NCBI RefSeq assembly: GCF_022842045.1
Contig: NZ_JALHQI010000029.1
Coordinates: forward strand, 1-36,788
DNA from: Arenimonas sp.
GTDB lineage: Bacteria; Pseudomonadota; Gammaproteobacteria; Xanthomonadales; Xanthomonadaceae
Direction of reading: 5' to 3'
Length of the DNA stretch: 36,788 nucleotides
Positions within the stretch are counted from its first letter, which is position 1. Each line of letters opens with the position of its first letter. Position numbers and translations under genes: made by a program. Under the pieces are notes generated by a model. It had not been told where the DNA came from and did not search any database. It saw only the letters and a list, made by a program, of their open reading frames with translations. Below, in pieces: positions 1 through 36,788 of this stretch.

Positions 1-441
1 GGCACCCGCCTGCGCGATGCCGAGGCGGCGCGCCGCGCGCTGGCGGCGCGGGCGCCGCGCGTCATCCCCGACGTCGACACCGCCGTAGCGGCCCGCCTCG
101 CGGCCAGCCGCATGACGCCCGAGGCCGCACGCCTGATCGTCGAACGCAACCTGCGCCGGGTCGAGGGTGGCCACGCCTGGCGCAGCGATCCGCGGCTCAC
201 GCTGCCGAGCCAGCTGCGCCTGACCGAGGAAACGGTGCAGGCGATGCTGCGTGCGATCGAGGCGCCGGTGCTGGTGGTGGCGGCCGATCCGTCGCCGCCC
301 TACTTCAGCCCCGAGGTGCGCAGCCAGCGCCTGGCCTGCCTGGCCGACGGCCGGCTCGAGGTGATCCCGGGCGGGCACCACCTGCACATGGAGCAGGCGG
401 CGCGGGTGGCCGGGCCGCTGCGGGCGTTCCTGGCGGGCTAG
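1..441 (+). CDS. alpha/beta hydrolase, C-terminal part (partial)
   Basis: The reading frame is open from the first base of the window, so the gene starts upstream. The 146 visible residues fit the C-terminal part of an alpha/beta-fold hydrolase. A strand-turn with VLVVAADPSPPY resembles the segment carrying the acid residue of the triad. The IPGGHHLHMEQ motif near the end places a probable catalytic His, followed by the usual terminal helix (GPLRAFLAG). The nucleophile elbow lies outside the window, so substrate and subfamily cannot be named. The stop codon TAG (439-441) overlaps the stop of the convergent lipoprotein gene through a shared CTAG. Confidence 0.75.
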   Translation, partial: GTRLRDAEAARRALAARAPRVIPDVDTAVAARLAASRMTPEAARLIVERNLRRVEGGHAWRSDPRLTLPSQLRLTEETVQAMLRAIEAPVLVVAADPSPPYFSPEVRSQRLACLADGRLEVIPGGHHLHMEQAARVAGPLRAFLAG

Positions 442-953
442 TTGGCCGCCTGCAGGCTCAGCGACACCACTGACTGGCCGTCGAGGTCGTCGCGCAGGTT
501 CACCAGCAGGCTGCGGCCGTCCTTCTCGAAGCCCAGCATCGAGCCGTCGGCGCCCTGCATGGACATCGTTTCCTTCCAGCCCGCGCCCGACTGGCCGCGG
601 CGTATCTGCGAGAAAATTTCCGAGGCGGGTTCCGGGCTGCGCAGCACCACCGAGGTCGCCGGGCCCATCGTCATCACCGAGACGACCTGGTAGCTGGCGG
701 GGAGCGTGACGTCGCCCGGGAAACCGTCGGGCAGCGGGACGTTCTCGCCGCTGCTGTGGACCAGCTCGCCCTGTTCGGTGCGGGCGGTGACGCGATGCAC
801 GCCGTCCTCGTCCTCGATGTCGACCTGCGCGCCGGTGCTGGCCTCCAGGGCCTGCTCGGCCAGTGCCTCGGACGCGGCCTCTTCGGAATTTCCGCAGGCC
901 GACACCAGCAGGGCGAGCAGGGCGATGGACAGCAAGGTGCGAGGGGTGAGCAT
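438..953 (-). CDS. small lipoprotein, function unknown
   Basis: 171 residues. The N-terminus is a clear lipoprotein signal: hydrophobic core LLSIALLALLVSAC with lipobox LVSAC, Cys20 as the lipidated residue. The mature protein begins with an acidic, Ala/Glu-rich linker. A compact domain follows, with alternating strands and a 'PLPDGFPGDVTLPASYQVV' stretch that I associate with conserved hypothetical lipoproteins of Xanthomonadaceae. The start is supported by AGGAG about 7 bases upstream on the minus strand. The +2 residue after Cys is Gly, so outer-membrane sorting would be expected by the +2 rule. No enzymatic motif is visible. Confidence 0.8.
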   Translation of the reverse strand: MLTPRTLLSIALLALLVSACGNSEEAASEALAEQALEASTGAQVDIEDEDGVHRVTARTEQGELVHSSGENVPLPDGFPGDVTLPASYQVVSVMTMGPATSVVLRSPEPASEIFSQIRRGQSGAGWKETMSMQGADGSMLGFEKDGRSLLVNLRDDLDGQSVVSLSLQAAN

Positions 954-993
954 CGTGGGCTCCTGACCAGACGGGTCCCGCGCGGGGGGCCCT

Positions 994-1758
994 TCAGCGA
1001 ATCAAACGCGCAAGCCGCCCCTTCAAGGCCAAGCCGTCGCCGCGCAGGTAGTCGCGCGCTTCCCGCCAGCCGGGCCAGCGGGCTTCGACCTCGCGCCAGA
1101 AGGCGCGGGAATGGTTGGCGTGGACCAGATGGCAGAGCTCGTGCACCAGCACGTACTCGAACGCGGATGGCCGGCCCAGCACCAGGCTCAGGTCGAGCTT
1201 GAGCTCGTCGCTGGGGCTGAGCGACCCCCACAGCGAGGACAGCGGCCGCAGCGTGAACTGGCGCGGCGCGCGCGGCAGGCCGGGCAGGTAGCGCGGCAGC
1301 CAGGCGCCCAGGTCCTGGCGCGCCTGCTGCTGGTAGAAGTCGCGCAGGCCGGCCTTGAGCTGCGCGTCGCTGGCGCGCTCGGGCAGCTGCAGCACGATGC
1401 CGTCGTCCTCCAGGCTGGCGCGGACGTAGCGGCCTTCGCGCCACTGCACGGGCACGTCTTCGCCGCGCAGGGGCAGGGCGTCGGTGCCGCCGCGCACCAG
1501 CGGCGCTTCGGCCAGCGCCGGCTGGCGCGCCAATTGGTCGGCCAGCCAATCGCGGTGTTCGTCCAGGAAAGCCACGGCCAGGCGCTCGGAAACACCGCGC
1601 GGCAGCGTGAGTCGCGCGCCCTTCTCGGTGACGATCAGCCGGAGCCGGCGCGCACGCGGGTCGCGGACCCAGCGCACGTCCACCGTGCGACCGTCAGCCA
1701 GCGCGAGCGGGCGCAGCTCGACGGCAGGCGGGGCGGGGCGGGTGAGCTTGAGGAACAT
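994..1758 (-). CDS. YgjP-like zinc metallopeptidase (M48-type, DUF45)
   Basis: 254 residues. The zinc motif HELCH is at about residues 206-210, followed by HANHSRAFW. This is the signature of the YgjP/WLM group of small cytoplasmic gluzincins, often annotated as M48 family metallopeptidase or DUF45. The N-terminal half is a beta-rich domain with VRDPRARRLRLIV, also typical of YgjP. No signal peptide or membrane segment is seen. The physiological substrate of this family is not well established. It lies 41 bases downstream of the 438-953 lipoprotein start, on the same strand but upstream in transcription order, so the two may be co-transcribed. A solitary REP half-site lies just upstream. Confidence 0.85.
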   Translation of the reverse strand: MFLKLTRPAPPAVELRPLALADGRTVDVRWVRDPRARRLRLIVTEKGARLTLPRGVSERLAVAFLDEHRDWLADQLARQPALAEAPLVRGGTDALPLRGEDVPVQWREGRYVRASLEDDGIVLQLPERASDAQLKAGLRDFYQQQARQDLGAWLPRYLPGLPRAPRQFTLRPLSSLWGSLSPSDELKLDLSLVLGRPSAFEYVLVHELCHLVHANHSRAFWREVEARWPGWREARDYLRGDGLALKGRLARLIR

Positions 1759-1774
1759 GTCCAGACTTTAGCCG

Positions 1775-1791
1775 GAAGTCCCTCCTACAGG
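1775..1791. repeat. solitary REP half-site
   Basis: The sequence gaagtccctcctacagg matches one arm of the two full REP palindromes at 11311-11381 and 12418-12486. The second arm is missing here. It sits in the 41-bp gap between rdgC (stop at 1800) and the metallopeptidase start (1758). Confidence 0.6.
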
Positions 1792-1799
1792 GGCGTGGC

Positions 1800-2711
1800 T
1801 CAGGCTTCGGCGGGGCTGAGCTTGAGGGCGGGTTCGAGCACGGCGAACAGGCGCTTGAGTTCGCCGGCCATCAGCGCGTAGCGGGCGTCGAGTTCGGCGT
1901 GCAGGCCGTCGCGTTCGGTGCCTTCGAGCTGGTCGACCACGCCGTCGAGGAACTTGAGCTTGCGCACCACCAGGTCTTCGCCGAGCACGAAGCTGACGTG
2001 GTCATCGAGCACCAGGGCCAGCTTGCTGACCTGCTTGCCGGACTCGAGGTGTTTCTTGATCTCGTCGCAGAGCAGCTCCTGGCGCTGGCACTTCACCACC
2101 GCGCCGCCATCGATGGGGTCCTTGAGCTCGCACTCGTCGCCCAGCACCAGGCCGGCCGGCAGCGGCTCGCCGGCGATCCAGCCGGTAAGCACCGCGCGCG
2201 CCGAGACTTCCGCGTTCAGCGGCAGCGCCGGGAAGCTGCCGAGTGCGTGGCGCAGCTCGGACACCACCGACTCGGCCGACTTCTTCGAGCTGGCGTCGAC
2301 GGCGATGAAGCCGTGCTGCAGGTCGAGGGTGGCGTTGGTCTGCACCGGCCGCACGAAGGCGCGCGGCAGCAGCTCCATCACCAGGTCTTCCTTGAGCCGC
2401 TTGCGGGCGCGACCGCCGAGCTTGCGGCCTTCCTTCTCCTCCATCGCGGCGATGCGCTTGCCGAGCTCGTCGTTGACGACGGCACCGGGCAGCAAACGGT
2501 CTTCGCCGCCGAGGGTGATCCAGATCGCGTCGCCAACGCGGTGGCTCATGGCCTCGGCGTCACGGCCGAAGGGCGGGATGAAGCCGCGCGACATCAGCTC
2601 GGACGGACCGACCGGCTTGAGCCGGCATTCCTCCAGGCGGGCATCGAGTTCGGCGAGGGACTTGGCGACGGTGGTGGGGAAGCGGAAAAACGTCAGGTTG
2701 CGAAAGAACAT
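1800..2711 (-). CDS. rdgC: recombination-associated protein RdgC
   Basis: 303 residues, the usual length for RdgC. The N-terminus [11 protein letters not shown], the segment LMSRGFIPPFGRDAEAM and the region MEEKEGRKLGGRARKRLKEDL are all characteristic. RdgC forms a ring dimer that binds double-stranded DNA and limits RecA activity. The reading frame is open further upstream, but those residues are low-complexity overlap with ttcA. ATG at 2711-2709 gives the family N-terminus. This ATG overlaps the ttcA stop (TGATG on the minus strand), so translation of rdgC is probably coupled to ttcA. Confidence 0.95.
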   Translation of the reverse strand: MFFRNLTFFRFPTTVAKSLAELDARLEECRLKPVGPSELMSRGFIPPFGRDAEAMSHRVGDAIWITLGGEDRLLPGAVVNDELGKRIAAMEEKEGRKLGGRARKRLKEDLVMELLPRAFVRPVQTNATLDLQHGFIAVDASSKKSAESVVSELRHALGSFPALPLNAEVSARAVLTGWIAGEPLPAGLVLGDECELKDPIDGGAVVKCQRQELLCDEIKKHLESGKQVSKLALVLDDHVSFVLGEDLVVRKLKFLDGVVDQLEGTERDGLHAELDARYALMAGELKRLFAVLEPALKLSPAEA

Positions 2712-3601
2712 CAAGTTTCCAGTGCAGAAGGATCGGGGTCGCCGGCCAGCCAGGCGTGGGCGTCGGGGAGCGGCGCGTCGGTGTGGCGGCCGAGGGCGGC
2801 GAAGTCGAACAGGCTGGCGTCGGCCAGCTGCGAGGGTCGCACGTCGGCCAGGGCCTTGGCGATGGTTTCGATGCGGCCCGGGCTTTCCTTCTCCCACGCG
2901 GCCAGCATTCTTCCTACCTGCTTGCGCTGCAGGTTCTCCTGCGAGCCGCACAGGGTGCAGGGGATGATGGGGAACTGCTTCCAGTCGGCGTAGTCGACCA
3001 GGTCGGCTTCGCGGCAGGTGATCAGCGGGCGGATCACCACGTGTTCGCCGTCATCGCTGGCCAGCTTCGGCGGCATCGAGGCCAGCTTGGCGTGGTGGAA
3101 CAGGTTCATGAAGAACGTGGCCACCAGGTCGTCGCGGTGGTGGCCGAGCGCGATCTTGGTGAAGCCATTTTCCTTGGCGTGCCGGTACAGCGCGCCGCGG
3201 CGCAGGCGCGAGCACAGCGAGCACATGGTCTTGCCTTCCGGCACCACGCGCTTGACCACCGAGTAGGTGTCCTGCTCGATGATGGTGAAGGGCACGCCGA
3301 TCGAGCGCAGGTAGTCGGGCAGCACGTGTTCCGGGAAGCCGGGCTGCTTCTGGTCGAGGTTCACCGCCACCAGTTCGAAGCGCACGGGCGCCTTCTTCTG
3401 CAGCTGCAGCAGGACATCGAGCATGGTGTAGCTGTCCTTGCCGCCCGACAGGCACACCATCACCTTGTCGCCCTCCTCGATCATCCCGTAGTCGGCGATG
3501 GCCTGGCCCACCTGGCGGCGCAGCCGCTTGGCCAGCTTGTGGCGCTCGTGGCTGGCCTTGCGGGGGATCGGGTCGTGGAGGGGCAGCGTCATGGCGGCCA
3601 T
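2711..3601 (-). CDS. ttcA: tRNA 2-thiocytidine biosynthesis protein TtcA
   Basis: 296 residues. TtcA thiolates cytidine 32 of certain tRNAs, using ATP and a [4Fe-4S] cluster. The PP-loop SGGKDS is at about residues 52-57. Two CxxC pairs (MCSLC and CTLCGSQ) supply cluster ligands, and [14 protein letters not shown] is the other family hallmark. The first residues ([15 protein letters not shown]) allow an alternative start at the second Met, three codons in. rdgC follows with overlapping stop and start. The divergent DUF465 gene begins 45 bases away, so both promoters must lie in that short gap. Confidence 0.96.
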
Positions 3602-3645
3602 TTTACCTATGGAAGGGGTAAGCTTTGGGGCAACCGGAGACGCCG

Positions 3646-3852
3646 ATGGCCGACGAAGACCTTGCCAGGATTGCCGCGCAGCTGGTCGAACTGAAGGTCG
3701 AGCACCGCGACCTCGACGAGGTGATCGGCCGGCTCGCCGCCAGCATCGAGGCCGACGAGCTCGCCATCAAGCGCCTGAAGAAGCGCAAGCTCAAGATCAA
3801 GGACATGATCGCCGCGCTCGAAAGCCGGCTGATCCCCGACCTCGACGCCTGA
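3646..3852 (+). CDS. YdcH/DUF465 family small coiled-coil protein
   Basis: 68 residues beginning [13 protein letters not shown]. The sequence is almost wholly helical, with a heptad-like pattern, and contains the DUF465 core '[15 protein letters not shown]...[13 protein letters not shown]'. ATG at 3646 is preferred over an upstream in-frame start at 3625, because a good ribosome site (CCGGAGA, 3634-3640) lies just before it and the family begins there. The biochemical role of YdcH-type proteins is not established. The gene converges on plsB, and a perfect hairpin spans both stop codons. Confidence 0.85.
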
Positions 3853-3867
3853 GCCGCGGGCTCAGGC
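3847..3867. terminator. bidirectional hairpin across two stop codons
   Basis: A perfect 9-bp stem (gcctgagcc / ggctcaggc) with a 3-base loop covers the TGA of the DUF465 gene (3850-3852) and the stop of plsB (3862-3864). No long T tract follows on either strand, so strong intrinsic termination is uncertain. The placement between convergent genes fits a shared terminator. Confidence 0.5.
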
Positions 3868-6420
3868 CTCGGTCGAGCCCGTTTTCGCCGGCAGCGCCAC
3901 CTGGGTGCTGGTCGCGCGGCTCACCGCCTCGGGCGAAAGCTTGGAAATGGTGTGGCGCAGGTCGCGGCCCAGCACCACCTTGGCGTCCTTCTCCCAGACC
4001 ATCATCTGCTCGTCGAAGTCGAGCTTGCCGTCCGGGCAGATCCACACCAGCTTCAGTTCGCGCAGCTTCTGGATGAAGCCTCGGAACAGCGACTTGTCGA
4101 AGAACTCCGGCGCGGCCGGCGCGTACAGCAGGCTCAGGCGCTGGGCGGTCAGCTGGCACAGGGTCTCGAGCTCGCCCGCGCTGAGCGTGCGCGGCCCGTT
4201 CTTCACCAGCGTGGTGATGGCGATGAAGTAGCGCTCGAACGCCTGCTGCAGGCTGTGCGAGATCACGCGCAGGCGGAAGACCTCGTCGGTCTGCCCCGGG
4301 CCACGCGTGAGGTAGCCGCCCTCGTCCTCGCTGGCGACGCTGAGCAGGCCTTCGGCCACGAACAGGTCCAGCGTGGCGTCCAGGCGCTCGGCGAACTCCT
4401 CCGGCGTCCACGGCAGGAACAGCTCGTCCTGCACGAAGGGATAGATGGTGCGCCCCAGCCGCAGCAGGCCGGCGCGGCTCATGCGGCGGTTGTTCTGGAA
4501 GCACAGCGCCACCCAGCTCGCGGCCGCGAACAGGTGCAGCACGTTGTTGCGGAAGTAGCTCTGCAGCACCGCCGTCTCGCCCTCGATGCTGATCACGTCG
4601 CCCAGCGGGTGCACGGTGCGGGTCAGCACGCCGATCTTCTGGCCGTAGGCGATCATCTCGGCCGGCTCCATCGCGGTGACGGTGACGCGGTCGGAATACG
4701 GCAGCTTCGCCAGCAGCTTCTTCGACAGCGCCAGCTGCGCCAGCAGGTCAGCCTCGGACATCGCGTGCTTGGGCGTGGCCAGCAGGGCCAGGGCCAGCAG
4801 GTTCACCGGGTTCACGTCGGCGGCGCGGTTGATGTTGACCTGGATCTGCTGGGCCAGCTCGGCCACGGCCGGGTTGATCCAGGTGGGCTTGTCTTCGGGG
4901 TCGGCGTTGCGCTCGCGCCAGTCCGGTGCGTGCCGGGCCAGCACGTCGTCCAGGAAGATCGGCTCGCCGAAGTTCACCGCGACCTTGCCATAGTGCTGGC
5001 GCAGGATGCCGGCGCCGGCCTTGACCAGCGCCCAGATGGTTTCCTTTTCCTTGGGCTGGCCGGTCAGCTCGTCGAGGTAGCTCTTGCCTTCGATCAGCTT
5101 CTCGTAGCCGATGTACACCGGCTGGAACACCACCGGCCGCCGCGGCGCGCGCAGGAAGGCCTTGATGGTCATCACGATCATGCCGCCCTTGGGCTGCAGC
5201 AGGCGGCCGGTGCGCGAGCGCCCGCCCTCGATGAAGTATTCGAGCGAGAAGCCTTCGCCGACCAGCTGCGCCACGTACTCGCCCAGCACCGCCGCGTAGA
5301 GCGCGTTGCCCTTGATCGAGCGGCGGATGAAGAAGGCGCCGCCACGGCGCAGGATCGGCCCGATCACCGGCATGTTGAGGTTGATGCCGGCCACGATGTG
5401 CGGCGGCACGATGCCGCGCGTGTACAGCAGGTAGCTCAGCAGCAGGTAGTCCATGTGGCTGCGGTGGCAGGGCACGTAGACCACTTCGTGCCCGGGCGCG
5501 ACCTGCTTGAGCGTGTCGAGGTGGTTGACGTTGACGCCGTCGTAGATGCGGTTCCAGAAGCCGGTGAGCGCGAACGAGGCCGAGCGCACCACCGGGTTGG
5601 AATAGTCGGCGGCGATTTCCCAGGCGAAGCGGTGCGCCTTCTTCCAGGCCTCGAGGTATTCGGTGCCGTCCTTGCGGGCCTGGTCGGTGATCGACTTGCG
5701 CACTGGCTCGGCGTCCAGCACCCGGTCCACCAGCAGGCGGCGGGTGGACAGGTCGGGGCCGATGACCGCGGTCTTGATGCGGCGGAAGTGGGCACGCAGC
5801 ACGCGGCTGACCTTGCGCACCTGGCGTTCGTGCGGCAGCTCTTCGCCCAGGATTTCCCAGACACGCACGCCGGGCGAGAATTGCACCACGGTGTCGCGGC
5901 CGTTGAGCAGGATCGCCAGCAGGCGGCGGAAGCGGCCGACCAGGGCCCAGTTCTCCGAGAACAGCACCGAGAACCAGCCCGACTGCCGCGCCGGGGCCCG
6001 GCCGACGAAGATCGACACCGGCACCAGCTGCACGTCCTGGTCCGGGTACAGGCGGTGCGCCATCAGCAGTCGCGAGAGCGCGTCGGAGTGGCTGCGGTTC
6101 TTGGGCCGCCCGAACAGGCCGGCGCGCCGGCGCGACAGCGCCACGTAGGCGCGCTTGCGGCCGAGCGGGTCGCCCGGCAGCGCGGCCAGCGGCGAGGGCA
6201 GGCCGGCTTCGCGGCAGGCACGGTCCAGGATCAGGGTGTTCGACAGCCCGTAGGTCTCGATGACGTAGCAGATCGGGCGGTCGAGGTCGAAGGGCGGCGT
6301 GGCCGGCTCGCGGTGGATCTCGATCCAGGGCTGCAGCAGCTTTTCAATGAAGCGCGCCCACAGGGGCGGCTTCGCGGTCGGGCGCGGCGGCGGGGCGGCC
6401 GGGGAGGGTGTGGCATCCAT
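3862..6420 (-). CDS. plsB: glycerol-3-phosphate 1-O-acyltransferase PlsB
   Basis: 852 residues, close to other PlsB proteins. PlsB transfers an acyl chain from acyl-CoA or acyl-ACP to glycerol-3-phosphate at the inner membrane, the first step of phospholipid synthesis. The acyltransferase block HRSHMD (HX4D) is near residue 320. It is followed by GINLNMPVIGPILRRGGAFF and FIEGGRSRTGRLL, the other conserved PlsB blocks. The frame is open far upstream, but the ATG at 6420 gives a natural N-terminus (MDATPSPAAPPPRP) and clears the neighbouring lipoprotein. That lipoprotein ends 14 bases upstream on the same strand, so the two are likely co-transcribed. Confidence 0.95.
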   Translation of the reverse strand: MDATPSPAAPPPRPTAKPPLWARFIEKLLQPWIEIHREPATPPFDLDRPICYVIETYGLSNTLILDRACREAGLPSPLAALPGDPLGRKRAYVALSRRRAGLFGRPKNRSHSDALSRLLMAHRLYPDQDVQLVPVSIFVGRAPARQSGWFSVLFSENWALVGRFRRLLAILLNGRDTVVQFSPGVRVWEILGEELPHERQVRKVSRVLRAHFRRIKTAVIGPDLSTRRLLVDRVLDAEPVRKSITDQARKDGTEYLEAWKKAHRFAWEIAADYSNPVVRSASFALTGFWNRIYDGVNVNHLDTLKQVAPGHEVVYVPCHRSHMDYLLLSYLLYTRGIVPPHIVAGINLNMPVIGPILRRGGAFFIRRSIKGNALYAAVLGEYVAQLVGEGFSLEYFIEGGRSRTGRLLQPKGGMIVMTIKAFLRAPRRPVVFQPVYIGYEKLIEGKSYLDELTGQPKEKETIWALVKAGAGILRQHYGKVAVNFGEPIFLDDVLARHAPDWRERNADPEDKPTWINPAVAELAQQIQVNINRAADVNPVNLLALALLATPKHAMSEADLLAQLALSKKLLAKLPYSDRVTVTAMEPAEMIAYGQKIGVLTRTVHPLGDVISIEGETAVLQSYFRNNVLHLFAAASWVALCFQNNRRMSRAGLLRLGRTIYPFVQDELFLPWTPEEFAERLDATLDLFVAEGLLSVASEDEGGYLTRGPGQTDEVFRLRVISHSLQQAFERYFIAITTLVKNGPRTLSAGELETLCQLTAQRLSLLYAPAAPEFFDKSLFRGFIQKLRELKLVWICPDGKLDFDEQMMVWEKDAKVVLGRDLRHTISKLSPEAVSRATSTQVALPAKTGSTEA

Positions 6421-6434
6421 GGGCGGTCCGGGGC

Positions 6435-7367
6435 TCAGCGGGCGGTGCCGTCGCCGTCGGTGGCCGGCGCGGCTGCGCCAGCGACTTCGGCCTCCGCCTC
6501 GGCCAGCTCGGCCTCGGCGTCGCGGATGGCGTTGGCGCCGTACCAGGCGCCGTCGCGGCGGAGCATCTCCATCTCGAAGGCCACGGTCTTGCCCTGCAGC
6601 GGGTAGCTGACCTTCACGGTGGCGGTGTCGCCCTCGGCGGCCACCAGCTCGGCGCGGACGCCGTCCAGCATCGCGTCCGGGTCCAGGCCGTAGACGCGCA
6701 GGATCGACTTGGTGCCGGCCAGGGCGATGCCGGCCTTTTCCATGGCCGGGCCGTGGGTGAGGGCACGGACCTCGGCCAGGGTCGGCAGCTGCAGTTCGCG
6801 GGCGGTGTCGACGGCGACGGCGATGGCCTGGCGGCCGCGCTCGCGGTCGGTGAACAGGGCCGGGTCGGCCCAGTCGATCAGCTGGGTGGCGACGTCGGTG
6901 CCGTGCGCTTTCTCGTCCTCGTTGAGCTCGGTGTTGGCCTGGATGGCGGCCGTCAGGAAGATGGTGGCGGTGGCCTGCATCAGCGGCCACTGGCCGCCGA
7001 TCTCCTGCTCGAGCCGGGCCAGCTGCTGGTCCAGGTCGCGGGCCAGGTCTTCCTCGGCGCCGGGGGCCAGCAGGCGGGCCATCAGGCGGTCGTACTTCTC
7101 GGCGTCCTCGTCCGAGGCCGGCGCGGCCTCGGCGGCGCGACGGTCCCAGAGGGCGGCGCTGCGGGCGTGCAGGTCCGGCGGCAGGCTCAGGTGGCTGTAG
7201 CGCACCAGGTCGTTCTGGCGCAGCGCGGCGGCCATGGACTCGACGGCCTCGACCGGGTCGCCGGGCGCGCGCGCTTCGTCGGCCGGGGTCTCGCGCTTGC
7301 AGGCGGCGAGCACCAGGGTGAGCAGCAGCAGGGCGAGCAGGGCCCGCAGGGGCAGTCTTGGCGTCAT
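6435..7367 (-). CDS. conserved lipoprotein upstream of plsB, function unknown
   Basis: 310 residues. The signal region LLALLLLTLVLAAC carries a lipobox (LAAC, Cys23), followed by KRETPADEARAPGDP. The mature part is helical and acidic, with a C-terminal small beta domain (ATVKVSYPLQGKTVAFEMEM) resembling DUF4878/NTF2-like lipoprotein tails. It ends in an Ala/Glu-rich helix. Lys at +2 after Cys does not direct inner-membrane retention, so outer-membrane location is likely. It is transcribed toward plsB with a 14-bp gap. No catalytic motif is visible. I recognise the arrangement as typical of xanthomonads but cannot assign a role. Confidence 0.8.
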   Translation of the reverse strand: MTPRLPLRALLALLLLTLVLAACKRETPADEARAPGDPVEAVESMAAALRQNDLVRYSHLSLPPDLHARSAALWDRRAAEAAPASDEDAEKYDRLMARLLAPGAEEDLARDLDQQLARLEQEIGGQWPLMQATATIFLTAAIQANTELNEDEKAHGTDVATQLIDWADPALFTDRERGRQAIAVAVDTARELQLPTLAEVRALTHGPAMEKAGIALAGTKSILRVYGLDPDAMLDGVRAELVAAEGDTATVKVSYPLQGKTVAFEMEMLRRDGAWYGANAIRDAEAELAEAEAEVAGAAAPATDGDGTAR

Positions 7368-7436
7368 GCGAGGGGCGGCTGGCAGTGGTGTCCGGGGGGC
7401 TGAATCTAGCAGATCGGGGCCCCGGGCCCGGGATCG

Positions 7437-7452
7437 GGCCGGTTTCCCGGCC
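7437..7452 (-). terminator. hairpin with GAAA loop downstream of pyrF
   Basis: On the minus strand GGCCGG-GAAA-CCGGCC forms a 6-bp GC stem closed by a GNRA-type tetraloop, 10 bases after the pyrF stop. A further GC-rich palindrome (cccgggcccggg, 7421-7432) follows at once. There is no clear U tract, so this is a candidate only. Confidence 0.4.
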
Positions 7453-7461
7453 AGCCCGGCT

Positions 7462-8163
7462 TCAGGCCGCGAAGGCCCGGGCGATCTGGACCTGGATGGC
7501 CTCGGCGGCGGCCGCCGGGTCGGCGGCCTGGCGGATCGGGCGACCCACCACGATGTGGTCGGCCCCGGCCGCGAAGGCCTGCGGGACGTCCACCGTGCGC
7601 TTCTGGTCGTCGCCGGCCGGGCCCGCCGGGCGGATGCCAGGGCAGACGATCAGGAAGCCCGGGCCGTTGGCCCGGCGCAGGGCGGCGGCCTCCTGGCCGG
7701 AGGCGATGACGCCGTCGCAGCCGGCGGCGCGGGCGGCGGCGGCGCGCTCGAGCACCACTTCGGAGGGCTCACGATCGATGCCCAATTGGCGAAGATCGTT
7801 GCGATCCATCGAGGTCAGCACGGTCACCGCCAGCAGCTTGATGGCGCCCTTCTCCTGCGAAGCGGCGCGCATCATGCCGTCATGTTGGCCATGGATGGTG
7901 CAAAACGAAACCGGGTAGCGGGCCAGTCCCTTGATCGTGGCGCCGACGGTGGCCGGCACGTCGTGGAACTTCAGGTCCACGAACACCTGCTTGCCCCGCC
8001 CCGCCAGCTCCTCCAGCACCCGGAAGTAGTCGCCGCTGGTCAGCAGCTCCATGCCGATCTTGTAGAAGGACACGCTGTCGCCCAGTCGGTCGACCCAGGC
8101 GCGGGCCTCGGCGGCGGTGGAAACGTCGAGGGCGAAGATCAGGCGATCGCGGACGGGGATCAT
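7462..8163 (-). CDS. pyrF: orotidine-5'-phosphate decarboxylase
   Basis: 233 residues, the expected size of bacterial PyrF. It converts OMP to UMP in the last step of pyrimidine synthesis. The catalytic D-x-K-x-x-D array is at residues 63-68 (DLKFHD), with substrate-binding D13 (FALDVS) and K35 (FYKIGMEL). VCPGIRPAG and DHIVVGRPI form the phosphate-binding end of the barrel. In most PyrF proteins the catalytic Asp is followed by IPNT; here it is VPAT, a mild variant. The upstream acid phosphatase gene ends 10 bases before the start, suggesting co-transcription. Confidence 0.96.
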
Positions 8164-8173
8164 GGCGCCCGGC

Positions 8174-9088
8174 TTACTCGGCGTAGTCCAGGGCGTCGAG
8201 CTTCATCTGGCGGCGCTCGGCCTCGGGCAGGGTCCAGGCGTTGTTGAACAGCGCCGGTTCCCAGCTGCCGTAGGTCGGGTTGGGAAGCACGAACCAGCGC
8301 TCGCCGATCCAGCCTGCGTAGGGCGCCATGGCCTGCTCGCGGCCGGCCGGGGTGTTGGCCGAGATGGTGACCATGTCGCCGATCTGGTCGCCGAACTGCA
8401 TCAGCACCCGGTGGGTCTTCGAGACGTGCTTGCGGCGGCAGCCCTTCTCCGAGCCTTCCTGCTCGCAGTCGTCGACGAAGAAGCCCAGGCCCAGGAACTG
8501 GTCGCCGGACTGGATCGGGAAGCCGAGCTCGCGAAGGTTGGCCAGGGTCGGCTCCTCGAGGTGGGCCGCGCGGTTGCTGAGGTAGAACACGGTGACGCCG
8601 CGGGCGGCCGCGGCCTGCGCGAACTCAAGCGCGCCCGGGACCGGCTTGGCCTTTTCCTCGCGGACCCAGGCGTCCCAGGTCACTTCGTCGTAGAAGGCGC
8701 CGTCGCGGACCAGGCGGGCCTGGTAGGGCGAGTTGTCGAGCACGGTCTCGTCGATGTCCACGATCACCGCCGGCGGCAGGCCGGCCGCGGGGGCCAGGCG
8801 CTCGTCCGGGGTCAGGGCGTCCCAGTCCGGGGTCTTCAGCGCACGGTCGAGCTGGTAGAGCGCGCTGCGGAAGGTCTGGCCGGCCAGCAGGCGGTATTCC
8901 AGCGAAGCTTGCACCCAGGCGACGGCGTTGAGGTTGTCGTTGTGGCCCGGGCCGGCGGCGGGGGCCAGCTGCGCGGTCGGCGCAGGCTCGGCCGGCGCGG
9001 CGACGGGCGCCTCGCGCGTGGGCACCGCCTGGCAGGCGGCCAGGGCGAGCGCGAGGGCGGAGACGGCGAGGGTCTTGGTGAAGGTCAT
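8174..9088 (-). CDS. e(P4)-type acid phosphatase lipoprotein (HAD class IIIB)
   Basis: 304 residues. The lipoprotein signal [19 protein letters not shown] has Cys19 in the lipobox. A Pro/Ala linker follows, then the HAD domain with nucleophile motif DIDET (residues 111-115) in [16 protein letters not shown], and YLSNRAAH as motif II. The segment [24 protein letters not shown] is motif III/IV of the class B/C phosphatase group. Haemophilus e(P4) is an outer-membrane 5'-nucleotidase and phosphatase that feeds nucleoside uptake; the same broad role is inferred. ATG at 9088 is chosen because it gives an intact signal peptide. pyrF lies immediately downstream, an apt neighbour for a nucleotidase. 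Confidence 0.88.
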
Positions 9089-9155
9089 GGTCTGGCGTCC
9101 GTTCGTGATGGCGCGGAGTTTACCGGGGTCCGGTGGTGGGGTCATGACAGGGGGA

Positions 9156-9275
9156 ATAGGAAATAGTGAATAGGAGGTAGGAGGTAGTGAAGAGCAGCTG
9201 ACAAGCCGTAAAGCAGTGAGGCAGCACCACCGCCCGCTTTTCACTACCTCCTACCTCCTATTCACTATTTCCTAT
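9156..9275. repeat. 40-bp near-perfect inverted repeat with 40-base spacer
   Basis: The arm at 9156-9195 is AG-rich and built from short direct repeats of taggaggtaggaggtagtga type. It is matched by its reverse complement at 9236-9275, with a single mismatch (9192). The arms could form a very long hairpin. The base composition (AT- and purine-rich on one strand) is unlike the flanking genes. It lies between the phosphatase start (9088) and the rep stop (9298), both minus strand. I recognise the 'ttcactatttcctatctcc' style from intergenic repeats in Lysobacter relatives, but cannot confirm copy number. Confidence 0.85.
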
Positions 9276-9297
9276 CTCCATTTCCCGTCTACCGCCC

Positions 9298-11280
9298 TCA
9301 GCCGTCGCCGAACAGGGCGGCAATCGCGTCCATGTGGGCGCGGCCGCGCTGCTTCTTCTCGGCGGTTTCGCGCTCCGGGTCGGTGCCGTCGCGCAGCAGG
9401 TCGCCCGGCGGAAGTTCGTCGAGGAAGCGGCTGGGCAGCAGGTGGTCGACGCTGCCCCAGCGCTTGATCTCGGCGCTGTGCGACAGATAGAGCCGCTCCT
9501 TCGCGCGGGTGATGCCCACGTACATCAGGCGGCGCTCTTCCTCGAGCCGGTTTTCCTCGAGGCTGGCCTCGTGCGGCAGGTTGCCGTCCTCGCAGCCGAC
9601 CACGAACACGGCGCGGAACTCCAGGCCCTTGGCCGCGTGCAGGCTCATCAGGCGCACGGCGTTGCCGGGCTCGCCGCGGTCGGCGTTCGAGAGCAGGGCC
9701 AGCTGCGCGGCCAGCTCGCCGGGGCCGCCGCCGCGGGCGCCTTCGAACCACGAGGCCAGTTCCTCGAGGTTGGCCTTGCGGCGCAGGAAGCTGGCTTCGT
9801 CCTTGCACTGGCTGCGCACCATCGCCAACAGGCCGCTTTGCTCGGCGAGCATCGGCACCAGCTCGGCGGGCGTCACTTTCTCGGCGGCGTCGCGGAGCCT
9901 GTCGACGATGCGGCTGAATTCGTCCAGGCCGGCGGCCGCACGCGGGGTCAGCTGCTTCAGGAAGCCGACCTGGCCCGCCGCCACCGACATCGGCAGGCCG
10001 GCCTGCTGCGCCATCGCGGACAGTTTCTCCAGCGTCGTGGCGCCGACCTCGCGCTTGGGCGCGGCGATCGCGCGCAGGAAGGCGGCGTCGTTGTCGGGGT
10101 TGGCCAGCACCTGCAGCCAGCACAGCGCGTCCTTCACCTCGGCGCGGTCGAGGAACTTGGTGCCGCCGGTGAGGTGGTAGGGGATGCGCAGCAGCTGCAG
10201 CGCCTTTTCCAGCGGCCGCGACTGGTGGTTGCCCCGGAACAGGATCGCCATCTCGCCCCAGGGGATTTCCTTGCCCTGGTGCAGGTAGTGGATCTCGGCG
10301 GCGACGCGCTCGGCCTCGTGCTCGTTGTTGGTGCAGGCCCACACGCGCACCGGCTCGCCGTCGCCGTGCTGGCTCCAGAGCTGCTTGAGGTGGGCGTGCG
10401 GGTTCTTCGCGATCAGGGTGTTGGCGCAGCGCAGGATGCGGCTGGTGCAGCGGTAGTTCTGCTCGAGCTTGATGACCTTGAGGTTCGGGTAGTCCTGGCC
10501 CAGCAGGTCGAGGTTCTCGGGCTGGGCGCCGCGCCAGGCGTAGATGCTCTGGTCGTCGTCGCCGACGCAGGTGATGTTGCCCTTGGTGCCGGCCAGCTGG
10601 CGCAGCAGGCGGTACTGGGCGCCGTTGGTGTCCTGGCACTCGTCCACCAGCAGGTAGCGGATGCGCTCGCGCCAGCCGGCGGCGAGGTCGGGGTCGGCTT
10701 CGAGCAGGGTCAGGGGCAGGCGGATCAGGTCGTCGAAATCCACCGCGTTGAAGGCCTGCAGGCGGGCCTGGTAGCGGGCGTAGATGCCGGCGGCCTCGCG
10801 CTCGCGGGCCGAGCGGGCGGCCTCGGCGGCCTGCTCCGGGGAAAGCGCGTTGTTCTTGGCGGCGCTGATCAGGTTCTGTATCGAGTACAGGGCGTCGTTC
10901 TTCAGGCCCGGCGTGGCCAGGTCCTTGATGATCGCCATCTGGTCGTCGCCGTCGAAGATCGAGAAGCCGCGGCGCAGCTTCGCGCGCTCGTGCTCGATCT
11001 GCAGGAAGCGCAGGCCCAGGGAGTGGAAGGTGGTGACCATCAGGCCTTCGGCGGCCTCTCCCTTCACGCGCTTGGCCACGCGCTCGCGCATCTCGCGGGC
11101 GGCCTTGTTGGTGAAGGTGATGGCGGCGATGTGCCGCGCTTCGTGCCGCCCGGTGGCGATCAGGTGCGCGATCTTCTCGGTGATGACCCGCGTCTTGCCG
11201 CTGCCCGCGCCGGCGAGCACGAGCAAGGGGCCGCCGACGTAGGCGACGGCTTCTTTCTGGGGGGGGTTGAGGCCGTGCAT
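9298..11280 (-). CDS. rep: ATP-dependent DNA helicase Rep
   Basis: 660 residues, superfamily 1A helicase. Walker A GAGSGKT is at residues 24-30 of the N-terminus MHGLNPPQKEAV, which matches Rep rather than UvrD. ITFTNKAAREMRERV (motif Ia), LLVDECQDTN (motif II), GDDDQSIYAWRGA (motif III), LEQNYRC (motif IV), LMSLHAAKGLEF (motif V) and VGITRAKERLYLS (motif VI) are all present in order. Rep travels with the replication fork, moving 3' to 5', and clears bound proteins. Start ATG at 11280 fits the family N-terminus. The gene is divergent from arfB, with a REP palindrome between them. Confidence 0.95.
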   Translation of the reverse strand: MHGLNPPQKEAVAYVGGPLLVLAGAGSGKTRVITEKIAHLIATGRHEARHIAAITFTNKAAREMRERVAKRVKGEAAEGLMVTTFHSLGLRFLQIEHERAKLRRGFSIFDGDDQMAIIKDLATPGLKNDALYSIQNLISAAKNNALSPEQAAEAARSAREREAAGIYARYQARLQAFNAVDFDDLIRLPLTLLEADPDLAAGWRERIRYLLVDECQDTNGAQYRLLRQLAGTKGNITCVGDDDQSIYAWRGAQPENLDLLGQDYPNLKVIKLEQNYRCTSRILRCANTLIAKNPHAHLKQLWSQHGDGEPVRVWACTNNEHEAERVAAEIHYLHQGKEIPWGEMAILFRGNHQSRPLEKALQLLRIPYHLTGGTKFLDRAEVKDALCWLQVLANPDNDAAFLRAIAAPKREVGATTLEKLSAMAQQAGLPMSVAAGQVGFLKQLTPRAAAGLDEFSRIVDRLRDAAEKVTPAELVPMLAEQSGLLAMVRSQCKDEASFLRRKANLEELASWFEGARGGGPGELAAQLALLSNADRGEPGNAVRLMSLHAAKGLEFRAVFVVGCEDGNLPHEASLEENRLEEERRLMYVGITRAKERLYLSHSAEIKRWGSVDHLLPSRFLDELPPGDLLRDGTDPERETAEKKQRGRAHMDAIAALFGDG

Positions 11281-11310
11281 GAGGGCCGGGATTGTACCGG
11301 CTCGGCCGAC

Positions 11311-11381
11311 CCCTGTAGGAGGGCCTTCAGGCCCGAAGCTTTTCGGCGAACCGCTTCGGGCCCGAAGGCCCTCCTACAGGG
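11311..11381. repeat. REP palindrome 1 (71 bp)
   Basis: ccctgtaggagggccttc (11311-11328) is the exact reverse complement of 11364-11381. Inside it gcccgaagc (11331-11339) pairs with gcttcgggc (11353-11361). The loop is ttttcggcgaacc. The same arms recur at 12418-12486 and half at 1775-1791. This is a REP-type intergenic palindrome, here sitting in the divergent rep/arfB promoter gap. Confidence 0.85.
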
Positions 11382-11391
11382 GACGGAAAGG

Positions 11392-11397
11392 TAGAAT
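11392..11397 (+). promoter_or_regulatory. candidate -10 box of arfB
   Basis: TAGAAT lies 8 bases before the arfB ATG (11406). If it is the -10 box, transcription would begin within a base or two of the start codon and give a leaderless or nearly leaderless mRNA. Only GGGG precedes the ATG as a possible ribosome site. No convincing -35 box was found; the REP palindrome ends 10 bases upstream. Confidence 0.35.
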
Positions 11398-11405
11398 CGC
11401 GGGGC

Positions 11406-11831
11406 ATGTTGACGATCGGCCCCACCGTGTCCATCCCCGACGACGAGCTGGTCGAGCGCTTCGTGCGCTCGAGCGGTCCGGGCGGGCAGAACGTGAACAA
11501 GGTGGCCACGGCGGTGGAGCTGCGCTTCGCCGTGGCCAACTCGCCGTCCTTGCCCGAACCGGTGCGCGCCCGCCTGCTGGCGCGCAGCGACCGCCGGCTC
11601 ACCGACGAGGGCGTGCTGGTGCTCAGCGCCCAGCGCTTCCGCACCCAGGACCGCAACCGCGAGGACGCCCGCGAGCGCCTGGCGGCGCTGATCGCCGCCG
11701 TGCTGGTGCCGCCGAAGAAGCGCATCGCCACCAAGCCGACCAAGGGCTCGAAGGAGCGCCGGCTCGGCGCCAAGCGCGAGCGCTCCACCGTGAAGAAGCA
11801 GCGCCGCAGCAGCGGCTGGGACAAGGAATGA
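11406..11831 (+). CDS. arfB: alternative ribosome-rescue factor ArfB (peptidyl-tRNA hydrolase)
   Basis: 141 residues. The release-factor catalytic motif GGQ is at residues 26-28 in SSGPGGQNVNKV. The C-terminal tail is strongly basic (KKRIATKPTKGSKERR...KKQRRSSGW), as needed to enter the empty mRNA channel of a stalled ribosome. The protein is too short to be RF1 or RF2. It releases nascent chains from ribosomes that have run off non-stop mRNA. Its stop overlaps the start of the next gene (ATGA, 11828-11831), so the acyltransferase is translationally coupled. Confidence 0.94.
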   Translation: MLTIGPTVSIPDDELVERFVRSSGPGGQNVNKVATAVELRFAVANSPSLPEPVRARLLARSDRRLTDEGVLVLSAQRFRTQDRNREDARERLAALIAAVLVPPKKRIATKPTKGSKERRLGAKRERSTVKKQRRSSGWDKE

Positions 11832-12415
11832 CCCGCATCCCGGTAATGCCCCCCTCCGCGCCGCGCAACGGCAGCGCCTTCGGGCGCTGGCTCGGCCGCA
11901 GCCTGCTGCGCCTGGGCGGCTGGCGCATCGAGGGCGACTGGCCCGACCTGCCCAAGCTGGTGGTGATCGTCGCGCCGCACTCCTCGGGCTGGGATGCCGT
12001 CTGGGGGCTGGCCGCGAAGCTGGCGATGGGCGTGGACATCACCTTCATCGCCAAGGCGGAGTTGTTCCGCGGCCCGCTGGGCTGGCTGCTCCGCAAGTTC
12101 GGCGGCCATCCGGTCGACCGCAGTGCGCCCGGCGGCATCGTCGAGCAGACCGCCGCCGAGATCCGCCGCGCCGAGCGCATGTGGTTCGTGCTCGCGCCCG
12201 AAGGCACCCGCAAGCGCGTCGAGCGCTGGAAGCCCGGCTTCTGGAAGATCGCGCGCCAGGCCGGCGTGCCGGTGTTCTGCGCCGCCTTCCACTATCCGTC
12301 GAAGCAGATCCTGCTCGACCAGCTCTTCCATCCCGGGGATGACTACGAGGCCGACATGGCCCGCCTCCGCGCCATCTACCGCCCGCACGTGGGCAAGAAC
12401 CGCGACACGCTGTGA
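11828..12415 (+). CDS. PlsC-like lysophospholipid acyltransferase
   Basis: 195 residues. The acyltransferase motif is VAPHSSGWD (HX4D: His-Ser-Ser-Gly-Trp-Asp) at about residue 50. It is followed by FIAKAELFRGPLGWLLRKFGGHPVDRS and a glycerol-phosphate-binding block LAPEGTRKR. These fit the 1-acyl-glycerol-3-phosphate acyltransferase superfamily. The protein is shorter than classical PlsC and lacks an obvious N-terminal membrane anchor. The acceptor is unknown; lysophospholipid or ornithine lipid precursors are possible. The start ATG is inside the arfB stop (ATGA). Convergent with the LysR gene across a REP palindrome. Confidence 0.85.
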   Translation: MTRIPVMPPSAPRNGSAFGRWLGRSLLRLGGWRIEGDWPDLPKLVVIVAPHSSGWDAVWGLAAKLAMGVDITFIAKAELFRGPLGWLLRKFGGHPVDRSAPGGIVEQTAAEIRRAERMWFVLAPEGTRKRVERWKPGFWKIARQAGVPVFCAAFHYPSKQILLDQLFHPGDDYEADMARLRAIYRPHVGKNRDTL

Positions 12416-12417
12416 AG

Positions 12418-12486
12418 CCTGTAGGAGGGCCTTCAGTCCCGAAGCCTTTCGCCGAAAAGCTTCGGGACTGAAGTCCCTCCTACCGG
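12418..12486. repeat. REP palindrome 2 (69 bp)
   Basis: cctgtaggag at the left pairs with ctcctaccgg at the right. The inner arms cttcagtcccgaagc (12431-12445) and gcttcgggactgaag (12459-12473) are perfect complements. It fills the gap between two convergent genes (stops at 12415 and 12491) and may act as a two-way terminator. Confidence 0.85.
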
Positions 12487-12490
12487 AAGC

Positions 12491-13450
12491 TCAGCGTTCG
12501 GAGTGGCCGGCGTCGAAGTAGTCGCGGCGCTCGAACAGGCCCGGTTTCACCAGGTCGATGAAGGCGCGCGCCTGCGGGCTGAGGTACTTGCCCTTGCGCA
12601 TCACCACGCCGTAGCTGCGCGGCGGGAAGTACTCGCCGAGGTTGCGCGCGACCAGCCGCTGTTCGTCGGCCTCGGTGAGGCAGATGCTGGTCACGATCGA
12701 GATGCCCAGGCCCATCGCCACGTACTGCTTGATCACCTCCCAGCCGCCCACCTCCAGCGCCACCGTGAACGGCACCCGCTGCTGCTGGAACACCAGGTCC
12801 ACCAGCCGGTAGGTCGTCAGGCGCCGTGGCGGAAGGATCAGGCCATAGGGTGTGAGGTCTTCGAGCTTGAGGTCGGGCTTCTCGGCCAGCGGGTGCCCGG
12901 GCGGGCAGATCAGCATCGGGTCGAAGGAGTAGACCGGCGCGTAGGCCAGGTCGGTGGGCACGTCCAGCATCGAGCCCACGGCCAGGTCGACGCCGTCCGA
13001 GCGCAGCAGGCCCAGGCCGTCCTGGCCGGTGACGTTGTGCAGCACCAGCTGCACCTCCGGGTGCTGGGCCCGGAAGGCCTGCACCAGCTTGGGCAGCAGG
13101 TAGAGGATGGTGGAGCTGCCGGCCGCCACGTGCAGCTCGCCGGCCTGCAGGCCCTTGATCTTGCTGCGGAATTCCCCGTCCAGGCCGTCCAGGCCCTCCA
13201 CCAGCGGCCGCGCCAGGTCATACAGCACCTGGCCCTCGCGGGTCAGGCTGAAGCGGCGGCCGATCCGCTCGAACAGGGCCGTGCCCAGTTCCCGCTCCAG
13301 CGCCTGCAGCTGCAGGGTCACGGCCGGCTGGCTGAGGAACAGGGCCTCGGCCGCCCGCGACACCGAACCCAGCCGGGCCACCTGGCAAAAGGCCCGCAGC
13401 GGCTTCAGGCGGTCGCCCTTGTAGTAGAAGCGGGGGTTGCCGGTGGCCAT
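12491..13450 (-). CDS. LysR-type regulator, probable regulator of aceBA
   Basis: 319 residues. An N-terminal winged helix-turn-helix (LRAFCQVARLGSVSRAAEALFLSQPAVTLQLQALE, near residues 18-52) is followed by a type 2 periplasmic-binding-like effector domain. The sequence is of the CysB/Cbl-like branch, with the effector segment VALEVGGWEVIKQYVAMGLGISIV. It is transcribed divergently from aceB with a 113-bp gap holding a 16-bp palindrome. That arrangement is usual for a LysR protein controlling its neighbour, so regulation of the glyoxylate shunt is inferred. The effector is unknown. Confidence 0.88.
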   Translation of the reverse strand: MATGNPRFYYKGDRLKPLRAFCQVARLGSVSRAAEALFLSQPAVTLQLQALERELGTALFERIGRRFSLTREGQVLYDLARPLVEGLDGLDGEFRSKIKGLQAGELHVAAGSSTILYLLPKLVQAFRAQHPEVQLVLHNVTGQDGLGLLRSDGVDLAVGSMLDVPTDLAYAPVYSFDPMLICPPGHPLAEKPDLKLEDLTPYGLILPPRRLTTYRLVDLVFQQQRVPFTVALEVGGWEVIKQYVAMGLGISIVTSICLTEADEQRLVARNLGEYFPPRSYGVVMRKGKYLSPQARAFIDLVKPGLFERRDYFDAGHSER

Positions 13451-13496
13451 AAGCCCTTGTTCCGAAGCAAATATAAGCTTGGGTAATACTAACTAT

Positions 13497-13512
13497 CAAA
13501 ACATATGTTTTG
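13497..13512. promoter_or_regulatory. 16-bp palindrome between LysR gene and aceB
   Basis: caaaacatatgttttg is a perfect palindrome, 47 bases upstream of the LysR start and 51 bases upstream of the aceB start. It stands in an AT-rich patch in otherwise GC-rich DNA. Candidate LysR operator and promoter region; the assignment is inferred from position. Confidence 0.55.
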
Positions 13513-13563
13513 TCAAAGTCCATTCCGGGGCCTAGGTTCGGTCCATCGAATCCCTCAGGAGTC

Positions 13564-15189
<1,626 letters not shown>

Positions 15190-15196
15190 GCCACTC

Positions 15197-15230
15197 CCCT
15201 CTCCCCGGCCCTCTCTCCAAGGGGAGAGGG
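15197..15230. repeat. hairpin between aceB and aceA
   Basis: ccctctcccc (15197-15206) pairs perfectly with ggggagaggg (15221-15230), loop of 14 bases. This type of 'ctctcccc' palindrome is a common intergenic repeat in GC-rich gammaproteobacteria. Its place between aceB and aceA may reduce read-through or stabilise the upstream message. Confidence 0.6.
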
Positions 15231-15275
15231 AGAAAAACTCTTGCCCCTCCTACCTCACTACCAAGGAACGACGAC

Positions 15276-16580
<1,305 letters not shown>

Positions 16581-16706
16581 GCCACCGGGAGAAACTTTCC
16601 CAACCGTGCCCCCGCGTGCGGCCGGGGCGGGGATGTGCGATGAAAGTCGCTGTCCCCGACCCCCGGGCTTGGATACACTCGGGCAGTCCCCCCTGCCGAG
16701 CCGCCC

Positions 16707-17726
16707 GTGATCCCCGTTGATCTCCCCGGCAGCCAGGCCCTCTCCGTCGCCTCCGGCGGCGGCGAAGCCCGGCTTCCCTCGCAGCTGTCGCCCGAAGAAT
16801 TCCGCGTCCTGGCCGGCGCCGGGGTCAGTCGGGCGGTGCTGCCCGGCGAGGAGCTCTTCCGGCGCGGCGAGTCGGCGCAGAGCATGTTCCTGATCGATAC
16901 CGGCGAAGTGCGGCTCGGCTTCGACGACGGCCTGGCCGACAAGCTGCTCGGCCCCGGCCAGTATTTCGGCGAGCTGGCGGTGTTCATCGGCCGCCACCAG
17001 CGCTTCGCGCGCGCCGTGGCCGAAACCCCCGGCGTGCTCTACGAAGTCACCCAGCAGGCCTTCCAGGCCCTGGTCGAGCGCGAGCCCGCGCACGTCGCCC
17101 GCTTCATGCAGCGCAGCTTCGCCTACCTGGTGGCCGGCGAGCACCAGCTGATCCAGCACCTCAAGCGCCGCAACGAAGACCTGATGCAGACGCTGGACAC
17201 CCTGCGCCAGACCCGCACCGAGCTCACCGTGGCCCAGCAGCTGGTGCGCACCGACGACCTCACCGGCCTGGCCAACCGCCGCGGCCTGTACCGCTTCCTG
17301 GACGAACTGGGCCACCAGACCCTCACCGACCTGAAGCTGGCGCTGCTGCTGGTCGATATCGACCACTTCAAGCAGATCAACGACCGCAGCGGCCACCTGG
17401 CCGGCGACGCCGCCCTGCGCGCCGTGGCCGAGGAAGTGCGCCGCACGGCCGGCCCGATCGAGCTGCCCTGCCGCCTGGGCGGCGACGAATTCGCCCTGGT
17501 GCTGCGCGTGAGCGACGACGGCGAGCTCGCCAACCGCGCCCTGGGCCTGATGAGCGCGATCCGCAGCCTGCGCCTGCCCAGCCTGCGCGAGCACCGGCTG
17601 TCGGTGAGCATTGGCGGCGCCTTCTGCGCCGACCCCGGCGGCTGGTCCACCTGGTACAGCCAGGCCGACCGCGCCCTGTACGACGCCAAGCGCCAGGGCG
17701 GCGACCACTGGCGCCTCGCCCGCTGA
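16707..17726 (+). CDS. cNMP-binding domain / GGDEF diguanylate cyclase
   Basis: 339 residues with two domains. Residues about 28-145 form a CRP-like cyclic-nucleotide-binding barrel (ELFRRGESAQSMFLIDTGEVRLGF, PGQYFGELAVFIGRHQRFARAVAE). Residues about 175-335 are a GGDEF domain with TDDLTGLANRRGLYRFL, DIDHFKQIND and an intact GGDEF. The RSA/RTA pair that contacts cyclic phosphate in CRP is replaced by QRFA, so classical cAMP binding is doubtful. The RxxD inhibitory site five residues before GGDEF is absent (GPIE), so product inhibition is unlikely. No membrane segment is seen. The start is GTG at 16707. It precedes the cyclase gene by 63 bases. Confidence 0.88.
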   Translation: MIPVDLPGSQALSVASGGGEARLPSQLSPEEFRVLAGAGVSRAVLPGEELFRRGESAQSMFLIDTGEVRLGFDDGLADKLLGPGQYFGELAVFIGRHQRFARAVAETPGVLYEVTQQAFQALVEREPAHVARFMQRSFAYLVAGEHQLIQHLKRRNEDLMQTLDTLRQTRTELTVAQQLVRTDDLTGLANRRGLYRFLDELGHQTLTDLKLALLLVDIDHFKQINDRSGHLAGDAALRAVAEEVRRTAGPIELPCRLGGDEFALVLRVSDDGELANRALGLMSAIRSLRLPSLREHRLSVSIGGAFCADPGGWSTWYSQADRALYDAKRQGGDHWRLAR

Positions 17727-17789
17727 CCCCACTGGCCGCGCGCGAGCGATCGCTGCGTTAAGCCCAGCAAGAGACCCGGTCCAGAGCCC

Positions 17790-20348
17790 ATGAGCGTTCC
17801 CAAGACCCAAGTGGCCAGCAACGGATATGCGCCGTCGGTGACCCCGATGCTGCGCACCGTGCTGCTGTGCGACATCGTCGACTCCACCGCGCTGATCGAG
17901 CGGCTGGGCGACGTGCGCGCCGTGGCCCTGCTGCAGCGCCACGACCAATTGATGCGCCAGAGCCTGGCCCTGTGCCACGGCCAGCTGATCGACAAGGCCG
18001 ACGGCGTGCTGGCCCTGTTCGAGCGCCCGATCCAGGCCCTGGACTTCGCCCTGCGCTACCAGCGCGGCCTGCGCGAGGTCGGCGCCACCGAGGGCGTGGA
18101 CCTCAAGGCCCGCATCGGCATCCACGTCGGCGACGTGATGACCTGGGCCAACGAGCCCAAGGACGTGATGGCCGGCGCCAAGCCCATCGAGGTCGAAGGC
18201 CTGGCCAAGCCGGTCGCCGCGCGCCTGATGAGCCTGGCCCGCCCCGGCCAGATCCTGATGTCGGGCATGGCCCAGAACCTGTGCCAGCGCGCCGTGGGCG
18301 AACTCGGCGAGGCCGGCGCCAACCTGCGCTGGCTGATGCACGGCCGCTACAGCTTCAAGGGCGTGCCCGCGCCGATGCTGGTGCACGAAGTCGGCGAACC
18401 CGGCCTGTCGCCGCTGCGCGCGCCCGAATCCGGCGCCAAGGCCTGGCGCGAGCTGCCGCTGTGGCGGCGGCCGCCGGTGGTGGCGCTGGAAGTGCTGTTG
18501 GTCGGCGGCCTGGGCCTCGCGCTGTTCTGGACCACGGTGCGCAGCCCGCCCGCCATCGCCTTCGCCGAGCGCGACTGGGTGGTGGTGGCCGACCTGCAGA
18601 ACCGCAGCGGCGAGCCGCTGTTCGACGATTCGCTCGATACGGCGCTGCGCGTCGGCCTCGAGCAGTCGCGGCATGTGAACCTGGTGTCCGACCTGCAGAT
18701 CGACCGTGCGCTCGAGCGCATGCAGCGCCAGGGCCAGCCGGTCGATCGCCAGCTGGCCACCGAGCTCGCGCTGCGCGAGGGCGCCAAGGCCGTCATCCTG
18801 CCCACGGTCGCCCAGGTCGGCGGCGTGATGCGCGTCAGCCTGGAAGTGGTGGACCCGAACAGCGGCGTCACCGTCTACAGCGAAAGCGCCGACGGCCGCG
18901 GAGTCGAGTCGGTGCTGCCGGCCATGGACGAAGCCATCGCCAGCGTGCGCGGGCGGCTGGGCGAATCGCTGTCGAGCATCGAAGCCACCAGCGCCCCGCT
19001 CGAGAAGGTGACCACGGCGAACCTCGAGGCGCTGCGCGCGTACTCGATGGCCAACCAGGCCCTGGGCCGCGGCGATGCCCGTACTTCGCTGACCCTGCTC
19101 GATCGCGCGATCGAACTCGACCCGAACTTCGCCAGTGCCCTGATGAAGAAGGGCGCGCACTACTTCCAGGCCGACGACCTGGCGCAGGCGCGCGCGCTGA
19201 TGGAGCGCGCCGCCGCCCAGCAGGACCGGCTCAGCGCCCGCGACAAGCTCAACGTGCAGGCGCAGCTGGCCATCTTCGAAACGCCGGACCGGATGATCGA
19301 CCGCTACACCCAGCTGGCCGAGCTGTATCCGGACTTCATGACCGGGCAGCAGAACGTCGGCAACACGCTGTGGCAGTTCAAGAACGATTTCGCCGCCGCC
19401 GAGCCCTGGTACCGGCAGGTCGTCGCCAGCCGGCATCCGCTGCGTTCGCTGGCGATGACGACCACCGCGGTGATGCTGGCGGGCCAAGGCAAGCTGGAGG
19501 AAGCGGCCCGGGTTTACGAGGACCTGTCCGCCTTGGGCGGCGGTCGGCTGTTCGGCAGCGACGCCGACATCGCGCTCGCCCGTGGGCAGCACGCGCAGGC
19601 GCTGGCGGCGCTGGACAAGGGCGTCGAGCGTGATTCCCCCATCCAGCGGATCTGGAAGGGCCTGCGCCGCAGTGCCGCCCAGGCGGATCGTGGGCGCTAC
19701 CCGGAAGCCCTCGCCGAGCTTGATGCGCTGGAAGCCACGTCGGGCGTGGTGGGTTCCCCTTCCGACACCGCCCGCATCCAGCTGGCGCGGCTGGCCATCC
19801 ATGCCCGCGCCGGGGACCAGGCGGCGTTCGAGCGCTTGCTGCCGGTCTATCTCGAGGCTCAGCTGGGTCGTGTGGCCATCGCGGCCGAGCGTTACGATTT
19901 CAGCAGCGTTACGCATGCCCTGGTGGGCGGGCTGCTCGCGGTTCGCCAGGGTGAAGTGGCACGCGCGCGCGACGTCCTTGAGAAGACGCGTGCGATGAGC
20001 CTGGGTGCGGGTTATCCCGAGCGCGAAGCGCTTTGGAAGTCACTCGAGGTCGAGCTGGCCCTGGCGGAAGGCAAGCCGGACGACGTCGCCCTGGCGGACA
20101 TGGCCAAGGCCTTGGCGGCCAGCCGCTACCTGCAAGCCGACGTGGCGCGCCTGAAGGTGCTCGAGGCCGGTGATGACAAGGCGGCGGCGGCCGAGGCGGG
20201 CAAGGCGCTGTGCGCGGCCCGGGGGCAGGCGCTGTCGGAGTGGAGCTTCGGCTTCTCCTCGCTGGTGCCGAACCTGCTGGCTACGCGGGCTGCCTGCGAC
20301 GCGTATCCCGCGGCCCGTGCGGTAGCGGCGCGGCCGGCGAGGGGTTGA
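17790..20348 (+). CDS. peptide-modification-system cyclase: class III cyclase, TM, TPR
   Basis: 852 residues. Residues about 20-190 are a class III adenylate/guanylate cyclase homology domain (LLCDIVDSTALIERLGD; KADGVLALF; RIGIHVGD; AARLMSLARPGQILMSG). A membrane segment follows at about 230-252 (VVALEVLLVGGLGLALFW), then a long TPR-like region with 'AIELDPNFASALMKKGAHYFQ'. The layout matches the family named putative peptide modification system cyclase (TIGR04510, from memory). Metal-binding Asp28 and Asp71 are present. The transition-state Asn of VNxAAR is Pro141 (AKPVAARL), and the adenine-selecting Lys position is altered, so catalysis is in doubt. It converges on the leader-peptide gene. 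Confidence 0.85.
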   Translation: MSVPKTQVASNGYAPSVTPMLRTVLLCDIVDSTALIERLGDVRAVALLQRHDQLMRQSLALCHGQLIDKADGVLALFERPIQALDFALRYQRGLREVGATEGVDLKARIGIHVGDVMTWANEPKDVMAGAKPIEVEGLAKPVAARLMSLARPGQILMSGMAQNLCQRAVGELGEAGANLRWLMHGRYSFKGVPAPMLVHEVGEPGLSPLRAPESGAKAWRELPLWRRPPVVALEVLLVGGLGLALFWTTVRSPPAIAFAERDWVVVADLQNRSGEPLFDDSLDTALRVGLEQSRHVNLVSDLQIDRALERMQRQGQPVDRQLATELALREGAKAVILPTVAQVGGVMRVSLEVVDPNSGVTVYSESADGRGVESVLPAMDEAIASVRGRLGESLSSIEATSAPLEKVTTANLEALRAYSMANQALGRGDARTSLTLLDRAIELDPNFASALMKKGAHYFQADDLAQARALMERAAAQQDRLSARDKLNVQAQLAIFETPDRMIDRYTQLAELYPDFMTGQQNVGNTLWQFKNDFAAAEPWYRQVVASRHPLRSLAMTTTAVMLAGQGKLEEAARVYEDLSALGGGRLFGSDADIALARGQHAQALAALDKGVERDSPIQRIWKGLRRSAAQADRGRYPEALAELDALEATSGVVGSPSDTARIQLARLAIHARAGDQAAFERLLPVYLEAQLGRVAIAAERYDFSSVTHALVGGLLAVRQGEVARARDVLEKTRAMSLGAGYPEREALWKSLEVELALAEGKPDDVALADMAKALAASRYLQADVARLKVLEAGDDKAAAAEAGKALCAARGQALSEWSFGFSSLVPNLLATRAACDAYPAARAVAARPARG

Positions 20349-20358
20349 GGAAACGCGA

Positions 20359-20381
20359 CCGGTGGGGCGTGGCCCCACCGG
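20359..20381. terminator. hairpin between cyclase and peptide genes
   Basis: ccggtggggc (20359-20368) pairs perfectly with gccccaccgg (20372-20381) across a 3-base loop, in the 45-bp gap between convergent genes. The stem is very GC-rich. No T run follows on either strand, so termination is plausible but not certain. Confidence 0.55.
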
Positions 20382-20393
20382 CCGGTGGTCGGC

Positions 20394-20648
20394 TTACTCG
20401 ACCAGGAACCAGACCAGGCCGGCCTTGCCCGCGACCTTGCTCTTGATGGCGTCGCGGTTGGCCTTCAGCGACTCCTTGCTCGGCAGCCGGCGGATCGGCG
20501 GCACCTGCGCCGGGTCGACGTCCACGCCCATCGTATGCAGGACGAGGGCAGGGTTGCCCAGGAACTGCTCGCGGAACTGGTCATCGCTGGACAGCTTGTC
20601 CAGGAGTTCATCAACGATCTCGGGCGTGAAGCAGGACGACTTGGACAT
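20394..20648 (-). CDS. NHLP-related RiPP-like precursor peptide
   Basis: 84 residues. The N-terminal half resembles a nitrile-hydratase alpha-chain-like leader: TPEIVDELLDKLSSDDQFRE, then LGNPALVLHTMGVDVDP. The remaining tail (from about residue 47) is basic then hydrophobic, ending GLVWFLVE. The only Cys is residue 6, within the leader. It fits the putative modified peptide / NHLP-related RiPP family (TIGR04509, from memory). ATG at 20648 is chosen over one ten codons upstream because AGGGGAG lies 5-11 bases before it and the leader begins there. It is divergent from the SagB-like dehydrogenase and convergent with the cyclase, as expected for this system. Confidence 0.82.
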   Translation of the reverse strand: MSKSSCFTPEIVDELLDKLSSDDQFREQFLGNPALVLHTMGVDVDPAQVPPIRRLPSKESLKANRDAIKSKVAGKAGLVWFLVE

Positions 20649-20664
20649 GGGGCTCCCCTGGGTG

Positions 20665-20679
20665 ATTGGCGTCGCCAAT
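20665..20679. promoter_or_regulatory. 15-bp dyad between peptide and dehydrogenase genes
   Basis: attggcg-t-cgccaat is a perfect 7+1+7 dyad in the 93-bp divergent gap, ending 17 bases before the peptide start codon. Its position fits an operator controlling the peptide gene or both genes. No regulator is identified; the only local candidates are the GGDEF and cyclase proteins, which lack DNA-binding domains. Confidence 0.5.
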
Positions 20680-20741
20680 GCGACCGGGCAAGCTTAGCGC
20701 CTGCCGGTGCGAAGTCCACCACCGACCCCGCAAGGACACCC

Positions 20742-21886
20742 ATGCTGATCCGCCGCTGCGCCATCCTGGTCTTCGAGGCCCGGGAACACCTGGAGTTCGA
20801 CCTGGCCACCCTGTTCTCCGGTGAGCAGGCACTGGCGGCCGACTGCCGCTGGGTGGCGCTGGCGGCCCACCTTGATGCCGAGGTGCCGGTGTCGGACGCC
20901 GAACTGGCGCTGCTTCGGTCCGTGGGGGAATCGCTCTGGGTCGAGCGCGAGCCCCTGGACCGGGCGCATGGTCAGGACACCGTGGACGCGATGCTGCAGG
21001 CCGGCCTGCTGCTGGCCTTCGACGGGGCGGGCGCGGGTTGGCGCGAACGCGACGAGGCCGTGCGCGAAAGCCACTGGCGTCCGCTGCCGGCGCTGGCCCA
21101 CGCCTTCAGCCGCTGGAGCGGCCAGGACGTCGCCAGCGATCCGCGGCTGTCGCAGTTCAAGACCATCCGCGACATGGTGCAGGCCTTCGGCCCGCCGCCG
21201 CCGGAAACGGTCGAGCGCGCGCTGGCCGCGGCGCGGGTCGCACTGCCGCCCCCGGAAGCCGGCCCGCTGGATGGCCCGCTGATGGCCCGCTACACCGGCC
21301 GTAACTACGACCCGGCGGGCGTCGTGCCGCTGGCGGTCGCGTCGCGCCTGCTGCAGCGGACCTTCGGCGCCCAGCAGGTGCGCGAGATCGCGGAAGGCAC
21401 CGCGGCCCTGAAGAAGACCAGCCCGTCCGGCGGCAGCCTGCATCCAATCGAGGCCTACGTGCTGGTGCAGCGCGTCGAAGGCCTGGCGCCCGGCTTCTAC
21501 CACTACCACCCGGTCACGCACGCGCTGGAGCCGCTGCAGGCGCTGGCGCCCCCGGAAGCGCGCGCGCACGCGCTCGCCTTCGTCGCCGGCCAGGAGTGGT
21601 TCGCCGATGCGCCGCTGCTGGTGGTGATGGCGCCGCGCTGGCGCCGCAACTTCTGGAAGTACCGCAACCACGCCAAGGCCCACCGCGCGATCATGATGGA
21701 CGCCGGCCATCTGTCGCAGACCTTCTACCTGCTGGCGGCCGAGGCCGGGCTGCCGGCCTTCATCACCGCGGCGGTGAACGAGATCGACATCGCGGCGGCG
21801 CTGGGCCTGGATCCGATCCGCGACGGCGTCATCGCCGTCTGCGGCTGCGGGCCGGCCAGCGGTGAGCAGGTAACCGTGGAGTACCG

Positions 21887-21890
<4 letters not shown>
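20742..21890 (+). CDS. SagB-like putative peptide maturation dehydrogenase
   Basis: 382 residues. The first ~190 residues form a domain with no motif I recognise. The rest is a SagB/ThcOx-type nitroreductase-fold FMN oxidoreductase: ARYTGRNYDP, KKTSPSGGSLHPIEAYVLV, YHYHPVTHALEPL, WKYRNHAKAHRAIMMDAGH, QTFYLLAAEAGLPAF. SagB enzymes oxidise azolines to azoles in peptide maturation. Here no YcaO cyclodehydratase is nearby, so the substrate step is unknown. It matches the putative peptide maturation dehydrogenase family (TIGR04511, from memory). ATG at 20742 has AAGGA (20732-20736). The stop shares CTAG (21887-21890) with the convergent comM remnant. Confidence 0.87.
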
Positions 21891-22548
<658 letters not shown>

Positions 22549-22668
22549 TGACATTTCCAGAAGTCTTCGCGACCATCGGGCCAAGGAGGCCCGAAATGAC
22601 GCCAGAGACCGCACATCAGTTGAAGCGACTTCAAACCTTACTGGCTGCGACTTCTTATAGTTTTCCAG
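22549..22668. repeat. candidate transposon left end with repeated motifs
   Basis: GCGACTTC occurs at 22625-22632 and again at 22647-22654, exactly 22 bases apart, the length of a TnsB site in Tn7. tttccag occurs at 22554-22560 and 22662-22668. The motifs lie partly inside the tnsA reading frame. They could be TnsB-binding sites overlapping the gene, but the motifs are short. Confidence 0.3.
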
Positions 22669-23369
22669 CAGAAGATGCGAAAGGCTTCCCAAACTTGCTC
22701 CCAGCCGCCAGAAAGATAGGTTTAGGCCGCCGGTCGCTGACCGGAATGATGACGTCCGGCGCGAAGGTAGAGGGTCCCGGCCCCTTCGAATCCGCCTTGG
22801 AGCGGGACTACTTCGTCCTCCTCGAGTTCGACCAGCAGGTCTCGGTCTGGCATCCCCAGCCCGCCGAAGTGACCGGGCCCGCTGCTGGCCGGTCGGGAAA
22901 CCAGAAGTACTACCCGGACGTCCTGGTTGAACGGATTGAGACCGTGAACGGCGAGCCGACCCAGCGGGCGGAGCTGTGCGAGATCAAGTATCGGGAGGAA
23001 ATCTTCCGGAAATGGGTCACCCTCAAGCCCAAGTTCAAAGCCTGCCGCCGCTACGCCCGCCAGCGGGGCTGGCGGTTCCGGATTCTCACCGAGGTTGAGA
23101 TTCGGACCCCGCGGCTGGCCAATGCCAAGTTCCTTCTCCCTTACTCGCGTCGGGATACCGACTGGATCCTGGAGCACCAGGTGATGGAGTCGGTCCGCGC
23201 CTTGGGCGAAACGACCATTCACCAGTACATGGCCTCGCTGCCAGGCAGCCAGTGGGACAAGGCAGCGGTACTGCCGGTTGTGTACTACCTGATCTGCAGG
23301 GGTGAGATCGTGGCGAACCTGGATCAACCGCTGACGCCACAGTCTCCGATCCGTGCCGTCGACCAGTAG
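22596..23369 (+). CDS. tnsA: TnsA-like transposon endonuclease
   Basis: 257 residues. Tn7 TnsA cuts the 5' ends of the element so that it moves by cut-and-paste. The PD-(D/E)XK-type residues are visible: FESALERD (E65), YYPDVLV (D108) and CEIKYRE (E129, K131). Tn7 TnsA has QVK where this protein has EIK. A C-terminal domain follows (LPYSRRDTDWILEH...). ATG at 22596 has an excellent ribosome site, AAGGAGG (22583-22589). The gene starts only about 47 bases inside the element, very close to the end. The next gene overlaps it by 17 bases. Confidence 0.9.
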   Translation: MTPETAHQLKRLQTLLAATSYSFPAEDAKGFPNLLPAARKIGLGRRSLTGMMTSGAKVEGPGPFESALERDYFVLLEFDQQVSVWHPQPAEVTGPAAGRSGNQKYYPDVLVERIETVNGEPTQRAELCEIKYREEIFRKWVTLKPKFKACRRYARQRGWRFRILTEVEIRTPRLANAKFLLPYSRRDTDWILEHQVMESVRALGETTIHQYMASLPGSQWDKAAVLPVVYYLICRGEIVANLDQPLTPQSPIRAVDQ

Positions 23370-25290
23370 CTCGACGGCGCCAGAGAATCCGCTGGCTATC
23401 GGCGGAGTCTTCGTCCTTCGTGGCGACACCTACCTGGTCGACGGTTATCTCGACCTGACCCATCTCATCGCGCGTCGAGAAAGCGACGGCCAGAAGGTGC
23501 GGCTGATCATTGCCGACATCCTGGATGCTATTGCCACTCCCCCATCGACCTCAACCCCTGACGAGGAAACAGCGTCTTCGAGCGGCACGGAAACCCTGTC
23601 AAAAGAAGACTGGGATATCGCGGTAGCGCGAAGCGAGAAGCTCAAGACGCTGGTGGAGGCAAAGCGGCCATCAAAGAAACTGGCCGCCGAGGTGGCCACG
23701 TTCTTCGGCGTCCATGTCAGCACCATCTATCGCTGGCTCAAGCGGGAGCAGGAGAAAGGCATTGCAGCGCTGGCGCCGCTACACCCCAGCGGTGGGCGTG
23801 GCAGATCGCGGCTAAACGACATCCTTGACGATGTCATCTGGGCGGCCATCGAAGAGCACTACCTGACCGACAAGAAAATGCGGATCTCGAAGGTCATGAC
23901 GATTCTGGGGCCGAAGTGCCGCCGCGCGAATCTGAAAGTACCGCACGCCAATACCGTCAGGCTTCGCGTGTCTTGGCTCTCTGACAAGACGAAGGATGAG
24001 GCCCGCGACGGGGAGCGAGGCCGGAAGCGGCACCGGCCCGTGCCGGGCTCCTACAAGGAAGCGACCCACCCGAACTCTGTCTGGCAGATCGATCACACGC
24101 CCCTGGATCTGTGCATCGTCGATGATGTCTATCGTCGCAACATTGGCCGGGCGTGGCTGACGCTGGTCATCGACGTCTACAGTCGCTGCGTCGTGGGCTT
24201 CTACCTCTCGCTAGACAAGCCCAACGCGACCTCGGTTGGCATGGCCCTGGTCCACGCCATCCTGCCCAAGGAAGGCTGGCTGGCGGCGCATGGCATCGAC
24301 GTCAAATGGCCCAACTGGGGCAAGCCGATCAAGGTTCACGCTGACAACGACAAGACATTCCGATGCGACATGGTCACTCGGGCGGCGATGGCGCAGAAGT
24401 TTGACCTGGAGTGGCGGCCAGTCAAGACGCCGCACTGGGGTGGACACATCGAGCGGCTCCTTGGCACGCTCAATCAGGAAATCCACACCATCAACGGGAC
24501 GACCTTCTCAAACCCTACCCAGCGAGGCGACTACAAATCGCACGAAGAAGCCGAGTTCACCTTCTCCGACTCAGAAACCTATGTCACCAAGTATCTGTGC
24601 GGCGTGTATCACCAAAGCAAGCATGACGGTATCGGCCGCCCGCCGATCCGGATGTACGAGTCCGGAATTCTTGGCGATGCTCACACCCTAGGTACGGGCC
24701 TGCAAGCGCCGATCAAGGATCCGATGCGACTGCGGCTGGACTTTCTCCCATTCAAGGAAGTGACCGTCCAAGCCTATGGCGTCACCTGGGACACCATCAC
24801 CTACTACGACCCGAGCATCGATCATTGGATTCATGCCCGGGATCCGGAGACAGGCAGGAAGCGGCGATTCACTGTTCGGCGGGACCCCCGGGATCTGAGT
24901 TCGATCTGGTTTCTGGACCCCGACCGCGACGTCTATCTAAAAATTCCGTACCGGCGCATGGAGCACCCTTCGCTCAACCTGTGGGAGCTGCGAGAGGTCA
25001 GAGCGCACCTGCGAGCCCAAGGCAAGGAAGAGGTTGATGAGGACCTCGTGTTTGATACCTACGAGGAGCTCCAGCGGATCAAGAATAATGCGAGCGATGA
25101 GACCAAGGAAGCCCGTAAGCGAGATCAGAAGAAGCGAACCTACGAAAAGAAGAAGGCTGCTGAAGCCGCACAAGTAGGCGCTGCCACCCCCGCCAGCCAG
25201 CAAGCGCCGCCCAGCAGGCCCGCCAACACGAACGGCCTGCTGGAGGACGACGAGGAGATATCGTCCTTCGAGGTTGTGCGCGGTGGCTGA
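23353..25290 (+). CDS. tnsB: TnsB/TniA-type DDE transposase
   Basis: 645 residues. An N-terminal helix-turn-helix region (AAEVATFFGVHVSTIYRWLKRE) leads to a retroviral-integrase-type core. QIDHTPLD gives the first Asp (near residue 247), HADND the second (near 330) and GGHIERLLGTLNQEIH the Glu (near 367); the D-to-E spacing is about 35. A Mu-type C-terminal beta barrel and a charged KKAAEAAQ tail follow, the latter expected to touch TnsC. GTG at 23353 overlaps tnsA, giving translational coupling. The protein joins the element's 3' ends to target DNA. Confidence 0.92.
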   Translation: MPSTSSSTAPENPLAIGGVFVLRGDTYLVDGYLDLTHLIARRESDGQKVRLIIADILDAIATPPSTSTPDEETASSSGTETLSKEDWDIAVARSEKLKTLVEAKRPSKKLAAEVATFFGVHVSTIYRWLKREQEKGIAALAPLHPSGGRGRSRLNDILDDVIWAAIEEHYLTDKKMRISKVMTILGPKCRRANLKVPHANTVRLRVSWLSDKTKDEARDGERGRKRHRPVPGSYKEATHPNSVWQIDHTPLDLCIVDDVYRRNIGRAWLTLVIDVYSRCVVGFYLSLDKPNATSVGMALVHAILPKEGWLAAHGIDVKWPNWGKPIKVHADNDKTFRCDMVTRAAMAQKFDLEWRPVKTPHWGGHIERLLGTLNQEIHTINGTTFSNPTQRGDYKSHEEAEFTFSDSETYVTKYLCGVYHQSKHDGIGRPPIRMYESGILGDAHTLGTGLQAPIKDPMRLRLDFLPFKEVTVQAYGVTWDTITYYDPSIDHWIHARDPETGRKRRFTVRRDPRDLSSIWFLDPDRDVYLKIPYRRMEHPSLNLWELREVRAHLRAQGKEEVDEDLVFDTYEELQRIKNNASDETKEARKRDQKKRTYEKKKAAEAAQVGAATPASQQAPPSRPANTNGLLEDDEEISSFEVVRGG

Positions 25291-26179
25291 GGACCATCTG
25301 AGCGCCGAAACACGCGCGATGCTGGGCCGCCCGGCAGCCGAGCGTTTGGCTTGGTTTCAGACCGAGTTCTGGATCAAGTACCCGGCGTCCGACGCCATCC
25401 TGGCTCGATTGGAAGAGCTTGTGAACAAGCCGCGCCGGGCGCGCATGCCGGGATATTTGGTTACGTCGGAATCGAACAACGGCAAGACATCAATCGCTAT
25501 GAGATTTGCCGGCCTCCACCCGCCGGTCTTCTCCGAAGCCGATAACAAGATGCAAATGCCAGTGATGCTGCTGGAGGTCGTTCCTACGCCGACCGAGGCA
25601 GCCATTATTGAGCGCATTCTCTCGATCTTGGGGATTCCCTACCGGCTCACCGATCCCGTGCCCGACAAGCGCGAGGCCGCCATCGTCGCGATGCGTAACG
25701 CCGGCCTGCAGTTGTTGATGCTGGACGAGCTTCAGAAGATTCTTGGCGCCCGACTCGAACAGCGCAGAGCCGTGATGGACGCATTGCGGTACATCGCCAA
25801 CCAGGTGCCCGTGCCCGTAGTGGCCTTCAGCACACCCCGCGGCACCGGGGGCCTGGCATCGTCAGACGAAATGATCAACCGACTTCGGCCGCTCACATTG
25901 CCCACGTGGAAGCTGGATGCTGACTTCCAGCGACTGCTGCTGTCTTTCGAGGAGCACATGCCGCTGCCGGAGCGTTCGGGCCTGGGCAAGAAGGCAATGG
26001 CGGCCCTGATCCACACGTTGTCCGAGGGCCTCGTGGGCGAAGTCTACGACTTGCTCGAGCTGGCGCTCAGTGTGGCGATCGCCTCAGACGCCCCGCGGAT
26101 TGACGAGGCCCTCCTCCGAGGTCTGGCCTGGACGCCCCCGTCAGACCGCAAACGCTTGGCCCGTGCCGCCACGCCGTGA
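25283..26179 (+). CDS. tnsC: TnsC/TniB-type AAA+ ATPase
   Basis: About 298 residues. Walker A is SESNNGKTS (residues about 62-70), the TniB form, and Walker B is LQLLMLDELQ. Sensor-like segments FSTPRGTGG and MINRLRPLTLPTW follow. TniB/TnsC proteins polymerise on target DNA and link target selection to the transposase. A start at GTG 25283 overlaps the tnsB stop by 8 bases; a TTG at 25274 would add three codons. The C-terminus overlaps tniQ (GTGA). Confidence 0.9.
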   Translation: MAEDHLSAETRAMLGRPAAERLAWFQTEFWIKYPASDAILARLEELVNKPRRARMPGYLVTSESNNGKTSIAMRFAGLHPPVFSEADNKMQMPVMLLEVVPTPTEAAIIERILSILGIPYRLTDPVPDKREAAIVAMRNAGLQLLMLDELQKILGARLEQRRAVMDALRYIANQVPVPVVAFSTPRGTGGLASSDEMINRLRPLTLPTWKLDADFQRLLLSFEEHMPLPERSGLGKKAMAALIHTLSEGLVGEVYDLLELALSVAIASDAPRIDEALLRGLAWTPPSDRKRLARAATP

Positions 26180-27321
26180 GGGTCCGCGGCAATCGCTGGG
26201 CCAGTGTTCCGCCGCCTCAACCAGACGAACTGATGTCTTCCTGGCTCCATAGGCTGGCCCGAGCCAACGGCCGCTCGGACCACACGCTGTGCTCAATGAT
26301 GTTCGGGGCAGTCCCGTTGCTGAACCGCGACCTCGATCTGACCATGCCCGTTGCATTGCTACCCGTGCTCTCGAAATGGACGGGCATTTCCGAGTACCGG
26401 TTGTCGGAACTCCTGTTGACGACGATCCAGGGCAAGGTCACCGGCGAAAGCCGGACCGGGACAGTCTGTCGATGGGTGCTTCCCCTGGGTGTTTACCACC
26501 GGGTACGCCGGCACCATGGACTTCAATACTGTCCGCAATGCTTGGCGGAACCCATCGCATACGCTCGAAAGCAGTGGCGCTACGCGTTCGTGACCGAGTG
26601 CCTGGAGCATGAGCGCCCTCTGTTCGACCGGTGCCCCACGTGCGCGTCTCCCTTCATGTTTCACCGGATGCATCCGGATCGCGGGCAACGCTGGGGCTGC
26701 GCGACTTGCGGCGAGGCCCTGAACACGCCAGATGCCAGTGCCGGGTCAAAATACCTACTGCGACGACAGCAGGCGCGACTCGTGGCCGCGGCCGGCAGCG
26801 GCGGAGCACGCATGAACTGCCGCTGGGTCAGCTCGCTGACGCTGTTCAATGGGTACCGGTTTCTCGTGCACACCCTCACCTCATCGCGTTTGAAGCACCT
26901 GGCGAACACGGCAATCATCGACCGGGACGGCACGTTGCGGCCCTCTGGGACGCACACAGAGTTCGAGCGTATGGGGGTCTACTTGAGGAGGCCGATCATG
27001 CTCGCGCTGGCCACGTGGATGACCGATTGGCCGGATCGCTTTCTGCGAGACGTGCGGTCGTCTTGTTCAAGCCGGTCGGTACTGATTGGGGATCGGCGGC
27101 ACATCCCGTTCTGGATTCAGGAGGTGCTCGATACCTTGCCCACGGCCCAGCCCCACCGACTGACATCACAGGAAGTTCAAAGCTGCGCGCGGTGGCTCCG
27201 AGCCGGCGGCCAGGCCATCAGCTTTGATGGGCTGTGCAGGGCCCTCTCACTTTCCACCTGGGAACGAATGCTTCCCGCGAACAGGGTGCTCTTGGGAGAG
27301 GGCGTGTCCGGGCTGGACTGA
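26176..27321 (+). CDS. tniQ: TniQ/TnsD-family target-selection protein
   Basis: 381 residues. PPPQPDELMSSWLHRLARANGRS at the N-terminus is the TniQ signature. Two zinc-binding clusters follow: YCPQC...CLEHERPLFDRCPTC and WGCATCGEAL. TniQ/TnsD proteins choose the target site; in this element the comM junction suggests a sequence-specific DNA-binding role for the C-terminal part. The GTG start overlaps the tnsC stop. It is a single TniQ, with no second TnsD-like or TnsE-like gene in the window, and no CRISPR components. Convergent with the Xre-type gene. Confidence 0.9.
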   Translation: MRVRGNRWASVPPPQPDELMSSWLHRLARANGRSDHTLCSMMFGAVPLLNRDLDLTMPVALLPVLSKWTGISEYRLSELLLTTIQGKVTGESRTGTVCRWVLPLGVYHRVRRHHGLQYCPQCLAEPIAYARKQWRYAFVTECLEHERPLFDRCPTCASPFMFHRMHPDRGQRWGCATCGEALNTPDASAGSKYLLRRQQARLVAAAGSGGARMNCRWVSSLTLFNGYRFLVHTLTSSRLKHLANTAIIDRDGTLRPSGTHTEFERMGVYLRRPIMLALATWMTDWPDRFLRDVRSSCSSRSVLIGDRRHIPFWIQEVLDTLPTAQPHRLTSQEVQSCARWLRAGGQAISFDGLCRALSLSTWERMLPANRVLLGEGVSGLD

Positions 27322-27394
27322 GCGTTGATGTGGCCGGCGCCGTAAATCATCCGTAGCCTCATCGCGAAAGAGTGAAGTCTAGCCGCGCCAAGGC

Positions 27395-27793
27395 CTACCC
27401 CCAGCCGCGCTGGGTGTCCAGGTACTGGCGGACGACGTACAGGTCGGCAACCTGGCCCCCAATCATTCGATCCAGGGCACTGCTTCCTGCGAACAAAGGG
27501 GCCGCATTCGCGCGCTTGATCCATCCGTCCGCCTGCGTCGGGGTCGCAAAGAGAATGTGCAGGGCTCGGTAGATGCCGAGAACGTAACTGATGCGCTCAA
27601 GGACATCATTGGTGAGCGCTCCGGTGCGAGTCCGCTTCCATCGGTAGTAGGTTGAACGTGCCGGGCGGCCCAGAAGAACGCGGGCCTCTTCAGAAGTGAG
27701 GCCCCATTTCCCGCAAATATTGAAGAACGCGGTGAGTCCGGGTCTGGAAAGATCGGGCCTTGTCGGCAGAGGCTGATGGGTTTGAGGCTTCAT
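27395..27793 (-). CDS. MbcA/ParS/Xre-type antitoxin-like protein, no RES partner
   Basis: 132 residues. The N-terminal part has an Xre-like helix-turn-helix (NICGKWGLTSEEARVLLGRPARSTYYRWKR). The C-terminal part has the DUF2384 toxin-binding form: ALDRMIGGQVADLYVVRQYLDTQRGWG. This is the antitoxin half of RES/ParT-type toxin-antitoxin pairs. No RES-domain gene is next to it, so it is an orphan, or a transcription regulator of the element. ATG at 27793 is preferred because AGGA lies 6 bases ahead; an upstream in-frame start adds 25 codons without support. Confidence 0.8.
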   Translation of the reverse strand: MKPQTHQPLPTRPDLSRPGLTAFFNICGKWGLTSEEARVLLGRPARSTYYRWKRTRTGALTNDVLERISYVLGIYRALHILFATPTQADGWIKRANAAPLFAGSSALDRMIGGQVADLYVVRQYLDTQRGWG

Positions 27794-27970
27794 GAAAAGT
27801 CCTCGCTGGATCTTTGATGGCGACCAGAGCTGACGCAGCTTCGGGTGCAGGTCGGGGCCGCCCACCAATAGTCTAGCCGAGCGGCCCAGCGGGCAAAACT
27901 CCGGTCATTCAGCATCGGCGTGGGTGATGAAATGTATCCAGCCCATGGCTCAATGCGATCGGCGCCCGCA

Positions 27971-29173
27971 CTAGCCCCGATAGATGTCCGCTTCGCCGAG
28001 CACGTCCACGAGGAGCGTCAGCATGCCGCCTGGCTCATCGTTCTCGAAAGCAGGCTCTCTTGGCCGATTGGGCTCGCTGGGTGATCGCGGGAGTTCGTCT
28101 GCCACAACTCGGCGGTGGAAATCTATAAGGTCCTCTATAGACGAGCCAGGGCGCTGGCCCATGCCGGCAGTGGCTGCTGCCCACGTTCCCCCGGACTGCC
28201 CTAACGTAAGGAAGGAGCTGAGCGACGGTGCAGCGGTATGGCGCACGTTATGCGCATAGTGGTTCTGCAGAAAATGACTCAACTGCAACACAGAGCCCCG
28301 AGGGTTTGAATTCGTGGCCGCATGGTGAATAGGTGCTCCCTGAGCACCGGCTATCAGTGCCTCATAAAGGGCAAACCACTCTGGAAAATTATCAGGATCA
28401 ATAGGAGCGCCCGGTACGAACGACGCGCCCAAAGATCCGTTAAGTACTGGAACTGACCACGAGTGAGGGGCGCATTTGATGATCGCGCTGAGACATTGGG
28501 TGTAGGAGCTGAGGCTGATATCGGGCGACGAATTGATCGTTTGCCATTTCTTAGCCCAGGCCCCAAGTGGCGGGTTTGACCCGGGCCAGCGGGGGGCGAT
28601 AGGCGAGTACCCCTGGGAATAGGCCGACCAAGGGTCGGCCATATCCGTGTCGAAATCCATGAACGTCCACGGGGTGCTCACAGCAATCGGCCACTCGGGG
28701 CTAATGACGGTGCAGCCACTGGGGGGAAAGTCCCTTTTTAACCGGAAGGTCCCGCTATATCCATTGAGCGAAAACATGGGCATACGATGCAGGAGGTCGA
28801 GCTCGTAGGGGGTGCTCGAGCCACCATAAGTACCGAGTAGCTTGTCTGTTCGCTTGCCCTGAATGAGCCACATCCATTTGACAATTTTGCCCTTGCGCGT
28901 CCTTCTGACAATGACCGCAAGGTCCGCCAACTCTCGCTTGTCTACCCGATTGCCGCCTTGGGACCAAGACACCCAGGCGTGCTTATCCAGCCAAATAGAT
29001 GTCAAGTGAATGGCTCGGCCCGTCGCTGAGCTGAGTTCACGGGCCAGATATCGCAGCGCATTGCCTTGATGCATGCCTCGAAGAAAGTCGAGCTCCCAAG
29101 CAACGCCACGGCCGAGGCTGCTGGCAACTCTAGAGCCGTATCTCCAGAGTCTCTTGTCAGTTGAAAAGGCCAT
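27971..29173 (-). CDS. cargo protein of unknown function, possible nuclease-like fold
   Basis: 400 residues, not assigned to a named family. The N-terminal third has a residue order suggestive of a PD-(D/E)XK-type core: E81 and D84 in KRELADLAVIV, then a strand MWLIQGK with Q105-x-K107. The QxK variant is known in some nucleases. The region after residue 110 is rich in Gly, Ser and aromatic residues and gave me no motif. The C-terminus is acidic. No signal peptide or membrane segment is seen. It is transcribed toward the Xre-like gene and lies 107 bases downstream of the 156-residue protein, so it may share its message. Confidence 0.7.
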   Translation of the reverse strand: MAFSTDKRLWRYGSRVASSLGRGVAWELDFLRGMHQGNALRYLARELSSATGRAIHLTSIWLDKHAWVSWSQGGNRVDKRELADLAVIVRRTRKGKIVKWMWLIQGKRTDKLLGTYGGSSTPYELDLLHRMPMFSLNGYSGTFRLKRDFPPSGCTVISPEWPIAVSTPWTFMDFDTDMADPWSAYSQGYSPIAPRWPGSNPPLGAWAKKWQTINSSPDISLSSYTQCLSAIIKCAPHSWSVPVLNGSLGASFVPGAPIDPDNFPEWFALYEALIAGAQGAPIHHAATNSNPRGSVLQLSHFLQNHYAHNVRHTAAPSLSSFLTLGQSGGTWAAATAGMGQRPGSSIEDLIDFHRRVVADELPRSPSEPNRPREPAFENDEPGGMLTLLVDVLGEADIYRG

Positions 29174-29280
29174 TGTTCAACGCCTCATTGCAATGGTGGT
29201 GATGTCTAGGTGACGCCATTTCGGATCCAGCCCCATGAGGGCAGCGGCGACGACCCATCCGCATCGGACGCAATCACCTG

Positions 29281-29751
29281 CTAAGTCACGTCATCAACCC
29301 AGATGACCTGATTGACCAAGTCCCCGCTGGCGTCGAGTCCCAAGATTAGATGGGCCGTGTGCAGGTAACCTAGCTCCCGTCGAAAGGCGAGTAACTTCTG
29401 CCGGTCGTAGTCCAAGCTGCCGCCAGGCTTTTTCATTTCTATGGCCAGGAGGTTGCGCGCATCCGAATTCCGTTCGTGAACAATGATGTCTGGGAAGACG
29501 GTAGTGGCCCGGACCTCTCGGTCAAAGGCGTTCCGTGGCGGCAAGTAGAGTCGTTTGGGGTCACCAAAGTGGCGGTTGTACTCGCAGTCGATACTGAGCG
29601 GCGGCGGGACAAGCTTCGGATCGTGCATGTAGTGGGAAATCCGGCAGGAGAGCGCCCGCTCGGTCACATCGAGCTCGAGCAATATGCGGTCAAAGCGGAT
29701 GACCTGGTCGACCGCCTGAGTTAGAAGCTTCTCCGCCTCTTCGCGCTGCAT
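29281..29751 (-). CDS. PD-(D/E)XK-type nuclease-like protein, 156 aa
   Basis: The catalytic pattern is visible: E31 in TERALSC, P87-D88 in VFPDIIVHER and E105-M-K107 in LLAIEMKKPG, with the next helix (DRQKLLAFRRELGY) and a strand-helix end. The spacing fits a small restriction-endonuclease-like fold. No DNA-binding domain is attached. AGGAGG with GGAG lies just upstream of the ATG at 29751. It sits between a membrane-anchored protein (42 bases upstream) and the 400-residue protein. A role in host or phage DNA processing is inferred, not shown. Confidence 0.75.
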   Translation of the reverse strand: MQREEAEKLLTQAVDQVIRFDRILLELDVTERALSCRISHYMHDPKLVPPPLSIDCEYNRHFGDPKRLYLPPRNAFDREVRATTVFPDIIVHERNSDARNLLAIEMKKPGGSLDYDRQKLLAFRRELGYLHTAHLILGLDASGDLVNQVIWVDDVT

Positions 29752-29793
29752 GTACTCCGCCTCCTCGGTATACCGCCTAGTCTGCGGAAGACA

Positions 29794-30309
29794 TTAATGG
29801 TCGTACTGGGCGCGGAGCGTCCGGCCGATGTGCTCCATCATCGGGGTCGCTTGGCGCATGTTGCGTTCGAACAGCGTTACCGCCTCGGCCTCCGAGTCGA
29901 CCAGGGAGACCTGTGTCAGCTGCCCGCAGAAACCATCCAGAGCCACACGCAACGCATCGTCTGCGACCCGCTCCTTGAGGATCATGGCCCATCGACGCGC
30001 CAGTCGGTTCTCCTCGGAGAGCGTCTCGCCAACGGCGTTCTTGCCCCAAACACCCGTGCTTCGGAAGGCGTGGCGATCCTCCAGGTGGCAACGCGCTTCC
30101 AAACGAAGCAGGTCACTCAGCGCTTCTTGTAGCGCAAGCAACGTGTCCCGCTGGAAGGCCCGGCCCTGGTCCCGTCGTCTGGCTTGGTCGTCCGCTGCCT
30201 GCAGGGACGCTGCATGGCGGGTGGCGATGTACGCGGTCACGACGCTCGCGGCCGCACCCACCACCGTACCGATCAGGGCGCCGATCGCCCCCCACGTTGC
30301 CGGTTCCAT
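29794..30309 (-). CDS. small membrane-anchored helical protein
   Basis: 171 residues. Residues about 5-27 form one membrane segment (TWGAIGALIGTVVGAAASVV), followed by a charged, helical region (ADDQARRRDQGRAFQRDTLLALQEALSDLLRLEARC). The rest is predicted helix without motifs. The topology suggests an inner-membrane anchor with a cytoplasmic helical body. ATG at 30309 has AGGGGAA nearby and makes the membrane segment N-terminal; 30 upstream codons in frame look untranslated. It precedes the nuclease-like gene by 42 bases on the same strand. Confidence 0.72.
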   Translation of the reverse strand: MEPATWGAIGALIGTVVGAAASVVTAYIATRHAASLQAADDQARRRDQGRAFQRDTLLALQEALSDLLRLEARCHLEDRHAFRSTGVWGKNAVGETLSEENRLARRWAMILKERVADDALRVALDGFCGQLTQVSLVDSEAEAVTLFERNMRQATPMMEHIGRTLRAQYDH

Positions 30310-30531
30310 GATTTCCCCTGTGCCCTGATTCGCTAAGCAAAAAGACGAACAAATAGTGCTAGTACCCGAGGCTACCTCAGTACGTTCTGGAGAATCCACC
30401 GCCCCCGAGGTTGGCAGTGCAGCGCCTTTCGCACATGCACCGGGTGGAACGTGGAGCTGGACCGGTGCTTGCGCGTGCTCCGGCTTTCAGGGGCTGCCTG
30501 GGCATTGTCTTCTCGTTGCTACGTGCTGGCG

Positions 30532-31986
30532 CTAGTACTTAAATGCGAACACGACTTTCGTCAGGTCTTCCTCCTCGAAAGTTTCGAAGTTCTCCCCTCT
30601 GGTCTGAGACAAGCCGATGGAGAAATTAGAGTCTGGAATTGCGTATGTCAGATCCATCGAGAGCCGGCCGGGGTTCTCCAAATCCCCAGAGAGAATGCGC
30701 ATGTAGCGATAGCCGATCGAGAACGACAATGGCGCGAACGGCTTGACCCCGGGAAGAGAGAAACGAAGGGTCAGCTCTCCACCGATGCCGGCGTAGTTGT
30801 CATCGACTAGGGACTGAAAGTCAGTGTTGCTACCTGCGTCTTGGACGCCTCCATACTCGGCAAAGAGTCCGGCGCGACAGTCAAAGTCAAGCGGACCGGA
30901 AGTGCGGGTTGCGCCGCAGACCGCCTTGGCGCCGCTCGGAAGGTAAGCAAGGTCGACCAATCCCACGCGAGCTCGCAGGATCGTCGAGTCCTTCGCCATA
31001 TCGTCAGTCTGGTAGGCGACCGCCGTGAAAGTGCCATAGGCACCTTGGCCGTCCTCGTCACCGAAAGACCTTCGATACATCAGCCCAGGACTAAGCGCCC
31101 GGATATCCTTACTATCGTCGTCGTCACCTGGTGCTTGTGTCTCGGACGTGCTCGCGAGGTAGTGCAGGAAAAGAAAGGCGGCGTCGTTCGGTCCCAGCTG
31201 TGTACCCACACCGACCACGGCTTCAGCGGTGAGAACCGATGATCCTTTGACGTCGTCGTCAGTGAACGACAGATTGGCCCCGGACGCCTTCTTGAATGCG
31301 TCAACGTCCCTCTCACTTCCGGCGGGAGCCCGAACCACGGCCAGGTCGTCTATTTTTCCTCTCAGCGCCACAATCACCCGGCCGTCAGACGGCTCGGCAG
31401 GGGGTTTGGGGGGCGCAGCGGTGCCATCTCGAAAGACGCAAAGGATCCGGAGGGGCGCCTCACTTCCTCCCAAGACAGGAGCGAACAGCCTGCGTAGCGC
31501 GGCGTCTCTAGCATCTGGCGTGTTGATGGATGCCAGCGGAGTAGTTGGGTCCAGTCGGTACTTTGATTCCTTCGGATTCTCGGCGAGCCAAGCCAAATGC
31601 TCGGCCAAGTCGTATCGGATGCTTTGGATCGCCGATTGCTGGGCAGCTGTGAGTCCGAGACCATCCACGTCGCCCGCCTCGACACTGCCCCAGTGCAGCA
31701 CCCATCTCATTGCCAACACATCTGCAGGCATTGGGGCGGTTTGGTCTTGGTCACCAGGGAGGCGAGGTAGCGCTGCGAAGTTGAGCTGGTATGCCAAGCC
31801 GACCTGGCCGAAGAGCGGCGCAACCTTGGTGCTCCCCTCTTTGTCGCAGAAGTAGGCTTGATTGGCTTCAGAGAAGACGGCAGTCAGTTCGGGGCTGGGC
31901 GAACTGGCTTCGGCATACACATGGAGCGGAACGATACAGAGAGCAACTGCCATGACGCACGTCTGGATACGAGCAATCCGAGTCAT
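30532..31986 (-). CDS. secreted protein with outer-membrane-barrel-like C-terminus
   Basis: 484 residues. A Sec signal peptide is likely (MTRIARIQTCVMAVALCIV..., cleavage near VYA-EAS). The C-terminal half has alternating amphipathic strands, Gly and aromatic residues, and ends VVFAFKY, with a terminal aromatic typical of barrels inserted by the BAM complex. The N-terminal part is mostly helical and acidic, of unknown kind. The start codon is one base after the stop of the 103-residue gene, so the two are in one operon. It is the last gene of the operon begun by the metallo-beta-lactamase lipoprotein. I do not recognise the family. Confidence 0.72.
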   Translation of the reverse strand: MTRIARIQTCVMAVALCIVPLHVYAEASSPSPELTAVFSEANQAYFCDKEGSTKVAPLFGQVGLAYQLNFAALPRLPGDQDQTAPMPADVLAMRWVLHWGSVEAGDVDGLGLTAAQQSAIQSIRYDLAEHLAWLAENPKESKYRLDPTTPLASINTPDARDAALRRLFAPVLGGSEAPLRILCVFRDGTAAPPKPPAEPSDGRVIVALRGKIDDLAVVRAPAGSERDVDAFKKASGANLSFTDDDVKGSSVLTAEAVVGVGTQLGPNDAAFLFLHYLASTSETQAPGDDDDSKDIRALSPGLMYRRSFGDEDGQGAYGTFTAVAYQTDDMAKDSTILRARVGLVDLAYLPSGAKAVCGATRTSGPLDFDCRAGLFAEYGGVQDAGSNTDFQSLVDDNYAGIGGELTLRFSLPGVKPFAPLSFSIGYRYMRILSGDLENPGRLSMDLTYAIPDSNFSIGLSQTRGENFETFEEEDLTKVVFAFKY

Positions 31987-31987
31987 G

Positions 31988-32299
31988 TCACACCCCGTAC
32001 TTGTCTTTCAGTGCAATTCGCTTTGTGAGCTGGTGGCGCAGGCTCCGCAGATCTTTTCGATAGGTCTCATCCACCAATGGTGTGTCCACTGCCAATCCAG
32101 AGAACGGCGGGCCTTTGGGAAGGTGGTCATGAACCAATCCTTTGAGATATCCATCCCAAACTGACCACGACACACCCATTCCACCCTTACGCAACGGCTT
32201 GCTTGGCGTGGTCGAAAACGAGAATGGTTTGCCGACGCGTTCCGCATACATCAGTTTGATTGCAATCCCGACGGCTTCCTCGATCTTCGCGAGTTTCAT
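31988..32299 (-). CDS. small cargo protein, 103 aa, unknown
   Basis: Begins MKLAKIEEAVGIAIKLMYAERVGKPFSF. It is basic, with a long helix first and a helical C-terminus (YRKDLRSLRHQLTKRIALKDKYGV), without signal peptide. A good ribosome site, GGGGAG, lies about 7 bases before the ATG. It lies 33 bases after the lipoprotein gene and 1 base before the barrel-like gene. The tight spacing is the strongest support for it being real. No domain recognised. Confidence 0.65.
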   Translation of the reverse strand: MKLAKIEEAVGIAIKLMYAERVGKPFSFSTTPSKPLRKGGMGVSWSVWDGYLKGLVHDHLPKGPPFSGLAVDTPLVDETYRKDLRSLRHQLTKRIALKDKYGV

Positions 32300-32332
32300 T
32301 CTGACTCCCCTATATTTGGCTTTGTTTCGGCG

Positions 32333-33544
32333 CTACTCGCAACGGTTGGGCTCCACATACGAAGTTGTGATGCCGCCATCGCTACCGAAGAGGATGTCAA
32401 TGTCATCGTCCTTCGACTTATCCCCACACGCCGGCACGGACGTCTCGGCCCATTCCCCCTCCTCGGCGTCGCTCGCGCTGTTGCTGCCCCGATCAGTCCG
32501 AAGGAGATGTGCTTCCGGGATTCCCGCTGCAAGAAAGCGAGCGACGGTTTCCCGATGGGGGTGTCCGTGCCCGCCGCCCGCAGAGAAGATGACAAACTCT
32601 GGCGCGACCGCGGTGATGAAGCACTTCGCGCTTCCGTTGTTGCCTCCGTGATGGGAAGCAATCAGCACGTCGGCGCTCAGCAGATCCGCTTCCACGTCCT
32701 CGACGGCCCATCCCTCCGAGCCTGTGCACGTTTCGTCGTCTGACCCACGCAACGGCCGGCCAATTGCGTCGCCTGTCACCAGGATCGATCTGCCACCATG
32801 CGAGATTCGAACCATGATGGAGACAGCATTGGAGATCTCTGAAGGGCTCATTTGCCCCACGTCCGGGAACTCGTGCCATCCCGCCAGGAAGGTGATCTCC
32901 ACTTCGCCAAGCTCAAACACCTGGCCAGATGCGAGCGGCGTTGTTTTCAGGTTGAGGACGGATGACTGATCCGCTGCGACCTCGCCGATTGCCTCCCGTG
33001 CATTGAAGAAGGTGGTGCATCCGGAGGCGCCGACGTGCGTGCAGTGCGGCGGCGTGTAGCCAGTCCACAGTAGTGTGCCTACCTCCCTCGATTCTAAGAT
33101 GAGCGGCAGGTTGCCAAGGTGGTCTCCATCGCTGTGGGTAAGCACCACCATGGACAGACCCATGTCCGGCAAGAGCCTGTCCACCCCGTCGGCACAGGCG
33201 TTTCCGATCCAGTGACCCGCGTCGACGAGAAATGTGTATCCCTCCGCCGTAAGGCCGACGACGCAAAGACCCTGACCGACATCGACAACCCGCACGTGGA
33301 GATCGGGAGGTTCTACCGCCTGCAAGCGACCAAGGTACCGGTTGTTGCGCTCCTCAACCTCCAAGCGTCGCACGACGGCAGGGGGCGCCCGTTGGACATC
33401 ACCTTCCCCTTCAAGCCCCCTTATGACGACTACGTTCTGTGTTGGCGCAATCGACCCGGCCTTATCTGGACGCACAGGTTGGGTGGCCGAGCACGCGGAG
33501 AGAAACAGGCCCGCCGACATGGCGCAGAAAAGCAACAATCTCAT
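32333..33544 (-). CDS. ComEC/Rec2-like metallo-beta-lactamase lipoprotein
   Basis: 403 residues. The lipoprotein signal MRLLLFCAMSAGLFLSAC has Cys18; Ser at +2 predicts the outer membrane. The mature part holds a metallo-beta-lactamase fold of the type fused to ComEC: VVDVGQGLCVV, LTHSDGDHLGN (HxDxDH), LVTGDA, ASHHGGNNGS and FSAGGGHGHPHRETV. Such domains in ComEC are proposed nucleases, though many relatives have unknown substrates. There is no channel domain. ATG at 33544 has GGGGAG nearby; a longer in-frame version to 33754 overlaps the LysR gene and is rejected. First gene of a three-gene operon. Confidence 0.85.
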   Translation of the reverse strand: MRLLLFCAMSAGLFLSACSATQPVRPDKAGSIAPTQNVVVIRGLEGEGDVQRAPPAVVRRLEVEERNNRYLGRLQAVEPPDLHVRVVDVGQGLCVVGLTAEGYTFLVDAGHWIGNACADGVDRLLPDMGLSMVVLTHSDGDHLGNLPLILESREVGTLLWTGYTPPHCTHVGASGCTTFFNAREAIGEVAADQSSVLNLKTTPLASGQVFELGEVEITFLAGWHEFPDVGQMSPSEISNAVSIMVRISHGGRSILVTGDAIGRPLRGSDDETCTGSEGWAVEDVEADLLSADVLIASHHGGNNGSAKCFITAVAPEFVIFSAGGGHGHPHRETVARFLAAGIPEAHLLRTDRGSNSASDAEEGEWAETSVPACGDKSKDDDIDILFGSDGGITTSYVEPNRCE

Positions 33545-33699
33545 GGCGACTCTCCCCAAGTAGCTCGCTAGTACCGCCAAATACTGCCAACGGCGACCGG
33601 CCTCACGGGCGGACACGCCGGAGGGGCAAACTGGGGTCGGTCGTGGACACCCTGATTGGAAAGGCATAGCCAACCTGCCTGAAGAGGCATAGCGCCAGG

Positions 33700-34623
33700 C
33701 TATGGCATTCGCATCGTCCCCGGGGCGCGACGCGCCATCAATTCGACGATCCAATCGATGAACACGCGCAGCTTTAGGCTTACGTGCCGGTTCGGAGGAA
33801 AGGCCAAGTAAAGGGGCATCGGATCGAGCTGCCAGTCTTCAAAAAGAGGCACCAACTCTCCCCGAGCCAGTGGGGCGTGAGCCATGTACGTCGGCAACCA
33901 CAACACCCCTAGCCCCGCGACGCCGGCGGCGAGGTAGGCGTTGCCATCATCTACCGTCAGCACCAGGCGACCGCGTACCTGCAGGCGCTCATCGCCCCGG
34001 TGCAGCGTATGGGCCAGCGGCGTGCCGGCCCGCGAGCCGCGATAGCCGATAACGACATGCTGGCCGTCGTCCAGGGCCTGCGGGGACGCCGGCGTGCCGG
34101 CCCGGGCCAGGTAGGCGGGCGCTGCGTAGACACCCAACGGTAGGTCTGCGACATGGCGGGCGCGCAGCGACAGCTCGGTGAGTTCGCCACCACGCAGGAC
34201 GCAGTCCACGTTCTCATCGATCAGGTCCACCTTGCGGTCGCTGGCGCCAAGGTCGAGCTGGATGTCAGGGTAGCGCGCGTGGAAGTCGGGTAGGGCCGGC
34301 ACCAGCACCAGGCTGGCGAACGGCGCCGGCACGTCCACGCGTAGTCGTCCACGCGGCACGGCGGATTCCGCAGAGAGGCTGGTCTCGGCATCGTCGAAGT
34401 CGGCTAGTAGGCGTACGACTCGCTCGTAGTACGCGGCTCCATCGGCGGTTACGTTGACCTTTCGCGTGGTGCGGTGGAGTAGTTTCACGCGCAGGCGCGT
34501 CTCCAATTGCTGGATCAATTGGGTCACGCGGGTCTTGTTCGTCTGCAGTGTTTCGGCCGCCTTGGTGAAGCTGCCGGTCTCCACCACGCGGGCGAAGGCC
34601 TGCATCGCATCTATTCGGTCCAT
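33700..34623 (-). CDS. LysR-type transcriptional regulator
   Basis: 307 residues beginning MDRIDAMQAFARVVETGSFTKAAETLQ. The N-terminal helix-turn-helix is followed by RTTRKVNVTADGAAYY and an effector domain of the DmlR/AphB-like type. The in-frame extension to 34773 is rejected: ATG at 34623 gives the family N-terminus. The gene is divergent from the RidA-family gene (140-bp gap with a CGCTACG direct repeat), which it may regulate. A small hairpin (catagc-gccag-gctatg, 33688-33704) spans its stop codon. Confidence 0.9.
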   Translation of the reverse strand: MDRIDAMQAFARVVETGSFTKAAETLQTNKTRVTQLIQQLETRLRVKLLHRTTRKVNVTADGAAYYERVVRLLADFDDAETSLSAESAVPRGRLRVDVPAPFASLVLVPALPDFHARYPDIQLDLGASDRKVDLIDENVDCVLRGGELTELSLRARHVADLPLGVYAAPAYLARAGTPASPQALDDGQHVVIGYRGSRAGTPLAHTLHRGDERLQVRGRLVLTVDDGNAYLAAGVAGLGVLWLPTYMAHAPLARGELVPLFEDWQLDPMPLYLAFPPNRHVSLKLRVFIDWIVELMARRAPGTMRMP

Positions 34624-34697
34624 GCGCGGCTCCGGGTAATGGCGGGATTGTTCTGATTCTACAAACAGTGATGCCGGCTTTGGCTCGTTTATCCGGT

Positions 34698-34726
34698 CGC
34701 TACGAGCGCCTAGAGTGACCGCTACG
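34698..34726. promoter_or_regulatory. CGCTACG direct repeat in LysR/ridA divergent gap
   Basis: CGCTACG occurs at 34698-34704 and 34720-34726, 22 bases apart, close to two helical turns. It lies between the LysR start (34623) and the RidA-family start (34764). Candidate regulator site; the motif is short. Confidence 0.35.
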
Positions 34727-34763
34727 TACCCGCAATCCCTCTCCCACCACAGGACAACTCCCG

Positions 34764-35159
34764 ATGACCACACGTGAAGCCGTGTTTCCGGCCGGCCGGA
34801 ATGAGCTTTTCATCCAGCATTCTTACTCCGCCGCCATCCGATCGGGGGATTTCCTCTTCGTTTCGGGCCATGTGGGTAGCCACAGCGATGGTTCGCCCGA
34901 GCCCGACTTCGAGGCGCAGGTGCGATTGGCATTCGCCAACCTTCAGGCGACCCTGAAAGCCGGCGGTTGCACCCTGGATGACATCGTTGATGTGACCACC
35001 TTCCACACCAACCCCGAAAAGCAGTTCGACACGGTCCTTGCTGTGAAGAACGAAGTCTTCTCGGCCGCGCCCTATCCGACTTGGACCGCCCTCGGCGTCA
35101 ACTGGCTCGCGGGTTTCGATTTCGAGATCAAGGTCATTGCCCGCATTGGAGCGGCCTGA
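34764..35159 (+). CDS. RidA family protein
   Basis: 131 residues. The chorismate-mutase-like fold of the YjgF/RidA/UK114 family is clear: YSAAIRSGDFLFVSGHVG, QVRLAFANLQATLKAGGCTLDDIVDVTTFHTNPE, and the C-terminal LAGFDFEIKVIARIGA. Members hydrolyse reactive enamine/imine intermediates. The conserved active-site Arg, which in RidA sits in a Cys-Arg or similar context before the last strand, is not obvious (TALGVNWLA), so this is probably a divergent subgroup rather than true RidA. AGGA (34751-34754) precedes the start. It is divergent from a LysR gene. Confidence 0.85.
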   Translation: MTTREAVFPAGRNELFIQHSYSAAIRSGDFLFVSGHVGSHSDGSPEPDFEAQVRLAFANLQATLKAGGCTLDDIVDVTTFHTNPEKQFDTVLAVKNEVFSAAPYPTWTALGVNWLAGFDFEIKVIARIGAA

Positions 35160-35374
35160 GCCGCGTGGTCGGTGTCGACCCGAAGCAGGTAGCTTGGCGG
35201 TCAGGGCAACGATCCACAAGGAGCTGGTGCTCGCCGCGATCTCGATGGCGGCGGGCACCTCAATCCCCGCAAAATGTTGATACACGCGGATTTGAGTCCT
35301 ATCCCACGGCTAGCGGGTAGTTCTCATGCACTGCGAGCATCGACGCCATGACACCTATGCACATGGATCTTCAA

Positions 35375-36250
35375 TCAGTGCCATTCGTAGTTCGATGCGA
35401 ACTGGGCAAACTGCTTTAGTTCGACGGGTGTGGCGGATCCTGAGGCCATCGCCATGACGAGATCATGCTCCAACGTGAGGCCTTCGATCAGTCGAGTGAC
35501 CATGCCAGGAACTGCAACGGACCGCTCCGGGAGAATGCAGACGGCCCTGCTCTGAGCGACGACGCGCTGGACCCAGTCTTCCCTGTCTGTCCGGAAACGG
35601 GGTCGCATGACGACTTCTCGTCTGGTGAAGTGATCCTGGATCTGCCCGCGGTACTCGCAGTTAAGCCGATCAATGAACGGATAATCGACCAAGTCTTCAG
35701 CGCGGATGGTGTCAAATGCAGCCAATGGGTGATCCGCTGCGCAGCCCAGCACCAGGCGCTCCCGAAACAGGGGTACAACGGACAACCTAATGTCAGGCCT
35801 CGAACTCTGCGGGAATATGCACGCGTGATACCTTCCCGACATCAAACCCGAGACGTCTTCGCTGGATTTGAGCGAATGCAACTTGAACTCGATGGACGGA
35901 ATCTGTTCCAACGCACTGAGAAGGAATGGGACGAAATAAGTTGCCCCCACCGTCGGTGCAACCGCGATATCAAGAACTTGATGTTTTCCCTGCGCCCAAT
36001 TGTCTGAGTGCTGCCGCACGCTCTCAAGCGCGACCAGCATCCGCCGGAACTCCAGTTCGACGTGCTGTCCCAAGCCCGTAAGTCGGCTGTTTTTCCCCTT
36101 TCTATAGATCAGGGGTCCCCCGAGTTCCTGCTCCAGGCGGAGAATTGCCCGGGTGAGACTGGGTTGGGAAACACCGCTCAGCTTCGCAGCGCTCGTGAAG
36201 TTGAGCGTTTCTGCCAAGTGGATGAAGTAGCTGATCTGATGGAGTTCCAT
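35375..36250 (-). CDS. LysR-type transcriptional regulator
   Basis: 291 residues beginning MELHQISYFIHLAETLNFTSAAKLSGVSQPSLTRAILRLEQELG, a typical LysR winged helix-turn-helix, and then an effector-binding domain. Its codon use and GC are lower than the glnS side. Its upstream region has a 17-bp inverted repeat pair (36318-36370). The gene across that region is glnS, a housekeeping gene not usually under such control, so its natural target may have been lost. Residues such as HACIFPQSSRPDIRLSVVPLF place it near the CbbR/aromatic group only loosely; no effector is inferred. Confidence 0.88.
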   Translation of the reverse strand: MELHQISYFIHLAETLNFTSAAKLSGVSQPSLTRAILRLEQELGGPLIYRKGKNSRLTGLGQHVELEFRRMLVALESVRQHSDNWAQGKHQVLDIAVAPTVGATYFVPFLLSALEQIPSIEFKLHSLKSSEDVSGLMSGRYHACIFPQSSRPDIRLSVVPLFRERLVLGCAADHPLAAFDTIRAEDLVDYPFIDRLNCEYRGQIQDHFTRREVVMRPRFRTDREDWVQRVVAQSRAVCILPERSVAVPGMVTRLIEGLTLEHDLVMAMASGSATPVELKQFAQFASNYEWH

Positions 36251-36317
36251 AGCCTTTTAGCCTTGGTGGCGAGGCGTACTAACGCGGAGGTGACGGCGCA
36301 TCAGCATTCCGTCTATA

Positions 36318-36370
36318 TATGCGCCACGCACATAATACCTGAAATGGCGCAACTATGTGCGCGGCGCATA
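36318..36370. promoter_or_regulatory. 17-bp inverted repeat upstream of LysR gene
   Basis: tatgcgccacgcacata (36318-36334) and tatgtgcgcggcgcata (36354-36370) are reverse complements with one mismatch, separated by 19 bases. A further gcgcca/tggcgc pairing occurs inside. The region is lower in GC than the glnS side. Candidate LysR binding site, or the scar of an element end. Confidence 0.5.
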
Positions 36371-36507
36371 TTGCTGCCTCCCGAGCCGACGGATACCCTG
36401 CTCTAAGGCGCCTGGCCGTTCAGCTTTGGGCTCCGGGGAGGGGCCGCCAAAAAGGCGGCAGACCACCCGCTAACCCCTCTCACCCACCCACCCACCTGGC
36501 CGACCGC

Positions 36508-36788
36508 ATGACCTCGACCCGCGTTCCTGTTGACGCCAACCCGCTGAAAAAGAACGACTTCATCCGCCAGATCATCCGAGAGGACCTGGCCACGGGCCGG
36601 CACGCCGCCATCCGCACCCGCTTCCCGCCCGAGCCCAACGGCTATCTGCACCTTGGCCACGCCAAGGCCATCTACCTGAACTTCGGCATCGGCCAGGAAT
36701 TTGGCGGCCCGGTGAACCTGCGCTTCGACGACACCAATCCGGCCAAGGAAGACCCCGAGTACGTCGATGCCATCAAGGAGGACGTGCG
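36508..36788 (+). CDS. glnS: glutaminyl-tRNA synthetase, N-terminal part (partial)
   Basis: The window contains the first 93 codons; the gene continues past the end. The class I motif HLGH is visible in [21 protein letters not shown], followed by [24 protein letters not shown], specific for the GlnRS/GluRS branch. The N-terminus [19 protein letters not shown] matches GlnRS. ATG at 36508 is preceded by a C-rich stretch without a clear ribosome site; the initiation codon is the family one. High GC marks the return to core chromosome. Confidence 0.95.

Follow-up and report, generated by a model that had tools for sequence, protein, structure and literature searches.

What purpose is served by a small precursor peptide and a SagB-type flavin dehydrogenase that are encoded beside a membrane-bound cyclase? 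The question is raised by a stretch of 36,788 nucleotides from Arenimonas sp. (contig NZ_JALHQI010000029.1), the whole of which is here called the window, and in which a preliminary description had recognized a RiPP-like peptide modification set. Our own reading, which we judge to be evenly poised between right and wrong, is that a lone SagB-type flavin enzyme modifies the peptide, which would then be the ligand of exchangeable membrane receptors, in this instance a receptor guanylate cyclase. The features concerned are as follows.

16707..17726, + strand: cNMP-binding and GGDEF diguanylate cyclase protein (Pfam), candidate XC_0249 counterpart, directly upstream of the cyclase gene
17790..20348, + strand: one-span membrane sensor of guanylate cyclase type, TIGR04510 (806 bits, cut-off 400), candidate XC_0250 counterpart
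17841..18389, + strand: class III cyclase catalytic domain, residues 18-200 (Foldseek, profile search)
18477..18533, + strand: single predicted transmembrane segment, residues 230-248, N terminus predicted inside (hydropathy, charge)
18552..19004, + strand: conserved post-membrane α/β domain, residues 255-405 (secondary structure of the model)
19017..20327, + strand: TPR sensor domain, residues 410-846, predicted periplasmic (TPR_16, 35.7 bits)
20394..20648, - strand: 84-residue precursor peptide with NHLP-like leader, TIGR04509 (59.9 bits, cut-off 34)
20397..20438, - strand: C-terminal tail of the peptide, KVAGKAGLVWFLVE, the likely modified core, with no Cys, Ser, or Thr
20649..20741, no strand: intergenic region separating the divergent peptide and dehydrogenase genes
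20742..21890, + strand: SagB-type FMN dehydrogenase, TIGR04511 (517 bits, cut-off 240)
21657..21662, + strand: invariant Lys306-Tyr307 of the dehydrogenase (WKYR shared by all 124 dehydrogenase hits; no exception among 58 aligned sequences)

An ORF check of the window found the cyclase, peptide, and dehydrogenase reading frames in the layout already proposed, with the first two genes convergent and the last two divergent and 93 bp apart. Family assignment was by NCBIfam score against the curated cut-off. All three adjacent genes score above it, as the preliminary description had expected, and the window's genome holds one such match per family. In agreement with it, the literature searched yielded no described product or chemistry for the three. 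Their linkage is conserved: each family exceeds its cut-off in 43 of 200 genomes drawn from the order of the window's host, and these are the same 43 (TIGR04510 matches at E ≤ 0.001 occur in 190 of the 200, those below the cut-off being left out of the counts). A scan for the dehydrogenase alone yielded 80 retained loci, and in 77 of them an HMM built in this analysis finds the peptide, with a further weak candidate in L083. The peptide is under purifying selection, dN/dS being below 1 in all 193 usable pairs (median 0.21) and in all of 29 disjoint pairs drawn from these; the value for the window's peptide against that of L005 is 0.27. Because co-occurrence and purifying selection were both found, neither of the outcomes that the preliminary description had named as fatal to it, absence of the former in related genomes or of the latter in the peptide ORF, came about.

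Pfam gives no cyclase match to the TIGR04510 protein at E ≤ 0.001. The predicted model has a mean pLDDT of 89.3, and for the catalytic domain the best 8 rows of a Foldseek search are Rv1900c and Ma1120 (TM by target length 0.83–0.88); a profile search returned 5d0g_A (Ma1120) at 6e-20. Of 97 cyclase hits, 87 carry the full signature D28 D41 D68 D71 G72 K131 E134 K140 R145 A150. According to the available text of An et al. 2013 (PMC3770947), XC_0250 of Xanthomonas campestris is a guanylate cyclase for which conversion of GTP to cGMP was shown, and alanine at L73 or L157 abolished its activity. Of the six residues required in XC_0250, the window's protein has four at the same numbers (D41, D71, A150, and A161), with V in place of L73 and M in place of L157, two differences that count against our reading.

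Beside this gene stands a fourth, which the preliminary description missed, encoding the cNMP-GGDEF protein (Pfam cNMP_binding, 60 bits, and GGDEF, 117 bits). Its start codon is uncertain, with a GTG at 16707, and searches used the sequence from 16725 onward. It is 40% identical over 123 residues to PDB 5h5o_A, the residue spacing of which fits the numbering of XC_0249. The cGMP contacts F73, E90, L91, H98, and E146 are kept, as they are in all 78 rows with a residue in an alignment of 79, and N145 is replaced by G, which again counts against our reading. In the available text, XC_0249 is a cGMP-responsive diguanylate cyclase, with both cGMP binding and cGMP-raised activity shown (PMC3770947). 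The adjoining cyclase-TM-TPR and cNMP-GGDEF genes that mark the XC_0249/XC_0250 pathway are present in the window, and the latter gene accompanies the cyclase in 47 of 50 loci in a first set, the other three (L051, L071, and L081) ending at a contig end, and in 38 of 44 in a second set that overlaps the first in genomes. Four hits combine changed catalytic residues with coverage of the upstream DNA (L134, L139, L143, and L145, from three genomes), and in none of them does that DNA contain a cNMP-GGDEF gene, which favors our reading; L128 and L131 have a complete signature and no such gene in the DNA covered, which counts against our reading.

Since the gene pair matches XC_0249/XC_0250, the window's cyclase most likely converts GTP to cGMP, as does XC_0250, and is not a peptide-modifying enzyme; what speaks against the latter role is the grouping of its catalytic domain with XC_0250, for which cGMP formation was shown. 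The families and linkage claimed at the outset stand, and what seems wrong or incomplete is the place given to the cyclase: a signaling module, two genes of which serve peptide maturation, is a better description than a RiPP modification set of three genes.

What the module might sense is suggested by the rest of the cyclase protein. The transmembrane segment (mean hydropathy 2.09 in the window) is found in all 48 aligned family members, with more K+R before it than after. It is followed by the α/β domain, presumably FlgO/TolB-like, which is conserved (mean majority-residue fraction 0.73 over residues 255-410), and then by the TPR domain, predicted from hydropathy and charge to lie outside, which is the most variable part (0.47 for residues 410-600 and 0.42 for 600-852). 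The available text reports that the cyclase domain of XC_0250 alone could restore biofilm formation (PMC3770947), which fits a regulatory role for the remainder of the protein. The TPR part was called uncharacterized there, and still was in the available text of a 2019 review (PMC8042644).

It is this TPR sensor, more than the catalytic domain, that peptide divergence tracks. Beyond the catalytic domain, the putative aceA, and ggd, peptide and TPR distances correlate with r = 0.40 (0 of 999 permutations as high), a figure to be read with the fact that these are the most variable parts (mean distances 0.73 for the TPR domain, 0.69 for the peptide, and 0.37 for the catalytic domain), which can alone favor their correlation. 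The dehydrogenase also correlates with the TPR domain (r = 0.54), and the peptide does not covary with the 255-405 domain (r = −0.01). L129 carries two complete cassettes with one cNMP-GGDEF gene in the stretch, and its two cyclases are 71% identical in the catalytic domain and 29% in the TPR domain; the TPR domain of its window-type cassette is 30% identical to that of the window, no closer than to others, which counts against our reading.

The receptor also appears to be exchangeable. TIGR04510 was above cut-off in none of the 25 Oxalobacteraceae-type genomes searched, and of 29 Oxalobacteraceae-type loci 28 have a propeller sensor adjoining the peptide/dehydrogenase pair (27 by HMM, L026 by Pfam Reg_prop), with hybrid kinase output in L009 and L024 and GGDEF output once, in L031. 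Judged from these neighborhoods, the cyclase is replaceable by another signaling protein. L025, with dehydrogenase and propeller sensor and no detectable peptide, counts against our reading.

The same exchange could be explained if the peptide were an effector product (an antibiotic, a siderophore-like compound, or a redox cofactor) whose production was merely timed, or against which protection was given, by the neighboring sensor/cyclase or sensor/kinase. RiPP clusters often carry their own regulators, the sensor varies between families while the peptide/dehydrogenase pair stays constant, and the five near-identical peptides of L139, a locus with a broken cyclase signature, resemble product dosage. 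Against this, the neighbor table holds no adjoining family common to both locus groups besides the pair, although its rarer, unannotated families may include an exporter or immunity gene specific to one lineage; a ligand is the better fit to the covariation of the peptide with the receptor's TPR domain; and in X. campestris biofilm and many genes are under the influence of XC_0249 and XC_0250, on the available text (PMC3770947). We consider an effector product unlikely.

If the peptide is instead a ligand, the dehydrogenase would be the enzyme that modifies it. A TIGR03605 SagB domain (116 bits, cut-off 78.4) and the Lys-Tyr pair, which we take to be the catalytic pair of SagB/McbC-type enzymes, identify it as a SagB dehydrogenase, and a leader-binding N-terminal domain is plausible because its alignments to BmdC and ThcOx begin at residue 1. 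The flavin enzyme probably modifies the peptide, the leader of which is related to the NHLP/proteusin type through TIGR04509 only (TIGR03793, 22.3 bits against a cut-off of 50.9). We infer that the enzyme would bind the precursor via this leader and dehydrogenate residues of the hydrophobic C-terminal tail without any YcaO, a desaturation after which the tail would be trimmed and leave the cytoplasm. The one-span protein would bind it through its large TPR domain outside the cytoplasm, with a change in the guanylate cyclase activity of its cytoplasmic part, and cGMP would bind the cNMP domain of the neighboring cNMP-GGDEF protein and raise c-di-GMP, with effects on biofilm and gene expression. 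The joint inheritance of peptide and dehydrogenase with a membrane sensor related to a known cGMP-making enzyme suggests that a bacterial cGMP signaling pathway may take the modified peptide as part of its input. A bolder version, offered tentatively and with more doubt than conviction, makes it a ribosomal peptide hormone of Gram-negatives, desaturated by a YcaO-free SagB-type enzyme and the dedicated ligand of a one-span receptor guanylate cyclase (the receptor in Oxalobacteraceae being a propeller histidine kinase or diguanylate cyclase), the pair being a portable ligand/maturation cassette that supplies the cGMP to c-di-GMP input.

Export is the step at which an intracellular alternative arises, namely that the flavin enzyme responds to redox or electron-acceptor state and that the peptide it modifies is a small, unexported regulatory subunit acting on the cyclase or kinase. 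By eye, neither peptide nor dehydrogenase has a secretion signal, the window's 84 residues contain no GG for double-Gly cleavage, and no exporter was seen beside the genes, in keeping with the preliminary description; no C39 peptidase is linked, the genome's only match, a C39-peptidase ABC transporter, being on another contig. These points count against our reading as well. In length the conserved leader exceeds the tail, and peptide distances are correlated with those of the catalytic domain too (r = 0.24, 1 of 999 permutations). That part of the cyclase which varies and tracks the peptide is nevertheless predicted outside, as is commonly assumed for the propeller/Y_Y_Y domains of such sensors, and a redox switch of this kind seems to us quite improbable.

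Plain conservation of a neighborhood beside metabolic genes, with the peptide part functionally unrelated to the cyclase, has in its favor the genes that we take to be aceA and aceB, which also flank the cluster in many loci. It is nonetheless very hard to credit: the pair recurs in Oxalobacteraceae-type loci in other surroundings, again beside a signaling protein, presence above cut-off is all-or-none across the 200 genomes, and L129 has two copies of the three-gene unit. A TOMM-type azole/azoline pathway with YcaO encoded elsewhere can be dismissed almost entirely, for all that the SagB domain is above cut-off and azoline oxidases are among the closest solved structures, as no YcaO was found in the window's genome (94.9% complete; the preliminary description had reported none nearby) or in 41 of the 43 system genomes, the gene lies on another contig in the other two, and 10 of 137 distinct peptide tails, that of the window included, have no Cys, Ser, or Thr. 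In G199, one of these two genomes, the YcaO gene stands beside a different, sub-cut-off dehydrogenase hit.

The ligand reading places the window among known systems in the following way. With XC_0250/XC_0249 of X. campestris it has in common the two-gene neighborhood and domain layout. The pathway as published differs in that the available text makes no mention of a peptide (PMC3770947), and neither there nor in the available text of the 2019 review (PMC8042644) is a signal for the bacterial cGMP pathway named, whereas here the cyclase family of a genetically shown cGMP pathway is tied, across genomes, to a peptide and a flavin enzyme. The window's proteins are direct members of the putative peptide modification system of NCBIfam, the models of which put the cyclase in peptide modification; here, it would be a signaling protein, replaceable by other sensors. 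The purpose of the TIGR04509 peptide and the input of the cGMP cyclase would then be answered together. With TOMM/SagBCD, the cyanobactin oxidases (McbC, ThcOx), and the NRPS oxidase BmdC, the dehydrogenase has fold and Lys-Tyr pair in common, and its alignments to ThcOx and BmdC reach the N terminus. The set in the window differs from these in that no YcaO was found and azole formation is excluded in the window's tail because it lacks Cys, Ser, and Thr. If the link between peptide and cyclase is real, a SagB-type chemistry needing no azoline would be added. The cyclodipeptide oxidase AlbA carries out α,β-desaturation; its Z score is no higher than those of other nitroreductases in the list and its substrate differs, making it an analogy only. 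RRNPP receptors of Gram-positives read hydrophobic peptides with TPRs, as is proposed here, but they are cytoplasmic regulators, whereas the TPR domain of the window is predicted outside. The animal receptor guanylate cyclases, with one span, an extracellular ligand domain, and a cytoplasmic guanylate cyclase, offer by analogy the same one-span layout, and a peptide-liganded counterpart in bacteria is what the window may add to them.

Four adjoining genes of the window make up the module considered here.

16707-17726, plus strand: cNMP-binding/GGDEF protein (cNMP-GGDEF)
17790-20348, plus strand: cyclase, TIGR04510
20394-20648, minus strand: peptide of 84 residues, TIGR04509
20742-21890, plus strand: SagB-type dehydrogenase, TIGR04511

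The preliminary description had placed the last three open reading frames at these positions and in these families, and both assignments were borne out, with scores (806 bits to TIGR04510, 59.9 to TIGR04509, and 517 to TIGR04511) that all exceed the NCBIfam curated cut-offs. It had also expected the three to occur together in related genomes: among 200 genomes sampled from the order, each family exceeded its cut-off in 43, which were the same genomes for all three. Its interpretation, that of a RiPP-like set without YcaO, stands as regards the three families, their co-occurrence, and the missing YcaO, but the module is better read as an input to cGMP signaling. We give about an even chance to the specific proposal that it is a modified-peptide input to a pathway leading from cGMP to c-di-GMP. 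The peptide would be modified, cleaved, exported, and then bound by a receptor, four steps that we infer. In the open-licence literature, outside which most subscription papers fall, the three families are undescribed, the sole mention there being of a SagB-like enzyme at graspetide loci (PMC8939145). Plasmid-borne spread of the peptide was rejected, as tblastn against a plasmid collection gave no match.

Loci with a related dehydrogenase were gathered in two sets (L004-L083 and L101-L151), and their gene counts are based on HMM searches; the sets share genomes, and their counts are therefore not independent. In a sample of the phylum, TIGR04511 was over cut-off in 8 of 398 genomes, every one in the window's order, so that this sample missed the Oxalobacteraceae that carry the family. 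Five loci (L137, L138, L140, L141, and L144) represent a variant in which the dehydrogenase is more distant (285-312 bits to TIGR04511) and encoded on the other strand from the cyclase, while the peptides, of 78-97 residues, end in VF/IF-type tails. At L146-L151, where the related dehydrogenases are below cut-off, HMMs for the peptide and cyclase found no match in the stretches; a scan of nine neighbors found AurF-like genes at L146 and L148 and MFS genes at L148 and L149. The SagB-like relatives beside AurF-like genes possibly represent another use of the fold.

Directly beside the module, within 21890-27318 of the window, lies a Tn7-like set (TnsA-like, Mu-type transposase, TniB, TniQ) that interrupts a gene taken for comM near 22552; comM of relatives matches just the 3′ part in the window. 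Upstream, at 13477-16577, are two genes that we take from their sequence to be malate synthase and isocitrate lyase, and genes like them occupy this place at many related loci. A metabolic tie between the module and these neighbors is possible.

The cNMP-GGDEF gene is directly upstream of the window's cyclase, and this association is widespread. Among first-set loci other than those of the Oxalobacteraceae type, the cyclase is found in 50 of 51 (L083 ends within a partial hit), and 47 of these 50 have the cNMP-GGDEF gene, the other three being cut by the contig end (L071 and L081 are among the cyclase loci so cut). The gene is also present in 38 of 44 second-set loci. Genes of this type are present at L053, L101, L108, and L113, where the adjacency test failed because the cyclase frame extends far upstream.

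Loss of the partner tends to accompany damage to the cyclase. All ten residues of a cyclase signature are found in 87 of the 97 hits. Four incomplete hits are truncated or have no cyclase domain, as is the case for the second hit at each of L068 and L116, and L132 and L135 each carry one conservative change and keep the cNMP-GGDEF neighbor. In L134, L139, L143, and L145, catalytic residues are changed and the stretches contain no cNMP-GGDEF gene; the change in L134 is D41 to E only, L134 and L145 share a genome (G073), and genome G059, in which L143 is the second copy, retains the gene at its other copy, L142. Counter-examples are L128 and L131, where the signature is complete and no cNMP-GGDEF gene lies in the stretch examined. 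At L139 (genome G091), five near-identical tandem peptide genes (3226-5411) adjoin the cyclase with the broken signature, and no cNMP-GGDEF gene was seen alongside the five copies.

The 29 loci of the Oxalobacteraceae type (L007-L033, L050, and L074, grouped by record title, which for L032 is Burkholderiaceae) have a different signaling protein. All contain the dehydrogenase and 27 contain the peptide, and none has a cyclase at the locus; in the 25 genomes searched (those of all but L010, L019, L026, and L032), TIGR04510 was over cut-off in none, with weak sub-cut-off matches in 23. A propeller-type sensor adjoins the peptide/dehydrogenase pair in 28 of the 29, detected by HMM in 27 and by Pfam at L026, and L019 stops at a contig edge. 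Among three of the 28 sensors scanned for output, those of L009 and L024 have a Reg_prop/Y_Y_Y/histidine kinase/receiver arrangement, and that of L031, at the cyclase's usual place, is Reg_prop/Y_Y_Y/GGDEF. The propeller sensor thus replaces the cyclase beside the same pair, and therefore the peptide/dehydrogenase pair is the constant part and the signaling protein the exchangeable one.

The cyclase itself has the architecture of a candidate receptor. Its model (mean pLDDT 89.3) has a class III catalytic domain, for which Rv1900c and Ma1120 are the closest matches, followed by a single predicted membrane span, an alpha/beta domain, and a long TPR array. All 48 aligned family members have such a span, with positive charge greater before it than after, from which the TPR part is predicted to lie outside. 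This part is also the most variable, with a majority-residue fraction of 0.42 to 0.47 compared with 0.70 for the catalytic domain. A second TIGR04510-like protein, with a span and TPR but no cyclase domain, is encoded 3′ of the dehydrogenase at L116 (6740-8857) and L068 (10888-13005).

The main rival to a modified-peptide input is that the peptide is a product merely regulated by the sensor, and the two may be weighed on how the peptide varies with the TPR part. Covariation was assessed at 54 loci, namely 59 minus those within 5% of another dehydrogenase, after loci without any one of five genes had been excluded. Controlling for the catalytic domain, aceA, and the cNMP-GGDEF gene, peptide divergence correlated with that of the TPR part (r 0.40, 0/999 permutations), a correlation favored in itself by these being the most variable parts; the values for the catalytic and alpha/beta domains were 0.24 (1/999 permutations) and −0.01. 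In the stretch from the L129 genome, the peptide/dehydrogenase/cyclase cassette is present twice in complete form, with a single cNMP-GGDEF gene, and the two cyclases are 71% identical in their catalytic domains and 29% in their TPR domains. Of the peptides and dehydrogenases compared, those of one L129 cassette resemble the window's most, yet the TPR domain encoded with them shares only 30% identity with that of the window, which counts against a simple story. An export route is possible by way of one C39-type ABC transporter elsewhere in the window's genome (480 bits to TIGR03796, below the cut-off of 853), though it is unlinked to the module.

The peptide frame, as the preliminary description supposed, is under purifying selection: among 144 peptide genes collected across the two sets of loci, dN/dS was below 1 in all 193 usable pairs (pS ≥ 0.15 and dS < 1.5; 211 compared), with a median of 0.21, and 29 disjoint pairs among them agree. 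For the tail, the last 14 residues and likely modified core, mean pN was 0.09 and mean pS 0.45, the latter raised because pairs with a tail pS of 0.05 or less were dropped. Against its nearest relatives, the window's tail is less constrained (pN 0.24 to 0.40, pS 0.42 to 0.73). Its sequence, KVAGKAGLVWFLVE, contains no Cys, Ser, or Thr, as is true of 10 of the 137 distinct tails among the 144 peptides. No residue is common to all tails, and, among the classes counted, only V/I/L/F/M/W is present in all 137. In the intergenic region between peptide and dehydrogenase, a CRP-like box with two or fewer mismatches occurs in 9 of 51 regions, as against 3.3% of simple shuffles, and the window's region has none better than 3 mismatches.

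The absence of YcaO, previously remarked near the module, holds throughout the window's genome and for 41 of the 43 genomes with the system. A TOMM/azole reading was rejected for the window on this ground and because its tail, having no Cys, Ser, or Thr, excludes azole formation. The chemistry of AlbA is alpha,beta-desaturation, and by analogy we favor such desaturation of hydrophobic residues. The dehydrogenase model (pLDDT 92.2) matches McbC, ThcOx, and BmdC, and all 124 dehydrogenase hits have a WKYR motif. Alignments to BmdC and ThcOx start at residue 1, which makes a putative leader-binding domain at the N terminus plausible; VIA-align rows cover mainly model residues 166-382, the N-terminal match coming solely from those two.

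Among the closest known systems is XC_0249/XC_0250 of Xanthomonas campestris. Among the PDB matches listed for the cNMP-GGDEF protein, the closest chain is 5h5o_A; 4KG1, the PDB entry given in the paper on the cGMP pathway (PMC3770947), is not among them. Residues of 5h5o_A fit F73, E90, L91, H98, V142, N145, and E146 of that paper exactly, and the chain is accordingly taken as the XC_0249 domain. The cGMP contacts F73, E90, L91, H98, and E146 are kept in 78 of 78 members with the residue (79 aligned); at the N145 position 45 have N, 27 have S, and 6 have G, and the window has G. By the 5h5o alignment, the cGMP diad is at G-E, earlier in the helix than the N-E pair in the GGDEF linker (residues 150-151 of the window's protein), whose assignment as the diad proved wrong. 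Relative to XC_0250, the window's cyclase keeps D41, D71, A150, and A161 and has V73 and M157, residues kept and changed that make cGMP its likely, but not certain, product. According to PMC3770947, the cyclase domain of XC_0250 converts GTP to cGMP and does not use ATP, XC_0249 binds cGMP (KD 0.29 μM) and has its diguanylate cyclase activity raised by it, and mutants in either gene form less biofilm and are less virulent. The layout of these two genes is the same as that of the window's cNMP-GGDEF and cyclase genes.
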